DNA of 64,000 bases, taken from assembly GCA_016215445.1 (NCBI GenBank), contig JACRJL010000003.1, positions 342,924-406,923 of the forward strand. The letters run 5' to 3'. The notes below the pieces were generated by a model. The model did not search any database and was not told the origin of the DNA. It worked only from the letters and a program-made list of their open reading frames with translations. The stretch comes from Candidatus Roizmanbacteria bacterium. Lineage in GTDB: Bacteria > Patescibacteriota > Microgenomatia > UBA1406 > GWC2-37-13. Below are positions 1 through 64,000 of the stretch, piece by piece (position 1 is the stretch's first letter; each line of letters opens with the position of its first letter). The translations under genes were made by a program, and so were the position numbers.

Positions 1-1989
1 AATTGGATTTTCTAATTGATAGCTGATTTTAATCTCAACAGTTTTTTTCGGGGGCACTTCAAAGTAAAAACCAACTAATTTAAATTTATCATCTTTTTGA
101 TCAAAGTCTTCAACAAGAATACCTTCTTTTGTAATTTGTTTTATTGTCGAATCTCTTGGAATTAGAATTTGAAAATAATTTCGATAAACTCCCGTAGGGA
201 AAATCTCCGAAGGAGAGGTATTTTGGTATTGGATTGACAGTAAATGATTTATTTTCCCTTGAGAATCAATGTTAGTTTTGAAATAAAGCGATCGATTGAT
301 AAAAAAATTGGCTTTATTGGCACCGACGTTGGCGTCGTAAGGAAATAAATAGTCAATTAGACAGTCATTTGGTCCAGCCAGACATTTGGGTTCTATAACA
401 CGCCCCGACCAAAAAGAAGAATCAAATAATGCTTGGGCGGTTTCATCTTTGAGATAAACGACAACCTGTTTTTCGTCTAAGGATTTCTTTAAAGAGGTTA
501 GAAATCTACTCAAGGAAATATTATCAAGATTCAGAATTATCTGTTGAACCACGGAAGATAAAAAAACTTGTTTTTGAATTGAGCCAGGAAAAAAATTCTT
601 TTCCGCATAAAATTGGGTTTTCAGATAAAAATTCTTAGAATTAATATTTTCTTTAAAGTCAGGGAGAAAGATATTGTCAAAAGAGGAAAGAATGTTTTCG
701 ACGGCAGAAGTAGTCAATAATACGCTGCCGTCAAAGCCAGTCATTCCTAGCTCTTTTTCAAGGAAAAAAAGCGCTTTTTCGTAATTTTCAAAGAAATCTG
801 GTGAGAAGTTTGAATCGCGCAAGAACCAATGGGGGATATTGAGATATTGGGAAATCGGTTTTGGTGGGTCAATATGGGCTGTCAGCTGACCGTCAGCGTC
901 ATAGACGTCGTAGATCTTGATTTCGCCAATTTCATAATTAGCAATATTGATGATAGCGAAAGAACCTAGAAAACCTCCCCCCGGGCGAAGCTCCATATTG
1001 TTGGCAAAAAAAAGTAAATACTTTGAAGAATTTGTTTTGGTGAGGGCTGTTTCGAAATATAAGAGTAGTTTTTTTGACTTATTTAGAAGGTCGGATGCTT
1101 CCGATAGTTTATTTTTTACCGGTTTAAAAAATTCATATTGAAAGTCAAGTTTTTGGTTAATAATTATTAAATTTTCCGTAATTTTTTCAAGAGAATCATC
1201 CAATTTAGAAAGACGTAGTTTCAAGTCATCTTCTTCAAGAGCTCCTTTATTTTTTGCAAATACTAGTCTTTGGATTTCTTTCGAGTTGACTAAAATTTTT
1301 GTAGTTTCTTCTATCGCTTCTATGCCATTATTATTAATTTCCATTAGGTTATCAGGAAAAAGGGAAACACCCAATAATCGGTATGTAGGACGGGAGAAAC
1401 TATATAATTTTTTGCTGATCTGATAGAAATAGCTTCCAGATTTAATACTATTTTCAGCTTTTGAAAAGTCTTCTTTTTTTAGGTCCTGGTAGCCTTGATA
1501 AACAAAATATGAAGAAAAAATAAGAAAAGGAACGAATAAAAGATGGAGAAGAACAAAAATGGAAACTATGAAAATTATTGAATTCTTCTTAGTGAAGTAT
1601 CGGCTGATAGTAAACTTTCTTTTTACAGATTGGTCCCGTTCGGTCTTTTGCAGCCAATTAATTTTGAGCAAAATTTCTTTTGTTGGAGAGAAAGCGAACC
1701 ATAGAATTTTGTCAATGTCTTGGGCGTTGAGATTTTCGCTGTTGATCGTCACTATTTTAATATTTTTTAATTGAGAACTTAATAGAGATGACGGGGCTTT
1801 ATTTCTAGAAAAGATAAAAATGAATTTCTTTTCTGGATTTTCCTTAATTTTTTGTATGGTAATGTGTGAATCGATGATAATTAAGTAGTCAAAAATATCT
1901 AGTGATTTTGGAAGAATAGATGAAAAAAAATGGTCAACGGAAAATTTTTTTAAGTGAGTTTTTAAGACTGTTATAAAAGCATAATTCAT
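1..1989 (-). CDS. DUF4012 domain-containing protein (3' end truncated at window edge)
   Basis: Minus-strand reading frame open from ATG at 1989 to the window edge, absent from the ORF track. Translation contains NNMELRPGGGFLGSFAIINI, typical of DUF4012, after an N-terminal region and a TM segment. Confidence 0.85.
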   Translation of the reverse strand, partial: MNYAFITVLKTHLKKFSVDHFFSSILPKSLDIFDYLIIIDSHITIQKIKENPEKKFIFIFSRNKAPSSLLSSQLKNIKIVTINSENLNAQDIDKILWFAFSPTKEILLKINWLQKTERDQSVKRKFTISRYFTKKNSIIFIVSIFVLLHLLFVPFLIFSSYFVYQGYQDLKKEDFSKAENSIKSGSYFYQISKKLYSFSRPTYRLLGVSLFPDNLMEINNNGIEAIEETTKILVNSKEIQRLVFAKNKGALEEDDLKLRLSKLDDSLEKITENLIIINQKLDFQYEFFKPVKNKLSEASDLLNKSKKLLLYFETALTKTNSSKYLLFFANNMELRPGGGFLGSFAIINIANYEIGEIKIYDVYDADGQLTAHIDPPKPISQYLNIPHWFLRDSNFSPDFFENYEKALFFLEKELGMTGFDGSVLLTTSAVENILSSFDNIFLPDFKENINSKNFYLKTQFYAEKNFFPGSIQKQVFLSSVVQQIILNLDNISLSRFLTSLKKSLDEKQVVVYLKDETAQALFDSSFWSGRVIEPKCLAGPNDCLIDYLFPYDANVGANKANFFINRSLYFKTNIDSQGKINHLLSIQYQNTSPSEIFPTGVYRNYFQILIPRDSTIKQITKEGILVEDFDQKDDKFKLVGFYFEVPPKKTVEIKISYQLENPI

Positions 1990-2070
1990 TTTAGAAATTA
2001 TTAAGGCTTTTTGCTTTTCGTGGACAATTTCAGTTTCAAATCTCATAAGTTATATTGTATACTGTCGATA

Positions 2071-2547
2071 GTGAAAAAGACTGCTCTAATTATTCCTTAT
2101 TCCAGGATAGACTCATATAAAAAATTACTTAAAGATAAAAAAACTGTATTGGTTGGAGGTTGTTTTGACTTACTTCATTTCGGACATCTCCAGTTTTTAA
2201 AAAAAGCAAAAGTTTTAGGAAACTATCTTATTGTTGTATTGGAGTCAGACGAGTTCATTAAAAAAAATAAAAGAGAAAGCCCCATCCATAGTCAAAAAGA
2301 AAGGGCTGAGGTTTTGTCAGCAATAAACGTTGTTGATTTAGTAGTTAATCTTCCATATTTTTCAAGCAATAAAGAATATTCTGATATGGTAAAGACAATA
2401 AATCCTAATATTGTCGCCGTTACAGAAGGGGATCCTCAGCTTAATAATAAAAGAAAGCAAATTGAAGAAATCGGTGGGAAGTTAAAAATAGTAACACCTC
2501 TATTAAAAAAATTTTCAACAAGAAAAATTGTCAGCGTATTTAATTAA
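2071..2547 (+). CDS. adenylyltransferase/cytidylyltransferase family protein (TagD/RibL-like nucleotidyltransferase)
   Basis: VLVGGCFDLLHFGHLQFLKKAK (HxGH motif). GTG start at 2071 preferred over track start 2011. Confidence 0.8.
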   Translation: MKKTALIIPYSRIDSYKKLLKDKKTVLVGGCFDLLHFGHLQFLKKAKVLGNYLIVVLESDEFIKKNKRESPIHSQKERAEVLSAINVVDLVVNLPYFSSNKEYSDMVKTINPNIVAVTEGDPQLNNKRKQIEEIGGKLKIVTPLLKKFSTRKIVSVFN

Positions 2548-2550
2548 ATA

Positions 2551-3036
2551 ATGGAAAAGAAATTAAAATCAGTCGTCAACATAATTAAGAAAATTGAGTA
2601 CCTCAATATTGCCTCTATAACACCGGATGACCATCCTTGGAATTCGCCAGTTTACACGGCTTATGACAAAAATCTTAATTTTTATTGGTTATCCTGGAGA
2701 AATAACCAACATTCAATTAATGTCAGGAACAATCCTAACGTTTTTGTTACAATATATGACTCAACGGCGCCAGCCGGGACTGGAGTTGGGGTTTATTTTT
2801 CCGGTCAGGCAAAGGAACTTACTAATGCAAAAGATATGGTTATTGCTTTGACTGTCGTTTATAAAAGGAGCAAACATAAGATGAGAGCAATTGCAGAATT
2901 TCTGAAGCATTTTCCAAGGCGCGTTTATCGATTTACACCTGAAAAAGTGTGGATTAACGGGGATTCTGATATAAAAGGTAACTTTATAGACATTAGAACG
3001 GAATTAAAAATTAATGAATTAAAAAAGAATTTATGA
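2551..3036 (+). CDS. pyridoxamine 5'-phosphate oxidase-like FMN-binding split-barrel protein
   Basis: IASITPDDHPWNSPVYTAYDKNLNFYWLSWRNNQHSINVRNNPNVFVTIYDS resembles the PNPOx-like fold. Confidence 0.75.
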   Translation: MEKKLKSVVNIIKKIEYLNIASITPDDHPWNSPVYTAYDKNLNFYWLSWRNNQHSINVRNNPNVFVTIYDSTAPAGTGVGVYFSGQAKELTNAKDMVIALTVVYKRSKHKMRAIAEFLKHFPRRVYRFTPEKVWINGDSDIKGNFIDIRTELKINELKKNL

Positions 3037-3575
3037 GATTATTTTTGGCGGTAGAATTACCTGAAAAAGTAAAAAAACAGTTGGATGAACAGCTGAAGAA
3101 TATAAAAAAAGAATATCCCCAGTTTAGTTGGGTTAGTCCTGAAAATTTTCACGTTACGATCCATTTTTTTGGAGAAACTGATCAAGTAGCAAAAATCAAA
3201 AAAAAGATACCCGATCTTTTATGGGATCAGACGGCGTTTTTTCTTTACTCCTTAGACTCCGATGCCTTTGTCAATCATAAACTGACAGTCTATTTAAATT
3301 TCAGACGTGAGAAAAAAATTGAACAGTTGGCTGAAAGAATAAGTAGCAACTTTGACCAGAATAATGTTAATGAAAGAAAGTTTATTCCTCATTTGACTTT
3401 GGCGAGAGGCCCAAGGTCTTCAAAACAGCAATATTTTGTTCTCAAAAAAAGATTAGAGAAAGTTGATATTGATATTTCTTTTCAAGTAAAAAAAATTATT
3501 CTTTTTGAAAGTATTCTTGGCGGTAGTAAACCATTCTATAGAAAGATTTCTTCATTTAAACTTTTAGACTACTAA
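3033..3575 (+). CDS. thpR: RNA 2',3'-cyclic phosphodiesterase (2'-5' RNA ligase family)
   Basis: Two HxT motifs (FHVTIHFFGE and IPHLTLAR) and N-terminal MRLFLAVELPE. Confidence 0.9.
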   Translation: MRLFLAVELPEKVKKQLDEQLKNIKKEYPQFSWVSPENFHVTIHFFGETDQVAKIKKKIPDLLWDQTAFFLYSLDSDAFVNHKLTVYLNFRREKKIEQLAERISSNFDQNNVNERKFIPHLTLARGPRSSKQQYFVLKKRLEKVDIDISFQVKKIILFESILGGSKPFYRKISSFKLLDY

Positions 3576-3605
3576 AAACCACTCAAAGAAACGAGTGGTT
3601 TTTAG
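3572..3605. terminator. bidirectional intrinsic terminator between convergent genes
   Basis: Perfect 13-bp inverted repeat CTAAAAACCACTC / GAGTGGTTTTTAG with an 8-nt loop; A-tract and T-tract in the arms. Confidence 0.85.
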
Positions 3606-3624
3606 ATTTTATTTAAACAAAATA

Positions 3625-3768
3625 TTAAGCAGTTCCGATTCTGTACATACCGGTTCCACAAACTGGGCATTTACCTTTCATAGCCGGCTTACCATTTTTC
3701 ATGGTTACTTTTTGAGGATTAGCAACGTCTCTTTTTGCTCGACATTTTACACAGTACATTGATGCCAT
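3625..3768 (-). CDS. small zinc-ribbon protein (DUF5679-like), 47 aa
   Basis: Read by hand: MASMYCVKCRAKRDVANPQKVTMKNGKPAMKGKCPVCGTGMYRIGTA. Two CxxC pairs; AAAGGAGGTGG Shine-Dalgarno upstream. Below the ORF track length cutoff. Confidence 0.8.
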   Translation of the reverse strand: MASMYCVKCRAKRDVANPQKVTMKNGKPAMKGKCPVCGTGMYRIGTA

Positions 3769-3789
3769 AGATTTTCTCCACCTCCTTTC

Positions 3790-4035
3790 TTACTTTAAAA
3801 GCTTAACAAAATATAAAGCAATTTCAAGAGCAATGATAAGAACTATAAAAATCAGACTTTTTTTAAAATCGACAAAAAAATAGTTGGGCAGAGTTTGTTT
3901 TGGTTGAGTAACTACCTTGGCTACCACGACAGGAGAGTCTTTCTTTATAGGTAATACAGGTTGACTTTCGCGGAGATGTCGCAGTTGTTTTCGATAAGCT
4001 GCGATAATTTTTTCCTTTTTGGTTTTTTTTGACAT
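3790..4035 (-). CDS. hypothetical small protein with C-terminal TM helix
   Basis: Starts MSKKTKKEKIIAAYRKQLRHL; hydrophobic C-terminus. Lies between the DUF5679-like gene and the divergent DUF4446 gene. Confidence 0.55.
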   Translation of the reverse strand: MSKKTKKEKIIAAYRKQLRHLRESQPVLPIKKDSPVVVAKVVTQPKQTLPNYFFVDFKKSLIFIVLIIALEIALYFVKLLK

Positions 4036-4056
4036 AGCTTTGTTATTATAATCGCA

Positions 4057-4085
4057 TTGACACGTATATTGCAAATTTATAGAAT
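4057..4085 (+). promoter_or_regulatory. sigma70-type promoter of the DUF4446 gene (leaderless layout)
   Basis: TTGACA (4057-4062), 17-bp spacer, TAGAAT (4080-4085); ATG at 4093 is 7 nt after the -10 box. Confidence 0.7.
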
Positions 4086-4092
4086 GTATTTG

Positions 4093-4536
4093 ATGGTTAT
4101 ATATATAGTCTTGGTTGGATTAGTTTGGCTCGTGGTTTTAAGTTTCGTTGTATTTAAACTAAGAAACCATTATTATAATCTAATCTCGAGGACTCGAAAA
4201 GAACGACTCGACGAGATTTTGGATTCGCTATTGGATCAAGACAGAAAAAATTTTAACGAAATTGAACTTATTAAGAAGGAATTTAAAAAAGAATCCGAAT
4301 CGTCTAAATTGCATTTACAAAAGGTTGGTTTGATCAGGTTTAATCCTTTTGACCGTGCCGGAGGAGAGCAGAGTTTTGTTGTTGCTTTTCTTGACAACCA
4401 AGATAATGGTATAATTTTAAACTTTATTTATACCCGGGACGGATTACGGGTATATACGAAAAAAGTTAAGCAGGGCAAAGGCGAAGAATATGATTTGTCC
4501 GATGAAGAAAAGAAAGCTATAGACAAAAGCTATTAA
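4093..4536 (+). CDS. DUF4446 family protein
   Basis: N-terminal TM, coiled region, then VGLIRFNPFDRAGGEQSFVVAFLDNQDNGIILNFIYTRDGLRVYTKKVKQGKGEEYDLSDEEKKAI, typical of DUF4446. Confidence 0.9.
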   Translation: MVIYIVLVGLVWLVVLSFVVFKLRNHYYNLISRTRKERLDEILDSLLDQDRKNFNEIELIKKEFKKESESSKLHLQKVGLIRFNPFDRAGGEQSFVVAFLDNQDNGIILNFIYTRDGLRVYTKKVKQGKGEEYDLSDEEKKAIDKSY

Positions 4537-4551
4537 AAATTTAAATTATTT

Positions 4552-5712
4552 ATGATCAAAAAAAAAGTCGCATTTATTATAGTTTTCTTTTTATTTCTAT
4601 TTTCCGGTTTTGCCTCTTACTCAATCTTTTCCGGAAGCGTTGATAAGGGTTTTTTATCACCACTTTCAAATTATAAACCACCTACAAATGGCAATGGTAA
4701 GGTAGTAGACAATGAACCTAAAACAGAAGAATGTCCTATTAACGGCTCTCTTTTTTCAAAGACTCAAAAATCCAAATGGGAAAAAAGAAGGCCATTGGGA
4801 GTGATGATAGAAAATCATACAGAGGCGCGACCACAATCAGGTTTGTCTTCAGCAGATGTAGTTTTTGAAGCCGTCGCCGAAGGAGGAATTACAAGATTCC
4901 TAGCTTTGTTTTATTGCCAGGACGCTTCTTATATCGGACCTGTCCGTTCAGCACGAATTTATTTTATAAGGTTGTTAGAAGGATTCGGAAACAATCCTCT
5001 CTATGCTCATGTGGGAGGAGCTAATACTCCAGGTCCTGCTGATGCCTTAGGTTATATCAAAGAACTGGGTTGGTCGTCTTTTAACGATTTGAACCAATTT
5101 TCTGTTCCTTTCCCTTATTTCTGGAGAGATTATGAGAGACTCCCTAATAGGGCTACGGAACATACGGTTTATTCTTCAACGACAAAACTCTGGCAGTATG
5201 CCAAGGACAAAAGAGAGTTAAGTAATGTTGATGAAGACGGTCTTGCTTGGGATAAAAATTTTTCTTTTTGGAAGTTTAAAGATGACGCCGAGTTAGAAGA
5301 AAGAGGAAAAACGGCTAAAATTGATTTTGGATTTTGGGATAATCTTGCCTCTGATTTTAACGTTGTCTGGGCTTATGATAAAGCCAATAATAGCTACAAG
5401 CGGGAAAACGGCGGAACACCTCACATTGACAAAGCAACAGGAAAGCCGCTGACGGCAAAAAATATCGTAATCATGTTTGCCAAAGAATCGCCGGCAAATG
5501 ACGGTTACGAAGGCGGTCACATTCTTTATCGGGTAGTTGGTAATGGCGATGCTTTGATTTTTCATGACGGAAAAGTAATCAAAGGGACTTGGTCCAAAGA
5601 AGAGGAAGAAGATCAATTGAAGTTTTTTGACAACGAGGACGAAGAAGTATCAATTGTTAGGGGTCAGGTATTTGTAGAAATATTACCGATCGGAAACAAG
5701 GTGGCATATTAA
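4552..5712 (+). CDS. DUF3048 domain-containing (YerB-like) lipoprotein/membrane protein
   Basis: RPLGVMIENHTEARPQSGLSSADVVFEAVAEGGITRFLALFYCQD...GPVRSARIYF is characteristic. Confidence 0.9.
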   Translation: MIKKKVAFIIVFFLFLFSGFASYSIFSGSVDKGFLSPLSNYKPPTNGNGKVVDNEPKTEECPINGSLFSKTQKSKWEKRRPLGVMIENHTEARPQSGLSSADVVFEAVAEGGITRFLALFYCQDASYIGPVRSARIYFIRLLEGFGNNPLYAHVGGANTPGPADALGYIKELGWSSFNDLNQFSVPFPYFWRDYERLPNRATEHTVYSSTTKLWQYAKDKRELSNVDEDGLAWDKNFSFWKFKDDAELEERGKTAKIDFGFWDNLASDFNVVWAYDKANNSYKRENGGTPHIDKATGKPLTAKNIVIMFAKESPANDGYEGGHILYRVVGNGDALIFHDGKVIKGTWSKEEEEDQLKFFDNEDEEVSIVRGQVFVEILPIGNKVAY

Positions 5713-5716
5713 ATTT

Positions 5717-6292
5717 ATGTTGCAACATATTATTCCATCAAAAGCGAGAAGAAAAATTCTCGAACTGTTTTTTCAACATCCAAGTGAAAATTATTACTTG
5801 AGACGCGTTGTGAGAGAAACTGATGAGGAAGTCAACGCCGTAAAAAGGGAGTTGGATATTCTTTCGGACGAAAAATTACTTCTCAAAGAAAGGCGATTGA
5901 ATAAAGTTTATTATACTTTAAATAAAAACTACCATTTTTACGACGAATTTTTAAGAATTTTTACAAAGACTGGTTTAATCTCAACTCTAATCTATAAAAA
6001 TTTATCCAAAATAGGAAAGATTAAATTTATTGCTTTATCTACAAAATTTGCTAAGAATTTGATAATTAAGGAAGATGAAATATATTTGTTGATGGTTGGA
6101 GTGATTGTTGTTGCTGAAGTGGAATCAATTATTGCTGAAGCAGAAAAGGAATTTGGACGATCTATAAACTATACAGTGATGACAGAAGACGAATTTATTT
6201 TCCGAAAAAAGAATAACGATCCTTTTATTTGGCGCTTTTTGAAACAACCAAAAATTATGTTGGTGGGCACAGAAGAAGAATTAAATAAATGA
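5717..6292 (+). CDS. winged-helix transcriptional regulator with degenerate nucleotidyltransferase-like domain
   Basis: N-terminal wHTH (SKARRKILELFFQHPSENYYLRRVVRETDEEVNAVKRELDIL); C-terminal alpha/beta region. Confidence 0.6.
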   Translation: MLQHIIPSKARRKILELFFQHPSENYYLRRVVRETDEEVNAVKRELDILSDEKLLLKERRLNKVYYTLNKNYHFYDEFLRIFTKTGLISTLIYKNLSKIGKIKFIALSTKFAKNLIIKEDEIYLLMVGVIVVAEVESIIAEAEKEFGRSINYTVMTEDEFIFRKKNNDPFIWRFLKQPKIMLVGTEEELNK

Positions 6293-7608
6293 AAATACTC
6301 AAAACATTATTTCTTATTTCAGTTACGGTCTTTATTATTCTGATTGATCTCCCCGAAAATCTTAAAATAGGTAAATATGTAATTAATCCACTCTCATTGG
6401 ACTTTCCAATTTTCGGATTAAGAGTAAAAAAAGATTTTAAAACAAAATTAGGGTTAGATCTCAAAGGTGGTAGTCACTTGGTTTTTGAAGCCGATACAAA
6501 GAAAATAAAACCGGAAGATTTGCAGGATGCGCTGTCTTCTTCGCGGGATATTATTGAAAAAAGAGTAAATTTTTTTGGTGTTTCTGAACCATCGGTTCAA
6601 ACTCTGAAGTCGGGTAATAATTATCGAATAAGCGTTGATTTACCTGGGATAGAAAACGTCAGCGAGGCAATAGGTCTTATAGGGCGGACGGCTCTTCTTA
6701 CTTTTAAAGAACAAGATCCTCAGCAAAATGTTGCCAGTGCTTCATCGGTTTTGTCAACCTTAACCAAAGATACAGGTTTGACAGGAAAACATATTAAAAA
6801 ATCTAGCGTTACCTTTGATTCACAAACGGGTAAACCGCAGGTTGCTCTAACCTTTAGTACCGAGGGAGGGAAATTATTTGCCGATGTAACAAAAAGAAAT
6901 ATAGGCAAGCCAGTGGCAATTGTTATAGATAATTTTCTCATTTCTGCACCGACAGTCCAACAGGCGATTCTCGACGGCAGCGCAGTAATTACAGGTGATT
7001 TTACGGTCGAGGATGCGAAGAAGTTAGCTATAGCCATTAATTCAGGTGCTTTACCTCTATCAATTAATTTGGTTGAGCAGAAAAACATAGGACCAACTTT
7101 GGGAAAGATAGAAGTGCAAAAAAGCGTTTATGCCGGTGCGATTGGTCTTTTTGCCGTATTGGTTTTTATGATTTTGTATTACGGCAAGTTAGGTATGATA
7201 GCTTCGCTGGCATTAATTATTTATGGACTGATTTCTTTTGCAATTTTCCGCACCATACCGGTAGTCTTGACTCTTCCCGGAGTAGCTGGATTTATTTTAT
7301 CAATTGGTATGGCGGTTGATTCCAATATTTTGATCTTTGAAAGAATTAAGGAGGAAATGAGAAGGGGGAAAGAATTTGATATCGCTTTCAGGCTCGGATT
7401 TGGCCGGGCAATAGACACAATCAAGGACGCCAACATTACCACGCTGACAGTAGCTTTTATTTTATTTAATCCGCTGAATTGGGAGTTTCTGCCCCAGTTT
7501 GGTATGGTGAGGGGCTTCGCCTTAACATTAGCAATAGGAGTGGCAACGAGTTTGTTTACAGGAGTAGTTATAACTAAAAGATTGATAGAAGTTTTTTATA
7601 AAAAATGA
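6289..7608 (+). CDS. secD: protein translocase subunit SecD
   Basis: GLDLKGGSHLVFEAD, VDLPGIENVSEAIGLIGRTALLTF, and SecD/F TM motif GMAVDSNILIFERIKEE. Confidence 0.97.
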   Translation: MKILKTLFLISVTVFIILIDLPENLKIGKYVINPLSLDFPIFGLRVKKDFKTKLGLDLKGGSHLVFEADTKKIKPEDLQDALSSSRDIIEKRVNFFGVSEPSVQTLKSGNNYRISVDLPGIENVSEAIGLIGRTALLTFKEQDPQQNVASASSVLSTLTKDTGLTGKHIKKSSVTFDSQTGKPQVALTFSTEGGKLFADVTKRNIGKPVAIVIDNFLISAPTVQQAILDGSAVITGDFTVEDAKKLAIAINSGALPLSINLVEQKNIGPTLGKIEVQKSVYAGAIGLFAVLVFMILYYGKLGMIASLALIIYGLISFAIFRTIPVVLTLPGVAGFILSIGMAVDSNILIFERIKEEMRRGKEFDIAFRLGFGRAIDTIKDANITTLTVAFILFNPLNWEFLPQFGMVRGFALTLAIGVATSLFTGVVITKRLIEVFYKK

Positions 7609-8480
7609 TTAACTTTTCAAAATATAGTTGGATCTATTTTCTTATTTCTATATTTTTCATAGGAGTAGGAATGTTTTCTATTGTCAAATGGGGTTACCGT
7701 TATTCAATTGATTTTGTCGGTGGAACTAACCTTGAGTATCAAGCCGATAAGATAGTTAAACAACAGACAGTCAGACAAATAATAGAAAAAAATAAAGTGG
7801 AATCTGTTTTTTTAGAAACAAAAGACAAAAGCATTACATTACGAACTAAACCTTTGACAGAGTTACAGGAAAAAACTCTTAAAGCTTTTTTAGAAAAAGA
7901 TCTTAAAATCAAATTAACTGTTTTAAGGTCAGAGACAGTTGGACCGACTTTAGGAAAAGAAACTATAAATAAAACGGTGGTGGCTTCGATTCTAGCCATT
8001 ATCGGAATCCTTGTTTATATGAGTTTTGCTTTTAAGGGTTTTAACTATGCTTTTGCAGCTGTCTTAGCAATGATTCATGATTTCTTGGTGGTAATTGGTA
8101 GTTATTCTTTGTTGTCTCACTTTTATAGGGCAGAAGTAGATACTTTGTTTGTTACAGCTCTTTTGACGACAATGTCTTTTTCAGTTCACGACACGATTGT
8201 CATTTTTGATAAGATTAGAGAATATTTGCAGACAGAGGGAAGGGAAGATATAGAATACTTTGCCAATAAAGCACTGACTGAAACTATGGTTAGATCTGTT
8301 AATAATTCTATGACGATTGTTTTCATGCTCTTAGCCTTAGCTCTTATGGGAGGAACAACTATTAGATTTTTTATCATCACTCTCCTTATTGGTACAATCA
8401 CGGGTACTTATTCTTCTCCATTTGTGGCAACCCCGATCTTGGTTTGGTTTGAAAAAAGAAAGAAGAAAAAAAATATATGA
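7605..8480 (+). CDS. secF: protein translocase subunit SecF
   Basis: SIDFVGGTNLEY; SVHDTIVIFDKIREYL; overlaps secD by 4 nt. Confidence 0.96.
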   Translation: MINFSKYSWIYFLISIFFIGVGMFSIVKWGYRYSIDFVGGTNLEYQADKIVKQQTVRQIIEKNKVESVFLETKDKSITLRTKPLTELQEKTLKAFLEKDLKIKLTVLRSETVGPTLGKETINKTVVASILAIIGILVYMSFAFKGFNYAFAAVLAMIHDFLVVIGSYSLLSHFYRAEVDTLFVTALLTTMSFSVHDTIVIFDKIREYLQTEGREDIEYFANKALTETMVRSVNNSMTIVFMLLALALMGGTTIRFFIITLLIGTITGTYSSPFVATPILVWFEKRKKKKNI

Positions 8481-8953
8481 AAGGATCTGATGTCTGCCCG
8501 AAATGCGGTTCTCCGTTAGGCGAGATTTTTGAGACGAAAACGGGAAGGAAATTGCAGCGTTGCTCAACAGGAAGATGGAATCCGGAGACAAAACAGACAG
8601 AAGGATGCGACTACGTTAAATGGTTAGCAGTAGAACCAGTTGTTCTTGATGAAAAATGTCCAAAATGCGGTGCACCTCTTCTAATGGCCGTAACAAGATT
8701 TGGCAAGAAAATGAAGAAATGTTCTACTGCTACTTGGGATCCAAAAACCAAGGAAGCGGGAGGTTGTGATTATGTCGAATGGATTAAAGGAACAACAGAA
8801 CAGTTAGACGAAGATTGTCCTAAGTGCGGATCAAAACTAGTTCTTTTTATAACTGCTGCGGGAAAAAAGCTGAAAAAATGTTCTACTGCTACTTGGGATC
8901 CAAAGACGAAAACTGCTGGTGGATGTGACTATGTTGAATGGCTTAGATCATAA
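8477..8953 (+). CDS. stand-alone protein of three tandem topoisomerase-type C4 zinc ribbons
   Basis: Three CPKCG...(R/K)CST.(R/T)WxP(E/D)TK...GCDYV(K/E)W modules, like topoisomerase I C-terminal zinc ribbons. Confidence 0.85.
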   Translation: MKGSDVCPKCGSPLGEIFETKTGRKLQRCSTGRWNPETKQTEGCDYVKWLAVEPVVLDEKCPKCGAPLLMAVTRFGKKMKKCSTATWDPKTKEAGGCDYVEWIKGTTEQLDEDCPKCGSKLVLFITAAGKKLKKCSTATWDPKTKTAGGCDYVEWLRS

Positions 8954-8955
8954 AG

Positions 8956-9585
8956 ATGAAAATTGTTAAATATTCTTTAGGACAGCTGCAGGCGAACTGT
9001 TACTTTCTAATTGAGGGAAGTGACTGTTTGATTATAGACCCCGCTGATGAGGCTTCGTTTATTCTAGAGGAACTGCAGAGAAGAAACTTAAAACTAATTG
9101 GTATATTAGCTACCCATGGTCATTTTGACCACATTATGGCAATAGGAGAGATCCAGTTGTCATTTAGCATTCCGTTGATTATTAACAAAAAAGACCAATT
9201 TCTTATTGACCGTCTATCTGAAACCGCTGAACACTTTCTTGGTTTCAAACAAAGTATTGTTAAACCTAAAAATATAGAATCAACAATAAGTAGGCAATTA
9301 GTTAATACTTATGGATTACAGATTATAGAAACACCAGGGCATACTCCTGGAAGCAGATGTTTCTATTTCAAAAAAGAAAAAGTTCTTTTTACCGGTGATA
9401 CTTTATTTAACGGTACAATTGGAAGATTTGACCACTCTTATTGTAATAAAGATGATTTAAGAAACTCATTGATAGAATTGACTGATTTACCAGAAGAAGT
9501 AATTATTTACCCTGGTCATGGAGAAAAAACTGTTATAGAAGACGAAAAAAATAATTTACCGATATTTCTTCAGTATCTCGAGTAG
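8956..9585 (+). CDS. MBL-fold metallo-hydrolase (glyoxalase II-like)
   Basis: THGHFDHI and ETPGHTPGS...FTGDTLF motifs. Confidence 0.92.
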   Translation: MKIVKYSLGQLQANCYFLIEGSDCLIIDPADEASFILEELQRRNLKLIGILATHGHFDHIMAIGEIQLSFSIPLIINKKDQFLIDRLSETAEHFLGFKQSIVKPKNIESTISRQLVNTYGLQIIETPGHTPGSRCFYFKKEKVLFTGDTLFNGTIGRFDHSYCNKDDLRNSLIELTDLPEEVIIYPGHGEKTVIEDEKNNLPIFLQYLE

Positions 9586-10884
9586 TATTTTTTTTTCATT
9601 TTTTATTTTTTTATCTACTACTTGATCGAATAATTCCTTTAAAACTTCACCGATTTTCGGACTGGGTTTTAATTTTAAGGTTTTCATGACGTCGTTGCCG
9701 TCTATTTTCAAGTCTTTGATTTGGAAAGGTTGTTTTTGTACTTCTACCAATCTTTTTCTAAATAAATCAAACCGCCAGGAATCCGGTTTGGCTCCTGAAC
9801 CAATTCTGTCTCCGAATCTAAGATCGATTATATCTTCTAGATATTCTGTGCCGACATTTTTTATAAACCTTCGAACCGCCTTATCGGTTTGGATTTCCGA
9901 AACGGTGAATTGGTGGAATTTAACTAATTTAATCAATTTATCTTTTTCCTTATTGGAAAGCTTGAATCTATTGCCGATTTTTTCGGCCAGTTTTTCACCG
10001 ACGACCTCGTGATTATAAAAAGTGATAAGACCCGTTTTGTCGTCTCGCCTGAAAGTTTCGGCTTTTCCTGTATCGTGGATTAATGTGGCAAACCTTGTGA
10101 TCGGGTTTTTCGACGGACAATATTTCAGAGACATTACAAGGTGAGTCCCGACGTCATAAATGTGATGTCTCTTTGGACTTTTTTGGGGAATTGCAAAACA
10201 GTTGTCGACTTCAGGAAGGATAAAGGTTAAAAGACCGGTATTTCTTAAAAATAAAACCCCTTCTGAAGGGTGGTCGCTTTCAAGAATCTTTAGAAATTCA
10301 TCCCTAATTCTTTCCCAGGAGATTTTAGAAATTAATTCGGCATTCTTTTCAATTGAAACTCGGGTTTTTTCCTCGATCATAAATCCCAATTGAGAAGCGA
10401 GTCTGATACCTCTTATAAGTCTTAAAGCATCCTCATTGAATCTTTTTTCTGGTTCGCCGACTGACTTAATCAACTTATTTTTCAAATCTTCTTGTCCCTT
10501 ATAGGGGTCGATTGTTTTTTCCCCGTCATAGGCGATGGCGTTAATTGTAAAGTCGCGCCTTGATAAGTCTTCCTCTATCGTATCTGCCCATTTGACTTTT
10601 CCAGGGTGTCGGAAATCCTTATACTCTCCTTCTTTTCTAAAAGGAGTGACTTCAAAAATTAATTCTTTGATTGGAATCGATACTGTTCCATAAGTGTTGT
10701 TATAAAAAGCGCCTTTAAAAAGTTTGAGAATTTCCTCAGGTGTAGCGTTTGTGGTGAAGTCCCAGTTGGTGATAGGTTTATCTAGTAGTAAATTGCGGAT
10801 CGCTCCACCGACGATATAGATCTGGAATTTATTTTTCCTGAATTTTTCTAAGAATTCGAGGACTGGTTCGGGAAGTTTGCTCAT
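9556..10884 (-). CDS. cca: CCA tRNA nucleotidyltransferase with HD domain
   Basis: IYIVGGAIRNLLLDKPITNWDFTTNATPEEI; SRRDFTINAIAYD; HD domain LIHDTGKAETF. Confidence 0.95.
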   Translation of the reverse strand: MSKLPEPVLEFLEKFRKNKFQIYIVGGAIRNLLLDKPITNWDFTTNATPEEILKLFKGAFYNNTYGTVSIPIKELIFEVTPFRKEGEYKDFRHPGKVKWADTIEEDLSRRDFTINAIAYDGEKTIDPYKGQEDLKNKLIKSVGEPEKRFNEDALRLIRGIRLASQLGFMIEEKTRVSIEKNAELISKISWERIRDEFLKILESDHPSEGVLFLRNTGLLTFILPEVDNCFAIPQKSPKRHHIYDVGTHLVMSLKYCPSKNPITRFATLIHDTGKAETFRRDDKTGLITFYNHEVVGEKLAEKIGNRFKLSNKEKDKLIKLVKFHQFTVSEIQTDKAVRRFIKNVGTEYLEDIIDLRFGDRIGSGAKPDSWRFDLFRKRLVEVQKQPFQIKDLKIDGNDVMKTLKLKPSPKIGEVLKELFDQVVDKKIKNEKKILLEILKKYR

Positions 10885-10891
10885 GAAGTAA

Positions 10892-11440
10892 TTATAATAT
10901 TTCTTTCAGCGATCTGACAATTTGATTATATTTTTTTGTTTTGATTTTTTTGAAAGTTTTTTCATCAAGCGGATGCCAGTGGGCGTCGTGAAATTCCTTC
11001 CTTAGAAAATTAAAATTAATTTTTGGAACTTCTACCAGATACCAGAAATCAAAATGGAGTTTGCAAGGGTTGCGCGGGTTGTCACTGACGTCTTTTATAG
11101 ATAAATTAAAAATCTCAATTTGATTTTGAGAGACTTTAAATTCCAGTTCTTCTTCGAATTCCCTGATCACGGATTCAACCGGATGCTCGCCGAATTTTAT
11201 ATGACCTCCCGGAGGAATCCAGTCGTCAGCTTTTATATGATGACCCAAGTATACTGACTTTGTTTTTTTATTAACTGGTACAAAAAAAGCACAAAAGTGT
11301 TCATCTATGTTTAGTTCTTTAGTGACTTTATTTGTAGAAGAAAGTTTACTCAAAAATTTTTTTATAATTTTCGGGTCAACTTTTTTTCTTTCAAATTTTA
11401 AAACTTCATCTTTCAACTCTGTGATATAATCTTTTTTCAT
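10892..11440 (-). CDS. NUDIX hydrolase
   Basis: PPGGHIKFGEHPVESVIREFEEELEF (Nudix box). Confidence 0.9.
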   Translation of the reverse strand: MKKDYITELKDEVLKFERKKVDPKIIKKFLSKLSSTNKVTKELNIDEHFCAFFVPVNKKTKSVYLGHHIKADDWIPPGGHIKFGEHPVESVIREFEEELEFKVSQNQIEIFNLSIKDVSDNPRNPCKLHFDFWYLVEVPKINFNFLRKEFHDAHWHPLDEKTFKKIKTKKYNQIVRSLKEIL

Positions 11441-11447
11441 TTAGAAA

Positions 11448-12284
11448 TTATACTTCAACAATAGATTTTAAAATATCTAAATTTTTTTTATCAGGTCCTT
11501 CGTCTTTGAACCCCGGTGTTTCGATGATAAAAGGATAGTCTTTGGTTTTTTTATGATTTAAAAGAGTTTTAAATTCGTTTATACCGATTAAACCCTGGCC
11601 TATATTGTCATGGCGGTCATGACCGGAATTAAAAGGATCGCGGCTGTCGTTGACATGCCAGATTTCAAGTTTATCAAGTAGATTAAGTTTATCAAGTTTA
11701 TCAAGAAATGAAGTCAGTTCTGATCCTTTATCAAATCTATAGCCATTGGAAAATAAATGACATGTGTCCAAACAGATGCGGACCCGTTCATTATTAATAT
11801 CTTTAACAAGTTGAGAAATTTCCTCAAGAGTTTGACCGATTTTTCTGTTTCCGGCGTTTTCAATTATGAAAAACGATTCTTTTGGTGTCTTTTCCAAAAT
11901 ATCTTTGATATTTGATATTAGTTGCTTATATTTAGATTTAGTTTTTTGATCTTTGTATGAACCAAGGTGAACAATGCTGCCTTTGATTTGAAATAGGGGG
12001 GCAAGTGACATTTCCGCGATTAAAGATATTTTAGACAAATGTCCAATTCTACTTTCATCGGCAAGGTTGACAAGATAAGAAGAGTGAAAATAAATAGGAG
12101 CAATCGAGAGTTTAGATTTAAGGCTCAAAAACTTTTTAACTTCTGCTTGATCGGTTTTGGCAAAATTCCAACCGCGGGGCGAGGAGGAGAAAATTTGCAG
12201 GCAGTTTCCACCGATATTATTAACGCGCTTAAGTGCTTCGGAATAACCGCCGGCAATCGATTGATGAGCGCCTAATTTGATCAT
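11448..12284 (-). CDS. nfo: deoxyribonuclease IV (endonuclease IV)
   Basis: GAHQSIAGGYSEAL; RICLDTCHLFSNGYRF; WHVNDSRDPFNSGHDRHDNIGQG. Start chosen at MIKLGAHQ. Confidence 0.95.
   Translation of the reverse strand: MIKLGAHQSIAGGYSEALKRVNNIGGNCLQIFSSSPRGWNFAKTDQAEVKKFLSLKSKLSIAPIYFHSSYLVNLADESRIGHLSKISLIAEMSLAPLFQIKGSIVHLGSYKDQKTKSKYKQLISNIKDILEKTPKESFFIIENAGNRKIGQTLEEISQLVKDINNERVRICLDTCHLFSNGYRFDKGSELTSFLDKLDKLNLLDKLEIWHVNDSRDPFNSGHDRHDNIGQGLIGINEFKTLLNHKKTKDYPFIIETPGFKDEGPDKKNLDILKSIVEV
11665..11709. repeat. 9-bp degenerate tandem repeat in nfo
   Basis: TCAAGTTTA TCAAGTAGA TTAAGTTTA TCAAGTTTA TCAAGAAAT, encoding LDKLDKLNLLDKL. Confidence 0.75.
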
Positions 12285-12928
12285 AATTTTCTTAACCAAG
12301 AAATAATTTCTTCTGTTACTTTAATAATATATTCTTTTTTTGTTATACCATGGTCCATGTTTTTTATAAATACAAGTTTCTTCTGAGAATTTAATGATTT
12401 ATAAAATCTTTCTGATTGATTGTAGCTGATTCTTTCATCGCTTTTACTAGAAATCACCAGGGTAGGGATTTTGACTTTTTTGTGCGACAAATTTTTGTAA
12501 TAGAATAAAAGAGTTTTGCGAGAATCTTTATTGAAGGGAAAGGTCAAAAATAGCTTTAAAGCCACTTTTAAATCATTTCTTTTTAGTCCTGAAAAATAAA
12601 AAAAACCGTTGAGTGTTACCAGTCCGTCAACACTAGAATTGTTTGCCGCCGCAATTTTTGATACTAATCCTCCTAAACTTCCGCCTACTAAAATTATTTT
12701 TTTGAATTTACCTTTAAACTGGTCTATTGAAATATTAACCTTTTCTACCTGATTCTGGATATTTGTTTCTGATTCTTTATTTTTATTCGAAATAAGGTTT
12801 GGAGCAAGAATAGGGTAGCCTTTTTTATTTAATTCCAGAGAAAGTTGTTTAATAGCATAATCTTCATTTGAACCTTTATATCCATGAATAATAATGAGTA
12901 AAGTATCATTTTTTCCTTTTAGTATCAT
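12281..12928 (-). CDS. alpha/beta hydrolase
   Basis: LLIIIHGYKGSNEDYAI; GGSLGG nucleophile elbow; late MDHG. Confidence 0.85.
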   Translation of the reverse strand: MILKGKNDTLLIIIHGYKGSNEDYAIKQLSLELNKKGYPILAPNLISNKNKESETNIQNQVEKVNISIDQFKGKFKKIILVGGSLGGLVSKIAAANNSSVDGLVTLNGFFYFSGLKRNDLKVALKLFLTFPFNKDSRKTLLFYYKNLSHKKVKIPTLVISSKSDERISYNQSERFYKSLNSQKKLVFIKNMDHGITKKEYIIKVTEEIISWLRKL

Positions 12929-12953
12929 ATAAAAATTATATCAAAAAATGCCC

Positions 12954-12988
12954 TTGACACGTTAGCAGAGAACATGTATGATTGCTAA
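12954..12988 (+). promoter_or_regulatory. hrcA-grpE-dnaK-dnaJ promoter with CIRCE-like operator
   Basis: TTGACA (12954-12959), 17-bp spacer, TATGAT (12977-12982). Operator TTAGCAgag-N9-gatTGCTAA at 12962-12988, the 27-bp geometry of CIRCE (TTAGCACTC-N9-GAGTGCTAA). Confidence 0.75.
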
Positions 12989-12990
12989 AT

Positions 12991-13731
12991 ATGGAAGATT
13001 TGACGCAAAGACAGGTTGATATTTTGAAAACCATCATCAAAGAATATTCGGAAACAGGCGTTGCCGTAGGTAGCGAAATTTTGGAAAAAAAGTACAAATT
13101 AGGGGTTTCGCCTGCCACTATCCGTAACGAAATGGTTGAGTTGGCAAAAAAAAGCTATCTTAAAAAAGCCCATTTTTCATCAGGAAGAGTTCCTTCTGCT
13201 AAGGGATTCAGGTTTTATATCAAGCATTTAATGAAACAGAAAGAACTTTCAACCACGGATGAAGTTGCCTATAAAAACAGTATTTGGGATGAAAGAGCCG
13301 AAGCCCATCGTTTACTTTCTCAAGCTGTCAAGGTTTTATCCCAAAAAACCGGCATGTTGTCTTTGATAACAACGAATTATGGAGATCTTTATTATTCGGG
13401 TATGGCAAACTTGCTTACCCAACCTGAATTTTTGGATCTAAATCTTTCCAGGAGTCTATTCGGTCGGTTGGACGAAGTGACTTTTTGGGAAAGAATCATG
13501 ACTGATTTTTCCGGAATCGAAGACGAAATAATGTGTGTTTTGGGAGAGGAAGACTTCCACGACGCTACATTTGACGCTTGCGCCAGCGTTTGGGGCGAAT
13601 TTGAAGGAAAGAAAATCAAAGGAATGGTTGGTGTAGTTGGTCCAAAAAGAATGTATTATGATTTAATTATCCCCCAGATAAAATATTTCTCAAATTTGAT
13701 CGAAGAAATAGTCCAGGAGCAAAATTTATGA
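12991..13731 (+). CDS. hrcA: heat-inducible transcription repressor HrcA (short form)
   Basis: LTQRQVDILKTIIKEYSETGVAVGSEIL...SPATIRNEMVELAKKSYLKKAHFSSGRVPSAKGFRFYI; first gene before grpE-dnaK-dnaJ. ATG at 12991 preferred over TTG at 12982. Confidence 0.9.
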   Translation: MEDLTQRQVDILKTIIKEYSETGVAVGSEILEKKYKLGVSPATIRNEMVELAKKSYLKKAHFSSGRVPSAKGFRFYIKHLMKQKELSTTDEVAYKNSIWDERAEAHRLLSQAVKVLSQKTGMLSLITTNYGDLYYSGMANLLTQPEFLDLNLSRSLFGRLDEVTFWERIMTDFSGIEDEIMCVLGEEDFHDATFDACASVWGEFEGKKIKGMVGVVGPKRMYYDLIIPQIKYFSNLIEEIVQEQNL

Positions 13732-14177
13732 AAAAAGAAACAAAAAATTTGGAAGTAGAAAAACTAAAAAAAGAAGTAGAGGAGTTTAAAAATAAATATT
13801 TACGCGCACTGGCGGATTATCAGAACTTTGAGAAAAGAGTCGGCGAAGAAAAAAGTCGTTTGATAAGAACGGCCAATTTAAATTTGATAATGAAGCTTTT
13901 ACCCTTTCTCGACAATCTGGAAAAGGCAGAAGTGTTTGTCAAAGATCAGGGATTAAAAATGGCAAAGGATCATCTATTCCAGTCGCTGAAAGAGACTGGT
14001 GTAGAAGAAATAGTAGTACTCAATAAACCGTTTGACCCAAACGTGGCTGAAGCAATTGATATTGTTCAGGGTGATAAAGACGATATGGTTGTTGAAGTTT
14101 TAAGAAAAGGTTATAAGTTGGGTGATAGCATTTTGCGAGTCGCTCAAGTTAAAGTGAGCAAAAAAGTTAGCAGTTAA
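13728..14177 (+). CDS. grpE: nucleotide exchange factor GrpE
   Basis: LRALADYQNFEKRVGEEKSRL; VLRKGYKLGDSILRVAQVKVSK. Confidence 0.95.
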   Translation: MKKETKNLEVEKLKKEVEEFKNKYLRALADYQNFEKRVGEEKSRLIRTANLNLIMKLLPFLDNLEKAEVFVKDQGLKMAKDHLFQSLKETGVEEIVVLNKPFDPNVAEAIDIVQGDKDDMVVEVLRKGYKLGDSILRVAQVKVSKKVSS

Positions 14178-14200
14178 AAGTTATTAGTTATTAATTAATC
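14165..14200. repeat. 7-bp degenerate tandem repeat across grpE end and grpE-dnaK spacer
   Basis: AGTTAGC AGTTAAA AGTTATT AGTTATT AATTAAT. Confidence 0.65.
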
Positions 14201-14209
14201 AAAACAAAT

Positions 14210-16117
14210 ATGGCTAAAATTATAGGAATAGATTTAGGAACAACCAATTCTTGTGTTGCTGTTATGGAAGGCGGAAAGCCGAAAGTTATTTATTCTGCTG
14301 AAGGAAGAAATGTAATCCCATCGGTTGTTGATCCGGTAAAAAGAATTGTTGGCGATGTCGCCAAAAGACAGACAGTGGTTAATCCAAAAAATACAATTTT
14401 CTCTATTAAGAGATTGATGGGTAGAAGATTCTCCGACGAATCGGTCAAATACGACATGAAATGGCTACCCTACAAAATAAAAGAGGGAAGAGACGAGATG
14501 GCTGACGTTGAAGTTGAGGGAAAGACTTATACACCTCAAGAAATTTCCGCGATGATTTTACAAAAAATTAAAGTGGACGCCGAGGCCCACTTGGGTGAAA
14601 AAGTGGAAAAAGCCGTCATTACTGTCCCAGCCTATTTTGACGATTCACAACGACAAGCAACAAAGCAAGCGGGTGAAATCGCCGGGTTGGAAGTAGTTCG
14701 AATTATTAACGAACCGACTGCGGCTGCCCTTGCTTATGGTTTGGATAAAAAACACGCCCACACGATCGCCGTTTATGATTTGGGTGGCGGAACTTTTGAT
14801 ATCACGGTTTTAGAGTTGGGTGAAGGAGTTTTCCAAGTTAAAGCAACTAACGGTGATACTCATTTGGGTGGAGATGATTTCGATAAGGTAATTTTAGACT
14901 ATTTTGCCGACGAGTTTAAAAAAGATAATGGGATAGATCTGCGCCATGACGCTCAAGCTTTGCAGCGCTTAAGAGATGCTGCCGAGAAAGCCAAGATTGA
15001 ACTATCGTCTTCAAAAGAAGCTGATGTCAATCTTCCTTTTATTACTGTTAAAGACGGTCAACCGCTGCATTTTGTTACAAAATTGACGAGAGCAAAGCTT
15101 GAATCTCTAATAGGTAGCTTAATTGATAGATCTTTTGAACCAGTCAAAAAATGTCTAAAAGATTCTAAGGTTGAAGTTTCAAAGATTGACGAAGTGGTTT
15201 TGGTTGGAGGAATGACGAGAATGCCAAAAGTCGTCGAAAAAGTAAAAGAATTTTTCGGTAAAGAACCCAACCGCTCAGTTAACCCAGATGAAGTTGTAGC
15301 AGTTGGTGCTGCCGTGCAAGGAGGAGTATTGACAGGTGAAACCAAAGACGTGGTGTTATTAGATGTGACTCCTTTGACGTTGGGTGTTGAGACCTTGGGA
15401 GGAGTATTGACTCCGCTCATAAACAGAAATACAACCATCCCAACGGCGAAGACAGAGACATTTTCGACAGCTGGAGACAACCAAACCCAAGTTGAAATTC
15501 ATATTCTTCAGGGAGAAAGACCGTTGGCGGTTGACAACAAATCTTTGGGTAGATTTATTTTAGACGGAATTCCTCCTGCACCAAGAGGAGTTCCTCAGAT
15601 TGAAGTATCGTTTGATATTGATGCTTCAGGAATCTTGTCTGTGGGGGCTAAAGATAAAGCCACTGGTAAGTCTCAAGGAATAAAGATCACCGGTTCAACC
15701 GGTTTGAAAAAAGAAGAAATTGAAAAGATGAAAGAAGAAGCAGAAAAACATGCGGAGGATGATAAAAAGGAAAAAGAAAAGATTGAAGTGAGAAATAAGG
15801 CTGACAATATGATTTATGTGACAGAGAAGTCTTTGAAAGACGCCGGAGACAAGGTGAGTAAGGAAATTAAGGAATCAATCGAGAGCAAGAAAAAATCTTT
15901 GAAGGAATCTTTAGAAAAAGGTACGAAAGAAGAGATAGAGAATAAAACAAAAGAACTCTCCGACGAACTAACCAAGATCGGTCAGGCGATGTATAACAAG
16001 ACGGAAACGCCACAGTCAGGGCAAGCCCAACAGCCAAAAGAAGAGGCCGCTTCCTCTAAAGCTCAAGCTGATAAAGGTAAAAAAGGTAAAGTAGAAGAGG
16101 GAGAAGTGGTAAACTAA
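14210..16117 (+). CDS. dnaK: molecular chaperone DnaK
   Basis: [65 protein letters not shown]. Confidence 0.99.
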
Positions 16118-16122
16118 TTGTT

Positions 16123-17001
16123 ATGGTAAATTACTATGAAGTTCTCGGAGTTTCCAAGAATGCCGGTGACCATGAAATAAAGACAGCTTATAGGAAGCTG
16201 GCTCTCAAGTGGCACCCGGATCGCAATAAATCTTCCGGTGCCGCGGAAAAATTCAAAGAAATCAATAAAGCTTTTGAAGTGCTTTCCAATCCTCAGAAAA
16301 AGCAGATGTATGATCAGTATGGTGAGGCTGCGTTTCAACGAGGGGGTCCAGGAGCGGGTGGATCGCCAGGCGGAGCTGGAGGACAATACTATCAAGAGGG
16401 ACCTTTTAAGGTTTATACTAATTTTGGCGGTCAGGGGAATCCATTTGAAAATATTGACTTTGGTGGTTTTTCCGATCCATTCGAAATATTTGAACAGTTC
16501 TTTGGTTTTCAGTCGCCTTTTTCCGGGGGAAGGCGTCAGTCCCACCGCGACATTTATGAAACGAGTTTGACTTTCGAAGAAGCTGTCAACGGTATAAAAA
16601 AAGACGTCGTTATTAAAGGTGATACAAAAACGATTCAGATTCCGGCTGGTGTAGACGAAGGAATGAGAATAAGATTTTCCGATTTTGATCTTTTAATCCA
16701 CGTCAAACCTCACCCATTTTTTAAAAGACAAAATCAGGATATTCATTTTGAAAAAGAAATCTCCTATTCTTTGGCTGTTCTCGGCGGAGTAGTTGAAGTT
16801 CCGACAATAAATGGAATGGTAAAATTAAAAATAAGGCCTGGAACTCAATCGGGGACAACTGTTCGACTGCGTGGTCAGGGAGTTCCTCATCCCCAGTCTT
16901 ATAATAAAGGAGATCAGTACGTAGTTTTTAAGATTGTCGTTCCTTCAAGTGTCTCTGCTAAAGCGAGGAGAATTTTGTCGGATTTGGAAGAAGAGATCTA
17001 A
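16123..17001 (+). CDS. dnaJ: DnaJ-type co-chaperone lacking the zinc-finger domain
   Basis: J domain with HPD ([33 protein letters not shown]), G/F region, C-terminal substrate domain; no CxxCxGxG repeats. Confidence 0.92.
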
Positions 17002-17032
17002 AAATCTAACATTAATTCTGCAGCGAATCATT

Positions 17033-18010
17033 ATGAAAATTAAGACAGAAATAAAGAATCTTAAGAACTATAAAGTTTACCTAAAGATACAGGAGTTGGT
17101 TAACAGATTTTTTCAAAAAAAAGGTTATTTAAAAGTTGAATTACCGGTTTTATCTCCAGGCTTGATTCCTGAATCATATCTTGAGATATTTGAAACAGAA
17201 TTTAGATATTTTAATAGAAAAGAAAAACTTTATTTAATACCTTCTCCGGAGTTATTCTTAAAAAGATTATTAGTCGCCGGAATCGGAAATTGCTACTATC
17301 TGGATAAATCTTTTCGTAACAGCGAACCAAACTCAAGTTGGCACCAGCCGGAGTTTACCATGTTGGAGTTCTATAAGGTCGGGTTAAATTATTTAGAATT
17401 GGCGGATGAAGTATTGGAAATGTTAAATTACATTAATAAAAAAATCAAAAATCAAAAACTTAAGTTTGACAAATGGGAAAAGTACTCAGTTGCTCAGGCT
17501 TTTGAAAAATTTGCAAAGATAAATGAAAAAGAGTTATTTGATGAAAAACTATTCATAAAGAAAGCCCAAAGTAAAGGCTATGAGGTTAAGGGAGCAAGTT
17601 ATGAAGACATATTCTCACAGATTCTAGCTTCCGAAGTGGAGCCAAAACTAGGACGAAATGGTTATGCGACTTTACTTTATGATTACCCTCGTCAGATGGC
17701 GTCGCTTGCTAAATTGAGCAAAGGCAAAAAAACTGCCGAGCGTTGTGAGTTTTATATTAATGGTTTAGAAGTGGGTGGGTTTTGCACAGAGCTCAATGAT
17801 TATAAGGAGCAAGAAAAAAGATTCATCTCGGAAAATTTAAACCGAAAAAAAAATAAACTAATTAATCATTCAATTGACAAAGACTTCATCCAAGCATTAA
17901 AATATGGACTTCCGGCTTGCACCGGAGCAGGAATTGGGTTTGAAAGATTAGTGATGATCTTCGCTAATGTTGACTCAATTGAGAAATTAAAACTTATTAA
18001 TATCAAATAA
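17033..18010 (+). CDS. epmA: EF-P lysine lysyltransferase-like (EpmA/GenX/PoxA), class II LysRS paralogue
   Basis: Class II aaRS catalytic core without an anticodon-binding domain (YLIPSPELFLKRLLVAGIGNCYYLDKSFRNSEPNSSWHQPEFTMLEFY; GAGIGFERLVMI), directly upstream of efp. Start chosen at MKIKTEIKN. Confidence 0.85.
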   Translation: MKIKTEIKNLKNYKVYLKIQELVNRFFQKKGYLKVELPVLSPGLIPESYLEIFETEFRYFNRKEKLYLIPSPELFLKRLLVAGIGNCYYLDKSFRNSEPNSSWHQPEFTMLEFYKVGLNYLELADEVLEMLNYINKKIKNQKLKFDKWEKYSVAQAFEKFAKINEKELFDEKLFIKKAQSKGYEVKGASYEDIFSQILASEVEPKLGRNGYATLLYDYPRQMASLAKLSKGKKTAERCEFYINGLEVGGFCTELNDYKEQEKRFISENLNRKKNKLINHSIDKDFIQALKYGLPACTGAGIGFERLVMIFANVDSIEKLKLINIK

Positions 18011-18011
18011 T

Positions 18012-18572
18012 ATGAGGACAAACGCAGGTAATCTAAAAAAAGGCGAGTTCGTCTACCATCAGGGTGAGATTTGGCACGTTCAGAAGGCAGACTTTTATTC
18101 TCCAGGGAAAGGTTCGGCTCTAATGAAGGCGAGGATAAAGAATTTATTGTCAGGAAAAAATGTCGAATACGCTTATAAGTCTAACGAACAGGTTGAGGTG
18201 CTCGATGTACAGTCAGTTGAAATGCAATATCTTTATAAAGACAATGAAAATCTTTATTTTATGGACGAAAGAACTTATAACCAGTTTTCTCTACCTTTAA
18301 ATATAGTTGGGGACGTTTCAAGATTTTTCAAAGAAGGGGACAAAATGTATGTTTACTTGCACGACGATAAACCTTTGACAATCAGGCCGCCAATGAGTGT
18401 CAAACTTAAAGTGATCGAATCGGAAAATGCTGATAAAGGCGATACAGTGACAGGAGCAAAAAAGTCAGTCAAAGTAGAAACAGGAGTGACTGTGATGGTC
18501 CCCTTATTTATTAAAATAGGAGAAACTATTACTGTCAATCCGGAAACGGGAGAATATACGGGGAGAGTATAA
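18012..18572 (+). CDS. efp: elongation factor P
   Basis: MRTNAGNLKKGEFVYHQGEIWHVQKADFYSPGKGSALMKARIKNLLSGK; lysine in the SPGKGSA loop; C-terminal FIKIGETITVNPETGEYTGRV. Confidence 0.97.
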   Translation: MRTNAGNLKKGEFVYHQGEIWHVQKADFYSPGKGSALMKARIKNLLSGKNVEYAYKSNEQVEVLDVQSVEMQYLYKDNENLYFMDERTYNQFSLPLNIVGDVSRFFKEGDKMYVYLHDDKPLTIRPPMSVKLKVIESENADKGDTVTGAKKSVKVETGVTVMVPLFIKIGETITVNPETGEYTGRV

Positions 18573-18579
18573 TATCCTT

Positions 18580-19209
18580 ATGTTATCTGTTGGAGGAATC
18601 TTACAAAAAGAAAGAATTATTCAAGGCTTAACCCTTCTTGATATAGAAAAGAAAATTAAAGTAAGGGAAAAATATTTGCTTGCCATTGAGGAAAATAATT
18701 GGGATTTTTTCTCCTCGAAAATTTATATCACAGGAATAATAAAGAATTATTCTAAAGTATTAGGGTTGGACGACAGAAAAATTCTGGCTTTTTTCAGACG
18801 AGACTATGAGAAAAAGGATGATGTTAGATTCAAAGAAAAAATTTCTCAGCGTTATCTGACTCCGGAAACAAAACAGGTTTTGAGAACAGGATTTATTTTT
18901 CTCGTTTTATTTTTTATAGTTTACTTCGGGTATCAACTGTTGCTTTATTTTTCACCACCAAAATTGACTATCCTATCTCCTAAAACTAATAATTTGACAA
19001 GAGAAAATAATGTCAAAATTTTGGGGAAAACAGATAAGGACGCCATGATAGTTATTTCCGGACAAAGAATCTATCAAAATAAAGACGGCCAGTTTGAATA
19101 TGATTTTCCCCTTCATGAAGGCGTCAACAAATTAACGATTGAGTTAACAGGAGCTAATGGTAAGAAAACTACGGTTGAAAAACTTTTTACTAAGAAGTCC
19201 CCTAAATAA
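18580..19209 (+). CDS. RodZ-like HTH domain protein with TM and C-terminal beta domain
   Basis: GGILQKERIIQGLTLLDIEKKIKVREKYLLAIEENNWD (HTH_25), TM helix, beta-rich tail. Confidence 0.8.
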   Translation: MLSVGGILQKERIIQGLTLLDIEKKIKVREKYLLAIEENNWDFFSSKIYITGIIKNYSKVLGLDDRKILAFFRRDYEKKDDVRFKEKISQRYLTPETKQVLRTGFIFLVLFFIVYFGYQLLLYFSPPKLTILSPKTNNLTRENNVKILGKTDKDAMIVISGQRIYQNKDGQFEYDFPLHEGVNKLTIELTGANGKKTTVEKLFTKKSPK

Positions 19210-20491
19210 GAGAACGAAATTGTTTTACACTGCTGATATTCTTGCTCGAATAAATTTTTTTGAAACCGAGTCTTTTTCCCTCACTGATAATTTTTTCTTC
19301 AAAGTACGTATTTCTTATTTCACCAAGAAGGCCGACCTCGCCTATAAATAGAGTTGAAGAAGGGAGGGGAATATTTTTAAACGAGGAGATTAGAGCAGCT
19401 ATTAATCCCAGGTCCGCGCTCGTACCCTTGATAGAAACGCCACCTATAACGTTAACGTAGATATCAAAGTTATCAAGTGATAAATTCAAATTTTTTCTTG
19501 TGACCGCTAAAAGTAGAAGGACTTTGTTATAGTCAAAACCTTTGACGACTCTTCTAGGTACTGCTAAAACCGTTGGAACGGCCAACGTTTGAATTTCAAA
19601 AAAGAGCGACCTTTTTCCTTCGGCTACGCCGACGATCGCCTTCCCAGGTTCAAGAGATTTCTTACCCTCCAAGAAAACTAGAGGGTTGTCGATTTCCTTT
19701 AAACCAGAGCCGGTCATTTCAAAAATTCCGATTTCGTCGGTTCCGCCGAAGCGGTTTTTGGAAGTTCGAATCAATCTATAATTGGAAACTTTTTCGCCTT
19801 CAAAATTGAGAACGCAGTCGACAAAATGTTCAAGGCTCTTTGGTCCGGCGATTTCTCCTTCTTTTGTAATATGGCCGATTAAGACAATGGCGAGATTATT
19901 TTTTTTGGCAAAAGTAACTAAAAGTTTTGTCACTTCTTTAAGTTGACTGATGCTGGCAGTTGCACCCTCTATATCTTTCGAATAGATTGTTTGGATAGAA
20001 TCTATAACAACAACATCGATCTGGTCTTTCATTTCAGAAACTGACTCTATTATGCCTTCAGCCTGGAGGTCGTTTGAAAATAAAAAGTTATCCAGTTTTA
20101 TACCAAGGCGGTCAGCCCGGTTTTTGACCTGTTCTCCTGATTCTTCCCCGGAAATGTAAAGAGTTTTAATATCTTTTAGAGCCTGTAGTACTAAAGTCGA
20201 TTTACCGATTCCCGGTTCTCCGGTTAAAAGGACGACTTCTCCTGGAATAAAACCGCCTCCTAAAACCCGGTCAAATTCAAAAATACCGGTTTTGATCCTG
20301 GTTTTGTCTTGGGTTTTTATTTTCTTAAAAGGCGTGATTGAAATCCTTTTGAGTCCTTCTTTTTTTTTGCTAGTTGAAGATTTAGCGAAGTCAGGTCTTT
20401 CGGTTAAAGTATTCCACTTACCGCAGTCAGGGCATTTCCCATACCAGCTGGCTGAACCAAAACCGCAATTTTTACAAACAAAAAAGGCCAT
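19202..20491 (-). CDS. radA: DNA repair protein RadA (Sms)
   Basis: N-terminal zinc ribbon CKNCGFGSASWYGKCPDCG, Walker A GEPGIGKSTL, KNRFGGTDEIGIFEM, Lon-like C-terminus. Confidence 0.97.
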   Translation of the reverse strand: MAFFVCKNCGFGSASWYGKCPDCGKWNTLTERPDFAKSSTSKKKEGLKRISITPFKKIKTQDKTRIKTGIFEFDRVLGGGFIPGEVVLLTGEPGIGKSTLVLQALKDIKTLYISGEESGEQVKNRADRLGIKLDNFLFSNDLQAEGIIESVSEMKDQIDVVVIDSIQTIYSKDIEGATASISQLKEVTKLLVTFAKKNNLAIVLIGHITKEGEIAGPKSLEHFVDCVLNFEGEKVSNYRLIRTSKNRFGGTDEIGIFEMTGSGLKEIDNPLVFLEGKKSLEPGKAIVGVAEGKRSLFFEIQTLAVPTVLAVPRRVVKGFDYNKVLLLLAVTRKNLNLSLDNFDIYVNVIGGVSIKGTSADLGLIAALISSFKNIPLPSSTLFIGEVGLLGEIRNTYFEEKIISEGKRLGFKKIYSSKNISSVKQFRSLI

Positions 20492-20492
20492 A

Positions 20493-22187
20493 TTACATTT
20501 TTTCTACTGTTTTAATTCCCAACAGTTCCAATCCTTTCTTAATTACATTTGCCGTTGCTTTAGTTATTAGCAATCTCAGTTCTTTAGTTTTTTTATCGGC
20601 CTTTAAGATTGGATTTTTTTGATAAAAAAGATTGAATTGGGATGATAGTTCATAAAGATAAGTGGCGATGAAATTAGGAGAAAATTCGTGCACTGCTTTC
20701 AAAACAACTTCTGGGAATTGATAGAGTTTCCGAAGAAGGATCAATTCGTCGTTATTTATTATGTTAGAGTTCACGAGTTTACGAGTTAACGAGTTATAAT
20801 CATCCTTATTCAAAACAGATTGGCAGCGGACATAAGTATAGATTAAGTAAGGAGCTGAATTACCGTCTACAGTTATAGATTCTTCCATATCAAAATGAAT
20901 GATAGTTTGAGTACTGGTTTTTAGAAAAGAGTACTTAACAGAGGCAACAGCAAGGATTTCTGCTGTTTTATCATTGCATTTAAATTGTTTTAAAATTTTC
21001 TCTTTTATTTGGTCAATTAACCAGTTGGCTTCAATAATATTACCTTCTCGAGAAGACATTTTTCCCTCTTTAAGTTTGACCCACTCATAGATAAGGTGGT
21101 GTTGCTTATTTTTATATTTTTTTTCGTCAATGAGTTCTTCAACTTTGAAAGTAATTTTGAAAAAACTTGTTTGTTCGGGGGTGACGACATGGATATTTTT
21201 GTCCAACTCTCCAAATTCTGAGAATTCTTTTTCTGCTAGTCCAAGCTCTTTTCCCTCATAAGTGGGAAATCCTAAAGAATTAATGAAAACTCTTGTGTCG
21301 AGCCCATATTTTTTACCATTAAAGACGATTGCCCCTTGACTTTTTTCAAGAATTCCTTTTTTGAGGGCTTCGTTAGCAACTTCCATTCCCCGCTTGTAAA
21401 ATTCGCTTTCCAAATAAAGTCTATCAAAATGACTGTCGACTCTTTTATAAACTTCATTAAAGTAATCTAGACTCCATTTTTTAGTTTCCTGCCAGACGGG
21501 AAGAATTTCCTGATCTTGGTCGTAGATCATTTTGTTGATTCTATTAATTTCTTCTTTGGCTTTTATGTCATCTTCATATGCCTTTGTTCCTTTTGTATAC
21601 ATTTTCCCAATAAATTCAATTTTTTCCTGCAGTGTCTTCAAGCTCTTAATTTTTGATTTTTCACTCTGGACACCATAGAGACATTTGGCGATATGGAGTC
21701 CGACGTCGCCCTGATAGTTTGAACGGATGACTTTATTTCCGACTGCTTCCAAAATTCGCACCATGGTTTCACCAGTTGAAATGTTTCTCAAGTGTCCGAT
21801 ATGAAAAAGTTTATGCGTATTAGGATGGGCGAATTCAACCATAACTTTTTCATTTTTCCCTAGATGAAAATGGGGGAAGTCAAATTTTTCTGTCGATACG
21901 CTTTGAACGTAATCGAGTAATTGATGCGGTTTAATCCAAAAATTAATAAATCCAGGTTTAATAATATCGATTTTTTCAATAAAGTCATTTTTGGGAAAGT
22001 TATTCTTAATTTCTTCGGCAATCGTGACTGGATTTTTCTTAAGTAATTTTGTTAACTTAAGCGCCATTGATGTTGAGTAATCTCCAAAGTCCGCGTTTGT
22101 GGGTGGTTGGAGGTCAATATCTACTTCTTTCTCGCCGATTTTCTCGAGAGTTTTTTGCAGATTTTTTAAAATTTGTTCTTTTATCAT
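20493..22187 (-). CDS. argS: arginyl-tRNA synthetase
   Basis: EFAHPNTHKLFHIGHLRNISTGETMVRILEAVGNKV; KLKEGKMSSREGNII; DALR domain. Confidence 0.97.
   Translation of the reverse strand: MIKEQILKNLQKTLEKIGEKEVDIDLQPPTNADFGDYSTSMALKLTKLLKKNPVTIAEEIKNNFPKNDFIEKIDIIKPGFINFWIKPHQLLDYVQSVSTEKFDFPHFHLGKNEKVMVEFAHPNTHKLFHIGHLRNISTGETMVRILEAVGNKVIRSNYQGDVGLHIAKCLYGVQSEKSKIKSLKTLQEKIEFIGKMYTKGTKAYEDDIKAKEEINRINKMIYDQDQEILPVWQETKKWSLDYFNEVYKRVDSHFDRLYLESEFYKRGMEVANEALKKGILEKSQGAIVFNGKKYGLDTRVFINSLGFPTYEGKELGLAEKEFSEFGELDKNIHVVTPEQTSFFKITFKVEELIDEKKYKNKQHHLIYEWVKLKEGKMSSREGNIIEANWLIDQIKEKILKQFKCNDKTAEILAVASVKYSFLKTSTQTIIHFDMEESITVDGNSAPYLIYTYVRCQSVLNKDDYNSLTRKLVNSNIINNDELILLRKLYQFPEVVLKAVHEFSPNFIATYLYELSSQFNLFYQKNPILKADKKTKELRLLITKATANVIKKGLELLGIKTVEKM
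20767..20799. repeat. 8-bp degenerate tandem repeat in argS
   Basis: GAGTTCAC GAGTTTAC GAGTTAAC GAGTTATA. Confidence 0.75.
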
Positions 22188-22226
22188 TGGTTATTATGAT
22201 AGCAAAAAAATGCTTATTTTGATAGA

Positions 22227-23108
22227 ATGAAAAACAATATGTGGTTTTGGTATGCTCTAATGTCGGCCCTGGTTTCGGCGGTTTCAGTCATTCTTAACAA
22301 AAAAGCTTTAAAAAACATTAATGCTTCACTTGTTTCCTGGTCTTTATTTGCTTTTTCAATTCCATTTCTAATTTATCCGGCCTTTAAAGATGGTTTTCCA
22401 AAGTTAAATATCGTTTTCTGGCTATCAACGACTGTTTCTGTTATTTTATTCGCGTATGCAAAAACTTTGTCTTTGAAGTCGCTGAAAGGTAGCTTGATGT
22501 CAGAAGTGGTACCTTTGGCTTTTTTTTCTGTTTTATTCCAATACGTCTTTGCCCTTATTTTTTTCTCAGAAGTTTTAAAGATGATACCTTTACTTGGATT
22601 AGTCTTGATTATTTTGGGAGGGTATTTTTTAAAGGTGGAAGAGGCAAGAGAGGATTTTTTAAGACCTTTTAAGCTTCTATTTACAAACAAAAATGCTTTT
22701 ATGTATTTAGTTGCTATGGCAATTATGCCTTTGACGTCTGTATTTGACAAAACTGGATTGATAAATATTAAGCCTGTCAACCAGTCATTTTTACTTCTTT
22801 GGGAGAACCTACTGACGACGGTTCTTATAGGTTTTTATATGACAAGAAAGGATAAACAGTGGATGACAGATTTGAAAAATAATTTCTGGAGTCTTTGTTT
22901 AAACGGGATTGTTTATACGATTCTGGCCCTTTTATATTTATACGGAATCACGACAGGCGCCTTGGCTTTAGTTTCAGGAGTGAAGAAGTTAGAAGTATTT
23001 TTTGTCCTTTTGTTGGCATGGCTACTTTTTGGCGACAAACCCAAAAGAGGGGTCTGGGTGGGAAGCTTGATGATGCTTATTGGAGTAATCCTTATCAAAG
23101 TGGGTTGA
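22227..23108 (+). CDS. EamA/DMT-superfamily transporter
   Basis: Ten-TM pattern, EamA-type sequence. Start could be the internal ATG at 22239. Confidence 0.75.
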   Translation: MKNNMWFWYALMSALVSAVSVILNKKALKNINASLVSWSLFAFSIPFLIYPAFKDGFPKLNIVFWLSTTVSVILFAYAKTLSLKSLKGSLMSEVVPLAFFSVLFQYVFALIFFSEVLKMIPLLGLVLIILGGYFLKVEEAREDFLRPFKLLFTNKNAFMYLVAMAIMPLTSVFDKTGLINIKPVNQSFLLLWENLLTTVLIGFYMTRKDKQWMTDLKNNFWSLCLNGIVYTILALLYLYGITTGALALVSGVKKLEVFFVLLLAWLLFGDKPKRGVWVGSLMMLIGVILIKVG

Positions 23109-23111
23109 GCC

Positions 23112-23140
23112 TTGAATTATTTTTTTAGTTAGAATACAAT
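23112..23140 (+). promoter_or_regulatory. sigma70-type promoter of the PEGA-domain gene
   Basis: TTGAAT, 17 bp, TACAAT; ATG at 23153. Confidence 0.65.
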
Positions 23141-23152
23141 ATTAGTACTTTT

Positions 23153-24025
23153 ATGAAAAGCAAATTGGTCCTATTGCTGGTTTTAATCATTCTTTTTATC
23201 GGTTTTGTCGTAGTCAGGTTTTTTATCCTTGATAAACAGAACGCTTATGGAAAATTGAAAATAATTTCTTCACCTACGGCAAGCGTTTTTATAAATAACA
23301 TGATAATTGGGAAGACTCCTTATGACGACAAATACAAAGTAGGAGAATATTTATTGAAGTTGATACCGGAGGGAAACGCTACAGAGACTGCCTCTTGGAA
23401 CGGAAAAATAAACGTTTATAAAAATTCGCTTACTTATGTTAATCGTGAATTGGGTTCTTCCGATATTTTTTCCGCCGGGGAAATATTTACTACTCAAAAG
23501 ATGGAAACAGCCCCAAAAAACGGTAACTATGGTGAAATTTATGTTGAGTCTGAACCCCAAGGAGCAATTATAACCTTGGATAATGATGAAAAGGGAGTGG
23601 CGCCTTTGGTTCTGCAGGACGTTTTGCGTGGTGACCACGAACTGTCTGTATTCATGCCTGGATTTTTCCGCAGAACTCAGAAAATAAATGTCGACCCGGG
23701 TTACAGAGTAAATGCATCATTCAAATTGGCGCTTGACCAGAGTCAAAAGCAGTTGTCAGATGTAGAAAAAACCGCAACACCCAGCGCCAAACCAGGCAGG
23801 ACTATGGTGACAATAAATAGTAATCCGCAGGGTTGGTTGAGGGTTCGTGTTGATGCTTCAATCAATGCTTCGGAGGAAGCCAAGGTAAAAGTGGGGGAGA
23901 AATACGAATTTTTAGATGAAAAGGCGGGCTGGTATCAGATTAAATATAATGGCAATAAAGATGGATTGGAGTCGGGAGAGTTTGATGAAGGTTGGGTGTC
24001 TTCAGAATATTCTACGAAGGAATAG
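23153..24025 (+). CDS. PEGA domain-containing membrane-anchored protein
   Basis: GKLKIISSPTASVFINNMIIGKTPYDDKYKVGEYLLKL and GEIYVESEPQGAIITLDNDEKGVAPLVLQDVLRGDHELSVFMPGF. Confidence 0.88.
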   Translation: MKSKLVLLLVLIILFIGFVVVRFFILDKQNAYGKLKIISSPTASVFINNMIIGKTPYDDKYKVGEYLLKLIPEGNATETASWNGKINVYKNSLTYVNRELGSSDIFSAGEIFTTQKMETAPKNGNYGEIYVESEPQGAIITLDNDEKGVAPLVLQDVLRGDHELSVFMPGFFRRTQKINVDPGYRVNASFKLALDQSQKQLSDVEKTATPSAKPGRTMVTINSNPQGWLRVRVDASINASEEAKVKVGEKYEFLDEKAGWYQIKYNGNKDGLESGEFDEGWVSSEYSTKE

Positions 24026-25132
24026 TTATTTACTCTTCCAAATAAATTTGTTGTAAAGAATGTATGAGTAGGGAATTATAATAAAAGCTATTATCAAGAT
24101 TTTATACAGGTACCAAAGTTTTCTTCCAAAAAATCCCACCAATATCTGCATTCCAATTGTTTGGATGGCGATTGACCCCGAGGAAACTAGATTAAATTTT
24201 AGAAAACCTGGTAAAAATCCACCTGATGAAACTTCTATTTTTTTGTGTCGGAAACTCCAAAAATTATTAAGGATAAAGTTGGAAATAATAGCTGATTCAG
24301 TACTTAAAAGGGTAATCACCCAGACGGCTTGATGCATTCTTTGAATGCCTAAATAAGAAATTCCGAAGTCTATCCAAAATCCAATCAGACCGACAATGAC
24401 AAATTTAATAAAAGAGGAGTGGGCGAGAACATAAAAAATAGTCTGGCTACTATATTGAAGAGCGTTGATTTTGGATATTCCGAATTTTCTTTCTTTAAAA
24501 TCAACAGGGATTTCATCTATGACGGCTTTGTTTTTCAAGGCAAAGTCAATAAAGGCCACTTGAAATACATAACCTGAATAGTTTTTTAGATAGTCGTAGG
24601 CATTCTTGACCAACCAGAATTTAATCGCTCTGTAACCATTTGTCCATTCGGTGATTTTTAACTTCATGAAACCGAGTCTAATAAAAAAATTGGCACCGAT
24701 AGATAAAATTTTTCTGTGAATTCCCCAGCCTTGAGGGATAGATCCTCCTTTTGAGTAACGTGTCCCAATGACAAAATCAGCCCCATTTTCTATTTTTTTA
24801 ATAAATTCCGGGATCCTGTTAGGCTGGTGTTGTCCGTCGGCGTCGATCTGTATCATCAGGTAGGGATTTATCATTTCTTCTGCATATTTGAAGCCTCTTA
24901 TGTAAGCTTTGCCCAGCCCTTCTTTTTCCGTTTCCAAAAGATGAAGATATTTGTATTGTTTTTGGAGTCTTCTTACTGTTTCAGCCGTGCCGTCTTTGGA
25001 ATAACTATCGACTATAAGAAGGTGGATTTCCCAATTTGGAATATTTTTTGACTGTTCAAATATCTGCTCTATTAATTTTTCGATATTGCCTTTTTCATTA
25101 AATGTCGGTGCAATCACAACAACTTTTCTCAT
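24026..25132 (-). CDS. GT2 glycosyltransferase (DPM1-like) fused to a GtrA-like membrane domain
   Basis: VVIAPTFNEKGNIEKLIEQI; DADGQHQPNRIPEF; C-terminal GtrA-type TM domain (FVIVGLIGFWIDFGISYLGI...NFILNNFWSFRHKK). Confidence 0.88.
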   Translation of the reverse strand: MRKVVVIAPTFNEKGNIEKLIEQIFEQSKNIPNWEIHLLIVDSYSKDGTAETVRRLQKQYKYLHLLETEKEGLGKAYIRGFKYAEEMINPYLMIQIDADGQHQPNRIPEFIKKIENGADFVIGTRYSKGGSIPQGWGIHRKILSIGANFFIRLGFMKLKITEWTNGYRAIKFWLVKNAYDYLKNYSGYVFQVAFIDFALKNKAVIDEIPVDFKERKFGISKINALQYSSQTIFYVLAHSSFIKFVIVGLIGFWIDFGISYLGIQRMHQAVWVITLLSTESAIISNFILNNFWSFRHKKIEVSSGGFLPGFLKFNLVSSGSIAIQTIGMQILVGFFGRKLWYLYKILIIAFIIIPYSYILYNKFIWKSK

Positions 25133-26067
25133 ATATTTCTAAAATAACTAATTGTATATTTTAGTCCATCTTCCAATTTTATTATTGGTTCCCATACTAA
25201 AAGTTTCTTTGCTTTGGCTATGTCAGGGCATCTTTGTTTTGGATCGTCTTCACCGATTGGTTTAAAGACTATTTCACTGTCTGAACTAGTCATTTTTTTT
25301 ATCAGTTGGGCAACGTCAATTACTTTTCTTTCGTCGGGGTTACCAAGATTGATTATTTCCCCCTTTAAATTATCAGTTTCTCCAAGATTCACTAATCCGC
25401 TGACCATATCAGTTACATAACATGAAGATCGCGTCTGAGTCCCGTCACCGAAAACAGTGATTGGTTTGTTATTTAAAGCCTGGTTGATGAAATTTGAGAT
25501 AAATCGACCGTCCTCCTTATTCATGAAAGGTCCATATGTATTAAAAATTCTGGCAGTTCTTGCGTCGATGCTATACTTTCTGACGTAAGCGGCGATGACG
25601 GCTTCGGCAAATCTTTTCCCTTCATCATAAGAAGATCTAGGTCCTGTCGTATGGACGTTTCCGTAGTATGTTTCTGGCTGGGGATCGACTTTTGGGTCCC
25701 CATAGACTTCACTGGTTGAGGAAAAGACAAAAGTCTTGCTTCTGCTTTTAACAAAAAAATCCAATAGGTTTATTAATCCGATGCTGTTTACCTTGAAAAT
25801 TTCAAAACTAAGCTTCTCAAAAACAGCCGGCGAAGCAGGGGAGGCTAAATCATAAACAATATCGAATTGGGTAAGGTTTGAAAAATCAAAGTCAATTAGG
25901 TTGGCTTCGATAATATTTAAATTATTATCAGAGCTAACTTCCTTTAAGTTTTTTTTACTTCCAGTAACATAGTCATCTAAAACTGTGACGAAATGGTTAT
26001 TTTTTAAATAGTGTTTTACTAAATGGGAGCCGATAAATCCGGCTCCTCCGGTGATGAGTACTTTCAT
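25129..26067 (-). CDS. NAD-dependent epimerase/dehydratase, UDP-glucuronate decarboxylase-like
   Basis: ITGGAGFIGSHLVKHYL; YDEGKRFAEAV (YxxxK); RIFNTYGPFMNKEDGRFISNFI; next to ugd. Confidence 0.8.
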   Translation of the reverse strand: MKVLITGGAGFIGSHLVKHYLKNNHFVTVLDDYVTGSKKNLKEVSSDNNLNIIEANLIDFDFSNLTQFDIVYDLASPASPAVFEKLSFEIFKVNSIGLINLLDFFVKSRSKTFVFSSTSEVYGDPKVDPQPETYYGNVHTTGPRSSYDEGKRFAEAVIAAYVRKYSIDARTARIFNTYGPFMNKEDGRFISNFINQALNNKPITVFGDGTQTRSSCYVTDMVSGLVNLGETDNLKGEIINLGNPDERKVIDVAQLIKKMTSSDSEIVFKPIGEDDPKQRCPDIAKAKKLLVWEPIIKLEDGLKYTISYFRNI

Positions 26068-26071
26068 AAAT

Positions 26072-27367
26072 TTACGGTCTTCCTATGGAAAAATATCTAA
26101 AGCCTAATTTTTTCAGGACGCTTGGGTCGTAAATGTTCCTACCGTCAAAAACAACAGGATTGGTTAATAATTTTTTGATTTTATTTAGATCTGCCTGACG
26201 AAATTCGTTCCATTCAGTAAGAATAATCAAGGCATCGGCGTTTTTTAGAGCATGATAAGGGCTTGTTGCATATTTGATTTTTTCGCCGAATAATTTTTTG
26301 ATATTATTTTCCGCTTCTTGATCATAAACTTCAATTGTAAATCCTTCTTTTAATAAACTATTGATAATAAAGATTGAAGGAGCAAAACGAATATCGTCAG
26401 TATTCGGTTTAAAAGCAAGTCCCCAGATTGCAACATTTTTCCCTGGTGAGTTTTTGAGAATTTTGTTCAAAAAGTTTTCCTTTGCCATTTGATTGACTTT
26501 CTCGACCTCAATCAAAAAACTCGACCCGATTTCTAGTTTTTTTCCGACTTCGATTAAAGCCATGACGTCTTTTGGTAAGCAACTACCTCCATATCCGACG
26601 CCGGGGCTCATAAATATCCTGCCAATTCTTTTATCCAAACCGACAGCGTCAAGAACGGCTTCTACATCAGCATCGACTTTTTCAGCATAGAAAGAAATAA
26701 GGTTGGAAAAGGAAATTTTTGTCGCCAGCATCGCATTGGAGACATATTTAATTAGCTCGGCAGAAGATAGATCAGTAATGACTCTTTTACCATTAATTGG
26801 TTTGTGGAGTTCGAGTAATAAATCAATCGCTTTTTTCGAATCGCTTCCGACGACGACCCGGTCGGCATTTATTGTATCGTGGATTCCTGTTCCTTCCCGT
26901 AAAAACTCAGGACAGGAGGCGACTGAAAATTTGGCGTTTTTTAGTTTATGTTTTTTAAGAATTATTTCGACTTTTTTATTAGTTCCGACTGGGACAGTAC
27001 TTTTGCAGGAAACAACCGTGAAATGATTTTTTGAATCAGAAAGATTTTTGGCGACATTTCTTGCTACGTCAAAAACCGCTGATAAATCAGCTTCCCCGGT
27101 TTCTTTAGGAGGAGTGCCAACAGTGATGAAGACAATTTCTGAATGATTAACAGATTCATAATCGAGTTCAAAATGAATCCTCTTGGCTTTTAAATTTTTT
27201 TGCAAAAGTTCGGCTAATCCTGGCTCATAGATGATGGGGTCGCCTTTTTTTAATTTGTTTATTTTTTCCTTTGTGTGTCCTATAACCCAGACGTCATTGC
27301 CGAAATCGGAAAAAACGCAGGCAGTAACCAACCCTACATAGCCGTGGCCAATGATCGTAATCGTCAT
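26072..27367 (-). CDS. ugd: UDP-glucose 6-dehydrogenase family protein
   Basis: IIGHGYVGLVTACVFSDFG; PGVGYGGSCLPKDV; GLAFKPNTDDIRFAPS. Confidence 0.95.
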   Translation of the reverse strand: MTITIIGHGYVGLVTACVFSDFGNDVWVIGHTKEKINKLKKGDPIIYEPGLAELLQKNLKAKRIHFELDYESVNHSEIVFITVGTPPKETGEADLSAVFDVARNVAKNLSDSKNHFTVVSCKSTVPVGTNKKVEIILKKHKLKNAKFSVASCPEFLREGTGIHDTINADRVVVGSDSKKAIDLLLELHKPINGKRVITDLSSAELIKYVSNAMLATKISFSNLISFYAEKVDADVEAVLDAVGLDKRIGRIFMSPGVGYGGSCLPKDVMALIEVGKKLEIGSSFLIEVEKVNQMAKENFLNKILKNSPGKNVAIWGLAFKPNTDDIRFAPSIFIINSLLKEGFTIEVYDQEAENNIKKLFGEKIKYATSPYHALKNADALIILTEWNEFRQADLNKIKKLLTNPVVFDGRNIYDPSVLKKLGFRYFSIGRP

Positions 27368-27378
27368 AAGGTTTTATT

Positions 27379-28224
27379 TTACAACTGTTTCTTAATTTCT
27401 TCCAGCCCTTGTTGGAAAGTTTTCATTTCATAAAAATTGTTTTTTTTGGATCTGATGTTGGCCAATTTTGGCAAGGCAGCTTTATCTTTGATGTATTCCT
27501 GATAAGTAGTTTTTCCGATTAAAGACTTATCGAGTCCGAAAGTATCAGCTATTTTTATGACTGCATCATATGGGGATAAAGATTGGGTGCCGACTAAGTG
27601 ATAGATTTCTGGGGAAAAATTATTGAAAAGATGCTTCAGTCCATAAGCAATGTCGTCGATAAAAGTCGGTGTCATGAGTGAGTCTGTAATCATTTTGAGC
27701 GGTTTTTTTTGTTCAAGATAGGATTTGAAAGTCCGGAAAAAATCTTTTTTAATTTCGAAACTAGCCCGATAAGGATAAGCTATCCTGACAGTCATTGCCT
27801 TTTTACCGGTAAGCGGGTTGACGATTTTCTCGCCTTCGTATTTTGATGAGGCGTAGACTGCTATCGGGTTTGGTGCTGAGTCTTCAAAATAAGGAGGATT
27901 GGTTCCGTCGAAAACAAAGTCGGTGGAAATATAGATAAATTTTTTCCCTTTGTTGACTACCGTATCAAAGATATTCCTTGTTCCGTCACGGTTTATTTTA
28001 AAACAAAGTTCTTTGTTTATTTCTGCTCCTGGGACATTAGTATAGGCGGCCAAGTGCAAAAATAGGTCAAAATCAATTCCGTCCATAACGTTTTTAACCT
28101 GTTCTATGTTTGTGATATCCATTTTTACTTGGGGAAGGGGAATGAAGTGAAAATCATTATTAAGAAGCTCTATAATTCTTGATCCGACTAAGCCATCGGC
28201 GCCTGTGAGAGCAATTTTAAGCAT
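27379..28224 (-). CDS. dTDP-4-dehydrorhamnose reductase-like (SDR family)
   Basis: LTGADGLVGSRIIELL; LHLAAYTNVPGAEINKELCFKINRDGTRNI; YISTDFVFDG. Confidence 0.85.
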   Translation of the reverse strand: MLKIALTGADGLVGSRIIELLNNDFHFIPLPQVKMDITNIEQVKNVMDGIDFDLFLHLAAYTNVPGAEINKELCFKINRDGTRNIFDTVVNKGKKFIYISTDFVFDGTNPPYFEDSAPNPIAVYASSKYEGEKIVNPLTGKKAMTVRIAYPYRASFEIKKDFFRTFKSYLEQKKPLKMITDSLMTPTFIDDIAYGLKHLFNNFSPEIYHLVGTQSLSPYDAVIKIADTFGLDKSLIGKTTYQEYIKDKAALPKLANIRSKKNNFYEMKTFQQGLEEIKKQL

Positions 28225-29191
28225 GTTTCAGCCTCCTCCACCAGTCCTGATTTTTCATATACCAGTTGATTGTCAGTTCCAGGTATTCGTCGAAATTATG
28301 TTCAGGTCTCCAACCCAAATCCTTATTTATTTTGCTCCAGTCCATGGCATATCTTCGGTCGTGTCCAGGTCGGTCTTTGACATATTCAATAGTTGATTCT
28401 TCTTTATTCATCATCTTCAAAATTTTCTTTATGACTTCGATATTTGAGATATCCGAAGTCAGTCCGCCGATTAAATAAGTTTCACCGATCTTTCCTTTTT
28501 GAAGTATGGTGTCGATTGCTTTACAGTGATCTTCGACATAGAGCCAGTCACGGACATAGAGACCATCTCCGTAGACTGGTACTTTTTTGCCCTCAATAAT
28601 GTTTGTGATAGCCAGAGGAATCAGTTTTTCAGGAAACTGAAAGGGGCCAAAGTTATTAGAACAGTTTGATATAGTAGTTTGGAGGTTATATGTAGTATGA
28701 TAGGCATTGACCAAGTGATCCGAGGCTGCTTTTGAAGCCGAGTATGGACTATGTGGATCATAAGGTGTTTTTTCATTAAATTTATCCTTTGAGTTTAACT
28801 CAAGAGCTCCATATACCTCATCGGTTGAAACATGATGGAACCGTTTTACTTTATTTTTCAAAGCTGTTTCGAGCAGAATATAAGTTCCTTCTATATTGGT
28901 TTTGACAAAAGGCGCCGGATCCATAATTGACCTGTCGACGTGTGATTCGGCGGCGAAATGAACTATGGTGTCTATTTCGTGAGTTAATGAGTTAACGAGT
29001 TGCGAGTTACAGATATCACCTTGAACGAATTTATAGTTGGGATTTTTTTCAATTGTCTTGAGATTTTCTAAATTGCCGGCATAGGTGAGCTTGTCAAGGT
29101 TGACTACTTTGTCCTGGGGATAGTTTTTCAGCCAGTAAAGAATAAAGTTAGAGCCTATAAATCCAGCTCCGCCCGTAACCAGTAATTTCAT
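28217..29191 (-). CDS. rfbB: dTDP-glucose 4,6-dehydratase
   Basis: VTGGAGFIGSNFILYWLKNYP; HFAAESHVDRSI; HVSTDEVYG; YSASKAASDHLV. Confidence 0.95.
   Translation of the reverse strand: MKLLVTGGAGFIGSNFILYWLKNYPQDKVVNLDKLTYAGNLENLKTIEKNPNYKFVQGDICNSQLVNSLTHEIDTIVHFAAESHVDRSIMDPAPFVKTNIEGTYILLETALKNKVKRFHHVSTDEVYGALELNSKDKFNEKTPYDPHSPYSASKAASDHLVNAYHTTYNLQTTISNCSNNFGPFQFPEKLIPLAITNIIEGKKVPVYGDGLYVRDWLYVEDHCKAIDTILQKGKIGETYLIGGLTSDISNIEVIKKILKMMNKEESTIEYVKDRPGHDRRYAMDWSKINKDLGWRPEHNFDEYLELTINWYMKNQDWWRRLKHA
28981..29011. repeat. 8-bp degenerate tandem repeat in rfbB, same unit as argS
   Basis: GAGTTAAT GAGTTAAC GAGTTGC GAGTTACA. Confidence 0.75.
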
Positions 29192-29202
29192 AACTAAAAT
29201 TA

Positions 29203-29208
29203 TATAAT
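29203..29208 (+). promoter_or_regulatory. -10 box of alr, leaderless layout
   Basis: TATAAT, 7 nt, then ATG at 29216; no convincing -35. Confidence 0.5.
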
Positions 29209-29215
29209 ATTATTC

Positions 29216-30289
29216 ATGCTTTTTGAGAAGCTCAAAAAACTGATTGATCGCCAATATTACCCTTTAAACCGGATTGAAATCTCCAAAAAAAAATTAATAA
29301 GAAATTATCGGCGCCTTTCTTCAATTAGTGAAAAAATTAAAGTCGCGCCAGTTCTAAAAAGTAATGCCTATGGTCACGGGATAGTTGAAGTAGCAAAAAT
29401 TCTCGATGTCATGAACCCTCCTTTATTCTGCGTTGATAGTTTACACGAGGCTTATAAGCTTTATAAGGCAAAAATCAAATCAAATATTTTAATTATGGGT
29501 TACGTCAACCCGCAAAACTTAAAGGTTAAAGAGCTGCCTTTTTTTTATTCCGTTTATGGACTGAATCAGTTGAAGCAGATTTTAAAATATCAACCGAAAG
29601 CAAAGATTCACATTTTTGTCGATACCGGTATGCATCGGGAAGGGATTTTACTAGATAAGTTGGATGAGTTTATTAAAAATATTCCTGAAAATTATTTAAA
29701 AAATGTTGAAGGAGTGATGTCCCACTTGAGCGCCTCCGATCAACCAGATAAAAAAGAAACAAGGGAGCAGGTTATGAATTTCAAAAAGGCTTTGGAGATT
29801 TTCAATAAAAATAAAATCTTTCCCAAGTGGAGACATATTGCAAATTCCGGAGGTTTATTAAACAGTAAGATATTAAAGTTGGCTGGAATATCCAATCTCG
29901 CCCGATCAGGAATCGCCTTATACGATTCGTCTTTACGATTTATTACCCATATAAATCAAATAAAGAAAATTAAAAAAGGCGATAAGGTTGGATACGATTT
30001 TACCTACACGGCAAAAAAAGATTCCTTGATGGCGGTTTTGCCTGTCGGTTACAACGACGGAGTCGACAGAATCCTATCAAATAAAGGGAAAGTATTAGTC
30101 AGGGGAATAATCTGTCCAATTATTGGTCGGGTGAGCATGAATATTACAACAGTCGACGTTTCCAAAGTCAAAAATATCAAAGTCGGAGACGAAGTCGAAA
30201 TTATTTTTAATCCAAAAATTAAAGAAAGAATTTCTTATGAATTCTTAGTCCACCTTAATTCCGAGATAAGGAAAGTCGTGGTCGATTGA
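29216..30289 (+). CDS. alr: alanine racemase
   Basis: VAPVLKSNAYGHGIVEVAKIL (PLP lysine); GIALYDSS; LPVGYNDGVDR. Confidence 0.93.
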   Translation: MLFEKLKKLIDRQYYPLNRIEISKKKLIRNYRRLSSISEKIKVAPVLKSNAYGHGIVEVAKILDVMNPPLFCVDSLHEAYKLYKAKIKSNILIMGYVNPQNLKVKELPFFYSVYGLNQLKQILKYQPKAKIHIFVDTGMHREGILLDKLDEFIKNIPENYLKNVEGVMSHLSASDQPDKKETREQVMNFKKALEIFNKNKIFPKWRHIANSGGLLNSKILKLAGISNLARSGIALYDSSLRFITHINQIKKIKKGDKVGYDFTYTAKKDSLMAVLPVGYNDGVDRILSNKGKVLVRGIICPIIGRVSMNITTVDVSKVKNIKVGDEVEIIFNPKIKERISYEFLVHLNSEIRKVVVD

Positions 30290-31526
30290 TTAACTTTTCA
30301 AGAGTCAACCAGCGTTTTTCTTTAATTGTGTGGGGAATGTCGTCTTTAAAGTTTTTTGTGGCCGCCGTACCGAAACGGGAGGAATACATTGCCAAATATG
30401 CTTTCTCGAATCCGACTTTTTTTGCCAGAGATACTGTATTTCTGAATTCTTTTTCCGTTTCTCCGCAAAAACCAACTATTATATCGGTGGAAAATTTGAT
30501 GGCTGGTATTTTTTTCTTAAGTTTTGTAATCAGATTTAGATATTGTTTCTGTGTATACCATCGGTTCATCCGTTTTAAAACATTATCATCTCCAGACTGG
30601 ATTGGCAAGTGGATCAACCGTGTAATGTTTTTATTTTTGGCAATAACTGAAATAAGTTCGTCGGAGAAGTCCCAGGGATTGCTGGAAATGAAGTCGACTT
30701 TTTCAAAATTCATTTTGGCGACTTCTTCAAGCAAATGAGGAAATAAAGTTGGAATTCTATATCTACCCAGATGCTTGACATAAACAGGTTTGATTTCTGC
30801 AAATGGGGCCTGTATCGGGTCTTTTCCCGCCAGTGCTCGACCGACTAGTAAATCGTCGAGTCTCCGCGCTGTCGGGATCCCTAGACCCTCAACACCCGTT
30901 TGTTTTTTTCCAAAATATTTTTTTGGAAGATCTCTCATTACTTGAATATTATTTTCTCCGACTAACAGATCGGCTCCGTATGAATTGACGTTTTGGCCTA
31001 AAAGAGTAATGTTTTTATAACCTTTCTTTTTTAACTGCCTGCATTCGTCGATAATGTCCTGATAAGGTCGGCTGATTTCCCGACCGCGTGTAAAAGGAAC
31101 GATGCAGAAGGTGCAGAAGTTATTACAGCCGTTTGAAATGGGGACCCAGGCGCTGATTCTGTCCTGTCTGACTGGCGCGTTGTCGAAACCGATCTCTTCG
31201 ATAGGAAGAAATTCGTCGACTTCGGGCATTGTTTCGCGGATTTTTTTAAGATATTTTCCTGTTTTGTCTCTGAAAGCCAGCCCGACCATACAGCCCGTGA
31301 CAATAATTTTAAAAGACCTTTCCTTTTTTAATTTTCCGAGGTTATTGACCAGGCCGTAGACGCGATTTTCTGCCGATTCACGAATCATGCAAGTATTAAT
31401 AACAATATAATCGGCTGTCTTATAGGATCGGGCTTTTGTCATTCTACGCGCTTTGAGTGTCGACTCAATTCTTTCCGAATCAGAATGATTTTGCTGACAG
31501 CCGAAAGTTTTAATGAAATATTTCAT
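30255..31526 (-). CDS. miaB: tRNA-2-methylthio-N6-dimethylallyladenosine synthase-like MTTase with insertion
   Basis: KYFIKTFGCQQNHSDSERI; radical SAM motif GCNNFCTFCIVPFTRGREISR; LLGQNVNSYG. Start chosen at MKYFIKTFG (31526). Confidence 0.92.
   Translation of the reverse strand: MKYFIKTFGCQQNHSDSERIESTLKARRMTKARSYKTADYIVINTCMIRESAENRVYGLVNNLGKLKKERSFKIIVTGCMVGLAFRDKTGKYLKKIRETMPEVDEFLPIEEIGFDNAPVRQDRISAWVPISNGCNNFCTFCIVPFTRGREISRPYQDIIDECRQLKKKGYKNITLLGQNVNSYGADLLVGENNIQVMRDLPKKYFGKKQTGVEGLGIPTARRLDDLLVGRALAGKDPIQAPFAEIKPVYVKHLGRYRIPTLFPHLLEEVAKMNFEKVDFISSNPWDFSDELISVIAKNKNITRLIHLPIQSGDDNVLKRMNRWYTQKQYLNLITKLKKKIPAIKFSTDIIVGFCGETEKEFRNTVSLAKKVGFEKAYLAMYSSRFGTAATKNFKDDIPHTIKEKRWLTLEKLINRPRLSLSRN
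30817..30888. repeat. 72-bp GC-rich imperfect palindrome inside miaB
   Basis: GGGTCT..CCCG..CTCGAC / GTCGAG..CGGG..AGACCC nested inverted repeats; about 61% G+C by hand count in an AT-rich gene; length a multiple of 3. Confidence 0.6.
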
Positions 31527-32569
31527 ATCTTTTTCATCCGGTTGATGATAACGATAAAAATTAGAAGTACCAAAGCAATCGTAGCAAAGGCAACGAGTTT
31601 TTCTATCCCTTTCAAAAACAAACTGGAAACACCCAATATCAAGGAAATCAGCCAATAAAATATAGCGATTCTTCTTTTACCCCAGCCAATTTCCATCAGT
31701 CGGTGATGAAAATGACCCCAGTCGGCTTTAAAGATTGACTTTCTTTGCTTAAATCTCCGTAAAATAGTGTAAATAGCGTCAATCATAGGAACAGACAAAA
31801 CTAAAACAGCCGTGCCAATCTTTCCAAAAGAAAGGATAGAGAGAATTCCCAGTAAAAACCCGGCCAAAGCTCCGCCCCCGTATCCAGGCATGATTTTTTG
31901 CGGATAAAAATTAAATGGTAGAAAACCAAGGTAGGCTCCGGCAACTATAAAGGAAAAGATTGTTACGGATTGGATGTTTATGTCGTGGACTGTAAATCTT
32001 TGTGAAAGAAGGCCTAAAAAAATTGCAGTTATGGCAACGAAACCAGGTAATTGGCCGTCGACACCTTTGCTCCAGTTGACCATGTTGGTTGTCCAAGTGA
32101 GCCAGATGATGGCGAGGATATCGGCTAAAATCCAAATGGAATGTGTGCCAAATAGATTGACAGGCAGTTGCCAGGTGTCGAGTCGGATTATGCCGCCGAA
32201 AGGATTGGAAATATAAGGAATGCCAAGACCAAAAGCAATCACAATTGCTGAGATCAAAATATTTCCTAAAAACCGCCAGTAAGGTGAGATGTCACCACGA
32301 TCGTCAAAAAGTCCCAAGACCACAAGTAGAAAACTCGCAAAAAGGATGCCGATGATGATTTTGGTTTGAGGTAGAAATAACATCGATGTTAAAAGAATGG
32401 CGAGATAGATGGGAATGCCTCCGCCTCTTGGAATGATTCCCTGATGGGTGTGAGCCGGATGGAATCTTTTTTTTCTGTCAGTGACTAGATTGGTTTTTTT
32501 AGCCAGGTAAATGGTCGGAATAGTGAAGGCGAAGGAAAGAACAAGGGAAATAAAAAAGATTAATAACAT
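31523..32569 (-). CDS. undecaprenyl-phosphate sugar-1-phosphate transferase (MraY/WecA family)
   Basis: DRKKRFHPAHTHQGIIPRGGGIPIYLAI; LGLFDDRGDISPYWRF; DWGHFHHRLMEIGW. Confidence 0.92.
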   Translation of the reverse strand: MLLIFFISLVLSFAFTIPTIYLAKKTNLVTDRKKRFHPAHTHQGIIPRGGGIPIYLAILLTSMLFLPQTKIIIGILFASFLLVVLGLFDDRGDISPYWRFLGNILISAIVIAFGLGIPYISNPFGGIIRLDTWQLPVNLFGTHSIWILADILAIIWLTWTTNMVNWSKGVDGQLPGFVAITAIFLGLLSQRFTVHDINIQSVTIFSFIVAGAYLGFLPFNFYPQKIMPGYGGGALAGFLLGILSILSFGKIGTAVLVLSVPMIDAIYTILRRFKQRKSIFKADWGHFHHRLMEIGWGKRRIAIFYWLISLILGVSSLFLKGIEKLVAFATIALVLLIFIVIINRMKKI

Positions 32570-32571
32570 AT

Positions 32572-32883
32572 TTAAGAAACCAGAAAAATTATCTTAATGA
32601 AAATTAGAGTGAAGCCTACAATAAGAAGAATCATCAGGTAATCAAACATTTTTTTGATAAGCTCGTTTCCGGAGAAAAACTTTTTGTATAGATAGTTATT
32701 TACTACATAAAGGAGGTTTAATAAAAGAGGAATAAGGAAGATCATCCAAGTGTCTACTAACTGGGCTTCCCCCCAAGGGTGGCTGTAAAAAAGCGGTAGT
32801 TGGGGAGGAAGGGAGTTGAATTTAAAAATAAAGCTGACGATCATGAAGGCGTTGCCGGCAATCAAAAGATTAATCATAAACAC
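32572..32883 (-). CDS. small membrane protein, three predicted TM segments
   Basis: Hydrophobic segments and motif LPPQLPLFYSHPWGEAQL; upstream of the WecA-like gene. Confidence 0.65.
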   Translation of the reverse strand: MFMINLLIAGNAFMIVSFIFKFNSLPPQLPLFYSHPWGEAQLVDTWMIFLIPLLLNLLYVVNNYLYKKFFSGNELIKKMFDYLMILLIVGFTLIFIKIIFLVS

Positions 32884-33020
32884 TATATATTATACCTTAA
32901 ATGAAAAGCCCGCTTGAAATTATAAATCTATTTGTTTATTATTTAGCTTAAAATGACATGATCTACTCAACCAGCTTCGTTTTTTCTTATTTCTCAAATT
33001 ATTAATTTATTAAAAATCTA

Positions 33021-34349
33021 ATGAAAGATACACAAATTTACGAGTTAGTTAAAAAGGAAGAAAAAAGACAGAAAGAGGGAATCGAACTGATTCCATCAGA
33101 AAATTACGCATCCGAACACGTGAGAAAAGTTCTGTCTTCCTATTTTGTCAATAAATACTCAGAAGGTTATCCTAAAAAAAGATATTATGGTGGCAACGAG
33201 AATGTCGATTCTGTCGAACTTATAGCGATAGACCGTGCCAAGAAGTTATTCAAAGTGCCGTTTGCCAATGTACAGCCTTATTCGGGAAGTCCGGCCAATT
33301 TGGCCGTTTGCCTGGCCACATGCGAGCCCGGAGCGACTTTAATGGGCTTGGCATTGACGGCCGGAGGCCATCTGACTCACGGTCATACAGTTTCAGCGAC
33401 AGGAATTTATTACAAAAGTGTCCAGTACGGCTTGAAAAAAGAAGGCGTCTATAAAAAACAGGACTTGTTTGACTATGCCGAGATTCGCCGTCTGGCGGTT
33501 GAGAATAGACCAAAGCTGATTTGGGTTGGAGCAACAGCCTATCCTTTGAGGTATGATTACAAGAAATTTGCCGAAATCGCCGACGAGGTCGGGGCCTTTT
33601 TGGCGGCTGATATTGCCCACGTCGCCGGTTTGATCGCCGGAGGGGTTCATCCGTCGCCTGTTCCCCATGTTCACATAGTCACTACTACGACTCACAAAAC
33701 CTTGAGGGGTCCGAGGGGAGCGATGATCTTGGTTACAGCCAAGGGCTTGAAAAAGGATCCGGAACTGGGTGATAAAATCAATAAGGCAATTTTCCCTGGA
33801 TTACAGGGTGGGCCTCATGACAATCAGACAGCCGCGATTGCCGTTGCCCTATACGAAGCTAATCAACCGTCTTTCAAAAAATATTCCGCTCAGATCGTCA
33901 AAAATTCCAAAGCATTAGCTGAAACTTTGATGAAAGGCGGGCTTAAATTGGTAGGTGGAGGGAGCGAAAATCATCTGCTTTTGGTCAACTTAGCCAGCGT
34001 TTTGGGAGTCGGGTCGGGAATTTTTGCCCAAAAAGCCCTTGATATGGTTGGCTTGACAATGAATAAAAATACAGTTCCGGATGAAACCGCTTCGCCATTT
34101 TATCCTTCGGGGATCAGGATGGGGACGCCAGCGTCAACTACCCGTGGAATGAAGGAAAAAGAGATGAAGTTCATCGGAGGTAAAATTTTAGAAGTAATTG
34201 AATTACTAAAACGATACCGTTTACCGACTAAAAAAGAAGAGCGAAAAGAATATATCTCCAGATTTGAAAAAGAGATGTCAGGAAATCCGGAAATTAAAAG
34301 AATCAGAAATGAAGTCAAAAAGCTTGCTTTACGATTTCCAATTCCGTAG
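33021..34349 (+). CDS. glyA: serine hydroxymethyltransferase
   Basis: IELIPSENYAS; KRYYGGNENVD; VTTTTHKTLRGPRGAMI. Confidence 0.97.
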   Translation: MKDTQIYELVKKEEKRQKEGIELIPSENYASEHVRKVLSSYFVNKYSEGYPKKRYYGGNENVDSVELIAIDRAKKLFKVPFANVQPYSGSPANLAVCLATCEPGATLMGLALTAGGHLTHGHTVSATGIYYKSVQYGLKKEGVYKKQDLFDYAEIRRLAVENRPKLIWVGATAYPLRYDYKKFAEIADEVGAFLAADIAHVAGLIAGGVHPSPVPHVHIVTTTTHKTLRGPRGAMILVTAKGLKKDPELGDKINKAIFPGLQGGPHDNQTAAIAVALYEANQPSFKKYSAQIVKNSKALAETLMKGGLKLVGGGSENHLLLVNLASVLGVGSGIFAQKALDMVGLTMNKNTVPDETASPFYPSGIRMGTPASTTRGMKEKEMKFIGGKILEVIELLKRYRLPTKKEERKEYISRFEKEMSGNPEIKRIRNEVKKLALRFPIP

Positions 34350-34357
34350 TTTTTTTA

Positions 34358-34600
34358 TCAGGTGATGTTGACGATGATGTTTTGGCCTTCGACGTCTTTA
34401 CCGTTCATACCCAAACGGGCTTTTTTGGCATCAGACTCTTTATTGAAGGTGACATAGCCAAAGCCTTTTGATCTTCCTGTGTTTGATTCGGAGACGATCT
34501 CAACCTCGGTGATGATTCCCCAATGCATAAAAAGATCCTTGAGAGAATAGCCGCTCATTGAAAAAGGAAGGTTTCCTACAAAGATTTTCTTTTTGTTCAT
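34358..34600 (-). CDS. RRM-type RNA-binding protein
   Basis: KIFVGNLPFS (RNP2) and GRSKGFGYVTF (RNP1). Confidence 0.93.
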   Translation of the reverse strand: MNKKKIFVGNLPFSMSGYSLKDLFMHWGIITEVEIVSESNTGRSKGFGYVTFNKESDAKKARLGMNGKDVEGQNIIVNIT

Positions 34601-34694
34601 AGCTTTTAATGAATAACCTTATTATCTCACATTTAAAATAACTTAACTGCATCATCGTCAGGCAAGATAATCTGGTAAAATAAAGCAATAAAAT

Positions 34695-34765
34695 TGCCCG
34701 GTCGTCTAACGGTAGGACAACGGACTCTGAATCCGTTTATCCTCGTTCAAATCGAGGCTGGGCAA
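34695..34765 (+). tRNA. tRNA-Gln(CTG)
   Basis: Acceptor TGCCCGG/CTGGGCA, D-arm GTCTAACGGTAGGAC, anticodon arm ACGGA-CTCTGAA-TCCGT (anticodon CTG), T-arm CCTCG-TTCAAAT-CGAGG; no encoded CCA. Confidence 0.92.
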
Positions 34766-34773
34766 CAGAAAAT

Positions 34774-35868
34774 TTAGAGTTTTTCGGAATTGACGCGAAT
34801 GATTTTGTCGTCACCTAATTTAGGATTTCCTCGACCGTCCTGGTTACTTGTTGAGATGTAGAGCATATTATCAGGTCCGAGGACGACGTCCCTGATTCTG
34901 CCAAATTCATTTTTGAAATATTCTTTTAATTCGGGTTTTCCATTAACAAGTTTTATTCTATAAAGTGCTTGTCCGCGCAAGCCGCCGAAATAAAATGTAC
35001 CGTTGTAAAAAGCTAACCCCGCTGGTGCCCAAGTATCATTCGCTCCTGAATTAAGAAGCGGCGTTTCCATGCCATTTCCAGTTTCCTCGCCTTCAATTGT
35101 CGGCCAACCGTAGTTTTTTCCTTCGATGATTTTATTAAATTCGTCCAAACCAGACTGTAGTCCTGATCTTCCATGTTCGGTTGCGTAAAGTTGTCCTTTT
35201 TCGTCCCAAGCCAGGCCTTGAGGGTTACGGTGTCCATAAGAGTAGGTGGAAACTTTTTCATCAGGAGTCATCCGAAGAATTTTTCCTGCTAAAGAAGTTT
35301 TATCCTGAGCTTGCGATGGATTTTGAGCATCGCCTGTCGTGATATAGAGATTTTTATCGGGACCAAATTTTAATCTTCCTCCATTGTGATTTGACGCGCC
35401 GGGGATTTCGTCAACGATTATTTTCTCGTTTGAAAGTCTGTCATTCTCAAGTGTCATCCGGATAACCCTGTTTAAAGTATTATCTCCACGAGCGCTATAA
35501 GTGTAATAAAAATAGATAAAATGATTTTTTTCAAAGTCCGGGTGAATTGCCGCACCCAACAAACCTCCTTCACCGACCTCTGCTACTTGAGGGAGATCGG
35601 TGATAACTTTATTGTTGATCCTGACCGTTCCTTTTCTCTCAGTGACGAGTAGTTTATTGTCGGGAAGAAAAACTATTGCCCAAGGAGTATCAAGGTTTTC
35701 ATAAACTACCGAAGTTAAACCAACATCAGAATTTGTCTTTGTGGGTTTAACTTTACTCTGGCTTTGTTTTTCAGGTAAAGGCGGAGAAGTTTTATTTTTC
35801 AATAATGTAGAAGAAAGAATATAGACAAATCCGAAAACGATGACGAGTAAGAAAATTTTTCTCATCAT
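34774..35868 (-). CDS. PQQ-dependent sugar dehydrogenase family (YliI-like)
   Basis: LDTPWAIVFLPDNKLLVTERKGTVRI; SNHNGGRLKFGPD; GHRNPQGLAWDEKGQLYATEHG. Confidence 0.9.
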   Translation of the reverse strand: MMRKIFLLVIVFGFVYILSSTLLKNKTSPPLPEKQSQSKVKPTKTNSDVGLTSVVYENLDTPWAIVFLPDNKLLVTERKGTVRINNKVITDLPQVAEVGEGGLLGAAIHPDFEKNHFIYFYYTYSARGDNTLNRVIRMTLENDRLSNEKIIVDEIPGASNHNGGRLKFGPDKNLYITTGDAQNPSQAQDKTSLAGKILRMTPDEKVSTYSYGHRNPQGLAWDEKGQLYATEHGRSGLQSGLDEFNKIIEGKNYGWPTIEGEETGNGMETPLLNSGANDTWAPAGLAFYNGTFYFGGLRGQALYRIKLVNGKPELKEYFKNEFGRIRDVVLGPDNMLYISTSNQDGRGNPKLGDDKIIRVNSEKL

Positions 35869-35948
35869 AATCCATTATACAGACAAACTAGCAACTTTTT
35901 AGTAATAGTTAGCATATATAATTTTATAAAGTTATAAATTAATTTCCT

Positions 35949-36296
35949 ATGATTACACCGACCTTGATTTTAGGAATGCTTAATCTTTTGATTGTCTTGG
36001 CTGAAGGGGCAATTAGTTTGAGGTTGTTATTAAAACTGATGGGTGCGTCGACTGCGGCTCCTTTTGTCCGTTGGGTTTATGAAACGAGCGCACCGCTTTT
36101 ATACCCTTTTCAGGGAATGTTTCCATCGCCAATTTTGACCGGTCCATTTGTCATAGAATTTTCAGCCATTTTTGCTCTTTTCGCCTATATGTTTTTGGGT
36201 TATATTCTTCAAGAGGTAATCTCATTTGTGAATCAAGGGTTTATGAGATTGGAAAAGAAAGGGAAGAAGAAAAGAATCATTGAGGAAGAAGTATAA
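35949..36296 (+). CDS. YggT family membrane protein
   Basis: LRLLLKLMGASTAAPFVRWVYETSAPLLYPFQGMFPSP. Confidence 0.8.
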   Translation: MITPTLILGMLNLLIVLAEGAISLRLLLKLMGASTAAPFVRWVYETSAPLLYPFQGMFPSPILTGPFVIEFSAIFALFAYMFLGYILQEVISFVNQGFMRLEKKGKKKRIIEEEV

Positions 36297-36303
36297 TAGC
36301 TTT

Positions 36304-36727
<424 letters not shown>

Positions 36728-36741
<14 letters not shown>

Positions 36742-37093
36742 TTTTTTCGACATCTTTTTGAATTTGTTTTTTCAATTCTTCCATGTTTTCAAAATCCATT
36801 ACTCCTCTTATAAACTGTCCAACTGTATACTCGACTGTCTCCCCGTAAATATCCTTATGAAAATTCAAAATATAAATTTCAAGGACAGGTTTAGTTTCTT
36901 TATTGACTAGTCTTGGCCCGAAATACAAAGCGCCCAAATATGTTTTATTGCCGTACATCACAAGAGAATAATAAACCCCTTCTTTTAAGTCAGCAATAAA
37001 CCTGCTTGGATCAAGATTGATGGTAGGAAATCCAAGTCTTTTTCCGCCGCCGGATCCGTGGACCACTTTGTCGGTATACCAGACGTCAACCAT
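36728..37093 (-). CDS. stand-alone riboflavin kinase domain (RibF C-terminal family)
   Basis: VVHGSGGGKRLGFPTINLDP...GVYYSLVMYGNKTYLGALYFGPR...LEIYILNFHKDIYGETVEYTVGQFIRGVMDF; no adenylyltransferase domain. Confidence 0.88.
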
Positions 37094-37964
37094 TTTTCAG
37101 TTTGGAAACTTTATACATAGAGAAAAGAACCAAAAACGCACCAATAAGCTGGGTGACTGAAAGACTATTTTTAAAATAGAGAAAATCGATGAAAATAGCC
37201 GACACAGGCCAGGTCAACTCAAGAATCGCACTTATTTTTGCCTGGGTTTTCTTAAGTCCGAAATAATAGAAAAGCAATGCCACTAAACCGGTTGAGAAAA
37301 CTATAATTAACAAAGAAATCCATTGGTTCGGATTAATTTTTGCCAACTGGTTTGTTTGTTTAAGTCCAAATAAAAATATTAGAGCAAAGATAGGTGCCAG
37401 AACAAATCTAAGAAAAGTGGCGACCTGGAAGGAAATTTTTCTTAAGACAATTTTAGAAAACGAAGTGGAAGCTGCCCACATCATTCCGGCCAAAAGTGCC
37501 AAGACAGAAGCAACAATGGTTCCTTGTCCAGTCTGCCAGTTCAACTTTAAATCTTTAAAGGTCACTAAATAAGAAGCGCCGATTGCCAAAAATGCCCAAG
37601 GGATAAATTTTTTGGTAACCTTTTCTTTCAAAACGATAGCAGCGGTTAAGATGGCCCAAATCGGTTGGAGTTGTTGGAGAAGGACGACGACTGAAAATTG
37701 GATATAGTTAACTTTTCCAAGAGCTGCCGTATAGAAGATAGTTCCTAAGGCTCCGGAAAACAGGCTGACTACGAGTATCGATAGCCATTCTTTTCGATTA
37801 AGATTTTTAATTTCTTTCAAGCTTTTAAAAACAAAAGGAAAAAGGATAATAGCTCCCAGGGCGTGTTCCAAAAAAACCACTACTGTTGGAGGAAGAGTGT
37901 AAAGGCCGCGGCGCAGTATTCCATCAAGACTCCAGAGCAGAGCTGCCAAGATGATAAAAACCAT
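37086..37964 (-). CDS. EamA-family transporter, candidate riboflavin importer
   Basis: Ten-TM EamA pattern; overlaps the riboflavin kinase gene and sits downstream of an FMN riboswitch. Confidence 0.8.
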   Translation of the reverse strand: MVFIILAALLWSLDGILRRGLYTLPPTVVVFLEHALGAIILFPFVFKSLKEIKNLNRKEWLSILVVSLFSGALGTIFYTAALGKVNYIQFSVVVLLQQLQPIWAILTAAIVLKEKVTKKFIPWAFLAIGASYLVTFKDLKLNWQTGQGTIVASVLALLAGMMWAASTSFSKIVLRKISFQVATFLRFVLAPIFALIFLFGLKQTNQLAKINPNQWISLLIIVFSTGLVALLFYYFGLKKTQAKISAILELTWPVSAIFIDFLYFKNSLSVTQLIGAFLVLFSMYKVSKLKNG

Positions 37965-37987
37965 AAAAAATACCCCTTTCGGGGCAA
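37965..37987 (-). terminator. intrinsic terminator of the riboswitch expression platform, abutting the start codon
   Basis: Minus strand TTGCCCC-GAAA-GGGGTATTTTTT followed directly by ATG of the EamA gene. Confidence 0.7.
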
Positions 37988-38091
37988 TTTATAAAACAAT
38001 AATTATCAAAAAGCTTGATACACTTTTTTCGACCGCCACACCCCAATGGGGCCCCTGGCGATTGTCTCGAAAAGGTATCTTCGCTTTTCTT

Positions 38092-38217
38092 ATATTCTTT
38101 CTTTTATCCCGACTGTACGGTCGCTGTAGGAGTTGCACCTACTCGTGTCCCGACTTAGTCGGGACTCGATGAGTATACATCCGATTGTGATTGGCACACT
38201 AAACCCCGAAAGAATAT
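38092..38217 (-). ncRNA. FMN riboswitch (RFN element) aptamer
   Basis: Minus strand ATATTCTTTCGGGG...GTGTGCCAATCAC...CGGATGTATACTCATCGAG-TCCCGAC-TAA-GTCGGGA...CGAGTAGGTGCAACTCCTACAGCGACCGTACAGTCGGGAT...GAAAGAATAT. Resembles RFN core CGGGG / GGUGaAAUUCC / AGCCGACgGUaaAGUCcGGAU; 10-bp P1. Confidence 0.85.
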
Positions 38218-38236
38218 TAAAAGTATAGCAGAGTTT

Positions 38237-39508
38237 TTAAAACAAAGCTTTGATGGTATATCTTCCATCAGGAGTTAGGATAAAAGCCCGTCTTGGATAC
38301 ACAGGAAGCATACTGGCGATTCTGTCTTTTGATATAAGAGTTTTTCCGACATAGTTGGGGATTTCTTTATAACTTTTTCCCCAGATATAAACTTTATTTT
38401 CGCTCCAGTAGTATTGGGCAGTAAAAAAATCCAGTTCACTCGTAACATATAGAACATCATCGTTTTTGGCAGTAGCTTTAAGTTCTTTAAAAGTTTTTTT
38501 CAGGTTGGCTTTCTTTCTTCCGTTTATCTGCAATTTATGATAGTTAAGAGTAACGGCAAAAATAGAAACAATTACAAAAATCTTTAGAAACACTGGTAGT
38601 TTATCAATTATCAAAATTAATAGAAGAGTCAGGCCGATGTTGGCAAATATCAAATATCTTGGAAGGAATATTGGTTTGACGAATGAGACGAGAATAACAA
38701 AAAACGGAATCATAACTCCCCAAATAAAAAGGTATTTGAAAAGTTTTATTTCACTGGGTTTATTTCTTTTTAGATACAGGTAACCATAGATAATCAGCAA
38801 CCAGATTGCCAAAGAAAGGGGAAGGATGGTTTTTCCATAAAATTGGAACTCTCTTTCGTAACCCGTATAGATGAGGCCGACAAAACTGACTAGGCTACTA
38901 ATAGGAAATCTCTGTATCCAGAAAGAATCAACTGAAAAACCTTTGTTTATAAAAACCAGAATAAGCCAGGGAATAAAAGTCAATAAAACAGTTTTTTGTT
39001 TGAATCTGAAAAGAAAGTATTGTCCAACAAGGACAAAGATCATAAAGTAGTGGGTATAAAGTCCTAGAATTGATGATATAAGATAAAGTTTTGTTTTTTT
39101 TCGGTGAAGAAAATAAAAAGACAAGACGCTAAAAAAAGCAAACATCGTATACATTCTTGCCTCGAATGCATAATAAATCAGAAGGGGATTTACGGCCAAG
39201 AGTAAAGTATAAAAAAGGGCCTTTTTCAACCTCATTTTAAAAATATCAGTTAGATAATGGGAGACGGCGTAGACAGTCGCCCAGTAGAAAGCAACTGACA
39301 AGCTACGAATGGCGATTTCCGAAGATCCAAAGATGTCAATCCAAAAATGGAGAAGAAAATGATATAAAGGCGGGCTAAAATCTTTAGCCGAGAGAACAAC
39401 AATATCCCAAAGGTTTTTTTTGGCTAAAAAATAAGAAAAGCCTTCGTCGCGCCAAAGACTTTGAATGAGAAAAGCCAGGGGAGTTTTGGTAAATAAGAAA
39501 TTGAACAT
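38237..39508 (-). CDS. membrane glycosyltransferase (GT39/ArnT-like)
   Basis: WRDEGFSYFLAKK...DFSPPLYHFLLHFWIDIFGSSEIAIRSLSV plus many TM segments. Confidence 0.85.
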   Translation of the reverse strand: MFNFLFTKTPLAFLIQSLWRDEGFSYFLAKKNLWDIVVLSAKDFSPPLYHFLLHFWIDIFGSSEIAIRSLSVAFYWATVYAVSHYLTDIFKMRLKKALFYTLLLAVNPLLIYYAFEARMYTMFAFFSVLSFYFLHRKKTKLYLISSILGLYTHYFMIFVLVGQYFLFRFKQKTVLLTFIPWLILVFINKGFSVDSFWIQRFPISSLVSFVGLIYTGYEREFQFYGKTILPLSLAIWLLIIYGYLYLKRNKPSEIKLFKYLFIWGVMIPFFVILVSFVKPIFLPRYLIFANIGLTLLLILIIDKLPVFLKIFVIVSIFAVTLNYHKLQINGRKKANLKKTFKELKATAKNDDVLYVTSELDFFTAQYYWSENKVYIWGKSYKEIPNYVGKTLISKDRIASMLPVYPRRAFILTPDGRYTIKALF

Positions 39509-39515
39509 AAAAAAA

Positions 39516-41009
39516 TTATACCTTTTCGGTCACTTTATATTTTAATTTTTTCCCTAAAAGAATTCGAGTATGGGCGTCAAGGGCGGGAAGCGAGGAGAAA
39601 AAGAAAGAAACGATCGGTAGAAGATACCATTGTACAAGAAGAAGAGGTAAATTAAAGATAGTGGTTTTCATATTTACCCTTTGACGGATTTTTATGTCGA
39701 GATAGATATATAGGATAAGCATTGCCGAAGACAAGGTCAAGATCAAGGCTGACAATTTTGGAAGCAAAAAACCCAAGACCGTCTTTTTGAAAATGGGATT
39801 AATCAATGGAGGTATAGAAGCGCTTATTGTTAGGATGAAAAAAGACACCGGCCAAAAAAGATGGGTTTCTGCGACAAAGATTACTTTCCTGAACTTAGGC
39901 CAAAAATTGACGTTTGGAGCTTGAAAAAACTTTTTTAAAACATAACCAACGTCGCTCACACCCCAGGCCCATCGTTTTTCTTGTTCGTAGCGGTTGGCAA
40001 AGGTTTTAAAAGTGGTACCAGAGTAAACTGCGTCACCGTTGACGATCGTAAAAAGGGGAATAGTTTTTACTTTATCGCTGTAAGTAAAGAAAGCCTGGAA
40101 AAAAACGTGCCAGTCTTCGGGAATGATATCAACGTCCCAAAAATTTATTTTTTTCAACAACCAAAGGCTGGTCGAATAGGTAGAAACTTGGATTAGATTT
40201 TCTTTTTGAGACAAGAAAGCCAATCGTAAAATCGAAGAAAGAGTCGCCTGCATTCTGACAAACAAAGGCAATTTCCAGAAATTGTTATAGAGCAAAACAG
40301 GTGCCCAGTAGAAATGGTAATTCCTGTCTTGATCCTTCAAAAATGTAAAAGAAAGATAGGAAAAATAGTTTTTCGGAAGATAACTGTCAGCATCACAAAT
40401 TGTTATAATAACCTGTTCTCTTTTTAATCCGGTTTTAACTACGTAGCGGTCGACATATTTGGCGCTGAAAGTTTGATTGCTGGCCTTGCCCGGTTCTTCA
40501 TTGGGTAGATCAGGATGATATGTTACTAATATATCCTTAAAAGATTTCTCATACTTGTTCAGTAAAAATTTGGCTTTCTCATTGGCATCTATTTCCCGTT
40601 TCTCAAAAGCAAGAACAAGATATATATTTTTGTAGGGATAGTCGTTTTTAACAAAGGAGTTTATGGTCGAGTCCAGTTTGTGCAACGGTTCTTTAAAGTT
40701 GGGGACGATAATGAAGTGGTTGAGTGTTTCTCCTTCCTTCAATCCTTTGATCTTTTTTACATAATTGATCTTGGAATGAAAAATAATTTCGCTATAAGAA
40801 ACGACTGCAGAATAAGCAGTGATAATGGATTTATAAAAGAAGTAAAGGTCAAAAGCAATTATAAAATAGGCAACTAGTGCAGGATGAAAAGGAGAGAACC
40901 AAAGAGGAAGAGTGATAAGAAACCAGCTTCCTATAGGGACAATTATTTCCAATAGTCTTTGGAAGAACCTTGAGGCAATAATCCGTTTCGTCATGTTGAT
41001 ATTATACAA
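39516..41009 (-). CDS. membrane GT2 glycosyltransferase
   Basis: FIIVPNFKEPLHKLDSTINSF; ITICDADSYLPKNYFSYL; multiple TM helices. Confidence 0.85.
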   Translation of the reverse strand: MYNINMTKRIIASRFFQRLLEIIVPIGSWFLITLPLWFSPFHPALVAYFIIAFDLYFFYKSIITAYSAVVSYSEIIFHSKINYVKKIKGLKEGETLNHFIIVPNFKEPLHKLDSTINSFVKNDYPYKNIYLVLAFEKREIDANEKAKFLLNKYEKSFKDILVTYHPDLPNEEPGKASNQTFSAKYVDRYVVKTGLKREQVIITICDADSYLPKNYFSYLSFTFLKDQDRNYHFYWAPVLLYNNFWKLPLFVRMQATLSSILRLAFLSQKENLIQVSTYSTSLWLLKKINFWDVDIIPEDWHVFFQAFFTYSDKVKTIPLFTIVNGDAVYSGTTFKTFANRYEQEKRWAWGVSDVGYVLKKFFQAPNVNFWPKFRKVIFVAETHLFWPVSFFILTISASIPPLINPIFKKTVLGFLLPKLSALILTLSSAMLILYIYLDIKIRQRVNMKTTIFNLPLLLVQWYLLPIVSFFFSSLPALDAHTRILLGKKLKYKVTEKV

Positions 41010-41015
41010 TAGTCA

Positions 41016-43919
41016 TTATTGCCAGGCTTCGCATATCATTCTAAAGGGGCAAAAATCGCACCATGGGCCAACATGAGGTTCAAATTTACTGGCTCTGATT
41101 TCCGAGGCTTTTTCAATGATATTTTTTTTGACATCGATTAAGTCTTGGGAAGTTTTTTTTAGAGAAACTTTTTCCATGTTTTGTAAATAATAAAACGAAA
41201 GGTGGACTTCGCCGATTTTTTTTCTATACAGTCCTGGATCAGTCGCGGCTAAAGCATAGATGGCAAGTTGAAAGTTTTTTTTCAGTGTTTTTTCGTCGGG
41301 TTTTTTACCTGTCTTGTAATCAATAATCTCGATTTCTCCATTGCCTTTATTATCGACACGATCGATCTTTCCGACAATAGAAGTATCGGCGTCAATCTTT
41401 ATTCGAAAAAACTTTTCCAAGTCAACTACTTTTATATTTGGATTATGAAATTTAATCAGAAAATTCTTTAATAAGCTTATCCCTTCTTTTTTCATTCGTT
41501 CCTCGTGGGCGGCGGAAGCATAGCCTAATGGAAGCCAACTGTTTTTATAAATTGTTAACAGTTCTTTTTCCCCTATTTCTTTATTATCAAAAAATTGTTG
41601 GTAAAAACTTTGCAGCGTTCGATGAATTGTGTCACCAAAGGACAAGGCGGCAGTCGGCGAGGTTGGAATCTTTAATACGAATTGGTATTTATATTGAAGA
41701 GGGCAGCGGTCATAGGACTCAAGTTGCGTATAAGAGAAAATATTCTTGTTGAGTAAAGTTTTTTGCATAACTTCATCCGATTTTTTATAATCGAAAATTG
41801 ATAGTTGTTTTTTTTCGTCTTCCTTTTTAATTTGATATTTTTTGATAAATTCTCCCCCTAAAGACTCAACTACAAAAGGGGAGAGTTTTTGTTGACGGAT
41901 GCCTTCTCCGTAAAAACGAGAAGCGGTGAAAAATAATTTTTCTCCCGCGCGAGTCATACCAACATAAAAGAGGCGACGCTCTTCTTCAAGATGATAATCA
42001 CCTTCGGGTAAGATTTCCTTGATAAGATCTTGAGGAATTGAAATAGTTTCTTTTTTTTCATGTGTCGGAAAACGTCCCCGGGTAAGATTCACCAAAAAAA
42101 CTACCGGAAATTCGAGACCTTTTGCAGAATGAGCGGTCAAAATATTGACAGCATTATAAGTGGAAATATCGGTTTGGGAAACGATGGGCGATTCTCCAAG
42201 TTCCATACTCATCTCGAGGAAATCTACAACAGCGTTGACTGAAGCGTCCTCGTGTTCTGCCTCAAAATTCTTAAGCCGGGAGAAAAATTTAGAAACGTTG
42301 AGGGCAGTTTTCTCTTCTTTTTCTGTTTTATAGACGACGAGCTTATTTAAGTATTTTGTCTCCTCCAAAAAGTAATAGAGAATTTGTCCGGCAGTTTCTT
42401 TTCTTATTAAGGAAAAGTGTTTTTTAATCATTTTGAAAATCTCTAAAAGTTTCTGTCTTGTTTCTTGATTCAAGAAAGGCAGATGTTTTTTGTATATTTC
42501 AAAATCAGACTTATAAAGATCCTTTTCAAAAAAAGAAAGATAAACTTCAATGGATTGAAAAAGAAACAAATTGGTTTTTTTTGAGAAAGAAAGTAAAAAG
42601 CTTAGATCTTTAGAATCCATGCCAAAAATATCCATAGTTAGGACTCTATAAAGTGAAACAGAATCTTCAATATTATAAAGTACCTTAAGATAGGCGATTA
42701 GGTCTTTGACTTCAGGTTGTTTTAAAAGCATTCCCGGACCCAAAAATTGGAAGGGGATTGCTGCCCTCGTCAAGGCTCGGATAAAGGGGTCGGAGTGACT
42801 GTTTGCCCGGCAGAGAATGGCAAAGTCGGAATATTGAAATTTCTTTTTTAATGTCAGAATCTGTTTGACGACGAAATCCGCCTCTTCCTCAACTTTCTCT
42901 CCCCAAAATAAATTTACCGCTTTTTTATCGTCGGGTTTTTGAGCAATTAAATTTTTAGAAATTCCCAATTTTACTTCGAGAGTATCCGGGTCATTGTGTT
43001 TAATTAGTTGATAACTTTTGTCAAGAATGGTCTGATTAGAACGATAGTTATTTTTTAAGGTAATTTGTTTTGCTCGTGGATAATCTTTCATAAAACTCAA
43101 AATATTCGAAACAGAGGCACCGCGGAATTTATATATAGCTTGAGAGTCATCTCCGACTACTGTCAATTTAGGATTTATTTCTGGAGGACAAAGCAGTTTT
43201 ATTAAATTATATTGAGCGATATTGGTGTCTTGGAATTCGTCAATGAGAACGTACTTAAATTTTTCCCGATAGCTTTCGAGAATATTTTTTCTTTCCCGGA
43301 ATAGTTTAAGCAAATAAAAAATTAGATCGGAAAAATCAAATAGCCCTTCTTTGGTTTTTAAAGATTGGTAAGTTTTGTAGGCATTAGTTAGTTCCAGATA
43401 TTTTTTTATTTCTTCAGTTGTTTCAGTCTGCTTTTTGACCCATTTTAAATAGTCGTCAGGGGAAACATCTTCATCACGGAGTCTGGAAAAATGGTCTAAA
43501 AGAGCTCCGAGAAATTTATTCGGATTACCCAGTGGGCGAAAATATTTTAGGTCGAACAAAAATAAATTTTTGCGCAAAAATATGATTGTTTCCGCTTCTG
43601 TCATCAACCTGAATCCCGGAGTTAAACCGATATGGGTCGCCTCCTCTTTTAGTATATGGTCCGCGAATGCGTGAAAAGTGGATATCCACATTTGAAAATA
43701 TCCGTAAGGAATTTCTTTATCAACCCTTTCTTCCATTTCATAGGCGGCTTTTTCAGTAAAAGTGAGGGCAAGAATTTCTTCAGGCTTGGCCAGTTTTTGT
43801 TTAAGAAGATATTTTATTTTCTCGACAATAACAGTTGTTTTTCCCGTCCCAGCCCCGGCAACAATCAGGAGCGGTCCATTATTATATCCTATTGCTTTTT
43901 TTTGCTCTTCATTCAACAT
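41016..43919 (-). CDS. UvrD/PcrA-type helicase fused to C-terminal PD-(D/E)XK nuclease with Cys cluster
   Basis: NEEQKKAIGYNNGPLLIVAGAGTGKTT; LIDEFQDTN; VGDDSQAIYKFRGA; C-terminal EIIDYKTGKKP and CDFCPFRMIC. Confidence 0.93.
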   Translation of the reverse strand: MLNEEQKKAIGYNNGPLLIVAGAGTGKTTVIVEKIKYLLKQKLAKPEEILALTFTEKAAYEMEERVDKEIPYGYFQMWISTFHAFADHILKEEATHIGLTPGFRLMTEAETIIFLRKNLFLFDLKYFRPLGNPNKFLGALLDHFSRLRDEDVSPDDYLKWVKKQTETTEEIKKYLELTNAYKTYQSLKTKEGLFDFSDLIFYLLKLFRERKNILESYREKFKYVLIDEFQDTNIAQYNLIKLLCPPEINPKLTVVGDDSQAIYKFRGASVSNILSFMKDYPRAKQITLKNNYRSNQTILDKSYQLIKHNDPDTLEVKLGISKNLIAQKPDDKKAVNLFWGEKVEEEADFVVKQILTLKKKFQYSDFAILCRANSHSDPFIRALTRAAIPFQFLGPGMLLKQPEVKDLIAYLKVLYNIEDSVSLYRVLTMDIFGMDSKDLSFLLSFSKKTNLFLFQSIEVYLSFFEKDLYKSDFEIYKKHLPFLNQETRQKLLEIFKMIKKHFSLIRKETAGQILYYFLEETKYLNKLVVYKTEKEEKTALNVSKFFSRLKNFEAEHEDASVNAVVDFLEMSMELGESPIVSQTDISTYNAVNILTAHSAKGLEFPVVFLVNLTRGRFPTHEKKETISIPQDLIKEILPEGDYHLEEERRLFYVGMTRAGEKLFFTASRFYGEGIRQQKLSPFVVESLGGEFIKKYQIKKEDEKKQLSIFDYKKSDEVMQKTLLNKNIFSYTQLESYDRCPLQYKYQFVLKIPTSPTAALSFGDTIHRTLQSFYQQFFDNKEIGEKELLTIYKNSWLPLGYASAAHEERMKKEGISLLKNFLIKFHNPNIKVVDLEKFFRIKIDADTSIVGKIDRVDNKGNGEIEIIDYKTGKKPDEKTLKKNFQLAIYALAATDPGLYRKKIGEVHLSFYYLQNMEKVSLKKTSQDLIDVKKNIIEKASEIRASKFEPHVGPWCDFCPFRMICEAWQ

Positions 43920-43945
43920 GGTTCAATTTTATCACAAAATTGTTC

Positions 43946-43974
43946 TTGACTTTTTGCCGTCTTGCCTTTATCAT
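43946..43974 (+). promoter_or_regulatory. sigma70-type promoter of tuf
   Basis: TTGACT, 17 bp, TATCAT. Confidence 0.7.
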
Positions 43975-43977
43975 AAA

Positions 43978-44031
43978 AACAAATAAAAAGAAAATTAGCC
44001 TTCGTTATTTTTAGGCTTTCTTTTATTTGTT
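43978..44031 (+). promoter_or_regulatory. long imperfect hairpin in the tuf 5' leader
   Basis: AACAAATAAAAAGAAAATTAGCCT / AGGCTTTCTTTTATTTGTT, 19-bp imperfect stem with bulges. Confidence 0.6.
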
Positions 44032-44057
44032 ATTAATTATTATTTTTTAAATTTAAT

Positions 44058-45239
44058 ATGGCAGATGTATTTCAGAGGACAAAACCTCATTTGAATATTG
44101 GTACAATCGGTCACGTCGACCATGGTAAGACTACGCTTACGTCAGCAATTCACTATGTCTTGTCCAAAACAGGCAAGGCAAAATTTCTAAAATATGAAGA
44201 TATTGATAAAGCTCCGGAAGAAAGAGCCCGTGGCGTCACTATTAATCTTCATCACAGCGAATACGAAACAGACAAAAGGCACTATGCCCACATTGATGCT
44301 CCAGGTCACGCTGATTATATAAAGAACATGATTACAGGAGCCGCCCAAATGGATGGAGCAATCTTAGTTGTTTCTGCCCCGGATGGCCCAATGCCACAAA
44401 CCAGAGAACACATTCTTTTGGCAAGACAGGTTAATGTCCCTGCCATCGTCGTCTTTTTAAACAAGGTCGACATGGTTGCCGATAAGGAGATTCTTGACTT
44501 AGTTGAGATGGAAGTGAGAGATCTTCTTAAGAAGTATAAGTTTCCTGGAGATGAGATTCCTGTCATAAGAGGAAGCGCTCTTAAAGCTTTGTCTGATGAT
44601 CCAGAGTCTATTAAAGCTATTGAAGAATTGATGAAGAAGGTTGACGAATATGTTCCAGAACCAGTTCGTCCAGTTGATCAACCTTTCCTTATGCCGGTTG
44701 AAGATGTCTTTACCATTTCTGGCCGCGGCACAGTAGTTACAGGTAGAGTAGAGAGAGGTGTTGCCAAGGTAAACGAAGAAGTGGAGATTATTGGAATTAA
44801 GGCGACAAGAAAGACAGTCATTACCGGAGTTGAAATGTTTAGAAAAACTTTGGATGAGGCACGAGCCGGAGATAATGTCGGCTTGTTACTTAGAGGAGTT
44901 GAAAAAGAAGACGTCTTACGAGGACAGGTTGTCGCAAAACCAGGATCGATTACCCCTCATACAGAATTTGAGGCAGAACTTTATATTCTTACTAAAGAAG
45001 AGGGTGGACGTCATACGCCTTTTTTCAAGGGTTACAGACCTCAGTTTTATATCAAAACCACCGATATTACAGGTGAGGTTACTCTTCCAGCCGGAGTAGA
45101 AATGGTTATGCCTGGAGACAACGTCAAGGTTTCCGCTAAACTGATCTACCCAGTAGCTATGGAAGAAGGATTGAAATTTGCGGTTCGAGAAGGCGGCCAC
45201 ACAGTTGGAGCCGGAGTCGTAACTAAGATTGTTAAATAA
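44058..45239 (+). CDS. tuf: elongation factor Tu
   Basis: [67 protein letters not shown]. Confidence 0.99.
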
Positions 45240-45259
45240 GTATAGTTAATCACAATTAA

Positions 45260-45290
45260 TGTAGGGAACGGTCTAAAACCGTTCCCTACA
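45260..45290 (+). terminator. perfect 13-bp hairpin between tuf and rpsJ
   Basis: TGTAGGGAACGGT-ctaaa-ACCGTTCCCTACA followed by ATTTT. Confidence 0.7.
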
Positions 45291-45307
45291 ATTTTCCGTA
45301 CCTTAAT

Positions 45308-45616
45308 ATGCCGAAAGGAAGAATTAGGATCAGATTAAAATCATACGATCATAGATTGATTGACGAAACCTGTCAGAAGATTGTTGATACAGCAATCAGA
45401 ACAGGTGCTTCAATTATTGGTCCAATTCCCCTTCCTACTAAAAAAGAAGTTTACGTAGTAAATAAAGCTTCATTTATAGATAAAAATGCCCGTGAGCATT
45501 TTGGCTTAAAAATCCACAAAAGATTGATCGATATAGTTAACCCAACTAATCAAACGATTGACTCTCTCATGCATCTCGAACTCCCAGCTGGTGTTGAGGT
45601 TGAAGTGAAGATGTAA
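45308..45616 (+). CDS. rpsJ: 30S ribosomal protein S10
   Basis: RIRIRLKSYDHRLIDETCQKIVDTAIRTGASIIGPIPLPTKKE. Confidence 0.98.
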   Translation: MPKGRIRIRLKSYDHRLIDETCQKIVDTAIRTGASIIGPIPLPTKKEVYVVNKASFIDKNAREHFGLKIHKRLIDIVNPTNQTIDSLMHLELPAGVEVEVKM

Positions 45617-45634
45617 GATTTTTGTTTAAAAATC
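45617..45634 (+). terminator. short hairpin after rpsJ
   Basis: GATTTTT-gttt-AAAAATC directly after the rpsJ stop. Confidence 0.5.
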
Positions 45635-45636
45635 AT

Positions 45637-45665
45637 TTGACCATCTTATATTGATAGTATATAAT
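45637..45665 (+). promoter_or_regulatory. strong sigma70-type promoter upstream of rplC
   Basis: TTGACC (45637-45642), 17-bp spacer, TATAAT (45660-45665). Confidence 0.8.
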
Positions 45666-45676
45666 TTCCCTACATG

Positions 45677-45755
45677 TTAATTATTCTTTGTTCGGGAACA
45701 AAGGATTAATATTTTTCGGATTGGAGTGTAGCCCCAATCTGGGGCTATTTTTTTT
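45677..45755 (+). promoter_or_regulatory. transcription attenuator leader of the rplC operon
   Basis: Hairpin CTTTGTT-CGGG-AACAAAG, then terminator TAGCCCC-AATCT-GGGGCTA + T8 just before rplC. GATTGG (45719-45724) can instead pair with CCAATC (45734-45739). Confidence 0.7.
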
Positions 45756-45764
45756 GCCAATAAT

Positions 45765-46436
45765 ATGCCAGCTTTTATTTTAGGAGAAAAATCCATTCAA
45801 TCACAAACTTTCAACGATAAGGGACAAAGAATCCCAACTACTTTTATAAAAACTGATTCTTGTTGGCTTACATACGTCAAAGATCCATCCAAGCATGGAT
45901 ACTTTAGTGTCAAGCTTGGATTCGGTCAAATCAAGAATATTAAAAGACCGACTCAAGGCGAACTAGAAAAAGCGGGGATAAAAACCCCGCTTCGTTTTTT
46001 ACGAGAATTTAGGATGGAAAATTATGGAGATAAAGTAAAAATTATTGAAGAAGGTCAAAAAAAAGGTATTCAAATCGGGGAAACAAAAATTTACGTTGGC
46101 GATCAAATCAAGCCAACGGTTTTTTTTAAGAAAGGCGATAAAGTTGTGGCATCAGGAATCTCTAAAGGAAAAGGATTCCAAGGAGTTGTAAAAAGACATC
46201 ATTTTAAAGGAGGCCCCCGCACTCACGGACAATCTCACGGAGAAAGAGCACCCGGGTCAATCGGTATGACCACCACTCCAGGCCGGGTTTTTAGAGGAAA
46301 AAGAATGGCAGGAAGAATGGGAAACGACAGGGTGACGATGAAAGGATTGGAAGTAATTGAAGTGAAAGAAGATGGGTTGATAGTTAAAGGTTTAGTCCCC
46401 GGGTATAAGGGTGGACTGCTGGAAGTCAGGAGTTAA
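45765..46436 (+). CDS. rplC: 50S ribosomal protein L3
   Basis: GISKGKGFQGVVKRHHFKGGPRTHGQSHGERAPGSIG. Confidence 0.98.
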   Translation: MPAFILGEKSIQSQTFNDKGQRIPTTFIKTDSCWLTYVKDPSKHGYFSVKLGFGQIKNIKRPTQGELEKAGIKTPLRFLREFRMENYGDKVKIIEEGQKKGIQIGETKIYVGDQIKPTVFFKKGDKVVASGISKGKGFQGVVKRHHFKGGPRTHGQSHGERAPGSIGMTTTPGRVFRGKRMAGRMGNDRVTMKGLEVIEVKEDGLIVKGLVPGYKGGLLEVRS

Positions 46437-46437
46437 T

Positions 46438-47142
46438 ATGGCAACAAAAACTGAAAAAAAAATAGAAACAAAAAAAGTTACAGTCAAGAAAATAGAAAGT
46501 TTGACTGTACAGGTTTATGACATGAACGGTAAAGAAAAAGGAACTTTGTCATTACCAAAAGAAATCTTTTCCGTTGTTGTCAAACCGCAATTATTGGCTC
46601 AAGCAGTTAGAGTCTATCAATTTAATCAAAGACAGGGTACTGCATCGGCTAAAACTAGAGGAGAAGTAATTGGTTCAACGAGAAAAATTTACCGTCAAAA
46701 AGGTACGGGACGAGCTCGTCACGGAAGCATAAAAGCCCCAATATTTGTCGGCGGTGGTGTTGTTGGTGGACCGCGTCCAAAGGACTATACCTTAAAGATA
46801 AATAAGAAACAGAAAACAAAAGCGTTTTTTGGAGCTTTATCTTTAAAATTAAAAGAAAAAAGCGTCTTAGGCCTTGATGACAAAGCTTTAAATATAGAAC
46901 CAAAAACCAAGTTAATAGCGGATTTTCTCAAAAATATGGAACTGAGTAATAAAAAAGTGGTATTTGTTTTACCAAAGTTAGAAAACAATAATTTTATTTT
47001 GGCGACCCGAAATTTGAAAAAAGTTTCTTTTACCGATGCTAAATCTTTAAATGTTTTCCAAATCTTGAACAGCTCAAAATTAGTTTTCCTAGAAAGTTCT
47101 TTAGAAGTTTTAAAGAATCATTTTTTGAAAAATGAAAATTAA
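46438..47142 (+). CDS. rplD: 50S ribosomal protein L4
   Basis: RQGTASAKTRGEVIGSTRKIYRQKGTGRARHGSIKAPIFVGGGVVGGPRP. Start at MATKTEKK preferred over track start. Confidence 0.97.
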   Translation: MATKTEKKIETKKVTVKKIESLTVQVYDMNGKEKGTLSLPKEIFSVVVKPQLLAQAVRVYQFNQRQGTASAKTRGEVIGSTRKIYRQKGTGRARHGSIKAPIFVGGGVVGGPRPKDYTLKINKKQKTKAFFGALSLKLKEKSVLGLDDKALNIEPKTKLIADFLKNMELSNKKVVFVLPKLENNNFILATRNLKKVSFTDAKSLNVFQILNSSKLVFLESSLEVLKNHFLKNEN

Positions 47143-47419
47143 TAATACAATCATTGCCCCAGTTTTGACGGAAAAAGCGACCAACTTGGCCAAGGACAAA
47201 GTCTATATGTTTGTTGTTAATTTAAAAGCAAACAAATTTCAAATAAAAAACGTTTTGGAAAAAATTTACAAAGTAAAAGTAGAGGGAGTCAGAGTAATGA
47301 TTAGAAAAGGCAAATCAAGAAGGTCAGGGAGGAAGATGGTAGCTAAAAAGCTAACTAGTAAAAAGATTGCTTATGTCAAATTAAAAGAGGGAAAAATAGA
47401 TTTATTCCCACAAACATAA
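47132..47419 (+). CDS. rplW: 50S ribosomal protein L23
   Basis: IIAPVLTEKATNLAKDKVYMFVVNLKANKFQIKNVLEKIYKVKVEGVRVM. Confidence 0.96.
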   Translation: MKINNTIIAPVLTEKATNLAKDKVYMFVVNLKANKFQIKNVLEKIYKVKVEGVRVMIRKGKSRRSGRKMVAKKLTSKKIAYVKLKEGKIDLFPQT

Positions 47420-47422
47420 AAT

Positions 47423-48181
47423 ATGAGATTTAATAGTAAACCGGAAAAAAGCTTAATTTCTATACTGAAAAAACATTCAGGTAGGGATAACAGCGGCACA
47501 ATAAGCGTCCGTCATCAGGGAGGCAGGCAAAAAAGATTTTACCGCGAGGTTGATTTCAAGAGAGAGAAAAAAGATATTATCGGAGAAGTCGTTAGAATAG
47601 AAAAAGATCCTAATAGGAATGCTTTTTTGGCTTTAATAAAATATAAAGATAAAGAACTTAAATATATTATCCAGCCAAAGGATTTAAAGCCGGGAGATCA
47701 AGTAATAGCCAGTCAAAAGGCCGATATAAAAATTGGCAACGCGTTGCCTTTAAAAAATATTCCAATTGGTGTTTCAGTTCATAATGTGGAAATTTTTCCT
47801 GGAAAAGGAGCTCAAATCATTAGAAGCGCTGGTGCAGCAGCAGTAATTGTTGCTCATGAAGATAAATACACCCAACTGAAACTTTCTTCAGGAGAAGTCA
47901 AAAGATTTTTCAATGATTGTTGGGCAACGATAGGACAGGTAGGCAACATTGAACATAAAGACGAGATTATTGGACGAGCCGGAAGGAAAATTTTGATGGG
48001 AATCAGGCCGACTGTCCGTGGAACCGCCCAAAATCCTCGTAGCCATCCCCACGGTGGTGGTGAAGGTAGGTCAGGTGAAGGAATGCATCCTAAGACTCCT
48101 TGGGGTAAGTCAGCCAGAGGAACAAGAACTAGAAAGAAAAATCTTTGGAGTAGTCAATTAATCGTTCAGAGGAAAAAATAA
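47423..48181 (+). CDS. rplB: 50S ribosomal protein L2
   Basis: GRDNSGTISVRHQGGRQKRFYREVDFKR; NPRSHPHGGGEGRSGEG. Confidence 0.99.
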   Translation: MRFNSKPEKSLISILKKHSGRDNSGTISVRHQGGRQKRFYREVDFKREKKDIIGEVVRIEKDPNRNAFLALIKYKDKELKYIIQPKDLKPGDQVIASQKADIKIGNALPLKNIPIGVSVHNVEIFPGKGAQIIRSAGAAAVIVAHEDKYTQLKLSSGEVKRFFNDCWATIGQVGNIEHKDEIIGRAGRKILMGIRPTVRGTAQNPRSHPHGGGEGRSGEGMHPKTPWGKSARGTRTRKKNLWSSQLIVQRKK

Positions 48182-48183
48182 TT

Positions 48184-48594
48184 ATGGAAGAATCAAAAAC
48201 TTATTTAAAAAACATTTCCATACCACCAAAAAAACTCAGATTTTATTTGGCTTCGGTAAAAAAAATGAAACCAACTGACGCCATGGAACGTCTTTTCTAC
48301 GGAAGGCAAAGAGCAACGAAAGTCTTATATCAGGCTGTCAAATCAGCCGTTAGCAATGCAAAACAAACTTTAAAAGTCGATGCAGATCTGTTAAGCTTTA
48401 AGGTTCTGACGATTGAAGAAGGCCAAAAATTGAAACGTTACAGACCAGGTTCAAGAGGGTCTCCAAAGCCAGTAATCAAAAGAAAAAGCCATATTAAAAT
48501 CGTACTCATTGCCAAGGACAAGATTAAAGATAAAAAATTAGAAATTAAAAAACCCGCTTCCGTTAAATCTACGGAGAGTAAGGAAAAAAAGTAA
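48184..48594 (+). CDS. rplV: 50S ribosomal protein L22
   Basis: ISIPPKKLRFYLASVKKMKPTDAMERL...GQKLKRYRPGSRGSPKPVIKRKSHIKIVL. Confidence 0.96.
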   Translation: MEESKTYLKNISIPPKKLRFYLASVKKMKPTDAMERLFYGRQRATKVLYQAVKSAVSNAKQTLKVDADLLSFKVLTIEEGQKLKRYRPGSRGSPKPVIKRKSHIKIVLIAKDKIKDKKLEIKKPASVKSTESKEKK

Positions 48595-49232
48595 TGGGAC
48601 AAAAAGTTAATCCAAAAGGACTGAGATTGGGAATTATCTATAATTGGAATTCTCGTTGGTTTTTTTCCAATAAAAGAGCCTATAGAGAAGCTCTAAAATC
48701 TGACATCAATATTAGAAAGACATTGATGGAGAAGTTAGCTTTTGCATCAATCACACAGGTTGATATAGAGCGTGCCATTAATAAAATCACCCTGATTATT
48801 TATTCAGTAAAACCTGGAATGATCATAGGTCGAGGAGGAAAAGGATTGGAAGACATAAAAAAATATATCGCTGTCTTTTTAAAAGATACCATGCAAGGAA
48901 AGGAATCCAAGCTAGACATAAAAATTGAACCTGTAAAAAAACCATATTTAAGCGCTTATTTTGTTGCTCAGTCGATCGCAGAAAAATTAGTGAGGAATTT
49001 TCCTCATCGTTCAGTTGTCCACAATACGATGAATCGAGTTATTGAAGCTGGAGGAAAAGGTATTAAAGTCCAGTTGGGTGGTAGAATCGCCGGAGCCGAG
49101 ATATCCAGAAGAGAAAAATATTTTCAAGGAACAGTTCCTACCTCGACAATAAGAGAAGAAATTGATTTTGTTCGTTACGCGGCCTTGACTAAATCGGGTT
49201 ATGTAGGTGTAAAAGTTTGGCTCTGTAAATAA
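48594..49232 (+). CDS. rpsC: 30S ribosomal protein S3
   Basis: MGQKVNPKGLRLGIIYNWNSRWF; KPGMIIGRGGKGLEDIKK. Confidence 0.98.
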   Translation: MGQKVNPKGLRLGIIYNWNSRWFFSNKRAYREALKSDINIRKTLMEKLAFASITQVDIERAINKITLIIYSVKPGMIIGRGGKGLEDIKKYIAVFLKDTMQGKESKLDIKIEPVKKPYLSAYFVAQSIAEKLVRNFPHRSVVHNTMNRVIEAGGKGIKVQLGGRIAGAEISRREKYFQGTVPTSTIREEIDFVRYAALTKSGYVGVKVWLCK

Positions 49233-49234
49233 TT

Positions 49235-49645
49235 ATGTTGGCACCAAAAAGACAAAAATATAGAAAACAGTTTAGGGGAATTTGGAGAAGAATAGCCACT
49301 AAGGGCGATAAGTTAAATTTTGGTAATTACGGTTTAAAAACAGTAATTAGAGGTTGGATTAAGGATAAAGAAATAGAATCAGTAAGAGTTGTTCTTGCCA
49401 GGGCTACCAAAAAATACGGAAAGTTTTGGATTAGAATCTTTCCGGATAAACCTTATACGCAGAAACCGCCAGAAGTTACCATGGGAGCAGGAAAGGGCGA
49501 TGTAGCTTATTTTGTCGCCTCAGTAGTTCCGGGAAGAGTTTTATTTGAAATTGACGGATTGAGCAAAGAAGAAAGTATCGAGGTTTTGAGGAATGTCTCC
49601 TCAAAACTTTCAGTAAAAACAAAAGTTGTCACTAAATCATCATGA
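49235..49645 (+). CDS. rplP: 50S ribosomal protein L16
   Basis: MLAPKRQKYRKQFRG...RIFPDKPYTQKPPEVTMGAGKGDVAYFVASVVPGRVLFEIDG. Confidence 0.98.
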   Translation: MLAPKRQKYRKQFRGIWRRIATKGDKLNFGNYGLKTVIRGWIKDKEIESVRVVLARATKKYGKFWIRIFPDKPYTQKPPEVTMGAGKGDVAYFVASVVPGRVLFEIDGLSKEESIEVLRNVSSKLSVKTKVVTKSS

Positions 49646-49863
49646 AAAAATTAGTCAAAGAAATCAAGGATAAAACAATAAACGAATTAGAAAAGCAAAT
49701 AGTTTTGTCGGTTGAAGAAATAGCCAAATTGAAACTATCAGAGAAATCAACACCAGTAAAAGATAGCAATTCGATAGCTAAAAAAAGAAAACATCTGGCT
49801 GTTTTATTGACGGTTTTGAGCGAGAAAAAAGAAGTTGAAAGTTTACAAAATAAAAAAGTATGA
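49642..49863 (+). CDS. rpmC: 50S ribosomal protein L29
   Basis: Position between rplP and rpsQ; short helical Lys/Glu-rich protein. Confidence 0.85.
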   Translation: MKKLVKEIKDKTINELEKQIVLSVEEIAKLKLSEKSTPVKDSNSIAKKRKHLAVLLTVLSEKKEVESLQNKKV

Positions 49864-50096
49864 AAAAAACCTTGATTGGAAAAGTAGTTTCAGCAAAGAT
49901 GCAGAAAACAGTGGTTATTAGAGTGGAAAGAAAATTTATTCATCCTAGATATAGAAAAGTCATCATTCGCCATCAGAAATATAAAGCCCACAATGAAAAT
50001 CTAGATTTGAAGATAGGCGATAAAGTAGTAATTGAAGAAATAAAACCAATTTCTAAAGATAAACATTTTCAAGTTAGAGAAAAGTTAAAGGTTTAA
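49860..50096 (+). CDS. rpsQ: 30S ribosomal protein S17
   Basis: KTLIGKVVSAKMQKTVVIRVERKFIHPRYRKVIIRHQKYKAHNE. Confidence 0.96.
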   Translation: MKKTLIGKVVSAKMQKTVVIRVERKFIHPRYRKVIIRHQKYKAHNENLDLKIGDKVVIEEIKPISKDKHFQVREKLKV

Positions 50097-50097
50097 T

Positions 50098-50472
50098 ATG
50101 TTACAAATAAGATCAATTTTAAATGTAGCTGACAATACCGGTGCAAAATCTGTCGCCTTGATAGGAATGTCTGGTAAAGGTAACCGAAAATATGCATATC
50201 TTGGTGAAATGATTAATGTTGTAGTTAAAGAAGCCATTCCATATGCAGCTGTAAAAAAAAGTGAAGTTTTACAAGCTGTTATCGTACGGACACGAAAAGA
50301 AAAAAGAAGAAAAGATGGTAGCTATATAAGATTTGACGACAACGCATGTGTAATTTTAGCTAGTAAGGAAGTAAAAGATCCTAAGGGTACAAGAATTTTT
50401 GGCCCAATTGCCAAAGAAATTAAGGACAATGGTTTTTCCAAAATTGCCAGTTTAGCAGAAGAAATTTATTAA
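50098..50472 (+). CDS. rplN: 50S ribosomal protein L14
   Basis: MLQIRSILNVADNTGAKSVALIGM; RIFGPIAKEI. Confidence 0.98.
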   Translation: MLQIRSILNVADNTGAKSVALIGMSGKGNRKYAYLGEMINVVVKEAIPYAAVKKSEVLQAVIVRTRKEKRRKDGSYIRFDDNACVILASKEVKDPKGTRIFGPIAKEIKDNGFSKIASLAEEIY

Positions 50473-50473
50473 T

Positions 50474-50779
50474 ATGAAAATCAAAAAGGGAGACAAAATC
50501 AGAGTGATGGTTGGAAAAGACAAAGGCCGTGAAGGGGTAGTGGAAAAAACCTATAAAAAATCAAAAAAAATATTAGTTCAAGGAACAAATCTTTATAAGC
50601 GACACTTGAAAAAGAATGAGCAACAGCCGCAAGGAGGCATAGTTGATGTTCCTCGACCTATTGATCTGTCGAAAGTAGCTTTGATTTGTCCGAAATGTGG
50701 AAAGGCCGCTAGAGTTGGTTTTAAAGTAGAGAAAAATAAAAAATACCGAGTTTGTAAAAAGTGTGACAGCAAAATATAA
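50474..50779 (+). CDS. rplX: 50S ribosomal protein L24
   Basis: KIKKGDKIRVMVGKDKGREGVVEK; C-terminal CPKCGKAARVGFKVE...CKKC. Confidence 0.97.
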   Translation: MKIKKGDKIRVMVGKDKGREGVVEKTYKKSKKILVQGTNLYKRHLKKNEQQPQGGIVDVPRPIDLSKVALICPKCGKAARVGFKVEKNKKYRVCKKCDSKI

Positions 50780-50780
50780 T

Positions 50781-51317
50781 ATGACACTTAAAGAATATTA
50801 CAATCAGGAGTTACGAAAAAAATTAATGGCTGACCTTAAAATCACCAATATAATGGCGGTTCCTAAGGTAGTCAAAATAGTGGTTAATGTCGGAGCCGGC
50901 GAAGCAACCGTAAATAAAGGTGTCATGGAAAAAATTAAAGAACAGATGTCTTTGATAACAGGTCAAAATCCAGTTATCACTAAGGCAAGAATATCAGTTT
51001 CTGCCTTTAAATTAAGGAAAGGTTTTCCAATTGGAGTCAAAGTAACTTTAAGGGGTAAGAGAATGGATAATTTTTTGGAAAAGTTTGTAAAAATCATTAT
51101 TCCTCGGTTAAGAGATTTTAAAGGAATCGCAGAAAGAAATATTGACCAGAATGGCAATTTAAATGTCGGTTTGACCGAACAAACTATTTTTCCCGAAGTT
51201 GAGTTTGATAAAATTGATAAAACTAGAGGTCTAGAAGTCACAATAGTTACAAACGCGAAAAGTCACGAAAAAGGTAAGAAATTATTTGAGTTATTAGGAG
51301 TTCCATTTAGGAAATAA
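50781..51317 (+). CDS. rplE: 50S ribosomal protein L5
   Basis: [50 protein letters not shown]. Start at MTLKEYY preferred. Confidence 0.98.
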
Positions 51318-51318
51318 T

Positions 51319-51504
51319 ATGGCAAAAACATCAGATGAAGTAAAGTTTAGAAAAAAACAGAAATATCAAATTCGTTATCGTAACCGTTGTCCTTTTTGCG
51401 GACGGGCACGCGGTTATATGAGGCGATTTGGAATGTGCCGGATTTGTTTTAGAGAAAGAGCATTAAACGGGGAAATCCCCGGAGTTAGAAAAATTTCTTG
51501 GTAA
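51319..51504 (+). CDS. rpsZ: 30S ribosomal protein S14 type Z
   Basis: [40 protein letters not shown]. Confidence 0.98.
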
Positions 51505-51521
51505 ACCGAAAGGGTTAATAT

Positions 51522-51806
51522 ATGAGTAGATCACTTAAAAAAGGACCGTACATTGATGAAAATCTTTTGAAAAAGATCATGAGACAGAAAGAAGCGAGGA
51601 CTAATGATATAATCAAGACCTGGTCGCGAGATTCTCAGATATCACCAGAATTCGTTGGTCACAATATTGCCGTTCATAACGGTAGGAAATTTATTGAAGT
51701 ATTTATATCGGAAAATATGGTTGGTCACCGTTTGGGGGAATTTTCTCCTACTCGTACATTTAGAAGTCATGGAAAAGTGACCAAGAAAATAGTCGAAGCG
51801 ACTTAA
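51522..51806 (+). CDS. rpsS: 30S ribosomal protein S19 (relocated)
   Basis: [19 protein letters not shown]...[46 protein letters not shown]. Confidence 0.98.
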
Positions 51807-51810
51807 TAAT

Positions 51811-52206
51811 ATGGAAAACTCAGTTAACGATCTAATAATTCGGATTAAAAACGGTTATATGGCGAGAAAAGTAACTATTTTGTCGCCTCATAGCGGATTT
51901 AGGGAAGAAGTTTTAAAAAAACTTACCGAACTTAAATTCATCAAAGGTTATAAAATCGATAAAATCATAAAAGATCAGTTCAAAGAAATCACTATAGAGT
52001 TGCTTTATGATAAAGGACAGCCCGCAATGACGGATGTGAAAATATTTTCTAAACCAGGTAGCCGATATTATGTTTCTTACCGGGACTTGAAGCCGGTTTT
52101 GAGCGGGTATGGTTTTTCTATAATTTCGTCTTCATTCGGCATTGTTACTGATAAAGAAGCAAAAACTAAAAAATTAGGCGGAGAGTTATTATTTAATATT
52201 TGGTAA
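51811..52206 (+). CDS. rpsH: 30S ribosomal protein S8
   Basis: NDLIIRIKNGYMARK; SKPGSRYYVSYRDLKPVLSGYGFSIISSSFGIVTDKEAK. Confidence 0.95.
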   Translation: MENSVNDLIIRIKNGYMARKVTILSPHSGFREEVLKKLTELKFIKGYKIDKIIKDQFKEITIELLYDKGQPAMTDVKIFSKPGSRYYVSYRDLKPVLSGYGFSIISSSFGIVTDKEAKTKKLGGELLFNIW

Positions 52207-52207
52207 C

Positions 52208-52762
52208 ATGTCAAAAATAGGTCAGAAACACATCGAAGTTCCGTCAGCTGTCAATGTCTCCATCAATCAAAAGAATGTAATCGTAAAAGGACTAGAAGGC
52301 GAACTGACGATTGTTCTGCCCGATAAATTAGAGGCAATTAGGCAAGAGAATAATTTGATTATTAAAAGAGACGGCGAAGATAAAAAAACCAAATCAATCC
52401 ACGGACTTTATCGTCAACTTGTTAGCAATGCGGTCACTGGAGTCCAGAAATTATGGGAGAAAAGATTAAAAGTCGTTGGGACAGGTTTTAGCGTCAAACT
52501 AGATAAAGAAGATTTAGTTTTTAAAGTAGGCTATTCGCATTTGGTTGTATATAAAAAGGTTCCTGGAATTAAATTCAAAGTAGAAGGTAATAATATAGCT
52601 GTAGTGTTAGGTAGCGATAAGCAACTAGTTGGAGAAGTCGCCTATCAGATAAAAATATTAAAGAAACCCGATGTCTATAAGGGTAAAGGGATACAATATG
52701 AAGGAGAAAAATTAAGAATTAAGCCAGGTAAAAAAGCCAAGGCCGCAGGAGCGCCGGCATAA
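52208..52762 (+). CDS. rplF: 50S ribosomal protein L6
   Basis: MSKIGQKHIEVPSAVNVSINQKNVIVKGLEGEL; PDVYKGKGIQYEGEKLRIKPGKKAKAAG. Confidence 0.97.
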   Translation: MSKIGQKHIEVPSAVNVSINQKNVIVKGLEGELTIVLPDKLEAIRQENNLIIKRDGEDKKTKSIHGLYRQLVSNAVTGVQKLWEKRLKVVGTGFSVKLDKEDLVFKVGYSHLVVYKKVPGIKFKVEGNNIAVVLGSDKQLVGEVAYQIKILKKPDVYKGKGIQYEGEKLRIKPGKKAKAAGAPA

Positions 52763-52764
52763 TT

Positions 52765-53121
52765 ATGGGAAAAGTAAACTTAAACAATAAGACTAGAAAG
52801 AGAAGACGAGTCAGCTCCATCATTAATGGGACTGAAAAAAGGCCTAGGATTTCTGTATTTAGATCGAACCATTATATTTATGCCCAGGCAATCGATGACG
52901 AAAAAAAAATGACTTTGGCTGCCTCATCTAGTCTCAGTTTCAAAAAGGAATCCCCGGCAAAGAAGAAAACAGAAGAAGCCAAACTAGTCGGATTAAATTT
53001 AGCCAAAGCCTTGAAAGATAAAAAAATAGATGAAGCCGTTTATGACAGAAATATTTACATATATAAAGGAAGAATTAAAAATTTGGCAGAAGGATTAAGA
53101 GAGGGAGGAATAAAAATATGA
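52765..53121 (+). CDS. rplR: 50S ribosomal protein L18
   Basis: KRPRISVFRSNHYIYAQAIDDEKKMTLAASSS. Confidence 0.95.
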   Translation: MGKVNLNNKTRKRRRVSSIINGTEKRPRISVFRSNHYIYAQAIDDEKKMTLAASSSLSFKKESPAKKKTEEAKLVGLNLAKALKDKKIDEAVYDRNIYIYKGRIKNLAEGLREGGIKI

Positions 53122-53573
53122 TTCCTGAAAGAAACATGGAAGAAAAAAAATTAGAAGAAAAAGTTCTTCTTATCCGCCGGGTTTCTAAAAAAATTACCGG
53201 AGGAAATTATGTGACTTTTTCAGCTCTTGTTGTAGTTGGTGACAAAAAAGGTAAAGTTGGAATTGGTTTAGGAAGAGCTCAAGAAGTACCACCAGCAATT
53301 CAAAAAGCAATCACTTATGCGAAAAAGCATATGATCACGGTTCCTATCAAAAATAAAACGATTCCTCACGAAGTCAGATTGAAATATAAAGCGTCAAGAA
53401 TTCTTCTTAAACCAGCTCCCGAAGGCACAGGGCTGAAAGTGGGAAGCGTCACTAGAGTTATTCTCGATTTGGCCGGAGTTGAAAATGCTTCGGGAAAGAT
53501 TATCAGATCGAGAAATCAAGTCGTCAATACTTATGCGGTTATGAAAGCATTACAAATGTTTAAACATGTATGA
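53118..53573 (+). CDS. rpsE: 30S ribosomal protein S5
   Basis: [45 protein letters not shown]. Confidence 0.98.
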
Positions 53574-53842
53574 CAGACTTTCTAAGTAATCTTCCGAAAA
53601 TAGCTTTAAATAAAAAAAAGAGACTGGGTCGGGGATTGGGTAGCGGAAAAGGGTCTAAATCTGGTCGGGGAACTACCCGTCACCAAAAAGCCAGGGAAAG
53701 TATACCTCTCCACTTTGAAGGAGGTCAAGGAAGAATGGTAAAGCGGTTCCCGCTTCTTCGAGGAAAAGGTAAAAATAAAACTAGAGTCAGCGATAAATTA
53801 AGAAAAAGGAAGTATTATGAAAAAAATCCTGGAAAAAATTAA
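53570..53842 (+). CDS. rplO: 50S ribosomal protein L15 (short)
   Basis: [52 protein letters not shown]; between rpsE and secY. Confidence 0.92.
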
Positions 53843-55103
53843 CCAAGTTTTCAACGATCCTGAACTAAAAAGAAAGGTTTTGTTTACCTTATTTATTTTC
53901 TTGGCATTTAGATTGTTTGCTTTCTTGCCTGTTCCTGTAATCGATCTAGCCAAATTAAAGTCTTTATTCGCCTCCAATCAATTTTTGTCTCTACTCGACA
54001 TTTTCTCGGGAGGAACGTTGATAAATTTTTCAGTAATGGCTTTAGGTTTAAATCCTTATATAAACGCTTCAATCGTTCTTCAACTATTGACCGTGATGAT
54101 ACCTTCGTTGGAACAACTTTCTAAAGAAGGTGAGTATGGCCGCCACAAAATTAATCAGTACACAAGGTTCTTAACTGCTCCTTTGACTATTGTTCAGTCA
54201 ATTGGGATCTTTGTTCTTTTAAGAAATCAAAAAATAATTGGTAGCCTGTCGCCGCTTGAGTTTTTTTCTTTTATTCTAACTATGGTGGCGGGCACTTTTA
54301 TTTTAGTCTGGTTTGGTGAATTGATTTCGGAGTATGGTTTGGGTAATGGTATTTCTCTTCTTATCTTGGCTGGAATCGTCGGTCGGTTACCCGTGATTCT
54401 TTCTCAGACCGCAGCTGTTTTCAATCAAGAAATGGTCTTTAATACAATAATTTTTCTGATTTTGGCTGTGGTCGTGGTTGCTTCGATTGTTTTTATAAAC
54501 GAGGCTGTCAGAAAAATTCCCGTCTATTATGCTAAAAGGATCAAGGGTAATCGTCTTTATCAGGGAGCTTCTAATTTTCTTCCTTTAAAATTAAACCAAG
54601 CAGGAGTGATTCCGATTATTTTCGCTGTTTCCTTTGTTCTTTTTCCCCAGCTGATGGGCAACTTCCTTGTTAGCGTAAAAAACGCAAACTTGGCTGCCGT
54701 GGGCAGATTCTTGGTTACCTTCTTTTCACCGGCAGGATTTTTCTATAATTTTTTCTACTTCATACTTGTCATTGGTTTTACATATTTTTATACTGTAGTC
54801 GTTTTTAATCCGCAAAAAATCAGCGACGAAATTCAAAAACACGGCGGATTTATCCCAGGCATCCGTCCTGGATTGGCGACCAAAGAATACCTTGAAAAAA
54901 TTCTTTATAAAATTACGAGTGTCGGAGCCGTCTTTTTAGGTGTAATTGCGGTCATGCCTGTATTGATGTCAAAACTGACAGGTTTAACCAGTTTGGTTAT
55001 TGGCGGCACAGGAATTTTGATAGTAGTTTCCGTAATTCTGGAAACCTTCAAAATGGTTGAAGCGCAGCTTGTCATGAAAAGTTATGATAAGTTTATAAAA
55101 TAA
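53817..55103 (+). CDS. secY: preprotein translocase subunit SecY
   Basis: [63 protein letters not shown]. Confidence 0.98.
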
Positions 55104-55106
55104 ATT

Positions 55107-55280
55107 ATGGCCAAAAAAGGTTCGAGAATTCTCATTGGTTTGATGTGTGAAGTTTGTAAGTCTTTAAATTATGTCGTGACTAAAAATAAGATAAACACGA
55201 CAGCTTCATTAAAAATGAAAAAATATTGCCGAAAGTGCAAGAAACACACATCTCATAAGGAAACAAAAAAATTAGATTAA
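55107..55280 (+). CDS. rpmG: 50S ribosomal protein L33 (zinc-ribbon form), 57 aa
   Basis: Read by hand: MAKKGSRILIGLMCEVCKSLNYVVTKNKINTTASLKMKKYCRKCKKHTSHKETKKLD. Below the ORF track cutoff. Confidence 0.9.
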   Translation: MAKKGSRILIGLMCEVCKSLNYVVTKNKINTTASLKMKKYCRKCKKHTSHKETKKLD

Positions 55281-55285
55281 ATAAT

Positions 55286-56416
55286 ATGAAATTAGTTTTA
55301 ATCGGAATTCAAGGTTCAGGAAAATCTACTCAGGGAAATTTATTGTCAAAACAACTTAGCATTCCATATCTATCAACCGGTCACATTTTTAGACAGTTGG
55401 CGAAAGAAAAAACAAAACTAGGCCACTATATAAAAGTGGTTATGAATACAGGTTTATTAATACCTGACGAAAAAACAATCGAGATTGTCAATTCTTATCT
55501 TTCTCGATCAGAATACAAAAGAGGCTATATACTTGACGGTTTTCCAAGAACAATAAATCAAGCAAAAAAATTTGTTAACAATGTTGACAAGGTTATATAC
55601 TTAGAAATTCCTGATAAAGAAGCCATCTATCGACTTGTCTATAGGAATAGTGAAGCGAGGGAAGATGAAACCATTCCAGCGATAAAAAAAAGAATAGAAT
55701 CTTTCAAAAAATTTACCCTACCTGTCTTAGAATTTTATAGAAAAGAAAAAAAATTAGTTGAACTCGACGGGACTCAAACCATTGATATAGTTAATCAGGA
55801 GATCTTAAAAAGCCTAGGAAAACAACTTGTTAAAAATAAAATAGAAAATTGGGCTGTCAAGAACAAAAGGATCATAGCTATAGTTGGTTTGCCTGGTGTC
55901 GGGAAGACAGATGCTACTGATTTTTTTAAAAAACAAGGCGTTCCCTCAATTTCTTTTGGGGAAGTTATAAATGAGTATATAGAAAAAAATCATTTACCCC
56001 ATATTGAAAAAACTCATAAAAAGGTTCGTTTAGAATTAAGACAAAAGCAGGGGATGGCCGCTATGGCCGTCTTGAATGAAGATAAAATTAAAAAAGCTTT
56101 AAAACAAAATACAGTTATAGTTATTGATGGGTTAAGATCATGGCAAGAATACGTTTATTTAAAGAAAGTCTTTCCTAAGGTCAAAATTTATTTGCTGGCA
56201 ATTTATGCGGATAAACATTTGAGGTGGGTTCGATCGATTAAAAGATCAAAAAGAAATAAACTTTATGGAGAAGAAAGGGATTTAAACGAGCTCATAGGAA
56301 TTAATATGGCACCGACAATAGCCTATGCTGATTTCCTTATTAAAAATAACTTTTCGTTGGAAGATTTCCATGATAAATTAGAAGAAGTTTATAGAACGAT
56401 TTATTATACAGAATGA
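55286..56416 (+). CDS. adk: adenylate kinase fused to a second P-loop NMP-kinase-like domain (UPF0200/dephospho-CoA kinase-like)
   Basis: Domain 1 GIQGSGKSTQGNLLSKQLSIPYLSTGHIFRQL...GYILDGFPRTINQA. Domain 2 IIAIVGLPGVGKTDATDFFKKQGVPSISFGEVINEYI...VIVIDGLRSWQEYVYLKK. Confidence 0.88.
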   Translation: MKLVLIGIQGSGKSTQGNLLSKQLSIPYLSTGHIFRQLAKEKTKLGHYIKVVMNTGLLIPDEKTIEIVNSYLSRSEYKRGYILDGFPRTINQAKKFVNNVDKVIYLEIPDKEAIYRLVYRNSEAREDETIPAIKKRIESFKKFTLPVLEFYRKEKKLVELDGTQTIDIVNQEILKSLGKQLVKNKIENWAVKNKRIIAIVGLPGVGKTDATDFFKKQGVPSISFGEVINEYIEKNHLPHIEKTHKKVRLELRQKQGMAAMAVLNEDKIKKALKQNTVIVIDGLRSWQEYVYLKKVFPKVKIYLLAIYADKHLRWVRSIKRSKRNKLYGEERDLNELIGINMAPTIAYADFLIKNNFSLEDFHDKLEEVYRTIYYTE

Positions 56417-57165
56417 TAGATTTAAAACAACCGCAGGAAATCGAAATCATGAAGGAAGGCGGTTCGAAACTAAGGGCTGTAGTAAAGGCACTTTTAAATA
56501 ATATTGACGTAGGGATGACCACCAAGGCAGTTGATGAAATAGCAGAAGATCTTATAAAAAAGCAGGGTGGTGAATCGTCTTTCAAAAGAGTTAAGGGTTA
56601 TTTTTGGACGACATGTTTGACTATAAATGAACAGGCCGTACACACTCCACCTTCAGACAGAAAACTCAAGGTCGGTGATGTCTTTACTTTAGACATAGGC
56701 ATGTATTTCAAAGGTTATCATACTGATTTTGCAACTACGATTTATATAGGTAGAACCCCTGATAAAGAGACAGAAAGATTTTTACAAACTGGGAAAAAGG
56801 CTTTGAATTTGGCTATTAAACAAGCAAAGGTGAGTAATCGTTTGGGTGACATTTCGGCCGCAATTGAAAAAGAAGTTTACGGTCAAGGATATTTCATTTT
56901 GAAAGAGCTTACAGGTCATGGAATAGGAAAACAATTACACGAAGACCCTTATGTCTTTGGTTTCAAAGAACGGCCGTTGGAAAAAACTATCAAGTTACAG
57001 CCCGGATTGGTGATCGCCATCGAAGTGATTTACTCAAAAGGAAGCGAAGAGATTGCTTATGAAAAAAATAATGATTGGTCAATTGTTAGTGCCGATCGAA
57101 GTTTATCGGCTTGTTTCGAGCATACAGTTGCAATAACAAAAAAAGAGACCTTGGTTTTGACCTAA
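56413..57165 (+). CDS. map: type I methionine aminopeptidase
   Basis: VHTPPSDRKLKVGDVFTLDIGMYFKGYHTDFATTIYIG; GHGIGKQLHEDPYV. Confidence 0.97.
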   Translation: MIDLKQPQEIEIMKEGGSKLRAVVKALLNNIDVGMTTKAVDEIAEDLIKKQGGESSFKRVKGYFWTTCLTINEQAVHTPPSDRKLKVGDVFTLDIGMYFKGYHTDFATTIYIGRTPDKETERFLQTGKKALNLAIKQAKVSNRLGDISAAIEKEVYGQGYFILKELTGHGIGKQLHEDPYVFGFKERPLEKTIKLQPGLVIAIEVIYSKGSEEIAYEKNNDWSIVSADRSLSACFEHTVAITKKETLVLT

Positions 57166-57188
57166 AGTTATGGTAGAATATTAGGTTT

Positions 57189-57404
57189 ATGAAAGATAAC
57201 GTTATTATCGTTGAGGGAGAAGTAACGGAAAATCTTCCCAACACTTTATTTAAAGTTAAGCTTTTTAATTCGGAAAAGGTGATTTTATGCTATTTGTCCG
57301 GGAAAATGAGAAAAAATTATATAAAAATTCTTCCCGGCGACAAAATAAGAGCGGAAATCACCCCTTATGATTTAAATCGGGGAAGAATTGTTTATAGAAT
57401 ATGA
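57189..57404 (+). CDS. infA: translation initiation factor IF-1
   Basis: [64 protein letters not shown]. Confidence 0.96.
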
Positions 57405-57514
57405 AAATAGCATCATCAGTAAAAAAAATTTGCGCCAAATGTAAAATGGTTAAAAGAAAAGGTAGATTATATGTTATTTGCAGCAACGTTAAACATAAGC
57501 AAAAACAAGCTTAA
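57401..57514 (+). CDS. rpmJ: 50S ribosomal protein L36, 37 aa
   Basis: Read by hand: [41 protein letters not shown] overlap with infA. Confidence 0.95.
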
Positions 57515-57519
57515 ATAAT

Positions 57520-57957
57520 ATGGCAAGAATATTAGGAGTTACATTACCGGATGAAAAAAGAATTGATTACGCTTTAACTTTACTTTATGGACTTGGTTGG
57601 AAGAATGTAGTGTCTGTTTTACAACAGTCAAAAATCGATCCAAAAAGAAAAGTTAAAGATATCAAAGAAGAAGAGTTTAAGAAAATAAACGAAGTTATTG
57701 ATAAGAACTTCAAAGTTGAAGGAGAGTTAAGAGAAGCAATAAGCGAAAGTATCAAAAGATTAAGAGAAATTGGCAGTTACAGGGGTATTAGGCATTTAAA
57801 AGGTTTGCCAGTTAGAGGGCAAAGAACCAAGTCCAATGCTCGTACAAAGCGCGGTAAAAGGAAGACAGTCGGAGCGCTAAGAAAAGAGGCTTGGGCAAAA
57901 TTAGAGTCTGGTAAGACAGGCGTACCGGTAACAGAAGAAAAACCAGTCGCAAAATAA
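57520..57957 (+). CDS. rpsM: 30S ribosomal protein S13
   Basis: ILGVTLPDEKRIDYALTLLYGLG; GSYRGIRHLKGLPVRGQRTKSNARTKRG. Confidence 0.98.
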   Translation: MARILGVTLPDEKRIDYALTLLYGLGWKNVVSVLQQSKIDPKRKVKDIKEEEFKKINEVIDKNFKVEGELREAISESIKRLREIGSYRGIRHLKGLPVRGQRTKSNARTKRGKRKTVGALRKEAWAKLESGKTGVPVTEEKPVAK

Positions 57958-57968
57958 ATTAAATAAAT

Positions 57969-58343
57969 ATGGCAAAAAAACAAACCCAAAAAATAGTTGA
58001 AAGAGGTAGAATCTACATTACTGCTACTTTTAATAACACTTTAGTTACTGTGACAGATGAAAAAGGGAATCCGGTTGTAACAGGTTCTTCAGGTATGCAT
58101 GGATTTACAGGAACCAGAAAATCAACTCCTCACGCTGCTACAGTTACAACGGAGTCAGTTATAAAAAAGGCTGTTGAAAATCATAATTTACAGACCGCCG
58201 ATATTTTTGTCAAAGGAATCGGGCCTGGTCGAGAGGCATCTCTAAGAGCGATAAAAGCATCAAAAATTGAAGTAAACAGGATTATAGATATTACCCCGAT
58301 TCCTCATAATGGGGTAAGACCGCCGAAAGTGAGGAGAGTCTAA
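57969..58343 (+). CDS. rpsK: 30S ribosomal protein S11
   Basis: GRIYITATFNNTLVTVTDEKGNPVVTGSSGMHGFTGTRKSTPHAA; ITPIPHNGVRPPKVRRV. Confidence 0.98.
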   Translation: MAKKQTQKIVERGRIYITATFNNTLVTVTDEKGNPVVTGSSGMHGFTGTRKSTPHAATVTTESVIKKAVENHNLQTADIFVKGIGPGREASLRAIKASKIEVNRIIDITPIPHNGVRPPKVRRV

Positions 58344-58344
58344 A

Positions 58345-58965
58345 ATGAGATATACAGGACCAAAAAATAGAATTGCCCGAAGAGAAGGTATGGACTTAGG
58401 TTTAAAAACACCAGGAAGTAAGTCTCACACTCGTCTTTTGAACAAGTTGACTGTTTTACCTGGTCAACACGGAATAAGAAAAAGAAGGAAGGTTTCAGAA
58501 AGAGGCACTCAGTTGAGAGAAAAACAAAAGCTTCGATATATTTTCGGAATTACCGAGAAACAACTCAAGAATTATTTCAAAAAAGCCGTTATTAAGAAAG
58601 GAAATACAGCTTTATACATCTCCCAATATTTGGAGAAGCGGTTAGACAATATTGTTTACCGACTAGCTTTAGCTCCAACAAGGGCGTCAGCTCGGCAGCT
58701 TATTGTTCATGGTCATATTGCCGTTAACGATAAAAAAATGTCTATTCCTTCTTATCAGGTAAAAACTGGAGATAAAATCTCTTTCTTGAAAGATAAAACT
58801 GCAAAAATTCCTTATATAGAAAAAACACTTACAAACAAAGATAGTTTTTTCCCAAATTGGTTAGAAAAAAAAGCTATTGCTGGAATGATGACTGCCGAAC
58901 CTACAAACGACGAAATTTCAAAACAAATTAATCTAAGGTTAATAATTGAGTTTTATTCTCGTTAA
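58345..58965 (+). CDS. rpsD: 30S ribosomal protein S4
   Basis: MRYTGPKNRIARREGMDLGLK; YLEKRLDNIVYRLALAPTRASARQLIVHGHIAVN. Confidence 0.98.
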   Translation: MRYTGPKNRIARREGMDLGLKTPGSKSHTRLLNKLTVLPGQHGIRKRRKVSERGTQLREKQKLRYIFGITEKQLKNYFKKAVIKKGNTALYISQYLEKRLDNIVYRLALAPTRASARQLIVHGHIAVNDKKMSIPSYQVKTGDKISFLKDKTAKIPYIEKTLTNKDSFFPNWLEKKAIAGMMTAEPTNDEISKQINLRLIIEFYSR

Positions 58966-58985
58966 TTAATAATTTTTATTTTTTT

Positions 58986-59906
58986 ATGTTAAATCCAAAT
59001 TTTTTCACCCAGAAACACGAGGAGGGTAATTACGGTAAGTTTATTTTTGAACCATTACCTCTTAGTTTTGGCCAAAGTTTAGGCCACTCTTTAAGAAGAA
59101 CAATTATGTCTTCTTTGAAGGGAGCAGCTGTTACACAAGTTAAAATAGAGGGAGCTCCTCATCTCTTTTCCACTTTGCCAGGTGTAAAAGAATCAGTCCT
59201 TGAGATTGTTTTGAACCTAAAGCAACTGAAATTTAACGTTAAGGAAGCTGGTACTTTTAAAATTTCTCTTGAGGTTAAAGGTGCGAAAAAAGTTTACGGA
59301 AAAGATATCGAAGGAGAGATTGAACCTGTCAATAAAGATTTATATCTCGGGGAAATCAGTGATGATAAGGGCAAACTTTCGTTGGAAGCGATTGTCGAAG
59401 TTGGCTATGGTTATTCGACAGTCGAGGAAAGAGAACAGAAGGAATTTGGTTTTATTGCTGTTGATGCTTTTTTCTCACCGATTAAAAAAGTTAACGCCAA
59501 GGTTGAAGAAACCAGAGTCGGTAGAAAAGCAAATTATGAAAAGCTTACTTTGGAAGTCTGGACTGATGGTAGTTTGACTCCTTCCGATGCAGTCAAACAG
59601 GCCTCAGTTTTGCTTTCAGAATATTTTGCCCATATCTTATCAGGTAAAGATACACCTTCTGCCAAAAAAGAAAAGACAGCTGAAGAAGTAAAGCAAGAAG
59701 AGATCGATAAGAAGTTATACGAAATTATAATCGACGAACTCAACCTGCCTTCTCGAGTCATTAATGCACTGCTTCGCGAAAAAATTGAAACAGTGGCTGA
59801 CTTGATCAAAGTAGGTAAAGAGAAACTAATTGAAATGAAGGGAGTCGGTAAGAAATCGATTCAATTAATAGAGGAAGAATTAAAAAAAATGGGAGTTGAG
59901 ATATGA
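58986..59906 (+). CDS. rpoA: DNA-directed RNA polymerase subunit alpha
   Basis: FEPLPLSFGQSLGHSLRRTIMSSLKGAAVTQVKIEG; C-terminal alphaCTD helix-hairpin-helix. Confidence 0.98.
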   Translation: MLNPNFFTQKHEEGNYGKFIFEPLPLSFGQSLGHSLRRTIMSSLKGAAVTQVKIEGAPHLFSTLPGVKESVLEIVLNLKQLKFNVKEAGTFKISLEVKGAKKVYGKDIEGEIEPVNKDLYLGEISDDKGKLSLEAIVEVGYGYSTVEEREQKEFGFIAVDAFFSPIKKVNAKVEETRVGRKANYEKLTLEVWTDGSLTPSDAVKQASVLLSEYFAHILSGKDTPSAKKEKTAEEVKQEEIDKKLYEIIIDELNLPSRVINALLREKIETVADLIKVGKEKLIEMKGVGKKSIQLIEEELKKMGVEI

Positions 59907-60331
59907 GACATGGAGTTAAAAAAATAAAGTTTACTTCGGGAATAGATGCCAACAGAATGTTGATGAGAAAGCTGGCTGTTAATTTTTTGTCTAAAGGTTA
60001 TCTGCAGACGACTCTTATTAAAGCCAAAGCTCTTAAAACGCATCTTGAAAAATTGGTATCGAAAATGAAGGTTAAAAACGAATCTAATAAAAATTATTTA
60101 CTTCGTTATTTAGCGGAAACTAAGATAGTCAACGATTGTTTTGATCGTGTCGGCCCGGCCTTAGAAAAGATCAGAGGCGGATATGTCAGAATAATCAAAG
60201 TTGGAATGAGGAGCGCTGATGGTTCTTCGATGGCTAAAGTTGAATGGGCCTATCCAGTGCTCAAAGAAGAAAAAAAAACGCAAGTAAAACAAACCGCCTC
60301 CGTTAAAACTACGGCGGCCAAAGAAAAATGA
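59903..60331 (+). CDS. rplQ: 50S ribosomal protein L17
   Basis: MRHGVKKIKFTSGIDANRMLMRKLAVNFLSKGYLQTTLIKAKALKTHLEKLVSK. Confidence 0.96.
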   Translation: MRHGVKKIKFTSGIDANRMLMRKLAVNFLSKGYLQTTLIKAKALKTHLEKLVSKMKVKNESNKNYLLRYLAETKIVNDCFDRVGPALEKIRGGYVRIIKVGMRSADGSSMAKVEWAYPVLKEEKKTQVKQTASVKTTAAKEK

Positions 60332-60762
60332 AAAACCCAACCCAACAAACAAAATCAGTTAAAGCCAAAGAAATAAATAGAAAATGGCATCTTTTTGATG
60401 TCAAAGGTAAGATTTTGGGTAGAATGGCTTCGGAGATAAGTCAGTTATTACAGGGAAAAAACAAAGTCAACTATGTTTCTTATTTGGACATGGGTGATTA
60501 TGTAGTTGTTATAAATGCAAAAAAGGTGGCAATCTCAGGAAGAAAAAATAAAACCAAAGTTTATACAAACTATTCTGGTTATCCAGGTGGATTAAGAATG
60601 GTTACTTATGAAAAACTTCTTGAACAAAATCCTGGATTGATCATAAAAAACGCCGTTTCCGGAATGTTACCAAAGAATAAATTCAGGGATGTGAGATTAA
60701 ATAGATTATTTATTTTTGCAGATGAAAATCATCCGTATAAAAACAAGTTTATAAAGTTATAA
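60328..60762 (+). CDS. rplM: 50S ribosomal protein L13
   Basis: RKWHLFDVKGKILGRMASEISQLLQGKNKVNYVSYLDMGDYVVVINAKKVAISGRK. Confidence 0.97.
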   Translation: MKNPTQQTKSVKAKEINRKWHLFDVKGKILGRMASEISQLLQGKNKVNYVSYLDMGDYVVVINAKKVAISGRKNKTKVYTNYSGYPGGLRMVTYEKLLEQNPGLIIKNAVSGMLPKNKFRDVRLNRLFIFADENHPYKNKFIKL

Positions 60763-60783
60763 AGTTCATAAAGTTTACAAAGA
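60745..60783. repeat. 8-9-bp degenerate tandem repeat across rplM end and rplM-rpsI spacer
   Basis: AAGTTTATA AAGTTATA AAGTTCATA AAGTTTACA AAG. Confidence 0.65.
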
Positions 60784-61235
60784 TGGCTAAAAAAACAAAA
60801 AACATAGAATATTACGAAGCAATCGGACGTAGAAAAAGAGCTGTTGCTCGAGTCAGATTATATCTTCTAGGTAAGGACAAGACTGCCAGTGTTGGCAATC
60901 TTAAGATCAAGGCAGGTGAGGTCTATATCAATAAAAAGCCTTTTGATAAAGTTTTTGTCGAAGATTATAAAAGAAATTTTATTTTAGCACCCCTTAAGAT
61001 GACTCAAAACGAAGGAAGATTCGCAATTTCCATATTAACCGAGGGCGGTGGAAAAAATGGTCAACTCGAAGCAATCGTTCATGGATTAGCCAGAGTTTTG
61101 ACAGTTAGTGATGAATCCTACAAAGTATCACTAAAAAAAGCCGGACTATTGACAAGAGATCCAAGAAAAAAAGAAAGAAGAAAAGTTGGGACCGGCGGAA
61201 AAGCGCGAAGAACCAAGCAATCGCCGAAACGATAA
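60783..61235 (+). CDS. rpsI: 30S ribosomal protein S9
   Basis: YYEAIGRRKRAVARVRLY; LTRDPRKKERRKVGTGGKARRTKQSPKR. Confidence 0.97.
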   Translation: MAKKTKNIEYYEAIGRRKRAVARVRLYLLGKDKTASVGNLKIKAGEVYINKKPFDKVFVEDYKRNFILAPLKMTQNEGRFAISILTEGGGKNGQLEAIVHGLARVLTVSDESYKVSLKKAGLLTRDPRKKERRKVGTGGKARRTKQSPKR

Positions 61236-61247
61236 TTAGTCCAAAAT

Positions 61248-62132
61248 ATGATTTCTCTCTCTATAATCATTGTTTCCTTTAATACACGTCAAGTTACCTC
61301 CGAATGTCTTGTTAGTTTAAAAAAAAATCTTAAAAAATATCCTTTAGAGTATGAAGTTATTGTTGTTGATAATGGATCAACCGATAATAGTGTTCAGATG
61401 CTTAATAGCATGGCTTCCCAATGGAATAATTTAAAAGTGACTTTGTCCAAAAAGAACTTAGGCTATGGGAAAGGAAACAATTTGGGATTAGAACGGTCAA
61501 AAGGGAAGTACGTCCTCTATTTGAATTCAGATGCAATAGTTAGCAACATCGATTTTAATGACATTATTAATCTATTTGAGACTCAAAAAGATCTAGGTGC
61601 ATTAACTGTCAAGGTTGTTTTACTGACAGGTGAAATCGATCCGGCATCCCATCGAGGTTTGCCGACCTTGTGGCGTTCTTTTTGTTACTTTTTGGGGCTC
61701 GAAAATTTTTTTAGGCCAGTTCCTTATCTAAACAAAATATTTGGAGGGTATCATTTGGTTAATTTAAATTTAAAGGAAATTCACGAGATCGAAGTACCAA
61801 CGGGAGCATTTCTATTCGCAAGAAAGAATTTGATAGACAGAATTGGCGGATTTGATAAGGATTATTTTGCCTACGGAGAAGATATTGAAATAGCCTATCA
61901 GATAAGAAAATTAGGTTATAAGATTATTTATTATCCCTTATGGAAGGTACTTCACTTAAAATCGATCTCCGGCCTTAAAAAATCTAATCAGAAAATAAGA
62001 AAAAAGACCAATTTTCATTTTTACGATTCGATGAAGATTTTCTATCGAAAACACTATGCCAAGGACCATAGTCTGTTGATAAACAGTTTGGTCTATCTGG
62101 CTATTAATCTTAAAAGTAAATTTGCCAAATGA
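61248..62132 (+). CDS. GT2 family glycosyltransferase (rhamnosyltransferase-like)
   Basis: SLSIIIVSFNTRQVTSECLVSL; VDNGSTDNSVQML; NLGYGKGNNLGLERSKGKYVLYLNSDAIV. Confidence 0.93.
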   Translation: MISLSIIIVSFNTRQVTSECLVSLKKNLKKYPLEYEVIVVDNGSTDNSVQMLNSMASQWNNLKVTLSKKNLGYGKGNNLGLERSKGKYVLYLNSDAIVSNIDFNDIINLFETQKDLGALTVKVVLLTGEIDPASHRGLPTLWRSFCYFLGLENFFRPVPYLNKIFGGYHLVNLNLKEIHEIEVPTGAFLFARKNLIDRIGGFDKDYFAYGEDIEIAYQIRKLGYKIIYYPLWKVLHLKSISGLKKSNQKIRKKTNFHFYDSMKIFYRKHYAKDHSLLINSLVYLAINLKSKFAK

Positions 62133-63229
62133 AAAAAATCGGGATAGACGCCAGGCTCTATTTTCAGACTGGCATAGGTACTTATCTTCAGAATCTCTTA
62201 TTTTATCTTGACAAAAAAAACCCCAAAAAGGAAGTTTACTATATTTATTTGCGGAAACAGGACTCGCTAAAAATTAACTTTAAAAGCAAAAACATTGTCA
62301 AAAAGGTAGCCGATCAAAAATGGCACAGTTTTTCCGAACAAACTTCTTTTTTATTGAGTTTGCTCAAGGACGATCTTGATTTAATGCATTTTACTTATTT
62401 CAGCTATCCAATTTTTTATTGGAGAAAATTTGTTGCCACTGTCCATGATACTACTCCTTTGCTATTTAAAACCGGAAAAGCCTCGACAAAAAACCATTTC
62501 ATTTACCGCCTAAAACATTTTTTTCTAAAGATAGTAGTCAGATTGCAAATTGAAAGAGCGGTGCAAATTATTACTCCGACTAATACTGTTAAAAATCAAC
62601 TTATTGATATATACGGAGCGAAAATTGCTGGAAAAACTTTGACTATCTATGAAGGAGTTAGTCATACTATTTTTGGAACAAAAGAAAATAATCTTCTCGA
62701 CAAAAAATTTAAAGACTTTTTTCTTTACGTAGGTAACTTTTATCCACATAAAAACGTTGAAAGACTTATAGACGCTTTTGGTAAAGTTTCAAGTAAATAC
62801 ACTTTAATTCTTGTTGGACCGAACGATTATTTTACGGAAAGAATTTCTCGTTATATTCGTTCTTCTAAATTCGGGAATAGAATAGTTTTACTCAAAAACC
62901 CTCCGACTTCAGATTTAGTTTTTTTCTACAAGAATACTGAAGCTATAGTTCATCCGTCTCTTTCAGAAGGATTTGGTCTACCGCTTTTGGAGGCAGCTTA
63001 TTTTGGAAGACCAATAATTGCCTCCAATATTGATGTTTTTAGAGAATTATGGAAGGACCAATATGTTGCTTTTGATCCAAGTAATGTAGAAGATATAAGT
63101 AATAAACTTGTAGAGTTTATTCGGAAACGATCTTCATTTAGTTTCGATATGTTTATCAAAAAATACTCTTTCGAAAAAATGACAGAAGAAACTATAAAAA
63201 TCTACCATAAAGTGACCCAAAATTCCTGA
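62129..63229 (+). CDS. GT4 family glycosyltransferase
   Basis: GIDARLYFQTGIGTYLQNLL; FLYVGNFYPHKNVERLIDAF; VHPSLSEGFGLPLLEAAYFGRPIIAS. Confidence 0.94.
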   Translation: MKKIGIDARLYFQTGIGTYLQNLLFYLDKKNPKKEVYYIYLRKQDSLKINFKSKNIVKKVADQKWHSFSEQTSFLLSLLKDDLDLMHFTYFSYPIFYWRKFVATVHDTTPLLFKTGKASTKNHFIYRLKHFFLKIVVRLQIERAVQIITPTNTVKNQLIDIYGAKIAGKTLTIYEGVSHTIFGTKENNLLDKKFKDFFLYVGNFYPHKNVERLIDAFGKVSSKYTLILVGPNDYFTERISRYIRSSKFGNRIVLLKNPPTSDLVFFYKNTEAIVHPSLSEGFGLPLLEAAYFGRPIIASNIDVFRELWKDQYVAFDPSNVEDISNKLVEFIRKRSSFSFDMFIKKYSFEKMTEETIKIYHKVTQNS

Positions 63230-64000
63230 AGAGCGAGAATTTGAACCGACTGCATAATTAAAATTATTAAAAAAGCTTTCGTTGTCAATTTAAGTTTATT
63301 GGTCAAAAAATTCCCGACGACTAAAACAAGGGGAAACATAAGGGGGAGCCAAATTCTGCCAACTTCACCTCTTACCGCACCGGAAAAATTTAAAAATAAA
63401 ATCATTAATGTAAAAGAAACGAATAGCGGTTCTCTAATTTTTTTAAAAAACAAGGTCATGTATGTAATAGTAATTGGTATTCCTGTAAAGACAAAGAAGT
63501 CATAAAGATTATAGAACGTCCAAATCAAATATGGACGATTTTTCGGTAAACCTGTCATCAATGTGTAGGAAACGGTTATGACGTTGTAACCTGTTAGAAA
63601 AATAATAATATAAAAAATGGATAGCCCGGTTAAAAAAGAAAAAATTAACCTTTTCTTTTTTATTAAATAGAGTAGATAAATGAATGACAAAGGTAGTAGA
63701 GATAAACTGAAAAATATCCCGAAAGCAAAAAGTAAACCGGAAATGAATACTAAGACCTGACTATTACTCTTGAGGCCTTTTATGAAAAATAAAAAACTCG
63801 TTAAAAAAAATATAGGGAAAAAAACATCGGAAAGGGGAGTAAATAAAGTTAAGGCCGGTATAAAAACCGCCAAAACAGTAGACCTTAAGGCCGTTTTGTT
63901 ATCGAATAGATTCTTGGCAATATAAAATAAAGGAATAATATTCAGTGATCCGATGATGGGAATAATAAAGGCTGAAACAACCGCAGTGGATCTTTGAGTA
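63202..64000 (-). CDS. polytopic membrane protein, probable membrane glycosyltransferase (5' end beyond window)
   Basis: Frame of the 63202..63873 ORF stays open to the window edge (TQRSTAVVSAFIIPIIGSLNIIPLFYIAKNLFDNKTALRSTVLAVFIPALTLFTPL). RSTAVVSAF pattern and TM helices. Confidence 0.75.
   Translation of the reverse strand, partial: TQRSTAVVSAFIIPIIGSLNIIPLFYIAKNLFDNKTALRSTVLAVFIPALTLFTPLSDVFFPIFFLTSFLFFIKGLKSNSQVLVFISGLLFAFGIFFSLSLLPLSFIYLLYLIKKKRLIFSFLTGLSIFYIIIFLTGYNVITVSYTLMTGLPKNRPYLIWTFYNLYDFFVFTGIPITITYMTLFFKKIREPLFVSFTLMILFLNFSGAVRGEVGRIWLPLMFPLVLVVGNFLTNKLKLTTKAFLIILIMQSVQILALQEFWVTLW

Follow-up and report, generated by a model that had tools for sequence, protein, structure and literature searches.

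Several described systems bear on the locus analysed here. Among transporters, RibN belongs to the EamA/DMT superfamily, and the DMT protein LicB works together with a kinase, LicA, which traps the substrate; we know of no kinase fusion or FMN riboswitch for LicB. RibN imports riboflavin, has an FMN riboswitch upstream in alpha-proteobacteria and was found only in Proteobacteria (PMC4418817). In the FMN riboswitch itself, A63, C82 and G41 form an A-minor motif (A63-C82-G41) from which G41 reaches the FMN phosphate via a Mg-bound water, and these positions are called highly conserved (PMC3764141); roles of the contact and core bases G11, G32, G33, A48, G62, G84 and A85 are described in the same work and in PMC7573352. 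Flavin acquisition by host-dependent CPR bacteria is largely undescribed in the openly licensed literature that we searched, which holds no earlier description of an EamA-RFK pair under an FMN riboswitch in CPR/Patescibacteria.

Here we describe such a locus in a 64-kb stretch of Candidatus Roizmanbacteria DNA, hereafter the window. In our reading, which we hold to be very probable, the riboswitch would act as an OFF switch for an operon in which a putative riboflavin importer of the EamA family is joined to a riboflavin kinase (RFK) that would trap the vitamin, in a bacterium that is a riboflavin auxotroph.

Identification of the FMN riboswitch

The first-pass annotation had assigned the minus-strand leader to a divergent FMN riboswitch, naming a series of stems and conserved motifs, all of which are present on that strand at the positions given. 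The assignment itself is borne out both by the Rfam covariance model RF00050, with a match above its curated threshold, and by covariation among the leaders of related genomes. The elements concerned are as follows.

38092..38217, minus strand: FMN riboswitch aptamer (RFN element), RF00050 71.3 bits, E = 3.7e-14
38222..38230, minus strand: extended -10 promoter-like element TGCTATACT, just 5' of the aptamer, putative from its sequence

The RF00050 match, with an E-value computed for the 64-kb window, runs end to end (model positions 1-138) at exactly 38217-38092 (-), against a gathering score of 66.2 bits. It is the single copy in the 0.94-Mb genome, whose assembly is rated 97% complete; among 185 relatives of the same class, 40 carry such elements (n = 42). 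When aligned to RF00050, the aptamer keeps the equivalents of G11, G32, G33, A48, G62, G84, A85 and A99, which are ligand-contact and core bases. On the strength of its sequence, 38217-38092 (-) is an FMN riboswitch aptamer, which would be expected to bind FMN.

In some 30 of the 42 relatives, by our count, a TA...T hexamer precedes the riboswitch at a distance of 7-12 nt. Since a sigma-70 scan gave no match on the minus strand, we treat this element as a candidate promoter only.

A compensated inversion of the 41-82 pair

The ligand-proximal pair G41-C82 is swapped to C41-G82 in the window aptamer: the change from AGCCGAC to AGCGAC corresponds to position 82, and this C-to-G replacement is offset by a G-to-C replacement at the tertiary partner, position 41. 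Thus, the tertiary pair docked by A63 is kept, with letters other than the usual ones. The same holds across the class, where positions 41 and 82 are Watson-Crick in 42 of 42 riboswitches, namely, G-C in 20, C-G in 19 and A-U in three (39 were scored automatically; G074, G101 and G150 were read by eye). The pair is broken in two weak matches from the wider Patescibacteria, and the usual G-C was found in all of the approximately seven readable loci out of eight plasmid FMN riboswitches inspected from other phyla.

Divergence, as claimed in the first-pass annotation, is therefore only partly the right word. The L2 and L5 T-loops do depart from consensus, with UGCCAAU and UGCAACU, respectively, only partly retaining the usual UGAAAUU (UGAAA-type) loop. 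However, one main difference is a compensated swap common to about half of the class, and the UGA to CGA change drops out, as CGA is already in the Rfam consensus. The divergence of this aptamer thus appears to be largely a compensated inversion.

These same features bear on whether the riboswitch works at all. A score that clears the gathering cut-off by only 5 bits, together with the changed L2 and L5 loops, is what a decayed, non-functional relic might present. Yet the 41-82 pair and the P6 pair, the latter through its form CGACCG..GTCGGG, are both compensated, and the antiterminator and terminator described below are conserved. Because of the compensated pairs we reject the relic, which we regard as extremely improbable; if anything, the inversion adds to the case for an RNA that folds and is under selection.

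An inversion so close to the ligand could also mean that ligand preference has shifted, given that G41 contacts the FMN phosphate through a Mg-bound water and that the pair, C-G here, is reported to be highly conserved (PMC3764141). We consider this shift very unlikely, as the remaining contact bases are retained and as C-G versus G-C does not track any new gene context: both forms precede identical gene sets (EamA, S-A-T and biosynthesis), and this independence from the downstream genes argues against a new ligand. The broader proposal of an FMN-riboswitch subclass, in which the inverted pair would alter phosphate recognition (for example, so that riboflavin or FAD is recognised too) and which would control a new transporter-kinase unit coupling riboflavin entry to phosphorylation, sometimes within one fused protein, is likewise quite doubtful.

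Expression platform

Between the aptamer and the first gene lie the elements that would convert ligand binding into a regulatory outcome, one of whose strands is borrowed from the aptamer.

38204..38212, minus strand: switching strand CUUUCGGGG, made up of J1-2 and the 3' half of the 5' strand of P1, and predicted to be antiterminator strand 1 (9-nt complement, covariation)
37971..38091, minus strand: expression platform, in which a spacer containing a long hairpin precedes the terminator
37976..37984, minus strand: CCCCGAAAG, predicted antiterminator strand 2 (terminator 5' arm and loop)
37965..37986, minus strand: intrinsic-terminator-like hairpin UGCCCCGAAAGGGGUA, then UUUUUU (6 pairs, 4 of them GC, and a U tract)

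The terminator-like element ends at the EamA start codon, its hairpin is conserved in relatives, and its 3' arm, AAAGGGGU, doubles as a probable Shine-Dalgarno sequence. The switching strand (38204-38212) is a perfect 9-nt complement of the second strand (37984-37976), and is predicted to pair either inside aptamer P1 or with this partner, some 220 nt downstream. Several observations support the alternative pairing. First, complementarity extends over 9-11 bp within the genus. Second, in the 27 class leaders with a terminator, pairing beyond the GGGG/CCCC core averages 3.7 nt, compared with 0.3 nt for random 6-mers; the total extension of 123 exceeds the maximum of 118 reached in 20,000 shuffles of partners among leaders, a permutation that ignores kinship. 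Third, G120, with UUAGGGGUU opposite AACCCCUAA, provides a telling case of covariation. For the window leader with no ligand bound, the computed energies favour the antiterminator over the terminator fold by 1.9 kcal/mol, which is what an OFF switch operated by its ligand should show.

Such a switch could act on transcription, on translation or on both. Control could be purely translational, with the CCCC-GAAA-GGGG hairpin hiding the Shine-Dalgarno sequence and the U tract being incidental. Within the window's genus the GGGG sits 8 nt from the AUG, as this option would have it, and in three class loci (L076, L107 and L120, from G020, G029 and G084, respectively) the end of P1 and the start codon overlap, and there is neither a terminator nor a separate platform. 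Direct occlusion of the Shine-Dalgarno sequence is likely in these three loci, which makes it probable that some members of the class are controlled at translation. In G104, G120, G135, G167 and G183, however, hairpin and U tract are kept despite a separate Shine-Dalgarno sequence and AUG further downstream, which favours transcription termination and makes exclusively translational control somewhat unlikely. Since the terminator arm of the window holds the probable Shine-Dalgarno sequence, both transcription and translation may be affected.

In G004 and G019, an insert separates the aptamer from the terminator. A second known RNA hidden in these leaders was considered and discarded, as Rfam returned nothing convincing and the insert proved to be a copy of a dispersed repeat. 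A related repeat of about 95 nt, palindrome-like and with a fold of -37.5 kcal/mol, occurs in the window at 30808-30901 (-), in frame in a MiaB-like gene (..KQTGVEGLGIPTARRLDDLLVGRALAGKDPIQA..), and further copies are present elsewhere in the window's genome and, in both G005 and G019, inside long open frames. This repeat is not in Rfam; it resembles the Rickettsia palindromic elements.

The EamA-RFK operon

Directly 3' of the riboswitch, the first-pass annotation had placed two overlapping genes for an EamA-family transporter and an RFK domain, and profile matches agree with both.

37086..37964, minus strand: putative riboflavin importer, a transporter of 292 aa from the EamA (DMT) family (PF00892, 1.7e-38)
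36728..37093, minus strand: riboflavin kinase (RFK) of 121 aa, stand-alone and lacking a FAD synthetase domain (PF01687, 1.2e-29)

The two genes overlap by 8 nt. The kinase reaches 103.5 bits with PF01687, against a cut-off of 19.6, carries the PTxN motif as LGFPTINL and matches riboflavin kinases of solved structure. The AlphaFold model of EamA, which is of good confidence (pLDDT 89), shows a DMT fold that matches the LicB and 5i20 structures, the best solved match being the choline importer LicB, with a TM of 0.78 (PDB 7paf, 7b0k). The closest named genomes for the EamA protein are those of Microgenomates and Roizmanbacteria.

The association between the two proteins extends well beyond this locus. 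Among the 185 relatives, RFK is found in 44 of 45 genomes with an EamA of the window type versus 23 of 140 without it (Fisher p = 2e-24), and in a wider scan RFK adjoins EamA in most CPR loci, including those of Nomurabacteria that have no riboswitch. Moreover, EamA and RFK are fused in a single open reading frame of 424-426 aa at three loci, namely, L167 (Berkelbacteria), L171 and L172 (Liptonbacteria). The structure model of the fusion, with a pLDDT of 49, is too poor for use. An open frame of 448 aa in G152:C47 also joins EamA and RFK. A further EamA homologue, G047:C144:1742-2632, has three in-frame TGA codons, reflecting either a pseudogene or recoding.

A quick EamA tree contains a CPR-dominated clade of 58 rows, 54 of which have an RFN, or RFK as neighbour or fusion partner. 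A sister set of 32 mostly non-CPR rows has neither, and a second small RFN-bearing EamA group stands apart.

Predicted riboflavin requirement and proposed direction of transport

No RibH, RibB or riboflavin synthase domain was found in the window's genome, so this bacterium should need riboflavin. The full PF06574, that is, the canonical FAD synthetase, was not found in the genome either. At 2011-3036 (+) of the window, a cytidylyltransferase-like protein adjoins a protein of the PNPOx_N flavin-binding type. The former (2011-2547) falls below every specific cut-off, with a weak FAD_syn match and rfaE_dom_II as its best NCBIfam model; from its sequence, it is a possible candidate for the missing FAD synthase.

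The genes behind the 42 class riboswitches, all of which could be assigned, are EamA in 24 cases, an ECF-type S-A-T trio (S PF12822, A PF00005, T PF02361) in 12 and riboflavin biosynthesis (ribE/ribH) in six, and RFK directly follows EamA in 14 of the 24 riboswitch-EamA loci. Within the window's genus, one pair of upstream genes, for a glycosyltransferase and a PMT-like protein, leads into riboswitch-EamA-RFK in G000, G004, G017 and G019 and into riboswitch-S-A-T in G007 and G009. This shared slot behind the switch indicates that EamA and the ECF importer replace one another. In L119, L074, L081, L086 and others (Microgenomates), an FMN riboswitch heads an operon for a dedicated ECF S-A-T importer of the riboflavin type, and RFK is often the last gene of this operon.

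Many EamA proteins are exporters, and it is therefore fair to ask whether this one is a flavin exporter, or a carrier of some other compound, such as a precursor, that is only co-regulated with flavin genes. Homologues from outside the CPR (Marinimicrobia, Ignavibacteria) lack RFN or RFK neighbours, so that the substrate of the EamA family could differ. We nevertheless find this alternative unlikely, for the following reasons. First, an exporter placed under an FMN OFF switch would be shut down just when it is needed. Second, an ECF importer occupies the same slot, and the genome lacks the riboflavin synthesis genes. Third, the fusion to RFK is in keeping with uptake followed by trapping. The evidence thus suggests that EamA carries riboflavin, and that it does so inward.

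The original assignment came with the proposal that the module takes up riboflavin and makes FMN, and that FMN feeds back on it. This proposal is accordingly supported by the loss of synthesis, the same-slot alternation of EamA and ECF, the co-occurrence of RFK in 44 of 45 genomes and the EamA-RFK fusions.

Proposed mechanism and its implications

When FMN is scarce, CUUUCGGGG would pair with CCCCGAAAG, which would block the terminator and free the GGGG Shine-Dalgarno sequence, such that the operon is expressed. Bound FMN would instead stabilise P1; the CCCC-GAAA-GGGG hairpin and its U6 tract would form at the start codon of EamA and halt transcription, probably together with translation. FMN binding most likely stops EamA-RFK expression. 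When expressed, EamA would import riboflavin and RFK would trap the vitamin as FMN.

The switch class is already known; to judge by the literature searched, the novelty lies in the regulon, in the unit of transporter and kinase, and in the inversion of the pair. For host-dependent CPR bacteria, this offers a specific and testable answer to how flavins may be acquired, namely, a regulated operon for riboflavin uptake and trapping that alternates with an ECF importer downstream of one and the same switch. In some lineages, transporter and kinase are fused into one protein. That a ligand-proximal pair described as highly conserved can invert with compensation also matters for structure models of the FMN riboswitch and for drugs directed against it.

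Comparison with known systems

The window RNA shares with the FMN riboswitch RF00050 a six-helix aptamer, P1 as the switching helix, flavin genes downstream and the core equivalents G11, C31, G32, G33, C46, A48, G62, A63, C83, G84, A85, G93 and A99. It differs in having C-G at 41-82 and altered L2 and L5 T-loops, and in controlling an EamA-RFK operon.

The ECF-type transporter for riboflavin, consisting of RibU and the ECF proteins A and T, is comparable in position, as an S-A-T trio sits behind the same riboswitch in sister genomes, but it is an ATP-driven multi-gene system, whereas EamA is a single transporter of the secondary type. With bifunctional RibF, a riboflavin kinase/FAD synthetase, the window kinase has the RFK domain in common but not the FAD synthetase domain. 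LicB has the same fold as the window EamA, and moves choline rather than riboflavin.

No RibN reference sequence was present among the FMN-riboswitch loci of the plasmids inspected, and the description of the window transporter as RibN-like stands as an analogy. Like RibN, it is an EamA/DMT protein, by PF00892 and by fold, with an FMN riboswitch upstream; unlike RibN, it belongs to a CPR clade that is tied, or fused, to riboflavin kinase.
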